45,115 nt of DNA from Deltaproteobacteria bacterium (GTDB lineage: Bacteria > Desulfobacterota > DSM-4660 > Desulfatiglandales > Desulfatiglandaceae): NCBI GenBank assembly GCA_022340265.1, contig JAJDOH010000054.1, positions 1-45,115 on the forward strand. Direction: 5' to 3'. This document shows, one piece after another, positions 1 through 45,115 of the stretch. The position numbers were made by a program, and so were the translations under genes. The notes beneath the pieces are model-generated. The model was given only the letters and a program-made list of their open reading frames with translations, did no database searches and had not been told where the DNA came from. Each line of letters opens with the position of its first letter. Positions within the stretch are counted from its first letter, which is position 1.

Positions 1-648
1 ATCTTCCAGGATATTCTTGACCAGTTCCATGCAGTAGTCCATCTCAGGCAGAAAGATACCGGACCCACAACATTTGATTTTGTTCGGGAAAGGCACCGCT
101 TCAGCCCCCAGGGCCTCGATGAGGCGATCCTGCACCACGGGTTTGTTAACGCTGTCGTACTCACCGTAGGGCCTGACCGATTGGCAGCCCACGTATCCGG
201 CCACCTTGAGACCGTTCAGGGGCTTCACAACCTTTTCTTTGATCTTGGCCACACCAATATCATTATAGAGCACATCCTGCAGATGCCGCACATTCAGGTT
301 CCCATGATACTTGAGCCCCCCTTCCGCCAAACATGCATTCACATCTTCCAACAGTTTGGGGTTCTCCTTGATCTCATGGTTCACCTTGATCATCTGAATG
401 TAACAGGAACTACACGGGGCCACCACGTCATAGCCGCCCTCGGCTTCAGCAATGGCCAGGTTCCGTGCGTTCAACACTTTGATGGCCAGATCGCCGGCGC
501 CCGCATAGGATACACTGGCGCCACAGCAGTTCCAGTCCTCTATCTCCAGAAACTCCATGCCCAGGGCTTCACAGGGGGGCTTCAGGGAGACCAGAAAATT
601 GGCCCCGCTTCCTTCCAGGCTGCATCCCCAATACAAAAAATATTTCAT
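1..648 (-). CDS. hdrB: HdrB-like CCG-domain subunit (3' end beyond window)
   Basis: Reading the minus strand from ATG at 648 gives 216 residues without a stop to the left edge, so the N-terminus is complete and the C-terminus is missing. Cys9, Cys41-Cys42 and Cys79/Cys82 form the first CCG-type motif; Cys155 and Cys193-Cys194 begin the second. This is the pattern of HdrB, the heterodisulfide reductase subunit that binds non-cubane iron-sulfur clusters. No membrane segment is visible. The start codon overlaps the stop of the HdrC-like gene (ATGA), so the two are translationally coupled. It follows qmoA-qmoB, where QmoC normally sits. Inference: the pair passes electrons between QmoAB and a soluble or membrane partner. 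Confidence 0.88.
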   Translation of the reverse strand, partial: MKYFLYWGCSLEGSGANFLVSLKPPCEALGMEFLEIEDWNCCGASVSYAGAGDLAIKVLNARNLAIAEAEGGYDVVAPCSSCYIQMIKVNHEIKENPKLLEDVNACLAEGGLKYHGNLNVRHLQDVLYNDIGVAKIKEKVVKPLNGLKVAGYVGCQSVRPYGEYDSVNKPVVQDRLIEALGAEAVPFPNKIKCCGSGIFLPEMDYCMELVKNILED

Positions 649-1235
649 TGTACCGCACCCCCTTTATCCAGCATTTCCGCCTTGTCCAGCATTTTCTTAA
701 GGGAATTGATGCCCTTGATTTTCCTCTCGGGCAGCAGTTTCATGCGATGGTGAAGCATCAACTTGATACCGATGTCCATGAAACCGAGCATCTTCTTGAC
801 GCCTTCCAAAAAGCCCCCGGCAAAAAACACCCGCCGGGGCAGGTCTTTTTCATCCACGCGGCCCAGACGGTACACCTGGTTCCAGAATTCCTTTCCGAAC
901 CGGGCTGTTTCGACGCGCGGTGTATAACCCTTGCTAAGGGCATAGTGGGCCAGCCCGTGCATGACATCAATCACGGGAATCGACCTGGGGCATTTGACCG
1001 CGCAGGCATAACAGGACGTACACAACATGATGGACTGGCTGCCCAGCACTTCTTCTCTCTTCCCCGCTCGAATGAGCGAAAAAATCTGCCTGGGTGGATA
1101 ATCCATATGTTCCCGCAGGGGGCAGGAGGCCGCACAGACACCGCAATTCATGCACATTTTGATTTCATCTCCAGAATCCACATTCCGGAAAACCTCCTCA
1201 GCAAAGGAGGAGTTGTAGCCCACTTTGTTTTCCAT
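645..1235 (-). CDS. hdrC: HdrC-like ferredoxin subunit in the qmoC position
   Basis: A 196-residue protein with two CxxCxxCxxxC motifs, Cys28/31/34/38 and Cys72/75/78/82, as in HdrC and in the N-terminal half of QmoC. No hydrophobic helices follow, so the cytochrome-b-like membrane half of QmoC is absent and the protein should be soluble. The start is ATG at 1235, seven bases after AGGGG; a TTG two codons upstream is less likely. It lies about 55 bases after qmoB and is coupled to the HdrB-like gene. Known: some sulfate reducers, notably Gram-positive ones, have hdrBC in place of qmoC. Inferred: the same arrangement here. Confidence 0.88.
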   Translation of the reverse strand: MENKVGYNSSFAEEVFRNVDSGDEIKMCMNCGVCAASCPLREHMDYPPRQIFSLIRAGKREEVLGSQSIMLCTSCYACAVKCPRSIPVIDVMHGLAHYALSKGYTPRVETARFGKEFWNQVYRLGRVDEKDLPRRVFFAGGFLEGVKKMLGFMDIGIKLMLHHRMKLLPERKIKGINSLKKMLDKAEMLDKGGAVQ

Positions 1236-1250
1236 AGACAAACCCCTTTG

Positions 1251-1283
1251 ATTCAGGTTTCAGGTAAGGTTTCAGGTGTAAGG
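1251..1283. repeat. Degenerate AGGTTTCAGGT-type word repeat
   Basis: The spacer between qmoB and the HdrC-like gene repeats the words AGGTTTCAGGT and AAGGTTTCAGGTGTAAGG. The same words recur near 27437-27506. It has no visible coding or regulatory role. Confidence 0.5.
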
Positions 1284-1290
1284 AATTCCC

Positions 1291-3522
1291 TTACCACCCT
1301 TTATATGGATTCGGCCCCACTTCTTCGATGGTTTCCATGAACTCATCGATGATTTTGGGAATTTTTGCATAATCCGTAATCCCCACTTCCACAAATTTCA
1401 CACGTTCCGATTCCAGGGCCAGGCGGTCCAGGGTCTCGGAAACCTTGCTCAGACGGGTGTTGGCCAGCTCGCTTCCTTTCACGAAGTGACACTGGTAGTC
1501 GTCTCCATGGCGACATCCCATGAGCAGGATACCGTCAATACCCCGAGACAGGGAATCGGCAATCCAGACCAGGTTCATGGAACCGAGACACCGCATCTGG
1601 ACAAACCGCACGTAGGGACTCCACTTCATGCGTTTGATACCCGCCATATCCAAGGCCGGCAGGGCGTCGTTCTCGCAGATGAGGCAGATCACTCTCGGTT
1701 TTTCTTCATCTTCTTCGGGGACGTTTACGGATTTGATCATATTGCCGATCATACCCACGGAGTAGTTTTTAAAGGAAATAATTCGCTCCGGGCAAGCCCC
1801 CATGCAGACACCGCAACGGCGGCACCGGGTCGGATTGGGCAGCGGGTTGGCCTTTTCGTCTTCGTTGATGGCGCCGAAAGGACATTCTTCCGTACACCGT
1901 TTACACTGGGTGCACCGGTTCATATTGAATTCGGGATAGGTCATGTCGCCGGCCCTGGGATGAACCGCTTTTCCTTCAGCAGTCAACTCGGAGCATTGAA
2001 CCGCTTTCATGGCGGCTCCGGCCGCATCATCCAGCGCCTTGGCCGTCTCCATGGGACGTTTGACGCATCCCGCGCTGTAGATGCCGGTTCTTCGGGTTTC
2101 ATAGGGAAAACAAATAAAGTGAGAATCCGGAAAACCGTATTTCAGCGTCGGCAATTCCGGTCCCTGACGATAGGCCAGGTTCAGGGCAGAGTTGGCAAAA
2201 AATCCTGAATCGGGCAACACTTCAATCATGCCTTCCTCGTCCGCGCCTTCCGCATCGGCCGCCGCCTTGATTCTGGGGGTCACCACCGGTTTAGATGCCG
2301 GAACCATGCCCGTCGCCAGAACCACCAGGTCCAAATCCTCAATTTTCACGTTCTCGCCCAGCAGTTCATCGTCCGCTTCCACGAAAAGTTTGCCGCCGGC
2401 TTCGCCCACTTCCGTGGCAGCTCCGCGAATGAAAATATTCCCATCCAGCTGGGCTTTGCGATAAAAGTCCTCCGCCTGCCCCACAGTGCGAACATCTTTA
2501 TAGAGCACATAATTCACGGCTTCCGGGTCCTGTTCTTTTACATAGGTGGCCTGTTTCATGGACACCAGGCAACATACGGAAGAACAATAGGGCAGATGCT
2601 CGGGATCCCGGGAGCCGGCACACTGAACAAACAAGACGTTTTTCACCGGGCTGCCGTCGGAAGGCCGGGTGATTTTACCGGCCGCGGCCATCTCTTCCAT
2701 TTCGACGTTGGTGATCACATCCTTGAATTTGCCATAGCCCAGATGACCCAGTTTATTGGCATCATAGGGGACCCATCCCGTGGCCTGAACCACCGCGCCT
2801 GCCCGTTCGTTGACCACATTACCGTTATTCTTGATGTCCACGGAAAAAATACCGGGGCCACCGCTGATTTTCTCCACGGTGGAAGATGTGTAAACCTTGA
2901 TGTTGTCTTCCCCTTCCACCGCTTGAATCATTTCAGCCGCGCCGGTATCCGCCAGTTCCTTGTAGGGCGCCGTCACGCTTTGTTTCATTTTACCGAGGAA
3001 TCCGCCCAGTTTCTCTTCTTTTTCAACCAGGATCGCCTTGTATCCGGCTTTGGCGGTTTCAAGGGCCGCCGTCATGCCGGCAATGCCGCCACCCACCACC
3101 AGAACATCTTTGGAATATTCCTCTTCCGCCTTGAAGGGTTCCGGCAGTTTCGTGTCCTTGGCCTTGGAACACCCCATGCGCAAATTGTCTTCCGCCAGTT
3201 CCTGAGTGTTTTCATCTTCGGCAGGCATGACCCAGGCCACCTGCTCTCTCAGGTTTACCCGCTCGACGATCACGCCGGGACCAAAGTTGAATACATCATA
3301 ATTGACCCGGTAGGAACAGGCACCGATGATCACCGTATTGATCCCTTCATCGGCGATATCTTTATTTATCAGCTCAACGCCTTCGGCACCGCACATGCAG
3401 GGATGATCCTTTGAGACATCAATGGTAAACTCTTCGGTCCCCTCCTCCAGGAGCTGTTCAACGTTCAGGGCATCTCCAATGCCGCACCCGGTGCATATAT
3501 AAACTGCTGTCTTCTTGTCCAT
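1291..3522 (-). CDS. qmoB: QmoB, HdrA/MvhD-like subunit of the Qmo complex
   Basis: A 743-residue cytoplasmic flavoprotein of the complex that delivers electrons to AprBA. The N-terminal region is rich in cysteine, and the FAD-binding GGGIAG motif is at residues 144-149. Two 4Fe-4S motifs lie near residues 536-580 (CTQCKRCTEECP and CRRCGVCMGACP). A C-terminal MvhD-like domain starts near 611. That domain keeps cysteine in GCRHGDDYQC, near residue 670, where the stand-alone MvhD protein at 13616 uses selenocysteine. It starts 4 bases after the qmoA stop. HdrA and MvhD domains fused in one chain are characteristic of QmoB. Little doubt. Confidence 0.95.
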   Translation of the reverse strand: MDKKTAVYICTGCGIGDALNVEQLLEEGTEEFTIDVSKDHPCMCGAEGVELINKDIADEGINTVIIGACSYRVNYDVFNFGPGVIVERVNLREQVAWVMPAEDENTQELAEDNLRMGCSKAKDTKLPEPFKAEEEYSKDVLVVGGGIAGMTAALETAKAGYKAILVEKEEKLGGFLGKMKQSVTAPYKELADTGAAEMIQAVEGEDNIKVYTSSTVEKISGGPGIFSVDIKNNGNVVNERAGAVVQATGWVPYDANKLGHLGYGKFKDVITNVEMEEMAAAGKITRPSDGSPVKNVLFVQCAGSRDPEHLPYCSSVCCLVSMKQATYVKEQDPEAVNYVLYKDVRTVGQAEDFYRKAQLDGNIFIRGAATEVGEAGGKLFVEADDELLGENVKIEDLDLVVLATGMVPASKPVVTPRIKAAADAEGADEEGMIEVLPDSGFFANSALNLAYRQGPELPTLKYGFPDSHFICFPYETRRTGIYSAGCVKRPMETAKALDDAAGAAMKAVQCSELTAEGKAVHPRAGDMTYPEFNMNRCTQCKRCTEECPFGAINEDEKANPLPNPTRCRRCGVCMGACPERIISFKNYSVGMIGNMIKSVNVPEEDEEKPRVICLICENDALPALDMAGIKRMKWSPYVRFVQMRCLGSMNLVWIADSLSRGIDGILLMGCRHGDDYQCHFVKGSELANTRLSKVSETLDRLALESERVKFVEVGITDYAKIPKIIDEFMETIEEVGPNPYKGW

Positions 3523-3526
3523 CGAG

Positions 3527-4795
3527 TTACCTCCTCGCGATTGATTGGATAGCCTTCAAAGCGGATGATGTGGAGTCCTGCACGGAAGATGCAACATCCG
3601 TGGGTCTCCTCACACAACCGGCACCGTATATACCGGCTTTTTCCGGATCGTTGACCACGAAACCGTATTCATCCGCCGCCACTTCGGGTGCGCCGGCTAT
3701 GTCGATTTTGTTGGGAACCATGCCGGTGGCCAGGACCGCCATGTCAAAGGTCATGCGAAGCTGCTCACCTGTCCGTGTGTTTTCACCTTCCAGCAGCAGG
3801 TTGCCGGTCGCCTCATCCTCTGAAATATTTGCAATTTTACTCTTGATGAATTCAATCTTTTCGTCTTCCTGGACCTTGGTGTAAAAATCTTCCAGCCGAT
3901 CCAGCGCGCGGATATCAATAAAAAAGATGCTGATGTCACAATCAGGGTGTCGCTCCCGCACGTAGGTGGCCTGCTTCATGGATGCCAAACAGCAGATACC
4001 GGAGCAGTAGGGCAGATGGTTTTCATCGCGGGAACCCGCACACTGAATAAAAGCGATATTCTTCACCTCTTTACCATCCGATGGCCTGATAATTTTGCCC
4101 TGTGTGGGTCCGTTGGGAGATGCCATACGTTCCATCATCACATTGGTAATGACGTTCGGGTATTCACCAAACCCGTAGTAATCGATCTTTTCCGCTTCAT
4201 AGGGATCCCAGCCGGCGGCCCAGACAACCGCGCCGACGTTCAGATCAAAGGTGGATTCCGCCATATCCAGCTCAACGGCACCATACTCACAGGCTTCCCG
4301 ACACTTCTTGCCGTCTTCAGTTTCCACAATGGAAGGGTCAATCACATACCTCATGGGGAAGGCAAATTCATGGGGAAGGTAGGCAGCCTTGGTTTTGTCC
4401 ATACCGAAATTGAAGGCGTTGTCGATCTCAGCTTCGCAAGCATCACTGCACTTGCCGCAGCAGGTGCATTTATCGTTTACATAACGGGGTGACAGATTGA
4501 TGGTCACATTGTAATTGCCCTCGGATCCCGAAATATTCGCCACTTCCGCCATGGTAAAAAACCGGATTTTGGAGTTTTGTCTCATGCGCCGGAAATTGAT
4601 CTCAAGACCGCAATTGGGCGGACACAGCTTGGGAAAATACTGATACAACTGGGCCACGCGTCCCCCCAGGTACGGATTCTTTTCAACCAGCACCACGTCA
4701 TAACCGGCCTCGGCCGCTTCCAGAGCGGACGTAATACCGCTCATGCCTCCGCCAACTACCAGTATACTCTGGTTCGTCGTTTGTACATCTGCCAT
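3527..4795 (-). CDS. qmoA: QmoA, HdrA-like flavoprotein of the Qmo complex
   Basis: A 422-residue HdrA-like subunit with FAD motif GGGMSG near residues 15-20 and a ferredoxin-like motif CTCCGKCSDAC near residue 110. The redox-active segment is PYCSGICC, and the C-terminal flavin-binding motif is GIYGAGCVRRP. It forms the cytoplasmic core of Qmo with QmoB. A GGAGGAG ribosome site sits just before the ATG. A hairpin and its own promoter separate it from aprA, so it can be transcribed apart from aprBA. The length is typical of QmoA. Confidence 0.95.
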   Translation of the reverse strand: MADVQTTNQSILVVGGGMSGITSALEAAEAGYDVVLVEKNPYLGGRVAQLYQYFPKLCPPNCGLEINFRRMRQNSKIRFFTMAEVANISGSEGNYNVTINLSPRYVNDKCTCCGKCSDACEAEIDNAFNFGMDKTKAAYLPHEFAFPMRYVIDPSIVETEDGKKCREACEYGAVELDMAESTFDLNVGAVVWAAGWDPYEAEKIDYYGFGEYPNVITNVMMERMASPNGPTQGKIIRPSDGKEVKNIAFIQCAGSRDENHLPYCSGICCLASMKQATYVRERHPDCDISIFFIDIRALDRLEDFYTKVQEDEKIEFIKSKIANISEDEATGNLLLEGENTRTGEQLRMTFDMAVLATGMVPNKIDIAGAPEVAADEYGFVVNDPEKAGIYGAGCVRRPTDVASSVQDSTSSALKAIQSIARR

Positions 4796-4872
4796 TGTCT
4801 CCTCCAGCGTTGTTGTTTTTAGCTGTTAGCTCCTTAAATTAAGCTCCGCCTCGCTCCTATTCTCTCAAAGCA

Positions 4873-4901
4873 AGATAATAGAGCAATACGTATCTCGTCA
4901 A
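4873..4901 (-). promoter_or_regulatory. Predicted sigma-70 promoter for qmoA
   Basis: On the minus strand TTGACG (4901-4896) and TTATCT (4878-4873) are 17 bases apart, about 75 bases upstream of the qmoA ATG. The site lies downstream of the aprA terminator hairpin. Confidence 0.5.
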
Positions 4902-5012
4902 TAACCATTTTGCCCGTACAAAATGAACATTAACCAAATACGCACACGGCACGTTGGGAATTCATACAGAAGGGCATGATTTCCAAACATTGCGCTATCC
5001 ACATTAACAAAA

Positions 5013-5043
5013 TGCTCCAGGCATCAAAAAGACGCCTGGAGCA
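5013..5043 (-). terminator. Hairpin terminator or attenuator after aprA
   Basis: A perfect 10-bp stem, TGCTCCAGGC with GCCTGGAGCA, lies about 20 bases past the aprA stop. It is followed on the minus strand by a short T-rich stretch (TTTTGTT). The T tract is weak, so partial read-through into qmoAB is likely. Confidence 0.65.
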
Positions 5044-5064
5044 ATGGTTAAACGGGTTTAACGA

Positions 5065-6948
5065 TTATACACCGGGGATGTTCCAAACGTCTTTCTTGGA
5101 CATTTCCCATTCGCCGGTAGCCGGATCACGTCGGCAATTGGCGAAGCAGTGCCAGTTTTCTTCGTCCATCTTGGGCTTATCAGCACGGAAGTAGTATCCG
5201 GGCCAACGGGTTTCTTCACGGAACAGCATGGTGCGCACATGGGCTTCCGCCTGCGCCATGCGGTGCATATTCTCCCAGCACCTTTCCAGCTCATAGAGAC
5301 CCTCGGCAGCCAGTTTCTCGGCATCTTCCTGCAGAAAAACGAACAGCTCCATGGCTCTTTCAAGATTCGAGATACTGGTCTTGAAGGCCGCGGTCACGCC
5401 GCCGGCGTACTCATCCATGATCTTCTGCATACGATCCATGAACGCACGCCACAGGATGTAGTTGGGGTTGATGGAAGGTTCGGTGGTAATCTTGCAGAAT
5501 TCCTGGTAACGATCCAGAGGCGCCAGGATCTTGGCTCTCAGGCCTTCAACCATGGCCGCATCCACGTTGGGCTCTGCGCCCTTTTCCACGATGTATTTAA
5601 TAGCGGATTTACCGGTAATACGGCCTTCCGCATGGGAGCCGGAAGAGAACTTATGGCTGGAAGCACCGGACGCATCGCCGGCCGCAAACAGACCGTCCAC
5701 AGTGGTCATCTGAGCGTAACCCCATTTGTAGGGGGTGTCCAGATCTTCGGGACCGCTCACCCACGCACCGGAAGCACCGGAATGGGAGCCGATGAAGTAA
5801 GGCTCACAGGCTGCGATTTCGGAATGTTTCTCTTCGGGTTTGACGTTCATGGCCGCCCAGAGATGCGCCTGGGAAATGGTCATATCCAGAAAATCTTCCC
5901 ATGCTTCGGATTCCAGTTCCTTCATTTTCTTCTTGTAGCCCTTGGGATCGTCTTTGTAAGCATCGGCGATCTTGTTGATGGCCTCAGAGGTCTCCATGTA
6001 CAGGGGACCTAAGCCCGCATCCACATCCAGCATACCCAGGTAATTCCTGAGGTTGGCCGGAATCGGTTTGGCCAGGCCGTAAGGCGCCCAGTTATTGAGC
6101 TCTTCTTTCCTCACCACCATGTACTCGCCGCCGACGGCGCTGATGGCGCGGGATTTGAACAGCAGGAACCATGCCCCGACAGGACCGTACGCATCTTTAA
6201 AGCGGACGGGAATGAAACGCACTTCCTGACAGGTCATCTCGGCACCGGCTTTAATGGTAAAGTAGGCGCTGGAACCGGAGTTAAACGGAGGATACCAGGA
6301 ACGTCCAAAACCTTCACCCACGGAACGGGGACGAAACACATGCACCGCACCACCCATGGTGGCGACCGTCGCCTTGGCTTTGAACACGTAGAATTTTTCT
6401 TCACGGGTGCTGAAACCGACAGCGCCCACACACTTGTTGCCGTCCAGAAGCGGTTCTACGATGAAAACACGCTCGAAAATCTCGCCACCCGCATCGGCGA
6501 TGGCGTTTTTGGCGGCTTCCGCGATGAGAATCTTGTAGGACTCACCGTTGATCATGAGCTGCCAGCGTCCTTCATGCACGTACTTGCCGTTTTCATCCAG
6601 CCAGATTTTGAGGCCCCATTTTTCAAACAGGTGAACTGATGAGTCCACGTGACGGGCGATGTTGAAGACCAGGTCTTCACGGGAGATGCCCATGAGGTCC
6701 TGACGCACGTAACGGACGTAATCTTCACAGGTGTTGTCGCCGTCTCTTACGCCCACGTACTGGTTAATGGCGGAAAGGCCCATGGCCACGGCGCCGCTTC
6801 TATCCAAAGCCGCTTTGTCCACCAGGGTAACTTTAAGGTTGTTTTTCTTTGCCCAATAGGCGGCTTCAGTGGCCACACCACAGGCTGAGAATCCCCCACC
6901 GAGTATCAGGAGGTCTGTGTTGACTTCTACTGTTTCAAAATTTGCCAT
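5065..6948 (-). CDS. aprA: Adenylylsulfate reductase alpha subunit
   Basis: AprA is the FAD subunit that reduces adenosine 5'-phosphosulfate to sulfite and AMP in the cytoplasm. The 627-residue product starts with the fumarate-reductase-type FAD motif GGGFSACG at about residue 17. It has the DRSGAVAMGLSAINQY segment near the flavin and the ASSHKFSSGSHAEGR segment of the second FAD-binding region. The length is close to the family's usual 630-670. It is 20 bases downstream of aprB, in the usual aprBA order. Sat is not in the window. Confidence 0.97.
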   Translation of the reverse strand: MANFETVEVNTDLLILGGGFSACGVATEAAYWAKKNNLKVTLVDKAALDRSGAVAMGLSAINQYVGVRDGDNTCEDYVRYVRQDLMGISREDLVFNIARHVDSSVHLFEKWGLKIWLDENGKYVHEGRWQLMINGESYKILIAEAAKNAIADAGGEIFERVFIVEPLLDGNKCVGAVGFSTREEKFYVFKAKATVATMGGAVHVFRPRSVGEGFGRSWYPPFNSGSSAYFTIKAGAEMTCQEVRFIPVRFKDAYGPVGAWFLLFKSRAISAVGGEYMVVRKEELNNWAPYGLAKPIPANLRNYLGMLDVDAGLGPLYMETSEAINKIADAYKDDPKGYKKKMKELESEAWEDFLDMTISQAHLWAAMNVKPEEKHSEIAACEPYFIGSHSGASGAWVSGPEDLDTPYKWGYAQMTTVDGLFAAGDASGASSHKFSSGSHAEGRITGKSAIKYIVEKGAEPNVDAAMVEGLRAKILAPLDRYQEFCKITTEPSINPNYILWRAFMDRMQKIMDEYAGGVTAAFKTSISNLERAMELFVFLQEDAEKLAAEGLYELERCWENMHRMAQAEAHVRTMLFREETRWPGYYFRADKPKMDEENWHCFANCRRDPATGEWEMSKKDVWNIPGV

Positions 6949-6968
6949 TTTTAAATTACCTCCTCTCT

Positions 6969-7400
6969 CTATATTGTGGGAACATCGACGCCCAGAGATG
7001 CGGGCTCGGTTGCCAGATTTTGGCTGTTCAGATCGTCCTGGGTTGCAAAACCACCCAACGGATCCGCAGAACCTTCTTCGGTGGTCCGGATGGGGAACTT
7101 AAACCTTTTCAGGCTGCCATCGCGGAATTTCACTGTCCACATAATATCCTCGGAACCGCGAAGCGGCGTACAGCTTGCACCCAAGGGAATAAAGTCGGCG
7201 TAACCACGAACATCCATGGCCTGCTGCGGGCAGATTTTGACGCAGCACTGGCATTCCCAGCACATGGAAGGATCACGGTTAAATGCCTTCATTTTATCTT
7301 TGTCCAGCAACATGAGGTCGTTGGGGCAAATGTACATACAAGCCGTCTTGTCCTGCCCTTTGCAACCATCGCATTTCTCTGTAATTACGAAACTTGGCAT
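6969..7400 (-). CDS. aprB: Adenylylsulfate reductase beta subunit
   Basis: A 143-residue iron-sulfur subunit with two 4Fe-4S clusters. The first uses CDGCKGQ..CMYICP with the insertion characteristic of AprB, and the second uses CWECQCCVKICP. The C-terminal tail that wraps AprA is present (near IRTTEEGSADPLGGF). AGGAGG lies seven bases before the ATG. It is the first gene of the aprBA transcript and has a roughly 255-base leader. Electrons from Qmo enter through this subunit. Confidence 0.96.
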   Translation of the reverse strand: MPSFVITEKCDGCKGQDKTACMYICPNDLMLLDKDKMKAFNRDPSMCWECQCCVKICPQQAMDVRGYADFIPLGASCTPLRGSEDIMWTVKFRDGSLKRFKFPIRTTEEGSADPLGGFATQDDLNSQNLATEPASLGVDVPTI

Positions 7401-7656
7401 TAGTATACCTCCTGATTTAACAATTTAAATACTGTAAACGATGATACGATCAAAAGTGATTGATCTAGTAAGTTACGACGTTTACACCTCCTTTCTGTGT
7501 AATAAAGATCCAAACAGCTGCCGGCCGGAAAGAACGGAACATCTATGGCCGAAAATCTTCATCCATACCTTAACAAAATGCACTCGCTTGCTATCTCAGA
7601 ATCAAGAATTCTGCTTTCATATTTCGGTCCAGAATAGACTTTGTGCATTTTGGAAC
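7401..7656 (-). promoter_or_regulatory. Long 5' leader of aprBA
   Basis: Between the predicted transcription start near 7656 and the aprB ATG there is no gene. The leader contains an extended Shine-Dalgarno match, AAAGGAGGTGT (7494-7484), followed immediately by GTG-TAA instead of an ORF. A 6-bp hairpin, GATCAA/TTGATC (7448-7465), comes next, before the real aprB ribosome site. This suggests a post-transcriptional control element, but no known riboswitch is recognised. Confidence 0.4.
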
Positions 7657-7663
7657 AAGCACC

Positions 7664-7691
7664 TTTATATAGGATTTTCTTGAGGTGTCAA
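7664..7691 (-). promoter_or_regulatory. Predicted sigma-70 promoter for aprBA
   Basis: On the minus strand TTGACA (7691-7686) and TATAAA (7669-7664) are separated by 16 bases. It lies downstream of the pfk terminator and is the strongest promoter match in the area. Confidence 0.65.
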
Positions 7692-7721
7692 GGAAAAATG
7701 AGCAATTATTCCAAGATTCGC

Positions 7722-7759
7722 AAAAAAAGTACTCCCATCAGCTTAAGTGCCATTGGGAG
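7722..7759 (-). terminator. Rho-independent terminator after the phosphofructokinase gene
   Basis: On the minus strand CTCCCA pairs with TGGGAG. The inner part of the stem is imperfect, and TACTTTTTTT follows. It separates the phosphofructokinase transcript from aprBA. Confidence 0.75.
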
Positions 7760-7827
7760 CAGACGGATTAAAAGGAGCAAGCGATTGTTAATACGGTTGA
7801 ATCTTTACTTTTCACGCTTAACGTTTC

Positions 7828-9156
7828 TCACGTTTTTTCTGTGCCAAGCGCACAAACGTTTAAGGGGCCCGCCAAGTCCCTGGGTTGCCCGGTGGATTCC
7901 ACCACGCTGCTCCAGAGACGGCCATCAGGCTCGATTTTTTTCCGCTCCGACACCGCCATGGGAATGGGCACATGCGTGTATTCCGAGTCCCAGTACCCCA
8001 CCAACATATTGGTTCGGCCGGCCATCCCAGCATGCACCGCATTGTGCCCCAGCAACAGGCAGAAAACAGAATCTTTCGGGTTGGCGGGAACACTGCGGAT
8101 GATATAGCTGGGATCGATATATTTCAACTGGATTTCCATGTGTTCATTCTGGAAATAGCGCCTGATTTCATCACGAAGAAAAACGCCGATATCCTCAAAG
8201 CGAAGATTCCCGGACGCGTCACACTCACCGCTCGGGTTCAAAAGATCCTGGCCGGCTCCTTCCGCCACAACGATCACCGCGTGGCTTGCGCTTTGAATTT
8301 TCTGTTTGAGCGCGGGTAGAAAACGCTCCAGGGTAAAAGGGACTTCCGGCACCAGGCAGAAATTGACATCGCTGCTGGCAAGCGTGGCATTTGCGGCAAT
8401 AAAACCGGACGCCCGCCCCATCAATTTGACCAGGCCCACGCCATTCCGCGCACCCTTTGCTTCCACGTGCGCCGCGGAGATGCAGGGACGGGCCGCGGAA
8501 ACAGCTGTTTCGAATCCGAAGGACTGGTCAACAAAGCTAATATCATTGTCAATGGTTTTGGGGATTCCCACAATGCCCATCTTGAGACCGCGCTTTTTAA
8601 TCTCCTCGCTGATGGCCTGGGCACCTCTCAAGGTTCCGTCCCCACCAATAGTAAACAGGAGCCCGATGTTCATACGCTCCAGGGTGTCTACCATATCGCA
8701 CACATCCTGAGGTCCACGGGATGAACTCAGAATGGTTCCCCCTTTTTCGTGGATATCCTCCACGATCCTTGGACTGAGTTCCAACGGCGGATGCCGGTAT
8801 CGAGACGAAATACCCTCATACCCGTATCGAAAACCGAAAACAGTATTCACCTGGTAGTGGTAATGCAGGCTCAGCACGATGGCACGAATGACGTCATTTA
8901 AGCCGGGGCAGATACCACCGCAGGTGACGATTCCACATTTCAGTTTAGAGGGATCAAAATAGATTTTTTCTCTCGGTCCGGCCATTTCGAAACTGGGCAG
9001 ACATTTCTCTACCTCAATACAGGTTTGTGCATCTTTCAAAGTGCCATAATACAAGACGCGGTCCTCATCACTAACAAACTGTCCTTGCGTCATGGGCGAT
9101 GGCACTGTACATTTGCCCAGTCTTTCAACTTCCAGGTTCATATCTTCTATTTCCAT
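7828..9156 (-). CDS. 6-phosphofructokinase, long plant/trypanosome-like type
   Basis: A 442-residue phosphofructokinase, longer than the roughly 320-residue E. coli PfkA. It has an N-terminal extension, the GGICPGLND loop, GGDGTLRGA near residue 172, PKTIDNDI, MGRASGFIA and a PEVPF segment. Known of the family: Gly in GGDG favours ATP, whereas PPi enzymes have GGDD. Lysine in PKTIDND is shared by PPi enzymes and by the long ATP enzymes of plants and trypanosomes. I infer an ATP enzyme but the phosphate donor is not certain. It is monocistronic, with its own promoter and terminator. Confidence 0.9.
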   Translation of the reverse strand: MEIEDMNLEVERLGKCTVPSPMTQGQFVSDEDRVLYYGTLKDAQTCIEVEKCLPSFEMAGPREKIYFDPSKLKCGIVTCGGICPGLNDVIRAIVLSLHYHYQVNTVFGFRYGYEGISSRYRHPPLELSPRIVEDIHEKGGTILSSSRGPQDVCDMVDTLERMNIGLLFTIGGDGTLRGAQAISEEIKKRGLKMGIVGIPKTIDNDISFVDQSFGFETAVSAARPCISAAHVEAKGARNGVGLVKLMGRASGFIAANATLASSDVNFCLVPEVPFTLERFLPALKQKIQSASHAVIVVAEGAGQDLLNPSGECDASGNLRFEDIGVFLRDEIRRYFQNEHMEIQLKYIDPSYIIRSVPANPKDSVFCLLLGHNAVHAGMAGRTNMLVGYWDSEYTHVPIPMAVSERKKIEPDGRLWSSVVESTGQPRDLAGPLNVCALGTEKT

Positions 9157-9214
9157 TGGGGAAAACCTTTCATTAATTCAAAAGATCCTATTATTTCAAT
9201 AATTTTAAAAACGT

Positions 9215-9243
9215 AGAATAGATAAAGGAATTTTTGGTGTCAA
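9215..9243 (-). promoter_or_regulatory. Predicted sigma-70 promoter for the phosphofructokinase gene
   Basis: On the minus strand TTGACA (9243-9238), a 17-base spacer and TATTCT (9220-9215), about 55 bases before the ATG at 9156. Confidence 0.65.
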
Positions 9244-9281
9244 GCCCATTGTCTTCTGGAAGGCAGAAGGGAAGAAAAACA

Positions 9282-9311
9282 TTGACAAGCCGAATTCGCA
9301 ATGGGTATTAG
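9282..9311 (+). promoter_or_regulatory. Predicted sigma-70 promoter for the Hdr/Flox-like operon
   Basis: TTGACA (9282-9287) and TATTAG (9306-9311) with an 18-base spacer, about 40 bases before the ATG at 9354. It is divergent from the phosphofructokinase promoter. Confidence 0.55.
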
Positions 9312-9353
9312 AATCCGATGATAGACCTTAGAAATTGTTGAAGGAGATACTGC

Positions 9354-10358
9354 ATGTCTGATGAATTGAGGGGATCTGTAATGGTTGTGGGGGGCGGCAT
9401 TGCCGGCATGCAATCCGCCCTTGACCTGGCAGATTCCGGCTACTTCGTTCACCTTGTGGAAAAAAGCCCTTCCATTGGCGGGGCCATGGCGCAGTTGGAC
9501 AAGACATTTCCCACCAATGATTGCGCCATGTGAATTATCTCTCCCAAACTGGTCGAGGTCGGCCGGCACATTAACATTCAGATTCACCCCTGCACCACCA
9601 TAGAAAGCATTGAAGGAACACAGGGAAACCTCAAAGTTCAAATTCACAAAAAACCCCGGTATGTTGACGTCGATAGATGCACCGGTTGTGGTGATTGTGC
9701 CACACAGCTTATCGATGAAACCCATCCGGCCACCGAAGTCGACGGGCGGTTGTGGGCGGACAGAATCGAAATAGATCCGTCCAAATGCATCCAGTGTGGC
9801 GATTGCGCAGCTGCTTGCGTCCAAGAAAATCCTTTGAAACACGCTCTCACTACGGTTGCCGGAAACAGATTTGAGGCCGTGGAGAAAAAGGATGAAATTG
9901 CCGTGCCGACGCTCCTTCAGGAAGTGCTGGCCATGGGAAAGTCGGAACGAAAAACCTTTTGGCAAGACCATTTCAAAAAATGCATCAAATGTTACGGCTG
10001 TGTTGACATCTGTCCGGTTCAACTACCCGGAACCCATGGGACGCTTGAAATGGAGAAATGGGTGCCGCGGGGCGAATTGCCCCCGGTCTATCCGCTCTTT
10101 CACCTGATACGCGCCTATCAGATCTGGGATACCTGTGTGCTTTGCGGTGATTGTGAACAGACCTGTCCCGCGGGGATCCCTCTCAAAACGCTGCAGGATT
10201 TGGTGCGCTATTTTTCTCCCGAAGAGGTTTTCGATCTGGTTCCAGGCCTTCCGGAAAATGCTCAGAACGCCATTATCGATTTCGTCAAGAGTACACAGCA
10301 CATCCGAGAGAATGAGAACAGGCCTCTCAAAGAACAAGAGCTGATGAAAGGTGCTTAA
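9354..10358 (+). CDS. hdrA: HdrA N-terminal domain fused to HdrC-like ferredoxin domain; selenoprotein
   Basis: The frame opens at ATG 9354, seven bases after AAGGAG, and runs to 10358 if the in-frame TGA at 9531-9533 is read as selenocysteine (334 residues, Sec60). The context [18 protein letters not shown] matches the HdrA motif that normally has Cys at the U position, so the stop is decoded, not a mutation. Residues 1-117 are HdrA-like: GGGIAGMQ flavin motif, then Cys109/112/115 of a ferredoxin motif whose fourth Cys is missing. From there the protein resembles the C-terminal part of the 14047-14997 product: [11 protein letters not shown] (about 145), [12 protein letters not shown] (210) and [12 protein letters not shown] (261). 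The rest of HdrA resumes in the next gene. A SECIS-like hairpin follows the UGA. Confidence 0.87.
9549..9566 (+). promoter_or_regulatory. SECIS-like hairpin for Sec60
   Basis: Starting 15 bases after the UGA, CUGGUC pairs with GGCCGG (including G-U pairs) around the six-base loop GAGGUC. The loop contains AGGUC, as in the E. coli fdhF SECIS apical loop. Bacterial SECIS elements lie just inside the coding sequence after the UGA, as here. Confidence 0.65.
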
Positions 10359-10414
10359 GCATTGGAAATTAAAGAGAAACAAATTCGATTTTCGTTTCCG
10401 ACGGGGAGACCTTG

Positions 10415-13400
10415 ATGGAAGAATGGATCATACAGGAAGCTGAAAATGCCCTCCAAAACGGTTTCGAGGGCGTTCTTGCCTTGACCAAACGATGGGGGCA
10501 GGTTGGGCCTTATCTGTTTAGAAACCGTGAAGCACTTGATAAAATCGCTTTTGAACCGATTCACAGACTGGCCAAAACCCTTACCCTGATGCTTAAAAAG
10601 CACCCGGAAACCCGGATCGCGGCAATCCTCAGGGGATGTGATGTAAGGGCCATCCGGAAACTGGGCGAAAAAGGCGAGATCAGTACAGACAGGCTGCACA
10701 TTATCGGGATACCCTGTTCATACGAACAGGCGGAACTGTGCAATTGTGAAAAGCCCATTTACAATACCCTGGATTGCACCGGCTGCTGGAAGTGCATGGA
10801 TGCCTGCAAGGAACAGGCGATCCGCCGCATCAACACCTGTCCCATCGCCATTCCCAATGAGTTTGACATGAATCTGTCAAACAGAAAAGCTATTTACATT
10901 CCTTATCCGCAGGCGGTTCCCTTAAAAGCCACACGAGACCTTCAAAATTGTCTCAAGATCACCGGAGCCATGGATTGCAAAGGCTGCGAGCGGGTTTGCC
11001 AGGCTGAAGCCATCATTCACGAGGATGCCGAGGTTACCGAGGAGATCCATGTGGGCTCGGTGATTCTGGCACCCGGTTTTGCGCCCTATGACCCTTCCGA
11101 CCTGGACTTTTACGGTTTCGGCCATCTCCCCAATGTGGTGACATCCATGCAGTTTGAAAGACTGCTTTCCGCTTCGGGACCCTTTGGCGGGCATCTGGTA
11201 AGGCTTTCAGATCATCAGGAGCCCAAAAAGATTGCATGGGTGCAATGCGTCGGATCAAGGGACAGCAAGCGGTGTGATCACGCCTACTGCTCCTCGGTGT
11301 GCTGCATGTATGCCATCAAAGAGGCCATGATCGCCAAAGAGCACGCGGGAGGAGATCTGGACTGCACCATCTTTTATATGGATATGCGGACCTACGGCAA
11401 GGATTTTGAGCGGTATTACGATGATGCCAGGGAAAAACACGGCATTCGCTTCCTTCGTTCCCGCATCCATACGGTCGATACGACCCCCGATGGTGACATG
11501 CTTACGTTCCGCTACAGTACGGAAGGAGGGGACCCCGTTACCGAGATCTTCGATATGGTCGTTCTGTCCGTCGGTCTCGAAACGCCCCCGGAACTGGTCG
11601 ACCTGAGCCGTGATCTCGGCATCGCGTTGACGGAAGGAAATTTCTGCGAGACATCCAGTTTCGCTCCGGTAACCACGTCCCGAAACGGCATCTTCGTCAG
11701 TGGTGCATTTCAAAACCCCAAGGATATCCCCCAATCGGTCATTGACGCCAGCGCCGCCGCCTGTGCCGCAGGCGAGGCCTTGAGCGGCGCCCGGCATACG
11801 CTTACAAAAACCAAGGAGGTCATTCCGGAGACCAACGTTAAAGGCCAGCGTCCCAGCATCGGGATCTTCATCTGCCGATGCGGAATCAATATCGCGGGCG
11901 TTGTGGACATCGATAAGGTGAGAGATTATGCCGCCGGGCTGCCGTATGTGAATTACGTCACCGACAACCTTTACACCTGCTCTCAGGATACCCAGGACAC
12001 CATGAGCCAGGTGATCAAAGAACAAAACCTCAACCGAATTGTGGTTGCCGCCTGCACTCCCAAAACCCACGAGCCGCTCTTTCAGGAAACGCTGATCAAT
12101 GCCAGCCTGAACAAATACCTGTTCGAAATGGTGAACATCCGAAACCAGGATTCCTGGGTTCACAAAGACAATCCGGAACTGGCCACGGAAAAGGCAAAGG
12201 ACCTGGTTCGAATGGCGGTGGCAAAAGTCGCGCTGATGGATCCCCTTCAGGAATCCACCCTTGAAATTGATCAGGGCGCCCTGGTCATCGGTGGCGGCAT
12301 TTCCGGGCTGACTGCCGCCAAGTCCCTTTCGGCCCAGGGGTACCCGGTTTGTCTGGTGGAACGGTCATCTGAGCTGGGGGGCCAGGCCCTCAACCTTTTC
12401 AGAACATGGAAAGGAGAAGATGTTCAACAGCAGCTGGCGGATCTGGTGACAGCCGTCAATTCTGATCCCAATATTGACGTTTGCCTGAATACGGAAGTGG
12501 CAAATGTGGAAGGGTTTGTGGGTAATTTCGAAACGACCCTGGCCGCTCGAAACGGAGAGGAAAAAACCCTTGAACACGGGGTGGCAGTCATTTCAACGGG
12601 TGCCTCTGAATATCAACCCGATGAATATCTCTGTGGGAAAGACCCGCGGGTCATGACCCACCTGGAACTGGATCGCCGGTTTCTAACCGACGATCCGGCG
12701 CTCAAGGAAATTAAATCGGCCGTATTCATTCAATGCGTAGGTTCACGGGAGCCGGAGCGGCCCTATTGCTCCAGGGTCTGCTGCACGCACACCATGGAAA
12801 GCGCTTTGCATCTGAAAAACCTCAACCCTCAAATGGACGTTATGGTTCTTTATCGGGACATCAGGACCTACGGCGAGCGGGAATACGTCTATCGAAAAGC
12901 ACGAATGGCCGGCGTAAAGTTTTTACGATATTCCCTGGACCAAAAGCCAAAGGTATACTCAGAGGGGGATACGCTTAGGATCAAAGTCATGGACCGGATC
13001 CTGGCGCGCACCATGGTGATCGAAACCGATCTGCTTTGCCTGAGTACTGCCATCGTGCCTTACCGGGATGAAACACTGGCACAGTTTTTCAAAGTCCCCA
13101 TGAATCAGGATGGTTTTTTTGTAGAAGCCCACGCCAAACTGGGTCCGTCGAAATTTGCAACGGACGGGGTTTTTCTCTGCGGCATGGCCCATTATCCCAA
13201 ACCCATTGACGAATCGGTAGGCCAGTCTCTGGCTGCGGCTTCCTGCGCCATAACACTTCTGGCCAGAAAGCGCTTTGCGGTTAGCGGAACCGTTGCCACA
13301 GCCAACCCGCTTTACTGCAGCAGCTGCGGTGTCTGCATCGAGTTGTGCCCTTTTTCAGCGCCTTCTTTTGTGGAAGAAGGACGTTTTGAAGGCAAAGCGG

Positions 13401-13519
13401 AAGTAAACCCCGTTCTGTGCAAGGGATGCGGTTTGTGTGTGGCGTCATGTCGGTCCGGTGCCATGAACCTCAAGGGTTTCGGCGATGATCAGATTATGGC
13501 GATGATTGACCAAATCTAG
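10415..13519 (+). CDS. hdrA: FdhB-like N-terminal domain fused to the main body of HdrA
   Basis: A 1034-residue protein starting at ATG 10415, six bases after GGGGAG. Residues 1 to about 115 resemble the FdhB/FrhB-like N-terminal domain, with RIAAILRGCDVRAI and LHIIGIPC; the 14047-14997 protein has the same domain. A CTGCWKCMDAC motif follows. At Cys142 (CPIAIPNEFDMNL) the sequence becomes canonical large HdrA and stays so to the end. It includes the YCSSVCCMY segment, a second flavin motif GGGISG at about 626, YCSRVCC, and two C-terminal 4Fe-4S motifs from about residue 967. The HdrA N-terminus is missing here and lies in the preceding gene, 56 bases upstream. The two products probably assemble into one flavin-bearing HdrA unit. 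No internal stop is present. Confidence 0.88.
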   Translation: MEEWIIQEAENALQNGFEGVLALTKRWGQVGPYLFRNREALDKIAFEPIHRLAKTLTLMLKKHPETRIAAILRGCDVRAIRKLGEKGEISTDRLHIIGIPCSYEQAELCNCEKPIYNTLDCTGCWKCMDACKEQAIRRINTCPIAIPNEFDMNLSNRKAIYIPYPQAVPLKATRDLQNCLKITGAMDCKGCERVCQAEAIIHEDAEVTEEIHVGSVILAPGFAPYDPSDLDFYGFGHLPNVVTSMQFERLLSASGPFGGHLVRLSDHQEPKKIAWVQCVGSRDSKRCDHAYCSSVCCMYAIKEAMIAKEHAGGDLDCTIFYMDMRTYGKDFERYYDDAREKHGIRFLRSRIHTVDTTPDGDMLTFRYSTEGGDPVTEIFDMVVLSVGLETPPELVDLSRDLGIALTEGNFCETSSFAPVTTSRNGIFVSGAFQNPKDIPQSVIDASAAACAAGEALSGARHTLTKTKEVIPETNVKGQRPSIGIFICRCGINIAGVVDIDKVRDYAAGLPYVNYVTDNLYTCSQDTQDTMSQVIKEQNLNRIVVAACTPKTHEPLFQETLINASLNKYLFEMVNIRNQDSWVHKDNPELATEKAKDLVRMAVAKVALMDPLQESTLEIDQGALVIGGGISGLTAAKSLSAQGYPVCLVERSSELGGQALNLFRTWKGEDVQQQLADLVTAVNSDPNIDVCLNTEVANVEGFVGNFETTLAARNGEEKTLEHGVAVISTGASEYQPDEYLCGKDPRVMTHLELDRRFLTDDPALKEIKSAVFIQCVGSREPERPYCSRVCCTHTMESALHLKNLNPQMDVMVLYRDIRTYGEREYVYRKARMAGVKFLRYSLDQKPKVYSEGDTLRIKVMDRILARTMVIETDLLCLSTAIVPYRDETLAQFFKVPMNQDGFFVEAHAKLGPSKFATDGVFLCGMAHYPKPIDESVGQSLAAASCAITLLARKRFAVSGTVATANPLYCSSCGVCIELCPFSAPSFVEEGRFEGKAEVNPVLCKGCGLCVASCRSGAMNLKGFGDDQIMAMIDQI

Positions 13520-13538
13520 TGATTTGAGTGGTAATCTC

Positions 13539-13557
13539 ATGCAACTTGCATTTTTTT
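13539..13557 (+). terminator. Weak intrinsic terminator or attenuator within the operon
   Basis: ATGCA and TGCAT form a short stem with loop ACT, followed directly by TTTTTTT. The stem is only 5 bp, so it probably reduces transcription into mvhD but does not stop it. Confidence 0.3.
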
Positions 13558-13615
13558 CTAAAATTTGAATTCATGATGTGGTATAGGGAGTCAAAAAATC
13601 AAAGGAGATGAGGGA

Positions 13616-14047
13616 ATGAGCGATTGGGAACCAAAAATCACAACCTTTCTCTGTAACTGGTGCAGTTACGGCGCAGCGGATCTGGCGGGTGTCAGCCGCT
13701 TTCAATATCCGCCCAATTTCAGGATCATTCGGGTACCCTGCTCGGCCCGGGTAACCCCAAAATTCGTACTGGCGGCCTTTCGTCACGGTTCTGACGGTGT
13801 TTGGGTGTCCGGGTGACATCCCGGCGACTGCCATTACCTGGAAGGTAATTACTACGCAAGACGGAAATTTGCACTTTTAAAGGGGCTCCTGGAACATATC
13901 GGCCTTGAACCGGGCAGGCTCCATTTTTCCTGGATATCATCAGCGGAAGCAACCAAGTTTGTTGATGTGGCAAATACGGTGGCTGGTGAAGTAAAGGCCC
14001 TGGGCCCGACCCGTTATTTCATCAAATCGAGAGCCGAGGTGGCATAA
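13616..14047 (+). CDS. mvhD: MvhD/FlxD-like [2Fe-2S] electron-transfer subunit; selenoprotein
   Basis: The frame starts at ATG 13616 after AAAGGAGATGAGGGA and continues to 14047 (143 residues) if TGA at 13814-13816 is read as selenocysteine 67. Conserved family positions are Cys13, Cys16 and Cys42, then the segment VSGU-HPGDCHY. In MvhD and in the QmoB domain of this window (MGCRHGDDYQC) the U position is Cys. MvhD links a hydrogenase or an NADH dehydrogenase to HdrA; in Flox systems the partner is FlxABC. The stop overlaps the next start by one base (TAATG). A hairpin follows the UGA. VhuD, a methanogen relative, is a known selenoprotein, so selenocysteine is credible here. Confidence 0.92.
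13833..13849 (+). promoter_or_regulatory. SECIS-like hairpin for Sec67
   Basis: ATTACC and GGTAAT form a perfect 6-bp stem with loop TGGAA, starting 16 bases after the UGA. Position and size fit a bacterial SECIS; the loop differs from that of the first selenoprotein gene. Confidence 0.55.
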
Positions 14048-14997
14048 TGCTCAAATACACTGAAAAAATCAGGGAAACCGCAAAGAGGCTGCTTGAAGAG
14101 GAAAAAGTGGACGTCTTCATCGGCTACCGGAAGGGTTCGGTGCCCATGATGAACGAGCCCTTGCTGGTGAACCACCCTGACAAAGTGGACCAGCTCTATT
14201 GGGACAACTTTTGCGGGCTGAACCTGTGCAACTATCTGACCAAACGAACAGATAAAATCGGCATCATCGCCAATGGATGCAATTCGAGAAACATCGTCAC
14301 CCATATCATCGAAAATCAGATCAAACGGGATCAACTCTATATCGTGGGTATTCCCTGCGAGGGCATGATCGACCACCGGGCCGTGGCACGGGCAGTCAAG
14401 CTCAAGGAAATTCTGGATATTCAGCAGGACGGTGCCGAATTTGTCGTGAAGGGACGTGATTTTGAGGAAACCTTTGAGAAGGAAAAGTTTCTCCAAAGCA
14501 ACTGTGCGGTATGCAGGCATCGTAATCCCGTCATACACGATGAAATGCTGGGCGATCCGGTGGATGAACAAACGGACGTGAACCCCTACTCGGATGTTGA
14601 AAAGATCGAAGAGATGGATCCCGAAAAGAAACAGGGGTTTTTCACAAGGCTTATCAGCCGCTGCATCCGGTGCTACGCTTGCAGAAACAGCTGCCCCTTG
14701 TGTTACTGTCCCACCTGTTTCGTGGATGAATCCGCACCTCAGTGGGTGGGGAAAAGCATTGATCCTACGGACACCATGACCTTTCATTTCCTGAGGGCTT
14801 ATCACTGTGCGGGACGATGTACCGACTGCGGCGCCTGTGAGCGCGTCTGCCCCATGGGCATCTCCATGAGACAGTTTACCAAGAAACTCAACAAAGATGC
14901 CGAGGAGCTCTTCTCCTGGGAAGCCGGACTTGATCCGGAGAAAAGACCACCGCTGGATGTTTATCGCCCCGATGATTACAACGATTTTATTAAATAG
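14047..14997 (+). CDS. FdhB-like/dicluster ferredoxin protein (FlxC-like role)
   Basis: A 316-residue protein. Residues 1-110 have the FdhB/FrhB-like N-terminal fold signature (KIGIIANGCNSRNI, LYIVGIPCEG). A CAVCRHRNP motif lies near 155. The C-terminal half has HdrC-like ferredoxin motifs CIRCYACRNSCP (about 203) and CTDCGACERVCPMGI (about 258). No catalytic nickel or molybdenum site is present, so it is an electron-transfer adaptor. Its two halves match the tail of the 9354 gene and the head of the 10415 gene respectively, which makes it the intact reference for that apparent swap. It overlaps mvhD by one base. A FlxC-like position is inferred from the operon. Confidence 0.8.
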   Translation: MLKYTEKIRETAKRLLEEEKVDVFIGYRKGSVPMMNEPLLVNHPDKVDQLYWDNFCGLNLCNYLTKRTDKIGIIANGCNSRNIVTHIIENQIKRDQLYIVGIPCEGMIDHRAVARAVKLKEILDIQQDGAEFVVKGRDFEETFEKEKFLQSNCAVCRHRNPVIHDEMLGDPVDEQTDVNPYSDVEKIEEMDPEKKQGFFTRLISRCIRCYACRNSCPLCYCPTCFVDESAPQWVGKSIDPTDTMTFHFLRAYHCAGRCTDCGACERVCPMGISMRQFTKKLNKDAEELFSWEAGLDPEKRPPLDVYRPDDYNDFIK

Positions 14998-15045
14998 GGC
15001 ACAAAAGGAATCAACCGATATCATCAACAGATGAAGGTAGCTGAT

Positions 15046-16083
15046 ATGACTGAAAAAGTATTCACCAAAGAAGAATGGTTAGGGGCAATGGATACCTTGA
15101 AGGAGTCCTACAGGCTCTTTGGTCCGGTAAAGGATGGTGATTTTCACACGTTTCTACCCCTTGACGGAAACAAAAAGCCGGACTTTGACTATGAAAACAG
15201 CCGGCTCTCCCCCAAATCCATCATTTATCCCGAATCGGAAAGAATGTTTGAATACTCGCTGGACGAAACCGAAGAGGGTGCCCATATCCTGAAGGAATCA
15301 CCCAAGGACTACTCTCCGTTCGCCGTGCTGGGTATCAGGCCTTGCGATGCCCAAGCCTTTCAAATTGTGAAACGTAACTTTGACAATCCTGAATACCAGG
15401 ACCCCTGGTGGACGAGACATTTTGAAGCGGCCACCCTGGTGGGGCTCGGATGCAACAATCCCTGCGGTTCATGTTTCTGTACCCAAGTGGGTGGTGGCCC
15501 ATTTCACGAAACGGGACTGGATGTGCTCCTTTTCGATCTGGGGGACAACTTCCTGGCCAAAGCCCTGACAGAGAAAGGGGAAGCATTTCTGGAAAAAGCA
15601 CCGGGAAAGCCTGCGGACGATGCAGTTCTGAAAGCGGCTGAGGACCTGAAACAATCCTCAGAGAAGAAAATCACCGCAAAAGTCCCCACGGATCAATTGA
15701 AAGACAAAGTGACCATCGAACTCTTTGACGCCCCATTCTGGGAAGACGTGGGCTTTGCATGCCTAAACTGCGGAACCTGCACCTATCTTTGCCCCACCTG
15801 CTGGTGTTTCGATATTCAAGACGAAGTTCAAAGGAAAGAAGGTGACCGGATTCGCAACTGGGATTCGTGCATGTTTCCCCTTTTCTCCCTTCACGGATCG
15901 GGGCATAACCCCAGGGACAACAAATTCCAGAGGGTTCGGCAGCGATTCATGCATAAACTAAAGTATTATGTGGACAAGTACCAAAACGGTGTTCAGTGCT
16001 CCGGATGCGGCCGCTGTGTGAAGTATTGCCCGGTGAACATCGATATTCGGAAAGTCTGCAAATTGATGAACGATTTCGCATAG
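15046..16083 (+). CDS. AsrA/HydB/FlxB-like iron-sulfur subunit
   Basis: A 345-residue protein. ATG 15046 is preferred because AAGG lies eight bases upstream; the in-frame ATG 15031 has no ribosome site. The central segment GLGCNNPCGSCFCTQVGGGPF matches the sulfhydrogenase beta and anaerobic sulfite reductase A family. It is followed by two ferredoxin motifs, CLNCGTCTYLCPTCWC and CSGCGRCVKYCP. In FloxABCD-Hdr systems the homologue FlxB relays electrons between the NAD(P)H-oxidising FlxA and FlxD/HdrA. The gene order mvhD, FdhB-like, this gene, FlxA-like supports that role. The substrate partner is inferred from neighbours. Confidence 0.8.
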   Translation: MTEKVFTKEEWLGAMDTLKESYRLFGPVKDGDFHTFLPLDGNKKPDFDYENSRLSPKSIIYPESERMFEYSLDETEEGAHILKESPKDYSPFAVLGIRPCDAQAFQIVKRNFDNPEYQDPWWTRHFEAATLVGLGCNNPCGSCFCTQVGGGPFHETGLDVLLFDLGDNFLAKALTEKGEAFLEKAPGKPADDAVLKAAEDLKQSSEKKITAKVPTDQLKDKVTIELFDAPFWEDVGFACLNCGTCTYLCPTCWCFDIQDEVQRKEGDRIRNWDSCMFPLFSLHGSGHNPRDNKFQRVRQRFMHKLKYYVDKYQNGVQCSGCGRCVKYCPVNIDIRKVCKLMNDFA

Positions 16084-16195
16084 CGACTAACGCACACAGC
16101 GGAATAAAGGGGAATTCAAGGCCGGGTGGACAAGCCCCGGTTAAGCAAAAAAAACAACAAACGTTGCGACATGCGCAAAATAGAGGGGGGTTCAA

Positions 16196-17038
16196 TTGGG
16201 AAATCCTTATTTACCCTATCCTGTTCGCATTGACAGGATTGTCACGGAAACAGAGGATAAAAATCTCAAGACATTCAGGTTTGTATTTCTTGACCCGGAA
16301 GACGAGAAGAAATTCGCATATACACCCGGCCAATTCGCAGAACTATCCATAGCTGGAAAGGGGGAAATCCCCATCGGCATCGCATCCTCACCGACGGAAA
16401 AGGGCTTTGTCGCCTTTACGGTCAATAAGGTGGGACTCGTCACCAGCCATCTTCACAACATGAAGGAAGGGGATATCATGGGGATTCGAGGCCCTTTAGG
16501 TAACTGGTATCCCTGGGATAAAATGGAAGGTAAGCATGTGGTCATCGTGGGCGGCGGGTTTGCTTTTACCACGCTGCGCTCCAGCATCATCTATATGCTG
16601 GATCCCGAAAACAGGCCCAAATTCGAGGACATATCCGTGGTGTATGGCGCCCGTTCGCCGGGTATGCTGTTATACAAGGACGAGTTGGCTGCATGGGAAC
16701 AACGAGACGATATCAACATGCACATTACGGTTGACGGTACCGATGATCCCGACTGGAAATATAATGTGGGATTTGTCCCCACCATTACGGAGCAAAAGAT
16801 CACCAGTGCGGACAATGCCATCGCCATCGTCTGCGGCCCGCCCATTATGATCAAATTCACACAGCCTGTTCTTGAAAAGCTCGGCTTTTCGCCGGAGCGG
16901 ATTATTCTCTCCCTTGAAATGCGCATGAAATGCGGCATCGGCATCTGCGGCCGCTGCAACATCGGTGACCAATATGTGTGCAAGGACGGCCCGGTTTTTT
17001 CACTGGCCCAGCTTAAGACCATGCCAGGGGAATATTAG
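16196..17038 (+). CDS. AsrB/HydG/FlxA-like FAD/NAD(P)-binding subunit
   Basis: A 280-residue ferredoxin-reductase-like protein. The FAD-binding barrel has the YTPGQFAEL segment; the NAD(P) domain has HVVIVGGGFAFTTL and VCGPPIMIK. The C-terminal [2Fe-2S] motif is CGIGICGRCNIGDQYVC, as in AsrB, HydG and FlxA. The TTG start at 16196 follows AGAGGGGGG; no closer ATG fits. It is the last gene of the operon, before a strong terminator. Expected role: oxidising NAD(P)H and feeding electrons to the FlxB-like and MvhD subunits. Flavin and NAD binding are clear; the cofactor preference is not. Confidence 0.85.
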   Translation: MGNPYLPYPVRIDRIVTETEDKNLKTFRFVFLDPEDEKKFAYTPGQFAELSIAGKGEIPIGIASSPTEKGFVAFTVNKVGLVTSHLHNMKEGDIMGIRGPLGNWYPWDKMEGKHVVIVGGGFAFTTLRSSIIYMLDPENRPKFEDISVVYGARSPGMLLYKDELAAWEQRDDINMHITVDGTDDPDWKYNVGFVPTITEQKITSADNAIAIVCGPPIMIKFTQPVLEKLGFSPERIILSLEMRMKCGIGICGRCNIGDQYVCKDGPVFSLAQLKTMPGEY

Positions 17039-17066
17039 GCTTTTTCAGGAAACATCTTTGATGGTC

Positions 17067-17110
17067 AAGCGCCCGTAAGGAAATTCAGTCCTTCGGGCGC
17101 TTTTGATTTT
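17067..17110 (+). terminator. Rho-independent terminator of the Hdr/Flox-like operon
   Basis: AAGCGCCCG pairs with CGGGCGCTT. The stem continues as AAGGA/TCCTT after a one-base bulge, and TTTTGATTTT follows. It starts about 30 bases after the stop. Confidence 0.9.
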
Positions 17111-17117
17111 AGGGCCT

Positions 17118-17147
17118 CACGCAAAGCCGCCAAGACGCAAAGAAAAA
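17118..17147. repeat. CGCAAAGCCGC-type repeat, left arm of an inverted pair
   Basis: A 30-base sequence starting CACGCAAAGCCGCC. Its reverse complement recurs at 17385-17414 with one mismatch, and a related copy ends the obg gene at 31834. The 237 bases between the arms hold a small CATGCC/GGCATG hairpin and a partial third copy (17347-17363); I see no gene in them. Confidence 0.8.
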
Positions 17148-17384
17148 GACTAATCCTTATGATTTTTCTTCATGCCGCCGGCATGGGGGATAGATGAAAC
17201 GCCTCATTGACCGCACAGTTGCTTCGGCGAACGCTCCTGGCCCTTGACAATCCATGCCAGCAACCGCCGCCCCCAACTTTCTTTCTTCTTTCTTTTGGTT
17301 TTGTTTTCCACCTTACATTTACCTCAAAAACAGAACACCTTAAAGGCTTACGCCAAGACACAAAGGTTTAAACGCTGTTTTTTA

Positions 17385-17414
17385 TTTTTCTTTGCGTCTT
17401 GGCGGCTTCGCGTG
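17385..17414. repeat. CGCAAAGCCGC-type repeat, right arm of an inverted pair
   Basis: This is the reverse complement of 17118-17147 with one mismatch in 30. It lies 20 bases past the stop of the crotonase gene and could fold with the left arm in a transcript. Confidence 0.8.
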
Positions 17415-17434
17415 AAAAAATATTGAAGTTGTCT

Positions 17435-18214
17435 TTAAAAATACCGGCTCGTTTTGTCTTTGTTACCAACCATACCACCCAGAACCAACAGGGTCTGATT
17501 TCGGTCCTCTATTTGCAGGGCCTGTTCCAGACCGCCCGTATCCAGATTCACATTAATGGCTTCCTTGGTGAGCCGCAACCCCATGGGGTTCTTGCTGTTC
17601 ATGGTTCGGGCCAATTCCATTGCCGTTTCAAAGAGTTGGTCCGTTTCCACCAGCCGGCTGCAGAGACCTAAATTCATGGCTTCATCGGCCACCATGAAGT
17701 TTCCTGTGAGCATGAACTCATAAGCCCTTCCAGCACCGATTAACCGGGGGAGAAAATAGCTGCAAGCCATGTCCGCCCCGCCCAGACCGATATTGATATA
17801 GGCCGCTGAAAAACGCGCATCGTGCGTAATCACCCTCATATCAGACGCCATGGCGAAACTGAAACCCAGGCCCGCAGCGGCACCGTGAACCGCCGCAACA
17901 ATGGGTTGCGGGGCCTGCCGCATGGCCAGGTTAAGCCGGGCGAGACGCGCCTGAAAACGGTAAAACGCATCCGGTGTCATATCCGGGGCCGTCTTCATAA
18001 TTTCTTTCATATCCAGGCCCGCGCAAAACCCTCGTTCGCCGTTGCCTTTGAGCACCACCACGTGGGTTTCGAGATCATAAAGGCGTTCTTTCCAGAAAGC
18101 CTCCAGTTCCTCCATCATTGCGATGTTCACAGCGTTGTATTTGCGCGGCCGGTTCAGGGACAAAACACCGATTCCCGCTTCTACTGCTTCGTATTCAATG
18201 TTCTCATAATGCAT
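17435..18214 (-). CDS. Crotonase-family (enoyl-CoA hydratase/isomerase-like) protein
   Basis: A 259-residue crotonase fold. The oxyanion-hole segments FCAGLD (63-68) and HGAAAGLGF (110-118) are present. The two glutamates that hydrate enoyl-CoA in the classical enzymes align with Ser119 and Tyr139, so hydratase activity is unlikely. Asp148 in GLGGADMACSYF is at a position where crotonase isomerases or hydrolases can carry an acid. It therefore binds an acyl-CoA but the reaction is open. It is a single gene with its own promoter, divergent from the molybdoenzyme gene. Confidence 0.85.
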   Translation of the reverse strand: MHYENIEYEAVEAGIGVLSLNRPRKYNAVNIAMMEELEAFWKERLYDLETHVVVLKGNGERGFCAGLDMKEIMKTAPDMTPDAFYRFQARLARLNLAMRQAPQPIVAAVHGAAAGLGFSFAMASDMRVITHDARFSAAYINIGLGGADMACSYFLPRLIGAGRAYEFMLTGNFMVADEAMNLGLCSRLVETDQLFETAMELARTMNSKNPMGLRLTKEAINVNLDTGGLEQALQIEDRNQTLLVLGGMVGNKDKTSRYF

Positions 18215-18260
18215 GATTCAAGCGCTCCTTCGATCCATTTTTACGAATTGTCTTTTGGGA

Positions 18261-18289
18261 CTTTAACTGACAGTTCCATGGGGTGTCAA
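18261..18289 (-). promoter_or_regulatory. Predicted promoter for the crotonase gene
   Basis: On the minus strand TTGACA (18289-18284), a 17-base spacer and TTAAAG (18266-18261), about 45 bases before the ATG. The -10 is a poor match. Confidence 0.45.
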
Positions 18290-18361
18290 GGCAAAGGGCG
18301 CGCCATTAAGCCCCAATAATTGAGAAGAAAAGGCCCTGAAATTCCAAGAACTTCTTTTTGT

Positions 18362-18390
18362 TTGACACTTAATGGCATTTTTGTTAGCGT
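18362..18390 (+). promoter_or_regulatory. Predicted promoter for the molybdoenzyme gene
   Basis: TTGACA (18362-18367), a 17-base spacer and TAGCGT (18385-18390). An in-frame ATG at 18372 falls inside the spacer, so translation must start at 18441. Confidence 0.5.
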
Positions 18391-18440
18391 CCCCAAAAAG
18401 TAATTTTCAAAACCATCAATTCACTTACCTGATAAAGACC

Positions 18441-20582
18441 ATGAACGATAAAAACGCACCGAATGTTTCTGGAGTAGACCGTCCCGGACGGCGAACCGTT
18501 TCCAGCCTTTGCGGCATGTGTGCTGTACGCTGTCCCATACAGGTCGAAGTCGAAGATGGACGGGTAGCCTGGATTCAGGGCAACCCCAACGATAAGACCA
18601 TGGAAACCAGCCTCTGTGCAAAGGGATCGGCCGGCATTGCCTTTGAATACGACGATGAGCGGCCTCAATACCCCTTGATACGGTCCGGTCCCCGAGGCAG
18701 CGGTCAGTGGCGCAGGGCACAGTGGGACGAGGCCCTGGACTATATCATCGACAAACTCAAAAAGGTTGTGGACAAATACGGCGGCAGGGGCATCGCTCTC
18801 TCCGACCGCGGCGGTCCTTTTACCGATTTGACCAAAACCTTTATTAAGTCTCTGGGCTCACCCAACTATTTCAACCACGACTGCACTTGCGGACGAAACA
18901 CCCACCATGCCACCAAGAGCCTCTTCGGGCTGGGGCGAACCGACTTGGGCATGGACATCAAGAACACAAAACACCTTGTCCTTTATGGTCGTAACATCAT
19001 CGAATCATTGCAGGTCAAAGAGGCCAAGGATTTTATCAGCGCCCTGGGCAAAGGGGCCAAGTGCACCTACATTGATGTGCGCGCCACTCTGACGGCATCC
19101 AAAGCGCACCGTTTCTGGATGATACGGCCCAATACCGAATATGCCATCAACCTGGCCTGGATCAACGTGGTGCTGAAAGAAAATCTGTATGATTCGGATT
19201 TTGTAGCCAAATGGGTCACCGGCCTGGATGAGCTCAAGGCGTTCGTTCATGACTACACGCCGGAATGGGCCGAGGGCGTAACTGGAGTACCGGCCGGGGA
19301 ACTCAGAACCGCTATCCGGGAAATCGCAGCGGATGCGCCGCAGGTGATTTTCCACGCAGGATGGATGACCGCCCGCCACCGGCAGAGCTTTTATACCGCC
19401 CGCACAGCCCATATCCTCAATGCTCTGATGGGAAACATCGAGGTTACCGGCGGTCTGATTATCTCCAAAAAACCCGGGGACTACAGCGTCAAAGGTATCA
19501 ACAAGCTTGAGGAACGGGTTCCTAAAATCGATGCAGAACGGGTGGATCAAATCGGCACGAAGTTCAAACACTGGGACAAGGGACCGGGCCTCCTCCATCT
19601 CCTTTTCCCGGCACTTTTGTCCGGTGAACCCTACCAGGTGGGGGCCTATTTCGTTTACCGTCACGATCCCCTGAGCAGCCTCCCCGATCCTGATGCCATT
19701 CAAAAGGCGTTGGACAAGCTGGATCTGCTGGTGTCCATCGATGTGAATTATTCCGAGACCGCCTGGTATGCCGATGTGATTCTGCCTGAATCCACCTACC
19801 TGGAACGCGGCAACATTATTGCTCAAAAAGGCGGCGCCAAGCCGAATCTGCAGATGAGAGACCAGTGCATCGCCCCGCGCTTTGAAAGCCGGCCCGCCTG
19901 GTGGATCTTTCGCGAGATTCTCAGGCGTTTCGAAAGAGGTGAGTACCTCGACTTCGAAAATCTTGAGGAAATCTGGCGCTTCCAGCTGGAAGGCACCGGA
20001 GTGGATTTGAACGAACTCAGGGAAAAAGGCGTGGTCAGTCTGGCGGAAAAGGCCGTGAAACGGGACCGCGACACCGGACTTGGGTTCAAAACCCCCTCAG
20101 GTAAGATTGAGTTCGTATCCCAGTCGCTCACAGAGGCCGGCCTGCCCAGTTTCGCGCCATTTTACGAGCCACCGGCCAAAAAGCCCGGGCAGTTCAACCT
20201 GGTTTTCGGGCGGGTTGGCTTTCTAGCCCACGCCCAGAGTACCAATAATCCCCTGCTCCACGAGCTGATGCCTGAGAACACGTTGTGGATCAACAGCGCT
20301 GTGGCTCAGGAACTGGGGATCGGTGACGGCGACACCATTAAGGTAAGCAGTGACGGCGCCGAAGCCGTGGGCCGGGCAAAGGTCACCGATTTCATCCATC
20401 CCGAGGCGGTTTTCATGGTACACGGTTTCGGACGCACCGTTCCGTTACAAACCCGTGCCTACAAAAAGGGCATGGCCGATCAGCGGCTCATGAAGGGTAT
20501 GCTGACTTCCTATGATCCTGCTGGGGGAGGCAACACGCTGACGGAGACAGTCGTTACCGTGACAAAAGACTGGAAACCCTGA
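18441..20582 (+). CDS. Cytoplasmic molybdopterin oxidoreductase, PhsA/PsrA-like
   Basis: A 713-residue catalytic subunit of the DMSO-reductase family. Cys24/27/31/59 bind the N-terminal 4Fe-4S cluster. The position that holds the molybdenum ligand in thiosulfate and polysulfide reductases (PhsA HASIC) reads HDCTC, so Cys150 is the likely ligand. The following part (VRATLTASKAHRFWMIRPNTEY) is PhsA-like. There is no Tat signal: an RR pair is present but no hydrophobic segment, so the enzyme should stay in the cytoplasm. ATG 18441 is chosen because the upstream ATG overlaps the promoter. It forms a pair with the ferredoxin gene 32 bases downstream. Substrate unknown; a sulfur compound is a guess from the family. 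Confidence 0.85.
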   Translation: MNDKNAPNVSGVDRPGRRTVSSLCGMCAVRCPIQVEVEDGRVAWIQGNPNDKTMETSLCAKGSAGIAFEYDDERPQYPLIRSGPRGSGQWRRAQWDEALDYIIDKLKKVVDKYGGRGIALSDRGGPFTDLTKTFIKSLGSPNYFNHDCTCGRNTHHATKSLFGLGRTDLGMDIKNTKHLVLYGRNIIESLQVKEAKDFISALGKGAKCTYIDVRATLTASKAHRFWMIRPNTEYAINLAWINVVLKENLYDSDFVAKWVTGLDELKAFVHDYTPEWAEGVTGVPAGELRTAIREIAADAPQVIFHAGWMTARHRQSFYTARTAHILNALMGNIEVTGGLIISKKPGDYSVKGINKLEERVPKIDAERVDQIGTKFKHWDKGPGLLHLLFPALLSGEPYQVGAYFVYRHDPLSSLPDPDAIQKALDKLDLLVSIDVNYSETAWYADVILPESTYLERGNIIAQKGGAKPNLQMRDQCIAPRFESRPAWWIFREILRRFERGEYLDFENLEEIWRFQLEGTGVDLNELREKGVVSLAEKAVKRDRDTGLGFKTPSGKIEFVSQSLTEAGLPSFAPFYEPPAKKPGQFNLVFGRVGFLAHAQSTNNPLLHELMPENTLWINSAVAQELGIGDGDTIKVSSDGAEAVGRAKVTDFIHPEAVFMVHGFGRTVPLQTRAYKKGMADQRLMKGMLTSYDPAGGGNTLTETVVTVTKDWKP

Positions 20583-20614
20583 AACGCAAGAACCCTCACC
20601 ATGTAGAGAACAAA

Positions 20615-21133
20615 ATGAGCAAATACTATCTTCTGCAAGACTCGGAACGTTGCATAGGCTGCATGGCCTGTGAGATTCATTGCAAAACCAATAAGAATCT
20701 GCCGGTGGGACCTGTCTTATGTAAAAACATGTCGGTGGGACCCGTGGTGGTCAAAAACATTCCCCAGGTGCGCTTTGTTTTCATGCCGTGCTTTCACTGT
20801 GAGGAGCCCTGGTGCCTGAACGTATGTCCCTCGGGAGCTATCCAGCGCCGAAGCAGTGACGGGATTGTATTCATCGAACCCAGTCTCTGCATCGGGTGCA
20901 AGAGCTGCATCACCGCCTGCCCCTGGGGGGCCTGCCAGTGGGATCCCGTCAAAGCCAAGGCCGTTAAGTGCGACTATTGTAAAGATCGGCTGGATCTGGG
21001 TCTCAAGCCCGCCTGTGTTACCAAGTGCCTGACCCAGTGCCTGGAATTCGGGGTTGCGGAAAAGCTTCCCACCAAGCGACGAGAACGCTTCGCCGCGCAG
21101 GTGGCTCAAGATGCTTTCAACCCCAAGACTTAA
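20615..21133 (+). CDS. DmsB/PhsB-like four-cluster ferredoxin subunit
   Basis: A 172-residue protein with four cysteine motifs: CIGCMACEIHC, CFHCEEPWCLNVCP, CIGCKSCITACPWGAC and CDYCKDRL..CVTKC. This is the pattern of electron-transfer subunits of DMSO-reductase-family enzymes. It directly follows the catalytic subunit. No membrane anchor (PhsC, DmsC or NrfD type) follows, so the electron donor is probably soluble. The stop lies 7 bases from the stop of the convergent gene on the other strand. A duplicated LPVGP/MSVGP segment near residue 30 is a small oddity. Confidence 0.88.
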   Translation: MSKYYLLQDSERCIGCMACEIHCKTNKNLPVGPVLCKNMSVGPVVVKNIPQVRFVFMPCFHCEEPWCLNVCPSGAIQRRSSDGIVFIEPSLCIGCKSCITACPWGACQWDPVKAKAVKCDYCKDRLDLGLKPACVTKCLTQCLEFGVAEKLPTKRRERFAAQVAQDAFNPKT

Positions 21134-21140
21134 GCCACCC

Positions 21141-21353
21141 TCAGGTTTTCAGAACTCGTAGGCAATCCTGAGGAAAGCGATGGGTTCCTTCACCATCCAG
21201 GGTCACCTCAATGAGGGCTTCCGGGTCATTTTTGACGGTATCCGGATCCGTGACAATACCGTGAAGGCCCACAAAATGATCCATGTGCGACTGCCAGTGT
21301 TCATCCTTTGATTGCCGGTGAATCTCCACTCGGTCTCCCTTTCGAAAACTCAT
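21141..21353 (-). CDS. Small SH3-like hypothetical protein
   Basis: A 70-residue acidic-basic mixed protein starting MSFRKGDRVEIHR and ending RFPQDCLRVL, the layout of small SH3-like beta-barrel proteins. I do not recognise a family. GGGAGAAAGGGC precedes the ATG. It lies 20 bases after the GltD-like gene, so it is probably the last gene of the NuoE-NuoF-HoxU-GltD transcript. Confidence 0.65.
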   Translation of the reverse strand: MSFRKGDRVEIHRQSKDEHWQSHMDHFVGLHGIVTDPDTVKNDPEALIEVTLDGEGTHRFPQDCLRVLKT

Positions 21354-21373
21354 GCCCTTTCTCCCTTGGATGG

Positions 21374-23536
21374 TTAATTGGGTGGTGCAATTTCAATATG
21401 ACGCCTGGCTGATGTTTCCCTTGCGCAGTCCAGGCAGAGTAGGCCTTTCTGGGTTTGAGGGGTCATCCCTTTTATTCTTTTGGTGATGTAATCGTGGTAT
21501 CGTTCCGTTCCAACCACGGTGCCGCAGATTTCACAGCGCTCAACCTTCAATCGGTTCAAAATTGTACCGCAGAGGTTCAACGTTCGTTCTTCACCATCGT
21601 CGATCATGGAGATGGCTTCGGTGGGACAGTTGGCCGCACAGGCGCCACAGAGGATGCATCGTTCCGCGGTAACCCTGAAATCGGTAGGCTCCTGATGATC
21701 AAAGTTTAAATATCCAAAGTGCAGGGCGTCAATCCCCATTTTATTTCGGCAGATGTCCACACAGGTACCACAGCGAATACACACATCGCATCGAAGACAC
21801 CGCCTGGCTTCCTCTCTGACAGCGTTTTCGGTATAACCCAGCTCCACCTGCTGAAACGTCACCCGCCGCCTTTCGTCATTGAGCATGGGCATCTGAGGCC
21901 TTCGCAGCGCCATTTTGGTGGTAGCCGGGACCTCTATAAAGTCAACTCGAGCTCTGCGCACCGGCACGGTTCGCATTTTTGGCTGGGGGATTCCCGAAAG
22001 ATACCGATCGATGGCATCCGCCGTGCGTTTGCCGCCACCGATGGCTTCAACCACCGTAGCAGGCCCCAGCACCGCATCCCCGGCCGCAAACACTCCCGGC
22101 ATCGTGGTCTCCATGCTGATGGCGTTCGTCTTGATCGTATTCCTGCGACTCCACTGCAGCATATCAAGGGCTTCAAAGCCTTTGGGATCGACCCGCTGGC
22201 CAATGGATGAAATGACCGCATCCACCTGAATTTCGAAATCACTATCCTCGATGGGAACCGGCCGCCGCCGACCGCTCTGATCCTCCGGTCCCAGCTCGGT
22301 TCTGACACAACGAAGGGATGTTACCTTGCCATCATCCCCAATGATCTCCACGGGAACGGTCAGAAAAGAGAACCGCACGCGCTCTTCCTCAGCCTGTTCC
22401 ACTTCTTCATCATTTGCGGGCATATCGAGACGAGACCGGCGGTAAACGATGATCACCTCTTCACAGCCCAGCCTGATGGAAGTTCTGGCGGCATCGATGG
22501 CCACATTCCCGCCGCCCAGGATAGCAACCCTGCGACCCGGCTTTCGTCGGTCCCCAAGAGAAACACGCCTGAGAAAGCTGACGGCATCGACCACTTGGGG
22601 ATATTGGTCTTCACCCTTGATTCCCAGTTTATGAGAGTCGTGGGCACCGATGGCAATCAGAAATGCCCCAAACCCCTCGGCCTTTAAGTCTTCAAAATGG
22701 ATATCTTTTCCAAACCGGGTATTGAGCCTGAATTCTACCCCCAGTTCTTCAATCATGGATACCTCTCGATCGATGACTTCCCTGGGGAGCCGGTATCTGG
22801 GAATCCCGACCATCATCATGCCGCCGGCCACGGGAAGGGCATCCAGCACCGTGACCCCATACCCTTTCAAAGCCAGGAAAAAAGCAGCGCTCATACCTGC
22901 CGGCCCGGCGCCTATAATACAGACTTTCCGGTCTTTTGGAGGCGCCTTTTCGGGGTTGGTATAAAGCCCGTCGGACATGGCCCTTTCGGCGGCAAATCCT
23001 TTCAGATATTTGATGGAAATGGGGGTATCGATGCGACCTCGGACGCACATGAATTCACATGGATTGGTACAGATCAGACCGCACACCCACGGAAAAGGAT
23101 TGTCTTTTCGAATCAAGGCGATGGCTTCAGCATCACGGCCCTGGCCGATCAGCGTTACGTAGCTTGACACATCAATCCCGGCTGGACATGCCATCTGACA
23201 TGGCGCCGGGGTCAGGCGGGCACAGTCTGTCACGGGACAGATCAGCGTATCCAGGTGGCTCTTGAAAACTTCATGGTGTTCTTCGAGAATGGCCGTCAGC
23301 AGGGCCCCCGTCTCCCTGCACACCTTATCCGGCCCTTCCTTTTCAAGGGTGAAAGCCAGGGACTCCATGGTGGGGATGTGATCCGGACCGCCCCTTCCGG
23401 AAGAGACATCCTCCATGAGTTTCAATATTTCTTCGGCCAGGTACCGGCATCTCGCATGTTTGAGATGACCATCTGAAATAATCTTCTCAAGCTTTTCAAT
23501 CGTATCGGCGACAGGACAGACTGGTTTAGATTTCAT
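21374..23536 (-). CDS. GltD/NfnB-like NAD(P)H flavoprotein with degenerate NuoF-type N-terminal domain
   Basis: A 720-residue protein. Residues 1 to about 105 align by eye with the C-terminal cluster-N3 domain of the NuoF encoded upstream: shared spacing around GRG, MEsL, an internal Cys and a final CPxxxC. The CGxCxPC part that binds N3 is lost. Then follows a standard glutamate-synthase small-subunit-like unit: a cysteine-rich linker (CPAGIDVSSY, CTNPCEFMC), FAD motif GAGPAGMSAA near 210 and NAD(P) motif GGGNVAIDAAR near 345. The C-terminus carries ferredoxin motifs CDVCIRCGTCVDIC and CILCGACAANCP. No GltB is present, so ammonia assimilation is not implied; an Nfn-like transhydrogenase or bifurcating role is inferred. 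Confidence 0.87.
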   Translation of the reverse strand: MKSKPVCPVADTIEKLEKIISDGHLKHARCRYLAEEILKLMEDVSSGRGGPDHIPTMESLAFTLEKEGPDKVCRETGALLTAILEEHHEVFKSHLDTLICPVTDCARLTPAPCQMACPAGIDVSSYVTLIGQGRDAEAIALIRKDNPFPWVCGLICTNPCEFMCVRGRIDTPISIKYLKGFAAERAMSDGLYTNPEKAPPKDRKVCIIGAGPAGMSAAFFLALKGYGVTVLDALPVAGGMMMVGIPRYRLPREVIDREVSMIEELGVEFRLNTRFGKDIHFEDLKAEGFGAFLIAIGAHDSHKLGIKGEDQYPQVVDAVSFLRRVSLGDRRKPGRRVAILGGGNVAIDAARTSIRLGCEEVIIVYRRSRLDMPANDEEVEQAEEERVRFSFLTVPVEIIGDDGKVTSLRCVRTELGPEDQSGRRRPVPIEDSDFEIQVDAVISSIGQRVDPKGFEALDMLQWSRRNTIKTNAISMETTMPGVFAAGDAVLGPATVVEAIGGGKRTADAIDRYLSGIPQPKMRTVPVRRARVDFIEVPATTKMALRRPQMPMLNDERRRVTFQQVELGYTENAVREEARRCLRCDVCIRCGTCVDICRNKMGIDALHFGYLNFDHQEPTDFRVTAERCILCGACAANCPTEAISMIDDGEERTLNLCGTILNRLKVERCEICGTVVGTERYHDYITKRIKGMTPQTQKGLLCLDCARETSARRHIEIAPPN

Positions 23537-23635
23537 TTATTGACCTTTGAAACCCTACCCTCACAGCGGGTGACGTTTGTTCAATGATTCACTCCGAGGC
23601 TGGACACTTTGTTTTCGTGGACATTGTCTTTAAGG

Positions 23636-23663
23636 ATCATATTTAATTTTTGCATTTGTGCAA
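23636..23663 (-). promoter_or_regulatory. Possible internal promoter before the GltD-like gene
   Basis: On the minus strand TTGCAC (23663-23658), a 16-base spacer and TATGAT (23641-23636), in the 166-base gap between the HoxU-like and GltD-like genes. The gap holds no gene. Confidence 0.35.
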
Positions 23664-23702
23664 GCTTTTTCAATTGAGAAATTTTCTTTGTAAGGTGATT
23701 TG

Positions 23703-24491
23703 TTATCGGCGAAATCTTGCGAATTTGCTTCGTTTCTCTGCCATCTCTTTTCTTTCGCATTCGGGACAGAAATTCTTACTGGTCGGAACCCCTGGCCGGT
23801 TCCTGTTTTTTTCGTGGATATAATCGATGTACTTCTGTGGGGCATAGGGGCGGCCGCAGGCATCGCACGGTTCGAGTGTGAAACGGGCAAACACTTGACC
23901 CCAGCTGTAGATTTTTCGCTGGTTTCCCCGATCATCCATTCGAATGGCATGGGTGGGGCAGATCTGAGCACAGGCACCGCATCCGAGACAATCATCGGAA
24001 AGACGGTCAAAAGGGGTGCTCACATGACGTTCATAACCCCTGTCTGAAAATGACAACGCCTGAGCGCCGATCTTTTCCCGGCAGACGCGCACGCAAAGAC
24101 CGCAGCGAACACACTCATCACAGCCCCCTGTTTCAAAGCGGCTTGACGTAACGCCATATCTGGCAGCCAGATCGATAATCTCAACGCTGTCCCGGGCGCG
24201 GGCCAGATAAAGCTCCAGCAACAGGGATCGGTTTCTTCGAATCCTTTCGGTATCGGTCTCCACAACCAGCCCCTCTTTGACTTCCTGAATGCAGGATACC
24301 CGGATGGTCTGCCGAATGCTGCCACTCAACTCCACGATACAGAGCCGACAAAGTCCTGCCGGATCCAGGGCCCTGTGATAGCAGAGCGTGGGAATATCGA
24401 TACCCTCTTTTTGCGCAGCCTCAAGAACCGTAATACCTGCAGGAAACTCAAGTTCTTTGCCGTTGATAATCATCTGGACCTTTTCTTCCAT
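23703..24491 (-). CDS. HoxU/NuoG-N-like iron-sulfur subunit
   Basis: A 262-residue protein with a [2Fe-2S] domain (Cys37, 48, 51, 67). It is followed by 4Fe-4S motifs CDECVRCGLCVRVC and CLGCGACAQICP and a C-terminal zinc-ribbon-like CDACGRP..CPECE. It matches the N-terminal part of NuoG, HoxU and the equivalent region of HydA hydrogenases, but has neither H-cluster nor molybdopterin domain. It should collect electrons from NuoEF and pass them to the GltD-like flavoprotein or another partner. It starts 20 bases after nuoF. BamI-like subunits have the same layout. Confidence 0.83.
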   Translation of the reverse strand: MEEKVQMIINGKELEFPAGITVLEAAQKEGIDIPTLCYHRALDPAGLCRLCIVELSGSIRQTIRVSCIQEVKEGLVVETDTERIRRNRSLLLELYLARARDSVEIIDLAARYGVTSSRFETGGCDECVRCGLCVRVCREKIGAQALSFSDRGYERHVSTPFDRLSDDCLGCGACAQICPTHAIRMDDRGNQRKIYSWGQVFARFTLEPCDACGRPYAPQKYIDYIHEKNRNRPGVPTSKNFCPECERKEMAEKRSKFARFRR

Positions 24492-24511
24492 AGAGCCAAT
24501 ATCTCGTCTGA

Positions 24512-26296
24512 TTATTCTTTTTGAATCGCTTCAAATTTGCAGCCATCAAAACAGAGGCCACATTTAATGCAAACCATCTGGTTGATGTGATGGGGCATTT
24601 TCTTTTCTCCGCTGATAGCCCCCACCGAACAATTGAGCCTGCAAACCGTGCACCCGGTGCATTTCGACGGATCTATGGTGTAGGTGAGCAGTGCCTTGCA
24701 GACTTTGGCCGGACACCGCTTCTCTCGAATGTGCGCCATGTATTCACCCCGAAAATACCGCAGCGTGGAAAGAACAGGATTCGGCGCACTCTTCCCGAGA
24801 CCGCAAAGGGATGTGTCCACCAGCAAATGGCACAACTCTTCAAGCATCCCCAGGTGATTTTCCGATCCGCGGCCCTCGGTGATATCTCTCAAGAAACGGG
24901 CCATGTGGGCCAACCCTTCCCTGCAGGGGGCGCACTGACCACAACTCTCTTCCAGGCAGAACTCAATGAAATACTTGGCCACATCCACCATGCAGGTGTC
25001 TTCATCCATTACGATCATGCCACCGGACCCCATGATGGAACCGACCTTTGCCAGATTCTCGAAATCCACCGGCATATCCAGAAATTCCTCTGGGATACAA
25101 CCTCCCGAGGGGCCCCCGGTTTGAACCGCTTTCAGTCTTTTGCCACCGGGAATTCCCCCCCCAATCTCAAAGATGATTTCCCTCAGAGAAATTCCCATGG
25201 GAACTTCTACCAAACCGGTGTTGTTGATATTTCCCACAAGTGAGAATATTTTGGTGCCTTTGCTCTTTTCGCTGCCGATGCCGGCGAACCAGGCCGCTCC
25301 TTTTTCAATGATAATGGGAATGGTGGCCCAGGTTTCCACGTTGTTCAAGTTACTGGGGGCCCCTCGAAGCCCCCGATCCGTCGTATGCACATATTTCGGT
25401 CTCGGTTCTCCCGCCTTGTCTTCAATGGAGGTCATGAGTGCCGTTGACTCGCCGCACACAAATGCCCCTGCACCCAGGAAAATCTGTATGTCAAAATCGA
25501 AGTCCTGGCCAAAAATTCCTTCTCCGAGAAACCCATTTTTCCTTGCATCGGCCAATGCCAGGCGAAGCCTTTCCACGGCCAGAGGATATTCTGCGCGGAT
25601 ATACACATACCCTTCCAATGCGCCAATGGCATAGGCTCCTATGATCATTCCCTCGATAACCGCATGGGCATTGCCTTCAATGATGGACCGGTCCATGAAA
25701 GCGCCGGGATCTCCCTCATCGGCATTACAAAGCACATATTTGACCTTGCCCCTGGCATTTCGACAGCTTTCCCATTTCACGCCGGTGGGAAACCCACCCC
25801 CGCCCCGGCCGCGTAGCCCGGAGTCCTTGATCATTTCAATAATCTGTTCCGGCACCATTGTCAGGGCTTTTCGCGCGGAGGCATACCCGCCCAGTTCAAT
25901 ATACTCCTCAATAGATTCCGGATCGATTTTACCGAGATGCCCCAACAGCAGCTTCTTCTGGAGCCGGTGGAATTTTTTGTAATCCTCCCCGACCAACCAC
26001 TCCGCTATCGGGTTTCCATCCATCACGTGTTCGTTGACAATCCGCACGGCCTTTTCAGGCGTGACGAATTGGTAAGTACTCACCTGACCGTCGATATCCA
26101 CGTCCACCAGCACGTCTTTGGCACAAAAACCGCGGCAGCCAACCTTGCGGCACCGATGCTCCACGAGGGCCTTTTTCTCGGTGGCCTCCAAAGCACTCTT
26201 GAAAGACGCCAGAACTTGAGCCCCGCCGGCCGCAAGCCCTCCCGTTCCCGCACATACACTGATAACGATTTGTTCTTGATGATCACTGGGTTTCAT
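24512..26296 (-). CDS. NuoF/HydB/HndC-like NADH-binding flavoprotein
   Basis: A 594-residue protein. It has an N-terminal thioredoxin-like [2Fe-2S] domain (CRKVGCRGFC near 50) and the FMN/NADH Rossmann-like domain (GLRGRGGGGFPTGVKW, CNADEGDPGAFMDR). The SLBB region carries cluster N3 motif CGQCAPC, and two extra C-terminal 4Fe-4S motifs follow (CTGCTVCRLNC, CIKCGLCFDGC). This long layout is that of HydB/HndC in soluble NADH-linked hydrogenases and formate dehydrogenases, not of complex I. It lies between NuoE and the HoxU-like gene. Role: NAD(H) site of a soluble electron-transfer complex, perhaps bifurcating. Confidence 0.92.
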   Translation of the reverse strand: MKPSDHQEQIVISVCAGTGGLAAGGAQVLASFKSALEATEKKALVEHRCRKVGCRGFCAKDVLVDVDIDGQVSTYQFVTPEKAVRIVNEHVMDGNPIAEWLVGEDYKKFHRLQKKLLLGHLGKIDPESIEEYIELGGYASARKALTMVPEQIIEMIKDSGLRGRGGGGFPTGVKWESCRNARGKVKYVLCNADEGDPGAFMDRSIIEGNAHAVIEGMIIGAYAIGALEGYVYIRAEYPLAVERLRLALADARKNGFLGEGIFGQDFDFDIQIFLGAGAFVCGESTALMTSIEDKAGEPRPKYVHTTDRGLRGAPSNLNNVETWATIPIIIEKGAAWFAGIGSEKSKGTKIFSLVGNINNTGLVEVPMGISLREIIFEIGGGIPGGKRLKAVQTGGPSGGCIPEEFLDMPVDFENLAKVGSIMGSGGMIVMDEDTCMVDVAKYFIEFCLEESCGQCAPCREGLAHMARFLRDITEGRGSENHLGMLEELCHLLVDTSLCGLGKSAPNPVLSTLRYFRGEYMAHIREKRCPAKVCKALLTYTIDPSKCTGCTVCRLNCSVGAISGEKKMPHHINQMVCIKCGLCFDGCKFEAIQKE

Positions 26297-26319
26297 TGGT
26301 TCACATCCATCGGTTCAGC

Positions 26320-26772
26320 CTATTTGTAATGCTTCAGGGTTTTTGCCATCTTTTTCGGTGTCATTTCGCGGTACGTTTCTTCGTCGATCACTACGGCCGG
26401 CGCCAAACTGCATGCGCCAATACAACGGACCGCCCCCAGCGAAAACTTCAAATCCTCCGTTGTCTCTCCCTCTCGAATGTTAAGCGACCGCTCCAGTGAA
26501 TCCATTACCTTTTGAGCCCCTTTAACATGGCAGGCGGTACCCAGGCAGACGCAGATCTGATGCTCTCCCTTGGGTTTAAGGCTGAATCGGTTGTAGAACG
26601 TCACAATGCTGTAGACCTGAGAAAGTGCAACACCGGTCTTCTTGCTTACATACCTCAGTTCTTCCTCAGGCAGATAATGGTACTCATTCTGCATTTCATG
26701 CAAAATGGCAATCAGGTTTCCTTTGGGTTGTGGAAACCTGGAGAGAACGGATTCGATTCTTTTGATATCCAT
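26320..26772 (-). CDS. NuoE/HydC/HndA-like [2Fe-2S] subunit
   Basis: A 150-residue thioredoxin-like ferredoxin with cluster ligands Cys76, Cys81, Cys117 and Cys121 (CLGTACH and CIGACSLAP) after a helical N-terminal part. This is the small partner of NuoF-like proteins. It is the first gene of the operon and has its own promoter. The length matches the soluble HydC/HndA type. Confidence 0.93.
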   Translation of the reverse strand: MDIKRIESVLSRFPQPKGNLIAILHEMQNEYHYLPEEELRYVSKKTGVALSQVYSIVTFYNRFSLKPKGEHQICVCLGTACHVKGAQKVMDSLERSLNIREGETTEDLKFSLGAVRCIGACSLAPAVVIDEETYREMTPKKMAKTLKHYK

Positions 26773-26895
26773 AATATGTCAACACGTCCCCATTATTAGA
26801 AAAAATCCGGTCACTCGGCACATCCGTGGCACCAAACAGTTCAAAACAAACTGTAACAGACCTTTTGATAAACCATTGGGTTTTTTTGGAAATTG

Positions 26896-26924
26896 ACGGT
26901 ACTGGAGTTCGACATGAGTGTCAA
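26896..26924 (-). promoter_or_regulatory. Predicted promoter for the NuoE-F/HoxU/GltD operon
   Basis: On the minus strand TTGACA (26924-26919), 17 bases, TACCGT (26901-26896), giving a leader of about 115 bases. The rest of 26773-27163 holds only the small ORF listed separately; I see no RNA gene. Confidence 0.5.
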
Positions 26925-27022
26925 GAAAAATGGGGCTTCCCAGGCGGTCAGCTGCGAAATTCCATCCTGATTTCTAATAGTTTAACGCTTAAGCCGATCC
27001 ATAAAGAGCAACAAACGGTTCA

Positions 27023-27148
27023 ATGAAAACCGCTGTAAAGAAAGGAATTGTCATGCCCCCTGGTCACACAAGAAGAAGGCAAATTCAAGTGCTGGAGAGG
27101 GATCTTACAGTAAAGCGCAATAGATTTCAAATGCGACGCGAATTTTAA
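27023..27148 (+). CDS. Possible small basic peptide ORF
   Basis: ATG 27023 to TAA 27148 gives 41 residues, strongly basic (GHTRRRQIQVLERDL and RNRFQMRREF). An internal ATG at 27053 has AAAGGA eight bases upstream and would give 31 residues. No family is recognised, and the ORF may be chance. Confidence 0.2.
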   Translation: MKTAVKKGIVMPPGHTRRRQIQVLERDLTVKRNRFQMRREF

Positions 27149-27163
27149 AAAACAGAAGGCGGA

Positions 27164-27409
27164 TTAGTTCCGGCCGCAACAACTGCCCGGGCCCGCGCAA
27201 CCGGATGCAGGTCCACTTGAACCACAACATCGTTCCGCCGCATTTTCAGGAAAACTGCCGGTGGGACTGACCGCAGCATGGGCCGACAGTAATTTCTTGA
27301 GGTTGTTACCGCCACAGTTTCCACAAACAACCAGGTCCGTTTCGTTGCTGGCCATCAATATCTCCGTATTCTGACCACAGTCAAGACACTCGAATTCATA
27401 AATGGGCAT
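27164..27409 (-). CDS. FmdB-like zinc-ribbon protein with Cys-rich tail
   Basis: An 81-residue protein beginning MPIYEFECLDCG with a second CGNCGG pair, the single zinc ribbon of FmdB-type putative regulatory proteins. The tail (CCGSS, CAGPGSCCGRN) is rich in Cys and Gly and could bind metal. It lies downstream of the NifX/NifU-like genes, after about 100 bases containing an inverted repeat. The family's function is poorly known. Confidence 0.8.
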   Translation of the reverse strand: MPIYEFECLDCGQNTEILMASNETDLVVCGNCGGNNLKKLLSAHAAVSPTGSFPENAAERCCGSSGPASGCAGPGSCCGRN

Positions 27410-27436
27410 GGTCCCTCCTTGGAAGACTTAAGGCTC

Positions 27437-27506
27437 AAGGTATAAGGTTTCAGCGTTTATATGAAATCCTGCAAGAATGAGAAAAAGACCTTACACCTTA
27501 TACCTT
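27437..27506. repeat. Inverted repeat of the AAGGTATAAGGT word
   Basis: AAGGTATAAGGT at 27437-27448 is matched by its exact reverse complement at 27495-27506, and the match continues imperfectly to about 15 of 17. The words resemble those at 1251-1283. It could fold in the spacer between the NifX-like and FmdB-like genes. Confidence 0.6.
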
Positions 27507-27516
27507 CAGACCTTCT

Positions 27517-27876
27517 TTACCATTGACCTTCAGCATTTGCATTTTCCGCCAGGGGCATCTTTCCGGCCTCATAGGCAGCGATGGCTTCACGTACGGTTCC
27601 CGCCGCATCGTTGGCCACTCCGATTTTCGCGGCTTGCATTGCTTTAAAGGCGTTTGGACCGCAGTATCCGGTCAAAAGAACTTCCGCACCTTTTTCGCTC
27701 ACCATTTTTGCCGCCTGTATACCGGCACCTTTAAACGCATTGGCATTCTCTTGATTGTCCAAGGCTTCAAAGGAAAGGGTTTCTGAATCCACCACCAGAA
27801 TATAGGCCGCCCTTCCAAACCGGGGATCCACTTCGGAATCCAAATCAACACCTTTGGATGTCACGGCAATTTTCAT
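27517..27876 (-). CDS. NifX/NafY-family (dinitrogenase FeMo-cofactor-like) protein
   Basis: A 119-residue protein of the DIMC fold: MKIAVTSKGVDLDSEVDPRFGRAAY start, GAGIQAAKMVSEKGAEVLLTG core. The family includes NifX and NifB C-terminal domains, and many members in anaerobes lie beside iron-sulfur proteins without any nitrogenase. No nif structural genes are present, so metallocluster carriage or assembly is the broad expectation. The start overlaps the NifU-like stop by 4 bases. Confidence 0.85.
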   Translation of the reverse strand: MKIAVTSKGVDLDSEVDPRFGRAAYILVVDSETLSFEALDNQENANAFKGAGIQAAKMVSEKGAEVLLTGYCGPNAFKAMQAAKIGVANDAAGTVREAIAAYEAGKMPLAENANAEGQW

Positions 27877-28322
27877 GATACCCCCTGATTTTCGTTGACC
27901 GCCTTGGTTGAATGTACTTCGCGATACTGGGCCACGGCTTTTTGCAGGGTCTTAATGGCCAAACGAGCGCAGTGGACCTTTTGTTCGGGCATCTTTTCCA
28001 GTTCCCTGTACAGTTCTTCCAGGGTGAGCGATTCGGCCTCTTCCAAGGTTTTTCCTTTGGCAAATGCCACAGCGGCACTGCCAGACGCCACCGCTCCCGG
28101 ACATCCCATCACCTGAATCTTGGCATCCTCAATACGATCGCCTTTGATATTCATGGTAATCTTCATGGTATCGCCGCAGGGTCCTGTCAGATCCGTGCAG
28201 TGATCGGCGTCTTCAATGATACCCAGATTATTCTGGTTCTGAAAGTATTCAATGGCCTTATCCGCATATCCGGATTCGGAAAGCATTTTATACACATCGC
28301 TTTTCGGTCTGTCATTCTCCAT
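27873..28322 (-). CDS. NifU/IscU-like iron-sulfur scaffold protein
   Basis: A 149-residue scaffold. ATG 28322 is chosen because GAGGG lies eight bases upstream; the ATG 21 bases earlier has none. The three scaffold cysteines are visible in GPCGDT, VMGCPGAVAS and VHCARLA. It should assemble iron-sulfur clusters on the cytoplasmic side. It is coupled to a NifX-like gene on each side, with no IscS cysteine desulfurase in the window. Confidence 0.87.
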   Translation of the reverse strand: MENDRPKSDVYKMLSESGYADKAIEYFQNQNNLGIIEDADHCTDLTGPCGDTMKITMNIKGDRIEDAKIQVMGCPGAVASGSAAVAFAKGKTLEEAESLTLEELYRELEKMPEQKVHCARLAIKTLQKAVAQYREVHSTKAVNENQGVS

Positions 28323-28373
28323 AAAAACGACCCTCATTTTCATGTTTTGCCAAAAAGTGCCGTAAACACCCGA

Positions 28374-28763
28374 TCAATGACAATCGCCACCGCCACCGCC
28401 GCAGACCTGATCATCCCCAATCATCGGAAGTTTTCCGGCAATCAGGTCCTCGACCACCGGTCGGATCTGGGACCTGGCCGCATCATAAAATACCTCCACC
28501 CCCACCTGTTTAAATCCCATAAGCGGTCTCATGCCGATACCGCCGACTACCAAAGCTTTCACCTTGTGCTCGGCCAGCAAATTGACCGGGACCATGCATC
28601 CCCCCTGCTCATGGCCGCCGTTGGGAATGGTGGAGACTTTTTTCACTTCACCGTTTTCCACATCGACAAGCGTAAACATATCACAATGGCCGAAATGGCC
28701 GGACCTTTCCCCATCCAGACCACCGGGCGCTACACTCGGTATTGCTATTCTTCCATCTTTCAT
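28374..28763 (-). CDS. NifX-like protein with Gly/Cys/His tail
   Basis: A 129-residue DIMC-fold protein (GGIGMRPLMGFKQVGVEVFY core), the second of this family in the operon. It ends in VCGGGGGDCH, a possible metal-binding tail. GAGGAGG precedes the ATG. It is the first gene of the NifX-NifU-NifX-FmdB run, behind a promoter and a CRP/FNR-like palindrome. Confidence 0.85.
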   Translation of the reverse strand: MKDGRIAIPSVAPGGLDGERSGHFGHCDMFTLVDVENGEVKKVSTIPNGGHEQGGCMVPVNLLAEHKVKALVVGGIGMRPLMGFKQVGVEVFYDAARSQIRPVVEDLIAGKLPMIGDDQVCGGGGGDCH

Positions 28764-28859
28764 CGCCTAAACCTCCTCAGGTTCAACAAAACATTTATGA
28801 TTGCCTTTTGATTCCGGTGATACAAACGTTATTTTTTGCCATAACCACCAGACAATTAT

Positions 28860-28875
28860 TGTGATATTTTTCACA
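28860..28875. promoter_or_regulatory. CRP/FNR-type operator palindrome
   Basis: TGTGA-N6-TCACA, in the wider form TTGTGATATTTTTCACAGA. It matches the general CRP/FNR-family site and the related HcpR-type sites described in sulfate reducers. It overlaps the predicted start of minus-strand transcription, a position typical for repression. Confidence 0.55.
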
Positions 28876-28881
28876 GAATAC

Positions 28882-28909
28882 ATATTATACATTAAATGAA
28901 TTTCGTCAA
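28882..28909 (-). promoter_or_regulatory. Predicted promoter for the NifX/NifU-like operon
   Basis: On the minus strand TTGACG (28909-28904), 16 bases, TAATAT (28887-28882). Confidence 0.5.
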
Positions 28910-28963
28910 CCTCCTTATTAAGCATATCTAAAAAATTAAGGTGAGTGTCTCAACAATTTTGAA

Positions 28964-28993
28964 TTGACATAAACCTCAGGGATTGCGCATATT
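28964..28993 (+). promoter_or_regulatory. Predicted promoter for the radical SAM gene
   Basis: TTGACA (28964-28969), an 18-base spacer, CATATT (28988-28993). Transcription would begin near 29000, which argues against the TTG at 29000 as start codon. Confidence 0.45.
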
Positions 28994-29035
28994 GCCCAGT
29001 TGAATGTGACGGCTAATTTCAGATTTTTCAGTAAA

Positions 29036-29986
29036 ATGAACTTTGATGAAAGTTATAAATTCTGTGAGCTGTGCCCACGGAGATGCGGTGTCAATCGAAC
29101 TCGGGGAATCCCCGGAAGGGGTCCCGGATTCTGTGGAGAGACAGACCAAATTCGTGTCGCCTATGTGGGTCCACACTTTGGAGAGGAGCCTCCCATTACA
29201 GGAATTCTGGGCTCCGGAACGGTCTTCTTTTCGGGCTGCAGCCTGAAATGTGCCTACTGCCAGAATTATCAGATTTCACACCGCGGCTTGGGTCAAACAG
29301 TTTCGTTTCACTCATTGATTGGAAAAATCAGACAAATGATTCATGCGGAAAAAATCCATAATCTTAATTTTGTTACACCGGATCATTTCCTTCCCCATGT
29401 GGTGCGGATTCTTCAGGTCTTAAAAAAAGAATACCCATTGCTTCCCGCTGTCTTTAATTTTTCGGGATATCAGTCTCTAGAGACCCTCAAACGCCTGGAA
29501 GGATATGCCGACATCTATCTGCCGGACTTCAAATACTCGGATCCTTCACTGGCCCAAAGGCTATCCGGTTGCGCCGACTATCCCGAACAAGGAATTGATG
29601 CCATCTCCCTGATGATACGGCAGAAAGGGTTTCTGAACGCTTCCCTTTCTGAAGGCGCGTTGGCAACCAGGGGTGTTATGGTGAGGCACCTGATCCTGCC
29701 GGGCGCCATTGAAAATTCCATCAAAGCACTGACCATCCTCTTCATTGAATTCGGCCCCGATCTGCCTTTAAGCCTCATGTCCCAATATCAGCCTGTTTTA
29801 CACAATAAAGATTCTGACCTCAACCGGCCCCTTCGGAGAGTGGAATTTGATGAAGTCTTTGACCACGCAAAACAGCTGGGGTTTTTAAGGATGTACGTGC
29901 AGTTGCCTGAATTTTCTGAAGGAGGGTTGGAAAAACGCCCCTCCTTCCTCCCGGATTTTAGAAACAGGCAACCGTTCGAGATTTAA
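29036..29986 (+). CDS. PflA-like radical SAM protein
   Basis: A 316-residue radical SAM protein with CSLKCAYCQN, the CxxxCxxC motif at Cys68/72/75. A preceding cysteine group, CELCPRRCGVNR and GFCGE, is typical of the pyruvate-formate-lyase-activating-enzyme-like subfamily of unknown substrate. ATG 29036 is chosen because the predicted transcript starts near 29000; the ribosome site is weak. There is no glycyl-radical enzyme in the window, so the target is unknown. The gene is divergent from the NifX/NifU-like operon. A 9-bp GAAGGAGGG/CCCTCCTTC hairpin lies within its last codons. Confidence 0.85.
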   Translation: MNFDESYKFCELCPRRCGVNRTRGIPGRGPGFCGETDQIRVAYVGPHFGEEPPITGILGSGTVFFSGCSLKCAYCQNYQISHRGLGQTVSFHSLIGKIRQMIHAEKIHNLNFVTPDHFLPHVVRILQVLKKEYPLLPAVFNFSGYQSLETLKRLEGYADIYLPDFKYSDPSLAQRLSGCADYPEQGIDAISLMIRQKGFLNASLSEGALATRGVMVRHLILPGAIENSIKALTILFIEFGPDLPLSLMSQYQPVLHNKDSDLNRPLRRVEFDEVFDHAKQLGFLRMYVQLPEFSEGGLEKRPSFLPDFRNRQPFEI

Positions 29987-29993
29987 GGTGCCC

Positions 29994-30133
29994 GGGAACC
30001 ATCAGCAATTCTCATTTTGAAATGATAAGCACTTGTGGGAGCGGCTTCCAGCCGCGAAAAATAGCAGCGAGACGCCGCTCTCACAGGTTTTACACCAAAT
30101 CAGCGTCCATAATTAGAATTGCTGGGGAACCAT
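29994..30133. mobile_element. MITE-like element with 9-bp target duplications
   Basis: GGGAACCAT occurs exactly at 29994-30002 and 30125-30133. Between them lies a 122-base element whose ends are inverted: CAGCAATTCT (30003-30012) and AGAATTGCTG (30115-30124), with the match continuing to about 15 of 17. Inside, TGTGGGAGCGGC and GCCGCTCTCACA form a 12-bp stem resembling a REP palindrome. It encodes nothing. It lies between the radical SAM gene and the rplU promoter. Confidence 0.8.
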
Positions 30134-30141
30134 TTTTATGC

Positions 30142-30170
30142 TTGACTCAAGACAAAATAGCCTATATAGT
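30142..30170 (+). promoter_or_regulatory. Predicted promoter for rplU-rpmA-obg
   Basis: TTGACT (30142-30147), 17 bases, TATAGT (30165-30170), about 35 bases before the rplU ATG. It begins eight bases after the MITE-like element. Confidence 0.65.
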
Positions 30171-30205
30171 TATTAATTCATTTTAATCTGCAAGGAGACA
30201 AAACT

Positions 30206-30523
30206 ATGTATGCGGTCATAAAGACTGGCGGAAAACAATATCGGGTTGCCGCGGGCGATGAGATTCGGGTCGAAAAACTGCCGGGAGAAGTGGGTGATAC
30301 GGTAATGTTCGATCAGGTTCTCCTGACATCGGACGGCGAAACCGTTGAAGTAGGTCAACCTTTTCTGGAAAATTCAAAAGTGGCCGGACGCATTACCGCT
30401 CGCGGCAAGAATCGAAAGGTGCTGGTCTACAAATATAAACGGCGCAAAGGATACCGACGCAAGAATGGGCACCGCCAGCAGTTTTCGCTTGTCAGAATCG
30501 GCGACATTGGATCAGGCGCTTAA
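30206..30523 (+). CDS. rplU: 50S ribosomal protein L21
   Basis: A 105-residue protein with MYAVIKTGGKQYRV at the start and the basic KRRKGYRRKNGHRQ segment, both diagnostic of L21. AAGGAG precedes the ATG. It is first in the conserved rplU-rpmA-obg run. Confidence 0.97.
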   Translation: MYAVIKTGGKQYRVAAGDEIRVEKLPGEVGDTVMFDQVLLTSDGETVEVGQPFLENSKVAGRITARGKNRKVLVYKYKRRKGYRRKNGHRQQFSLVRIGDIGSGA

Positions 30524-30541
30524 AACGAAGAGGTAATTGAT

Positions 30542-30796
30542 ATGTCACATAAAAAAGCGGGCGGCAGCTCCAGAAACGGAAGAGACAGCAACGGCCAGAG
30601 ACGGGGTATCAAGCGCTATTCCGGACAAAAAGTCAACGCCGGAAGCATTATTGTCAGACAGAGAGGAACCCACATCCACCCCGGAGAAAATGTCGGCCTT
30701 GGCAGGGATTATACCATTTTTGCCAAGATTGACGGCATTGTTGCCTTTGAACGCCTTGGCAAAGATCGAAAAAAGGTCAGCGTTTACGCCGTATAA
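30542..30796 (+). CDS. rpmA: 50S ribosomal protein L27
   Basis: An 84-residue protein with [15 protein letters not shown] at the N-terminus and [13 protein letters not shown] in the core. There is no cleavable N-terminal extension of the Firmicutes kind. It is 18 bases after rplU. Confidence 0.97.
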
Positions 30797-30837
30797 AGTC
30801 ACTCAACCGCCATCTACTCCCCAATGAGTTATAATCA

Positions 30838-31869
30838 ATGGTTTTCTTAGATGAAGCCGTTATTACGGCCAGGTCCGGAAACGGGGGGAGTGGTTGCGTC
30901 AGCTTCCGAAGAGAAAAGTTCATTCCCAAAGGCGGACCGGACGGGGGGGACGGGGGAAATGGCGGAAGTGTTATCGCCAGAAGCACCAGCAAACTTTTCA
31001 CCCTCGAAGATTACCGATCCAAAAGGCATCTGAGCGCTCGAAACGGCGGACCGGGAATGGGTAAGAACAAATCCGGTGCCAACGGAGCGGATTGCATTCT
31101 GAAAACACCTGTGGGCACTCTTATCGAAGAGGTTGAGTCCGGTCTTATTCTGGCCGACCTGATCCTTGATGATCAGGAAATCGTTCTCATTCCCGGCGGC
31201 TTGGGTGGAAAAGGGAACCAGCATTTTGCCACCTCAACCAATCGGGCGCCCAGGTTCGCACAGCCCGGCCTTCCCGGAAAAACCCTGAAACTCAAATTGA
31301 CGCTGAAACTCTTGGCGGATGTGGGGTTGGTTGGCTTTCCCAACGCTGGAAAATCAACCCTTCTTTCCCGTCTTACGCAAGCCCGTCCCAAAATAGGCAG
31401 TTACCCGTTTACCACGCTGGTTCCCAACCTGGGTGTCATGACCTTTGACGAAGCAAAAACGCTGGTCATCGCCGATATCCCTGGACTTGTGGAAGGGGCC
31501 AGGCTGGGCCGGGGCCTTGGACATCGTTTCTTGAGGCACATCGAACGGACACAGCTCCTGCTGCACCTCGTGGATGCGAGCCGTTCTTCGGAAAAAGACA
31601 TTTTGAGTGATTTCCTAATGCTCAGAGAAGAAATGTCCGCCTATTCAACCGCCCTTGCCCATAAACCCTACTTTGTGGTAATTAATAAGATTGATCTTTC
31701 CGGTCCCGACCGTAAAGAGATCAGGGCGCTACGAAGGGCCCTTGATAGAATCGATATAAAATCCATGTGTATTTCAGCACTTACCGGGGAAGGTCTCGAC
31801 GAATTGATCCAATTGATGACAGGCAACTGGAAAGGCCTCACGCAAAGCCGCAAAGACGCAAAATTTTGA
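30838..31869 (+). CDS. obgE: Obg/CgtA GTPase with repeat-encoded C-terminus
   Basis: A 343-residue ribosome-assembly GTPase. The glycine-rich Obg fold occupies residues 1-158 (FRREKFIPKGGPDGGDGG). The G domain has GFPNAGKST, DIPGLVEGA and NKIDL. The usual OCT extension is missing. The last 11 residues (GLTQSRKDAKF) come from a copy of the CGCAAAGCCGC repeat at 31834-31863. The native stop has thus been replaced or the tail extended. Function should be unaffected because the G domain is complete. Confidence 0.95.
   Translation: MVFLDEAVITARSGNGGSGCVSFRREKFIPKGGPDGGDGGNGGSVIARSTSKLFTLEDYRSKRHLSARNGGPGMGKNKSGANGADCILKTPVGTLIEEVESGLILADLILDDQEIVLIPGGLGGKGNQHFATSTNRAPRFAQPGLPGKTLKLKLTLKLLADVGLVGFPNAGKSTLLSRLTQARPKIGSYPFTTLVPNLGVMTFDEAKTLVIADIPGLVEGARLGRGLGHRFLRHIERTQLLLHLVDASRSSEKDILSDFLMLREEMSAYSTALAHKPYFVVINKIDLSGPDRKEIRALRRALDRIDIKSMCISALTGEGLDELIQLMTGNWKGLTQSRKDAKF
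31834..31863. repeat. CGCAAAGCCGC-type repeat inside the obg 3' end
   Basis: GGCCTCACGCAAAGCCGC followed by AAAGACGCAAA is the same repeat as at 17118 and 17385, here read through as the last codons of obg. Confidence 0.8.
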
Positions 31870-31941
31870 AAGCCGGTTTCTCATATTTTTAGAGCGTCGT
31901 TGTGTGATGTTTTTCTCTTTTTTTCTTAAAGGTTTCAAATA

Positions 31942-33117
31942 TTGAACAATGAAAACTGCAGAAAAGACCTGTTGAAAGCGGTCAAACGGGTTGTTATCAA
32001 AATCGGCAGTGGTGTTCTGACCGGAGATGACGGTTTGAACCTGCCCGTCATGTATGGTCTCAGCGCTGACATCAGTGCACTTAAAGAGTCGGGGATAGAG
32101 GTCGTCCTGGTCTCTTCAGGGGCCATTGCAGCGGGCATTCGCAAGATGCAGATGACCAGCAAGCCCCGCTCGGTCTCCCAACAACAGGCAACGGCTGCCG
32201 TGGGACAGGGACATCTCATCAGAGCTTGGGAAAACGCATTTGAAGTTTACGGTCACCGGGTGGGACAGGTACTGTTAACCCGAGACGATCTGACCCATCG
32301 ACGTCGCTATTTGAACGCTCGCAACACGATTTTCACCCTTCTTTCCTGGAAAATCATTCCCATCGTCAACGAAAACGACACCGTGGTGGTAGACGAAATC
32401 AAATTCGGAGACAACGACAATCTGAGCGCCATGGTGACCAACCTGTCAGAAGCTGATTTCCTTATCAACCTCACCAATATCGACGGTCTGTTTGACAAAG
32501 ATCCGAGAGATCACAAAGATGCCCGGCTCATTTCCGTGGTGGAAAAGGTTGATCGGAAAATCGCCCAGTTTGCCGGCACCATCCCAGGATTCCTTGGAAA
32601 AGGGGGTATGGGAAGTAAGATCAGGGCTGCCAAGAAGGTCGCCATTGCCGGCGCTCCCACCATTATCGCCAATGGACTTAAACCCGGCATCATCAAAAGT
32701 CTTTTTGAGGGACATGAAGAAGGAACGCTTTTTCTGCCGGAAGCGGTTTCCCTTTGCAGCCGAAAACACTGGATCGCTTTTACCAAATCACCCAAAGGGG
32801 AGATTATCATCGACCGGGGCGCCGAGATTGCCATTGTGGAAAAAGGGAAGAGCCTGCTCCCTTCGGGCATCAAAGAGGTACGGGGTCAGTTCAGCCTCGG
32901 CAATTCCGTATTGCTGATCAACGAGGACGGTGAACCCGTAGCCGTCGGGATGGTCAGCTACCATTCCGGAAACATCAGGAGAATCATGGGTGCGAAAAGC
33001 GCCGAAATAGAGTCTATTTTGGGCTTTAAACATGACGACGAAGTCATTCACCGAAACAACATGGTGCTGACAGCGCTTATGGATGAAGGAGACGAGGCAT
33101 GTCGCTTGAACGTATGA
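31942..33117 (+). CDS. proB: Glutamate 5-kinase
   Basis: A 391-residue enzyme of proline synthesis, which phosphorylates glutamate. An amino-acid-kinase domain ([35 protein letters not shown]) is followed by a C-terminal PUA domain from about 285. The start is TTG 31942; the nearby ATG is out of frame. It overlaps proA by 19 bases. Confidence 0.96.
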
Positions 33118-34355
33118 TCAAAAACATGGCCGGAGATGCCAAAAGGGCATCCAGAGCAATGAGAAGCCTGGAAAGTGGGCAGAAAGACGATGCCCTTCTT
33201 AAAATGGCCGAAAGGTTGCTTTCGGCCCGGGAAATCATTTCAGCCGAAAATCAGAAAGATCTGAAGGCTGCCCGCGATGCCGGTCTTTCCGCGGCCATGC
33301 TGGATCGCTTGACCCTGAGCGAACCGGTTATCGGCGCCATGGCGGACGGACTAAGGGAAGTTGCTGCCCTGCCCGACCCGGTCGGTGCGGTACCGGGCAT
33401 GTGGAAACGTCCCAACGGCCTGCTGGTGGGACGGGTACGAATCCCCCTGGGTGTCATCGGTTTCATTTTTGAATCCCGTCCCAATGTTACTGTGGATGCG
33501 GCAGCCCTGTGCATCAAGTCCGGCAATGCCGTCATTCTTAAAGGCGGCTCGGAGGCCATCCATTCCAACATGGTCCTGGGTAGACTGCTGGCGGAAGCGC
33601 TGCAGGAAGTGGGCATTCCCGAAAAAGCAGTTCAGGTAATCCCCACCACTGAAAGGGAGGCGGTCAATGCGCTCATCAGCATGGAAGACGAAATTGATGT
33701 CATCATCCCCAGGGGTGGAGAAGGCCTCATTCGGTTTGTCACCCGGAACTCACGGATTCCGGTATTGAAACACTACAAGGGGGTCTGCCATATTTACGTG
33801 GACCAATCCGCCTCTCTTGATATGGCCAAAGATATCTGTTTCAACGCAAAGGTGCAGAGGCCCGGTGTCTGTAACGCCCTTGAAACGTTACTGGTCCACG
33901 AAGATATAGCCGCAAGGTTTCTTCCTCAAATGGGAAAACAATTTCAGAGAGCCGGCGTTGAAATCAGAGGCTGCCCCAAGACTTTGACCCTGATACCGGA
34001 TGCCGTGACGGCCACCGAATCGGACTGGCCCGCGGAATTTCTGGACCTGGTGCTTGCGGTCAAGGTCGTCGGCAGTATGGATGAGGCCCTGGACCACATA
34101 GAAGCCTACGGATCGCAGCATACGGAAGCCATCATCACCAATGATTATGACCGTTCACAGCGTTTTCTGGCCCAGGTGGATTCTTCCGTGGTACTGGTAA
34201 ATGCGTCCACCCGGTTTAACGATGGCAATCAGCTGGGCCTGGGTGCTGAAATCGGCATCAACACATCCAAACTCCATGCCTTCGGGCCCATGGGACTGGA
34301 AGAGCTGACCACCACCAAATTCGTGGTTTACGGTCAGGGACAAACAAGAAAATAG
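33099..34355 (+). CDS. proA: Gamma-glutamyl phosphate reductase
   Basis: A 418-residue NADPH enzyme that makes glutamate semialdehyde for proline. It has the aldehyde-dehydrogenase-like fold, with [18 protein letters not shown] and the catalytic Cys in [19 protein letters not shown] lies seven bases before the ATG, inside proB. Confidence 0.97.
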
Positions 34356-34364
34356 GAGTCTTAT

Positions 34365-35054
34365 GTGAAACTGGGTATCCTCGGCGGCACTTTTGATCCG
34401 ATTCATCTGGGACATCTGCGTTCCGCCGAAGAGATCGCCCAGTATCTGGCGCTTGAGAAGGTCTATTTAATCCCTTCCGCTCAGCCCCCACACAAAACCG
34501 AATCCCCCATAACGCCTTTCCGCCACAGACTGGCCATGAGCCGACTGGGAACAGATTGTTCCGATCTGCTCGAAACCATGGATTTGGAAGGTAAAAGGGC
34601 CGGGATTTCCTATTCCATTGAAACCCTTCGGGAACTGCATCGGATTTTTGGCCCTTCAACGGAACTTTTTTTTATTCTCGGAACAGACGCTTTTCTGGAA
34701 ATCAAAACCTGGCGGGATTACAAACGCCTTTTTGAATACGCGCATTTCGTCATCCTTCACCGTGACGGCTGCCAGGACCGAGGGCTTACGGGCATTTTTT
34801 CCGATCTTGACATTCAGGCAGCCAAAAAGGGCGCCGAAAACTATTTTGTTGCCCCATCCGGAAACGCTGTGATTCTCATAACACCGACCCGCATGGAAAT
34901 ATCTTCGACAAATATTCGAAACATGGTAAAAGAAGATAAATCCATCCGTTTCCTTGTTCCTGAATCGGTCAGGGTCTACATTGTCGAAAAAGGATTTTAT
35001 CTGAATGATGACTCCCATGGAAAAAGCGAGGCTTTGCCTCACAACCATTCTTGA
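34365..35054 (+). CDS. nadD: Nicotinate-nucleotide adenylyltransferase
   Basis: A 229-residue NAD-synthesis enzyme. GGTFDPIHLGHLR is the nucleotidyltransferase HxGH motif, and ISSTNIRNMV is the second ATP motif. The start is GTG 34365 with AGGAG six bases upstream; the preceding ATG runs straight into TGA. Confidence 0.95.
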   Translation: MKLGILGGTFDPIHLGHLRSAEEIAQYLALEKVYLIPSAQPPHKTESPITPFRHRLAMSRLGTDCSDLLETMDLEGKRAGISYSIETLRELHRIFGPSTELFFILGTDAFLEIKTWRDYKRLFEYAHFVILHRDGCQDRGLTGIFSDLDIQAAKKGAENYFVAPSGNAVILITPTRMEISSTNIRNMVKEDKSIRFLVPESVRVYIVEKGFYLNDDSHGKSEALPHNHS

Positions 35055-35352
35055 AAGGAAAGCCGTTGATCCCATCCTCTTGCATGTGGAAGACCTTACA
35101 ACGGTCGCAGACTATTTTTTAATCACAGGCGGCAATTCCACCCGCCAGGTTCAGGCCATTTCACGACACCTGCAAAGAACCCTGAAAGACAAAGGCGTAA
35201 AGGCATACGGCGTTGAAGGGGAACAAGAGGGGCGATGGGTATTGCTGGACTATGGCGACGTGGTTATCCACCTCTTCTATCAGCCCGTGCGTGAATTCTA
35301 TGATCTGGAAGGACTCTGGGTTGAAGCGCCGGAGGTAAGCCTTGAAACGTAA
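35005..35352 (+). CDS. rsfS: Ribosome silencing factor RsfS
   Basis: A 115-residue DUF143-family protein (VADYFLITGGNSTRQVQAI, EGRWVLLDYGDVVIHLF) that binds L14 and prevents subunit joining. It overlaps nadD by 50 bases; an ATG at 35017 is an alternative start. The nadD-rsfS pairing is conserved in bacteria. Confidence 0.95.
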   Translation: MMTPMEKARLCLTTILERKAVDPILLHVEDLTTVADYFLITGGNSTRQVQAISRHLQRTLKDKGVKAYGVEGEQEGRWVLLDYGDVVIHLFYQPVREFYDLEGLWVEAPEVSLET

Positions 35353-36787
35353 GCCAATGGAAAGTTTGGGGTTGAAAGCGCGGCCATGTCACAGGCGAAT
35401 CATTTCGCTTTTGATCGCGGCCCTGCTATTGTGGTCTTCTTTTTCCTTTAAATCAACCGCTTATGCCCTTTCTATCGAAGATGAATGGAAAATGGGGCAG
35501 GCCTTCCTCCTTCAGATCCGCAATCAGTATGAACTGGTTTCGGATCCTTTTGCCTCTAAATACATTAACGATCTGGGCCAATATCTGCTGGCACCTCTGG
35601 AAACCAGGCCGTTTCCCTTTCACTTTTATATCATCAGCGACGACACCCTCAACGCATTTGCAGGTCCCGGAGGGCATATCTTCTTCTATTCCGGCCTCAT
35701 TGAGGCGATGGACAGCGTGGATGAACTGGCGGCGGTGATGTGCCATGAAATCGGCCACATTGCTGCACGGCACTTGTCCAAACGTATCGACCAGGCCAAG
35801 AATATCGGCATCGGTACCATGGCGGGAATCCTGGCCGGCATACTTGTCGGCGGTCCTCTTGCAGCAGCACTCATCACCGGTTCCATGGCCGCCGGCATGC
35901 AGGCCCAGTATCATTTCAGCCGGGAGGATGAACGCCAAGCTGACCAGTTGAGCTATAAATACATCAAACCATCTACTTTTGATTCAAAAGCGATGATCGG
36001 GGCCCTTCAAAAAATTCAGAAGGGAAACTGGATCGGGACCGGGCAGACGCCGCCCTACCTGTTAACCCATCCCACGGGACCCGAACGGATGAGCAACCTT
36101 GAATCCCTTTCAAATACGGATAAGCCGTTAAGCCTGAGTAAAGAAGCCGTTTATCTGGAAGCCCTTTTTCCGGCATTTCAGACCATTGTCATGGCTATCT
36201 GCAAAAAGCCGGAAGATGCCATGGAAAAATTCCAGAATACCCTAAAAAAAGATCCGGATGCATGGTTGCCGCAACTGGGTTTGGGAATTGTTTTCCTGCG
36301 GGACAACAGATATCCCGAAGCCATCACCGTCCTTAATAAAGCCCGGCAAAAACAACCTGAATTCCTTCCGATCCTGAGAACCCTTGGAGAAGCATATTTA
36401 ATGAACGGGGAACAGCAAAAAGCCAGGCATGTTATTGAAACGGCTCTCGATTTGAATCACAGTGACAAGGCGGCACTTCTCCTGATGGGTACCATCTACC
36501 AAGAAGAAGGTAAAATGGGAAATGCCCTCCGTATATTCGAGAAACTGTCCTATCTCCCACCGGTCAAAAACGATGTTTATTATCACTTGGGCGTGTGTTA
36601 CGGAAGGGATAAACAACTGGCGCTGGCCCATTTTAATTTTGGCATCTATTTTAAGAATATGGGCCAATTCAAAAAAGCGATGTTCCATTTTAATAAAGCC
36701 AAAGAAATCGCTGCCGGAAACACCACCCTCATGGAAAAAATTCATAAGGAAACTGAAGATGTTGAAAAAATGAAGGACCAAACATGA
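35342..36787 (+). CDS. M48-family metalloprotease with TPR domain (BepA-like)
   Basis: A 481-residue protein. A signal peptide ends near SFKSTAYA (about residue 42), so it acts in the periplasm. The zinc site is HEIGH (135-139), with the third ligand in SREDERQAD near 196. TPR repeats fill the C-terminal half (about 270-475). This is the layout of BepA/YfgC, which checks outer-membrane protein assembly. The TTG start at 35342 has GGAGG six bases upstream and overlaps rsfS by 11 bases. Confidence 0.87.
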   Translation: MKRKPMESLGLKARPCHRRIISLLIAALLLWSSFSFKSTAYALSIEDEWKMGQAFLLQIRNQYELVSDPFASKYINDLGQYLLAPLETRPFPFHFYIISDDTLNAFAGPGGHIFFYSGLIEAMDSVDELAAVMCHEIGHIAARHLSKRIDQAKNIGIGTMAGILAGILVGGPLAAALITGSMAAGMQAQYHFSREDERQADQLSYKYIKPSTFDSKAMIGALQKIQKGNWIGTGQTPPYLLTHPTGPERMSNLESLSNTDKPLSLSKEAVYLEALFPAFQTIVMAICKKPEDAMEKFQNTLKKDPDAWLPQLGLGIVFLRDNRYPEAITVLNKARQKQPEFLPILRTLGEAYLMNGEQQKARHVIETALDLNHSDKAALLLMGTIYQEEGKMGNALRIFEKLSYLPPVKNDVYYHLGVCYGRDKQLALAHFNFGIYFKNMGQFKKAMFHFNKAKEIAAGNTTLMEKIHKETEDVEKMKDQT

Positions 36788-36800
36788 AAGGAGGTTTACC

Positions 36801-38096
36801 ATGTCTTTTACAAAAGGAACGGTATCCGAAGAATTTGAAAATGTGCTGAAAATAGGTCGTCCCCCCAACATCGTTCAACTGTTTCCCAATTCTAAAGCGC
36901 TCATTGTGAGCGGAAAGGTCATCGATCGCGCCATGCTCGGAAAGGGCAAGGCCATGACCATAGCGGCAAACGGTCGCAATCATTTTGTTATTCGTGGGGC
37001 GCTACGAGCAGCTCAGCGGGCCAATGCAGCCATTATCCTGGAAATTGCCAAATCCGAAGGGGGCGCCAATGCCTACTGCCCCGTCAACTACTGGAATCTT
37101 GCCAGGCAGGCCGATGCGGTCATGAATGAAATGGGCATTACCGTTCCCGTCGCCATCCACGCAGACCATTACGGCATCAAAAGCCAGGCGGACGTTGAAG
37201 CTGCCAAAGTGGAAATTCCCACGCTATTTGAATCGGGCATGACATCCATTGCCATAGATGCATCTCACATGCCCGATGAAGATAACCTTTTTGCCAACCT
37301 GGCGCTCAGTCCCTACGTGCCCGACTGGGCCGGTTATGAAACTGAAATTGGAGAAATAAAGGGAAAGCTGGGCCTTTCAACTGCGAAGGAAGCCCTGTTC
37401 CTGATTCAAGGGCTCAATGCAAACGATGTCTTCCCTGACTGGATCGCCCTCAACAACGGCACCACCCACGGTATCGAACAGAGTGATGAGGGAATTCAGG
37501 TGCCGCTCACCGCGGAAATCCATGAGGCCCTCGCCAAATACAATATATCGGGCGCACAACATGGTACTTCCGGTAACAATTCGGAGCGCCTCAGAAATAT
37601 TGTACAACGAACCAACACCACCAAAGCCAATGTGGCCACGGCGCTACAGATGATCTCGTGGGGCGTCAAAGTCAATGATTTCGGTAACGCCATGCTGGAT
37701 GAAAATGGGGATTTCATCAAAATGCCGGATGCGGGCGTGACCGATGATATGTGGCGTGAAATGGTCAGTTACGCACAGGAGCGAGATATTAAAGGTGGAA
37801 ACTACAAGAAACTCAACCTGCCGTTTGAAAACAAACTGTTGGCCCTTCCCCGGAACATACGGGAACGGATGGTCCAGGGAGTTGAAGATTTTGTCTACAG
37901 CCTTCTAACAAAGGTCTTTAATGCTCAGGATACAGCCCCTCTGGCCCTTGAAGCGATTCTGGCGGCAGGCTCTTACGACCTGGGAGCAAAGAGTCGGTGC
38001 ATTGAAGACCCCACCGAGTGGACCGAAGAAAAAATCAAACAAAGGGTGGCTGGACTCGATTCGGACAAGAGGTCCACGGGAGACTTTGATGACTGA
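36801..38096 (+). CDS. Class II fructose-bisphosphate aldolase
   Basis: A 431-residue zinc aldolase of the longer class II type. VAIHADHYG contains the catalytic Asp and a zinc His, and GTTHG and SGAQHGTSGNN are phosphate- and metal-site segments. AAAGGAGG precedes the ATG. The stop overlaps the start of the next gene by 8 bases. It probably serves gluconeogenesis or glycolysis together with the phosphofructokinase at 7828. Confidence 0.88.
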   Translation: MSFTKGTVSEEFENVLKIGRPPNIVQLFPNSKALIVSGKVIDRAMLGKGKAMTIAANGRNHFVIRGALRAAQRANAAIILEIAKSEGGANAYCPVNYWNLARQADAVMNEMGITVPVAIHADHYGIKSQADVEAAKVEIPTLFESGMTSIAIDASHMPDEDNLFANLALSPYVPDWAGYETEIGEIKGKLGLSTAKEALFLIQGLNANDVFPDWIALNNGTTHGIEQSDEGIQVPLTAEIHEALAKYNISGAQHGTSGNNSERLRNIVQRTNTTKANVATALQMISWGVKVNDFGNAMLDENGDFIKMPDAGVTDDMWREMVSYAQERDIKGGNYKKLNLPFENKLLALPRNIRERMVQGVEDFVYSLLTKVFNAQDTAPLALEAILAAGSYDLGAKSRCIEDPTEWTEEKIKQRVAGLDSDKRSTGDFDD

Positions 38097-39138
38097 ACCA
38101 TCTGCAGATTGTCGGTCAGATCGACATCTTTGGGTGGAAAATTTAGCGCCTGATACAAGGGTTTCCGGATGCTACCTGGTAAAATCGAAAAAGCTGTCCA
38201 CCACACGCAACGGAAACCCCTTTCTGAGCCTCACCCTGGCAGACAAGACAGGGGACCTGCCGGCCAAAGTCTGGGACAGGGCCGAAATCCTTTCCGATCT
38301 TTTCCATGAGGGCGATGTCATTGAAATTGCCGGCAAAACCGACACCTACCAAGGCCAGATTCAACTGACCGTCTTTACACTGCATCCTTTTACTGAAAGG
38401 CCGGACCCCGACCTGTTCGTGGAAACATCACCCTTTGACATTCCGGGGATGATGCGATCCCTGAGGACCGTTCTGAACCAGGTCAGGGATATCCATTTAA
38501 AAGCATTGATCGATCTGTTCTGGAAAGATCGAAGGTTCATGAATCTTTTCAGGAAAGCGCCTGCAGCCAAGAATTTCCACCACGGATATCTGGGGGGGCT
38601 ACTGGAACATACCCTGTCCGTCTGCCGTCTAGCGGCACAGGTATCCGACCACTACCCGGCTTTAAATAAAGACCTGCTGATCACGGCCGCCTTTCTTCAC
38701 GACGTGGGTAAAACCCGAGAGTTTTCATGGGGCATGAACATCGATTATACCGATGAAGGAAGGCTGGTGGGTCACATTGTTCTGGGCGTGGCCATATTGG
38801 ACGAAAAATTGGGGTCGCTGAAGTATTTCCCTGATGAATTGGCAATTCGACTGAGACATTTAATCCTCAGCCATCACGGCCAATACGATTTTGGTTCGCC
38901 CAAAGAGCCTAAATTTCTGGAGGCATTTGCACTGCATCTCTTAGATGACCTGGACGCCAAAATCAACGGCTTACACCGTTTTATGGAACGGGACCGGCAG
39001 GAAGGTCCCTGGACCGATTTCAACCGCATGTTTCGTAAATTCTTTCTTAAGAGCCCGGTCCCCGGCACACGGGAAACCGAAGAAAAAAGAGAGACCGAGA
39101 TCAATCGGCAGGGCATGCTGTTCTCACCCAACGCCTGA
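38089..39138 (+). CDS. OB-fold/HD-domain protein, YhaM-like 3'-5' exoribonuclease
   Basis: A 349-residue protein. The N-terminal OB fold (about 30-105; GNPFLSLTLADKTGDLPAKVW) is the nucleic-acid-binding type. The HD domain (about 155-300) has FHHGYLGGLLEHT, the metal pair in FLHDVGKTREF, and later SHHGQYDF and DDLDAK. This combination is that of YhaM-type nucleases. ATG 38089 is chosen because its ribosome site GGGAG lies in the aldolase end; the frame is open further upstream only by chance. Confidence 0.85.
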   Translation: MTEPSADCRSDRHLWVENLAPDTRVSGCYLVKSKKLSTTRNGNPFLSLTLADKTGDLPAKVWDRAEILSDLFHEGDVIEIAGKTDTYQGQIQLTVFTLHPFTERPDPDLFVETSPFDIPGMMRSLRTVLNQVRDIHLKALIDLFWKDRRFMNLFRKAPAAKNFHHGYLGGLLEHTLSVCRLAAQVSDHYPALNKDLLITAAFLHDVGKTREFSWGMNIDYTDEGRLVGHIVLGVAILDEKLGSLKYFPDELAIRLRHLILSHHGQYDFGSPKEPKFLEAFALHLLDDLDAKINGLHRFMERDRQEGPWTDFNRMFRKFFLKSPVPGTRETEEKRETEINRQGMLFSPNA

Positions 39139-39181
39139 ATCCTTTTTTCCGAAAGAGACCTGGAAGTAGAAATCTAACGCC

Positions 39182-40993
39182 ATGGCCATTTTAACCCTTC
39201 GAGACATCAGCCTCGCTTTCGGCAAACCCCTGCTTTTTGAAAAAGCCGACCTGGAAGTGGAAGAAGGAGAACGCCTGTGCCTGGTCGGTCGAAACGGCGC
39301 AGGGAAAAGCACACTTCTGAGGTTGATCAAAGATGACATTAAACCGGATTCCGGCCGGATTTTCCGCCAGCCCGGACTTAAAATAGGTGCCCTCTCCCAG
39401 GAAATCCCCCGGGTGATCCACGGCACAATTGTGGACGTCATATCTTCACGCCTGATACGGTTTTCCACGGACGAATCAAGTCCCATATGGGAGATCCAAA
39501 CCCGCGTGGAAGAAATTATCTCCCGGTTCAAACTTTCCCCGGATGCCCTTTTTGAAACCCTTTCCGCCGGTATGAAACGAAGGGTACTGCTTGCCCGGAC
39601 CATTGCGGAAGACCCTGACCTGTTGCTGTTGGATGAGCCCACCAACCATATGGACATCCCTTCCATTGAAATGCTGGAAGATTTTCTGATTCAGTATCGA
39701 AAAACACTTCTTTTTGTCACCCATGACCGGAGATTTCTGCAAAATCTGGCCACACGCATCATTGAAATCGATCGTGGACGTCTCACATCCTGGAACTGCA
39801 ACTACAGCATCTACCTTGAGAGAAAGCAGGCGCTCATGGAGGCCGAGGAAGCACAAAATCGTCAGTTTGATAAAAAGCTGACAAAAGAGGAGGCCTGGAT
39901 TCGAAAAGGCATCAAGGCGCGCCGGACCCGAGATGAAGGACGCGTTCGGAAACTAAAAAAAATGCGCGAAGAGAGACAGGCCCGCCGCGAGCAAACCGGA
40001 CAGGTAAAAATGCGGGCACAGGAGGCCGAACGATCCGGGAAACTTGTCCTGGAGGCGGAAAATGTCTCCTATCAATATGGGGACCAAAGCATTATTAAGA
40101 ATTTTTCCGCCACCGTGCTTCGAGGCGATAAGATCGGCATCGTCGGACCCAACGGCTGCGGAAAAACAACTCTCATTCAAATTCTGTTACAGACCCTGGA
40201 ACCGCAGGCGGGGCGAATAAGAATGGGCACAAAAGTCAAATGCGCATATTTTGACCAGATAAGGGAACAACTTGACCCGGAAAAAACCGTGATCGAGAAC
40301 ATCACCGAGGGGGGGGATTTTATCATCATCGATGGGAAGAGCCGGCACGCCATGGGATATCTGAGAGACTTCCTATTTACACCGGATCAGGCGCGTAGTC
40401 CGGTTAAGACCCTTTCGGGTGGAGAGAGGAACCGACTTCTTCTGGCCCGTCTCTTTATGAAAGCGGCTAATCTTCTGGTACTGGATGAACCCACCAACGA
40501 TCTGGACACCGAAACCCTCGAGTTGCTGGAAGAACTGTTGTTGGATTTTCAGGGGAACGTTCTGCTGGTCAGTCATGACCGAACATTTCTGAACAATGTG
40601 GTCACCGGCATTTACGCCTTTGAAGGAAACGGTCAGGTCTTCGAATACGTGGGCGGATACGACGATTGGCTGAAACAGCGAAAAAAGAATGAGCCGCAAC
40701 TTGCCTCCAGGCCAAAGAAAAAATGCGCCAAAAAACCCAAGCCAAAACCGGAAGGGCCGAAAAAGCTCACTTTCCGGGAAAACCGGGAGCTTGAAAACAT
40801 ACCGTCCCTGATCGAATCCCTTGAACGGGAACATTCGCTGCTCTTCAACCGCATGTCGGACCCATCCTTTTACAAAAATGAAAGCACCGAAATAGCATAC
40901 GCCAAGGAGCGGCTCGAATCCCTTGAAGCCGAGCTTGAAAAAGCCTATCAAAGGTGGGAAGCACTTGATGCAATGAATGAAAATAGCCGTTGA
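39182..40993 (+). CDS. uup: ABC-F ATPase, Uup-like
   Basis: A 603-residue soluble protein with two ABC domains. Walker A motifs are GRNGAGKST and GPNGCGKTT, Walker B DEPTNHMD and DEPTNDLD, and signatures LSAGMKRR and LSGGERNR. A charged interdomain linker separates them. The C-terminal coiled coil (about 540-595) is characteristic of Uup, linked to DNA-structure or ribosome maintenance. There are no membrane segments. Confidence 0.92.
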   Translation: MAILTLRDISLAFGKPLLFEKADLEVEEGERLCLVGRNGAGKSTLLRLIKDDIKPDSGRIFRQPGLKIGALSQEIPRVIHGTIVDVISSRLIRFSTDESSPIWEIQTRVEEIISRFKLSPDALFETLSAGMKRRVLLARTIAEDPDLLLLDEPTNHMDIPSIEMLEDFLIQYRKTLLFVTHDRRFLQNLATRIIEIDRGRLTSWNCNYSIYLERKQALMEAEEAQNRQFDKKLTKEEAWIRKGIKARRTRDEGRVRKLKKMREERQARREQTGQVKMRAQEAERSGKLVLEAENVSYQYGDQSIIKNFSATVLRGDKIGIVGPNGCGKTTLIQILLQTLEPQAGRIRMGTKVKCAYFDQIREQLDPEKTVIENITEGGDFIIIDGKSRHAMGYLRDFLFTPDQARSPVKTLSGGERNRLLLARLFMKAANLLVLDEPTNDLDTETLELLEELLLDFQGNVLLVSHDRTFLNNVVTGIYAFEGNGQVFEYVGGYDDWLKQRKKNEPQLASRPKKKCAKKPKPKPEGPKKLTFRENRELENIPSLIESLEREHSLLFNRMSDPSFYKNESTEIAYAKERLESLEAELEKAYQRWEALDAMNENSR

Positions 40994-40999
40994 AGTAGG

Positions 41000-41021
41000 G
41001 GCAACTCTCCGTGGTTGCCCT
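41000..41021. terminator. Possible bidirectional hairpin between convergent genes
   Basis: GGGCAAC and GTTGCCC form a 7-bp stem with an 8-base loop, in the 52-base gap between uup and the convergent gene. The T tract on the plus side is poor. Confidence 0.4.
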
Positions 41022-41045
41022 TGTTGGATGCTTATTCCTGAGGCG

Positions 41046-42467
41046 TCACGGTTGAATCACAATGGCTGGATACAGCCCCTGCAGTTCACCGTCCGGGTAA
41101 GGCTGAATCGTATTGAAGGAGATGTTCTGGTTCTTTTGGGCATGTCCCCTGTTTTTCTTGCCGTCAAAGAAAGCCCCGTTGGCCTCTAAAATGTGATGGA
41201 TGCGTTCGCGGAATGTGTTGACAAAGACCGCGCCACTCCCTTCAAAAGACATATTACCTTTCATCAGGCCATCATCGATCTGGGATAATTCTTTGAGGGC
41301 AATGCTGTTGGTTTCAAGCTCGCCCGGGGTGCTAATCAACCCCCAGACCAGGTGGCCGGGCGGTACGGCCAATGGTTCTTTGATATCGATGATGGTATGG
41401 GGCATGATGATGGTGTCCTGACCCACGGTAAGCTGGGAGTCCGGCCGGCCCCTCAGGAAGGAGTTAAATCCCACGAACACATTTTTGTCCAGATTGGCTT
41501 CAATGATCTTCGCGCCATGAGCCGTAATATCAAATCCCTCGAGGCGGGAGTTGATAATATAGCACTGTTCCTGTGCGTTGGCGCCCTTGCCGAGCCACGC
41601 ATTTTCAAGATAGGCACGCTGGGCGACCATAACGTTTTCGCTGATATGAGTCTTAGGTTTGATCACCGAAAAACGGTTCAGAGAGCTGCTTTCAGGAACC
41701 GAGGCGGATCGTTCGATATTGAATACGTTAAAAAGCTGCCCAAAGTCTTCTTTCCGGTCCTCCACAAAATCGATGAACAAACCCTGGGGTGGGACACCTT
41801 CGTCAAAAAAAATATAATCCTTGAGACGGTCGACGGGGTATCGATAATGGAAATTGAACGCGTCGGGATTACGAACCCATACGGTTCCGGGATCGATTTT
41901 CAGATGATCTACCTCACCAGCCTGAATGTATGAAAACGCACCGATCACACAATCACGCATTGTGGTCAGATCGACCGTTGAAAAGGGCCCAAGAAAAGAC
42001 CCATCGATAGGCGCCCCATGGATATTGGCATAATGGCTTGATATGGTATCCCTGATAAAGAATTTTTCCAGGGTTTCCGGATCGTGTGAAAAATTATGAA
42101 CCAGGGTTTTGATTAGGAAACTGTCTTCTATATCAATGCCTTCGTCTCTGGTTATGGGGATTTCAAACTTCTGATAGTGAAATACATCACCCCGGTTTTT
42201 CAGTTCGTCACCCCGGATATCACTTTTGTAAAGCATCGAATTTCTGACACGGATTTTTCCCAAGAAGTAACTGCCGGCCAGATTGGAATGTTTGAATACA
42301 AAATCAAGGGGATGGTTGGGGGTAATGCCGTAGAAGGCATGGAATTTGACCATCTGATTCAGCGGAACCAGATTTTTGATAAACGGACTTACATCGTGCT
42401 CAAGTTCACGCAAATTGATATTGATTCTTTGAATAATCCGGCCCAGCAATTTTTCCAATTCCTTCAT
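41046..42467 (-). CDS. Uncharacterised protein, probable left-handed beta-helix (hexapeptide-like)
   Basis: A 473-residue protein of no family I can name. The middle and C-terminal parts show short V/I-x-x-x turns of acyltransferase-like beta helices (CVIGAFSYIQAG, VMVAQRAYLENAWLG, KNVFVGFNSFLRG, DTIIMPHTIIDI). There is no signal peptide and no obvious catalytic His. The N-terminal 40 residues are helical. It follows the CBS protein by 21 bases in one transcript. A sugar- or nucleotide-linked acyl or nucleotidyl role is possible but not shown. Confidence 0.7.
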   Translation of the reverse strand: MKELEKLLGRIIQRININLRELEHDVSPFIKNLVPLNQMVKFHAFYGITPNHPLDFVFKHSNLAGSYFLGKIRVRNSMLYKSDIRGDELKNRGDVFHYQKFEIPITRDEGIDIEDSFLIKTLVHNFSHDPETLEKFFIRDTISSHYANIHGAPIDGSFLGPFSTVDLTTMRDCVIGAFSYIQAGEVDHLKIDPGTVWVRNPDAFNFHYRYPVDRLKDYIFFDEGVPPQGLFIDFVEDRKEDFGQLFNVFNIERSASVPESSSLNRFSVIKPKTHISENVMVAQRAYLENAWLGKGANAQEQCYIINSRLEGFDITAHGAKIIEANLDKNVFVGFNSFLRGRPDSQLTVGQDTIIMPHTIIDIKEPLAVPPGHLVWGLISTPGELETNSIALKELSQIDDGLMKGNMSFEGSGAVFVNTFRERIHHILEANGAFFDGKKNRGHAQKNQNISFNTIQPYPDGELQGLYPAIVIQP

Positions 42468-42488
42468 AATGGTTCCTTAAATTACAGG

Positions 42489-43046
42489 CTATTTTATTTC
42501 ACATTCTTTCATGGTGTGGAACACCGCCGCGAAAGCGTCGGTCATACGCAGTATTCCGATAATCTCTTCGTTCCGCGTTACCAGCAGTGAAATATGGCGC
42601 CCCGTAACCAATTGCATAATGGCCATATCAAGGTAGGCTTCCGCTTCAATAAACTCGCCCTCAGAGGGGGTCTGCATGAAATCCTCCACTCTTAACTTGG
42701 AGGCTATACTGCAGACATCCTTCAAGGGTGCTGCCTTCAATCGCCGCTGTTTGCGCAGTTTGTGGATAAATTTTGAACTAAAGGCGAATTGGCTAAGTTC
42801 GCTAATTCTTCCCGAATTCGCATCTTTCGGTTCCAGTGCCCGCAGCACATCCAATTGACCCAATTTGCCGACAACTCGCTTATTTTTATCCAGGATTAAG
42901 ACACCTCGGTGCTTATATTTGGTATGGTCGAACTCCTCCTGGGCTTCTTCCAGGGCCAGGACCGCATCAAACAAGGTTGAACCCACCGGAACCGTTGCAT
43001 ATTCCGACAGCGGCACCATCAATTCCTTAACCCGATATTCGCTCAC
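42489..43046 (-). CDS. CBS-domain pair protein
   Basis: A 185-residue protein made of two CBS motifs: VKELMVPLSEYATV..VLILDKNKRVVGKL and VEDFMQTPSEGEF..LLVTRNEEIIGILR. They are joined by a basic linker (HKLRKQRRLKAAP). CBS pairs usually bind adenine nucleotides. The GTG start at 43046 has GGAGG six bases upstream. A longer ATG start at 43139 would coincide with the predicted transcription start and lacks a ribosome site. It is cotranscribed with the beta-helix-like gene. Confidence 0.82.
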   Translation of the reverse strand: MSEYRVKELMVPLSEYATVPVGSTLFDAVLALEEAQEEFDHTKYKHRGVLILDKNKRVVGKLGQLDVLRALEPKDANSGRISELSQFAFSSKFIHKLRKQRRLKAAPLKDVCSIASKLRVEDFMQTPSEGEFIEAEAYLDMAIMQLVTGRHISLLVTRNEEIIGILRMTDAFAAVFHTMKECEIK

Positions 43047-43139
43047 AGAAAACCTCCCGTCTACGATTGATAAAGCTTCTTGGCGCGACTTCCAGCCCTT
43101 AGAGCTGCAACTCGGAAAGAGATAGGAGAAAGTTTTCAA

Positions 43140-43168
43140 TGTTTAAGGGATTTACTCCTGTGTGTCAA
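43140..43168 (-). promoter_or_regulatory. Predicted promoter for the CBS/beta-helix genes
   Basis: On the minus strand TTGACA (43168-43163), 17 bases, TAAACA (43145-43140). The leader to GTG 43046 is about 90 bases. Confidence 0.5.
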
Positions 43169-43390
43169 TGGAGAAATGCTCACAACATCTGTGGGATAAA
43201 CCAAGATTCGGGTTGAGAGGCTCTCAATGGGGAGGGCCTAAAAAGTCTTCAGAGTTTCAATGGAATCACTAAACGCTGGTGTACCGCTGGGGACAGCGCA
43301 AGGGTGAAGGGTCGGTTCTTGGAAATTCAGGAGGGTTGCAGGATGGGAGCTAATCTTTTTGCCCAGTAGTGGGCCTGAAAATTAAACGCG
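43169..43390. other. Intergenic stretch without a recognised gene
   Basis: It contains small palindromes (TTGAGA/TCTCAA at about 43213-43227, GCCCA/TGGGC near 43360) but neither has a T tract. I see no RNA gene or ORF of note. Confidence 0.5.
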
Positions 43391-45115
43391 TTAGAGTTTC
43401 CGACAAAAGAAAATACTGTAACAATATGGCGCATTGTTTTTCGCCGATATGTCCTCGGTAAACCGATTGTAAGGTTCAAAGTGTTTTTCAAATAAATTGA
43501 GTAGCTCATGGTCAAAGCCAATACAATATTTTAGGTAGTCTCTAAAGAAGTTATGAAAAGAGAAAAAGTTGTCAGCGGATTCTCCCAATTCAAGATATCC
43601 GTCAAAAGTCACATTTGGGATAAATTCAACCGCGAATCCTGAGGAAACACAGATCTTCATGATTTCGTCGGGCCTGAAAAGGTGTTTGTCCTCCATTGAT
43701 GCCTTGTCCAAATCCCGTCTTGCATAATATTTCATTGTTTGGACGAAATTATCTATTTTAGTTTTTTGTTCTTCTTTCAGTGAAAACCCGGATTTTTCCA
43801 TTACAAGCGGGAGAAACTGGGCCATGGTCCCCATAAGAACAAATCCTTCCAGGCAAGGTTCTTCAAAGGCAAGAAAACCGCCCTTTGTCAATAAATAGCT
43901 TGAATCATTTATGAATTTAGGGACATCCAGAATGTGATGAAGCGTTGAGCGAAGTGCGATGAGAGAGAAAGCATTTTCAGGTAATTGATTGATTTCTTCT
44001 GCTTCAAGGACAGCAAGGTGAATATCAGGATCATCCAGTTTGTTTTTTTGTAATTTCTGACGAAGAACTTTTATAAGCTCAAATGAGGGATCCGTTAGAA
44101 GTGCAATAGGATAGGGATTTTCTTCCAGCAATCCAAAAGAGAGGCTATCCGTACCGGATCCAATCTCCAGAAATGGCAGGGAGAAGTCGGCTCCTCTGAC
44201 CCGCAATGCTTTGAGAAGTCCCTTCCCGGGCAGGAAATCGGGCTGATCTAGTCTATACCGCGCATCATAAAATTTCTCATTGTGGGTCAATTCCTTCGGC
44301 GCCGATAGAAATAGGACACCGTTCTTTTGGGGTTGAATATTTAGCCGCTGCTTCAGTGACGCTAAATTGGATGGGACGGTATTATCATCAGGTATTTGCT
44401 GATTCCCTGAAAAAGATCTTCTGCCATACGGCCCAAATGAAATGGTTCTTTTCAATCCATAGGATTCCAGGAGATTAACTCTTATTTGCGTGAATTCTTC
44501 CTGCCTCATTGCCAGTCTTCCAGTGCCTTTGCACTTTGCTCCCGTTACAAATAGAGCCGAACATCCAAAAACGCCACAAAACTCAAGTATACCGGCATGT
44601 TCAATCTCTGTCGCGGCCTTTCGAACACCATATTCACCGGTGTCGTTTTCGGGGTTCAGATAGTCATGGCAAAGGAGTGGAATTCCCGGCTTCAGCATAT
44701 GAGACAACAGCTGGAGGTCTTCTTTTACCCCTTCATATAGGTGGTCGCCGTCGAGAAAGACCATGGTGGGTTGTAAAGGGAAGTCAGAGAAAAAGGATTT
44801 CAGGTCCCCATGGTACAAAAGACAGTATTCGATCAGGTCATAATGCATTGCCAAGGTATCGTACGTGCGTCTTATGGACTCCATCTCAACATCGATGCCG
44901 AAAAAAAGCGGACCTTCTCTTCTATTCTTATTGCTTAGAGCGCCTTTAAGCTCAATTACGGCAGATCGACCGCCAAATGTACCTATCTCAAGAATGATGT
45001 CTCCCGCGAAATAGCCCATCTCATACAATTTGTAGCTGTCACCTTCCATCTGCCATCCGGGGATATCTTTCGTTTGTTCAAAAATGTGTCGATGTTCTTC
45101 ATTTACGTACCCCCT
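43391..45115 (-). CDS. Tandem double methyltransferase (N-terminus beyond window)
   Basis: The frame is open from the right edge (575 residues present); an internal ATG at 45049 is not the true start, because the upstream codons (HIFEQTKDIPGWQ) read as part of the domain. The first domain is a class I methyltransferase fold: ILEIGTFGGRSA SAM loop, FFGIDVE, MVFLDGDHLYEGVKEDL and CHDYLN, as in Methyltransf_24 and cephalosporin-hydroxylase-like proteins. The second, from about residue 270 of the visible part, has FLEIGSGTDSLSF, ALRSTLHHILDVP and GGFLAFEEP, the pattern of Methyltransf_11-type enzymes. The substrate is unknown; surface glycans or small molecules are possible. Confidence 0.8.
   Translation of the reverse strand, partial: RGYVNEEHRHIFEQTKDIPGWQMEGDSYKLYEMGYFAGDIILEIGTFGGRSAVIELKGALSNKNRREGPLFFGIDVEMESIRRTYDTLAMHYDLIEYCLLYHGDLKSFFSDFPLQPTMVFLDGDHLYEGVKEDLQLLSHMLKPGIPLLCHDYLNPENDTGEYGVRKAATEIEHAGILEFCGVFGCSALFVTGAKCKGTGRLAMRQEEFTQIRVNLLESYGLKRTISFGPYGRRSFSGNQQIPDDNTVPSNLASLKQRLNIQPQKNGVLFLSAPKELTHNEKFYDARYRLDQPDFLPGKGLLKALRVRGADFSLPFLEIGSGTDSLSFGLLEENPYPIALLTDPSFELIKVLRQKLQKNKLDDPDIHLAVLEAEEINQLPENAFSLIALRSTLHHILDVPKFINDSSYLLTKGGFLAFEEPCLEGFVLMGTMAQFLPLVMEKSGFSLKEEQKTKIDNFVQTMKYYARRDLDKASMEDKHLFRPDEIMKICVSSGFAVEFIPNVTFDGYLELGESADNFFSFHNFFRDYLKYCIGFDHELLNLFEKHFEPYNRFTEDISAKNNAPYCYSIFFCRKL

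Follow-up and report, generated by a model that had tools for sequence, protein, structure and literature searches.

A REP-bearing MITE with IS-type ends upstream of rplU in a member of the Desulfatiglandaceae, and same-ended elements in other phyla

Introduction

How REPs spread through bacterial genomes is an open question, and the standard model assigns this task to RAYTs. REPINs, which consist of two inverted REPs and form a long hairpin, are probably RAYT-dependent and carry no IS-type ends (PMC3116915). The available sections of a study from 2013 report that CGTC REPs lack a dedicated transposase and that longer palindromes in A. variabilis and H. neapolitanus contain REP dimers; in these sections, no link is drawn between the palindromes and IS ends or target duplications (PMC3733652). 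A REP within a MITE has been described in Coxiella burnetii, where QMITE2 (150–190 bp) combines terminal inverted repeats and direct repeats of 7–11 nt with an internal GTAG REP, and where small QMITE2 versions look like plain REPs (PMC5896051). For Nezha, a MITE of cyanobacteria, ISNpu3-like elements are the proposed mover (PMC3049150).

Here, we describe a MITE upstream of rplU in a stretch of 45,115 nucleotides (the window; contig JAJDOH010000054.1) from a draft genome of the Desulfatiglandaceae. As described, QMITE2 resembles it in harbouring a REP between terminal inverted repeats and in having direct repeats of similar length. QMITE2 differs in that it has been reported from one species and in that its REP is discussed as a target of IS1111 and not as recurring cargo (PMC5896051). 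The core of the rplU MITE is an inverted REP pair like that of REPINs, from which the element is set apart by IS-type ends and by 9-bp duplications that point to a DDE enzyme. The GTAG and CGTC tags named in the available sections of the 2013 study (PMC3733652) also occur in MITE cores of other phyla. Nezha is a tentative candidate for membership in this IS group. A REP inside a MITE thus has a precedent, and an earlier reading made from the sequence alone (hereafter the sequence-only reading) was right to call the arrangement unusual, although QMITE2 means that it is not unique. Of the recurrence of REPs in the same ends across phyla, no report was found in a literature search that covered few subscription journals; a literature search with the end sequence likewise found no paper.

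Anatomy of the element and its insertion site

The insert comprises 122 bp (30003–30124, plus strand) and lies exactly between two copies of the nonamer GGGAACCAT (29994–30002 and 30125–30133), a target site duplication whose length of 9 bp is established family-wide. Both the perfect duplications and the insert length had been recognised in the sequence-only reading, which had also noted inverted-repeat ends. These ends are present, and the termini CAGCAATTCT and AGAATTGCTG form a perfect inverted match over 10 bases, but the repeats are longer than this: the match extends to 15 of 17 positions (30003–30019 and 30108–30124), giving terminal inverted repeats of approx. 17 bp, CAGCAATTCTCATTWTG. 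The left repeat reads CAGCAATTCTCATTTTG on the plus strand and is identical to the ends of autonomous ISs in L218, L439 and L440, while the right one, its inverted match, reads CAGCAATTCTAATTATG on the minus strand.

The interior had been described as a single REP-like palindrome. Its inverted symmetry and strong folding stand, but it is better understood as a REPIN-like arrangement of two inverted REPs, TGTGGGAGCGGC..., which pair between 30031–30055 and 30064–30088. A REP census of the same genome delimits REP 1 (TGTGGGAGCGGCTTCCAGCCGC, 30034–30055, plus strand) and REP 2 (TGTGAGAGCGGCGTCTCGCTGC, 30064–30085, minus strand). The fold of the element is stronger than that of 200 out of 200 dinucleotide shuffles (z = -4.1), and an Rfam search returned nothing above threshold. 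The element is short, contains no transposase gene and has terminal inverted repeats of approx. 17 bp. Its assignment as a MITE, with a REP doublet between IS-type ends, is well supported.

On its left side, 16 bp separate the element from the stop codon of an open reading frame (29000–29986, plus strand) for a putative radical-SAM-like protein of 328 amino acids, named from its protein sequence and with an uncertain start codon. To the right lies rplU (30206–30523, plus strand), encoding ribosomal protein L21 with 105 amino acids; this name, too, was read from the protein and matches that of the earlier reading. A sigma-70-like rplU promoter, TTGACT - 17 bp - TATAGT (30142–30170, plus strand), can be read from the sequence, and its likely -35 box (30142–30147) begins 8 bases past the right GGGAACCAT, exactly where it had been placed before. 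The insert hence follows the upstream stop codon, precedes the -35 box and leaves the promoter intact.

Empty sites are available in two genomes of the same genus, G041 and G042, in which the insert is absent upstream of rplU. G042 has a single target copy and reads GAAACAATTTTTATGCTTGACTC, as compared with GGAACCATTTTTATGCTTGACTC for the window once the insert and one repeat are removed; G041 is also insert-free, and its target itself diverges more. The element's position 8 bp upstream of the rplU -35 box could be taken to mean that it was retained there as a regulatory insert. This is very improbable, because the remaining 12 copies of the MITE occupy unrelated sites and because the empty-site relatives (L177, L178) have a similar promoter region with a TTGACT box and a -10-like box. 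Any effect of the insert at rplU, e.g., the separation of two transcription units, is a guess.

Copies and target site duplications in the same genome

Searching the window's own genome, a 330-contig draft, with the element yielded 14 full-length matches of 121–123 bp and 86–100% identity. The matches on contigs C79 and C201 represent one locus at two contig ends, because their flanks are complementary; this leaves 13 distinct full-length copies, 12 of them in addition to the rplU copy, far more than chance would produce. In all 13, the flanking 9-mers agree at 7–9 of 9 positions, and the identity ends abruptly past 9 bases; flanks paired across different copies agree at 2.3 positions on average and at no more than 6. 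Insertions are mostly intergenic: at 10 of the 13 sites no open reading frame of 100 amino acids runs across the empty site, and the other three are ambiguous. Together with the empty site and the matching ISs described below, these duplicated copies bear out the proposal that the element is transposable and carries REPs at its core. The opposite outcome that the sequence-only reading had named, i.e., no other copy anywhere and both GGGAACCAT copies in insert-free relatives, was not encountered.

In addition to the full-length copies, one-ended copies are present on C163 and C218. A 63-bp element on C108 (L061, G000:C108:19325-19387) consists of the MITE ends and one subterminal stretch, with neither a REP pair nor a target duplication, and is possibly a REP-less relative; as an ancestor of the MITE it was set aside, given that it lacks a target duplication.

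Autonomous ISs with the same ends

Scanning public genomes with CAGCAATTCTCATTWTG revealed at least 120 stretches in many phyla, and several of these, among the matches listed, are complete ISs. In Desulfoferrobacter suflitae (L218), an IS of 1602 bp with one long transposase frame is bordered by a 9/9 duplication. A protein search in plasmids led to an IS of 1876 bp in Anabaena cylindrica (L440), likewise with a 9/9 duplication, and a Nostoc IS of 1886 bp (L260) has a 9/9 duplication and one mismatch in its left end. The Gloeothece IS (L439, 1766 bp) ends in CAGCAATTCTCATTTTG and shows no visible duplication; its gene is annotated as 'ISNCY family transposase', which connects this name to the shared ends. 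ISs with the ends of the MITE, which the earlier reading had suggested looking for, therefore exist in L218, L439 and L440, all from other bacteria, and none was found in the own assembly.

The family name depends on a single database annotation, because the transposase scores below the cut-offs of the curated Pfam and NCBIfam models, the nearest being NF033591 IS4 (E 9e-5) and PF13808 (E 0.009); 'ISNCY' thus serves here as an annotation rather than as a proven family. The motifs DGT, GDD and KVENE of the transposase can be read as a DDE triad. Very probably, the element is a non-autonomous MITE in which two ends of an ISNCY-annotated, DDE-type IS enclose a REP doublet. In the proposed mechanism, a transposase supplied in trans would recognise the 17-bp ends, staggered cuts at insertion would give rise to the 9-bp duplications, mostly in intergenic regions, and the REP pair would ride as cargo. 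The matching ends and the size of the duplications lead us to infer that an ISNCY-type transposase moved the copies of the own genome.

A transposase search of the 330-contig draft found no ISNCY-type gene, and among the matches listed for this genome there was no end pair at IS distance. ISs are frequently missing from draft assemblies. Because the transposase was not found, mobilisation in trans is not demonstrable in this genome, and in view of the assembly the MITE copies look orphaned and now immobile. Within the same taxonomic family, G012 contains a transposase fragment (L309) that is 60% identical to the end of the L218 transposase and lies near an end, CAGCAATTCTAATTTTG, at a distance of approx. 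250 bp and at a contig edge. In G004, two unpaired ends (L146, L147) might have belonged to an IS, but no transposase reading frame was recognised there. The same-genus genome G040 carries many copies of a cousin IS of 1802 bp with ends CAGCAATTCCCGG and 9-bp duplications (L307, L313, L315-L327), which is also present in G041 (L306). As a mover of the MITE, the G040 IS (ends CAGCAATTCCCGGTTGC, 9-bp duplications, transposase 34% identical) was set aside, because its end match is limited to the first 9 bases.

REPs inside and outside the MITE

At ≤2 mismatches, the REP sequence has 61 matches in the own genome and its reversed control none. Approx. 27 matches lie within MITE copies and approx. 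34, about half, elsewhere, so that the REPs also occur outside the MITE ends, a feature expected of REPINs. Conversely, when elements were paired by their ends alone, 11 of 12 among the matches listed for this genome had REP cores. Among the outside REPs are two groups, X (C302, C116, C102, C168) and Y (C99, C54), each of which has conserved flanks of its own; their loops differ. In L071 (G000:C302), three group X REP pairs, one with an extra REP, are located within 9.3 kb. Two apparent hybrids were noticed: on C218 (L064 1393-1481), the right MITE end is joined at the REP to a Y flank, and on C134 (L062 1930-2080, 2930-3080), a MITE-like left end is combined with an X-like flank. Recombination between REPs would explain both joins.

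The outside REPs might be what is left of MITE copies after decay and loss of the ends, in which case the REP family would simply be the MITE interior. Such decay is compatible with the one-ended copies on C163 and C218, with an Akkermansiaceae genome (G086) in which an end adjoins 10 of 10 sampled REP places (6 pairs), and with the truncated QMITE2 copies of Coxiella that resemble REPs (PMC5896051). We nevertheless consider it unlikely, because many outside REPs belong to groups X and Y, and random decay would not yield their conserved flanks.

How the REP pair entered the MITE is a separate matter. A RAYT might have inserted it once into a pre-existing MITE, which the DDE enzyme then amplified as a whole. 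This alternative concerns the entry of the REPs alone and leaves their spread by a DDE transposase unchanged; the 9-bp duplications point to an enzyme other than a RAYT for the MITE copies. The own genome does encode Y1-type transposases that resemble NCBIfam REP_Tyr_transpos, below its cut-off, and it has REP pairs outside the MITE, but no REPs of the MITE type closely flank these Y1 genes. Similarly, the 63-bp element on C108, with similar ends, one subterminal stretch and no REP, could represent the state before insertion, but it is single and without target duplication. Moreover, one of the genomes whose ends enclose CGTC REPs, that of a member of the Acetobacteraceae, gave no Y1 transposase match, although a draft may miss one. 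A single RAYT insertion is therefore a tenable minority view, which we hold at about one chance in three.

Related genera

The element is present in further genera of the taxonomic family. When copies of g1 are compared with those of g3/g9, the ends are 88–90%, REP1 89% and REP2 74% identical, as against 44–56% for the spacers; hence ends and REPs are conserved between genera and spacers are not. The query used for the relatives included the REP, and elements were for this reason also classified by end pairing. With this classification, 12 of the 12 end-paired elements examined in G006, and most of those in G005, contain the REP pair or a second REP type, whereas those in G002 and G003 have no REP cores but other cores within the same ends, and several of these elements are flanked by 9-bp duplications. 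The second core type of G005 and G006 is a differently tagged, unrelated REP-like pair (CGTAGTGTCGCC); in the sister genus it occupies the same ends in L158 (817-949 and 5894-6026), L165 (769-900) and L131 (1501-1632). In G002 and G003, the same ends and 9-bp duplications surround cores of 84 bp and 289 bp (L170, L171, L173, L176), and the 289-bp form seems to contain another insert that has inverted repeats of its own.

Other phyla

By the ends alone, and among the matches listed, 11 elements with GTAG- or CGTC-tagged REP pairs were found in six genomes: a groundwater Verrucomicrobium (L246 and, twice, L251), a genome labelled Akkermansia (L257), three Methylococcaceae (L202 and L290; L252 and L303; L278) and an Acetobacteraceae genome (L233, at a contig edge where the duplication is not checkable, and L305). 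Within the shared ends, Verrucomicrobiota have GTAG REPs, Acetobacteraceae have CGTC REPs, and Methylococcaceae have both kinds. The two kinds meet in a single Methylococcaceae genome, G087, where the same ends enclose a CGTC core in L202 and a GTAG core in L290. Of the REP places sampled in G085, 7 of 10 have both ends, some places being two halves of one pair, and in G088 and G089 the sampled places are mixed as to ends.

A REP is common in the core but not required, because same-ended elements of other hosts carry non-REP cores, of which many fold strongly and some weakly. The strongly folding cores of other phyla raise the idea that selection maintained the hairpin itself for a function within the MITE, e.g., to limit read-through or to stabilise transcripts, and that REPs represent one convergent solution among several. 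We regard this as rather improbable: L188, L223 and L294 fold weakly and still have target duplications, and compensatory changes in the REP hairpin are few (2 of 33 pairs). In Pseudanabaena (L302 6690-6980), two same-ended MITE copies stand in tandem with a single 9-bp target repeat between them.

Because unrelated REPs are found in the same ends, both within single genomes and across lineages, we infer that REP pairs were captured more than once. The MITE family would repeatedly have taken up local REP pairs and then dispersed them by DDE transposition. The uptake itself may have proceeded by RAYT insertion, by recombination or as repair filler. In part, this distribution could also stem from horizontal transfer of MITEs that already carried their REPs; an example would be the GTAGTCCCGGCTTTAGCCGG core shared by Verrucomicrobiota and Methylococcaceae. 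On balance, we lean slightly towards the view that one IS group repeatedly took up unrelated GTAG and CGTC REP pairs in at least four bacterial lineages, and that DDE transposition, besides RAYTs, spreads REPs.

Conclusions

REP pairs within IS-type ends and 9-bp duplications, as found in several phyla, point to a defined candidate mover for REPs and to a route of spread that can be tested directly. In some genomes, what is counted as REPs may in effect be MITEs. If true, repeated uptake would give CGTC REPs a mover.
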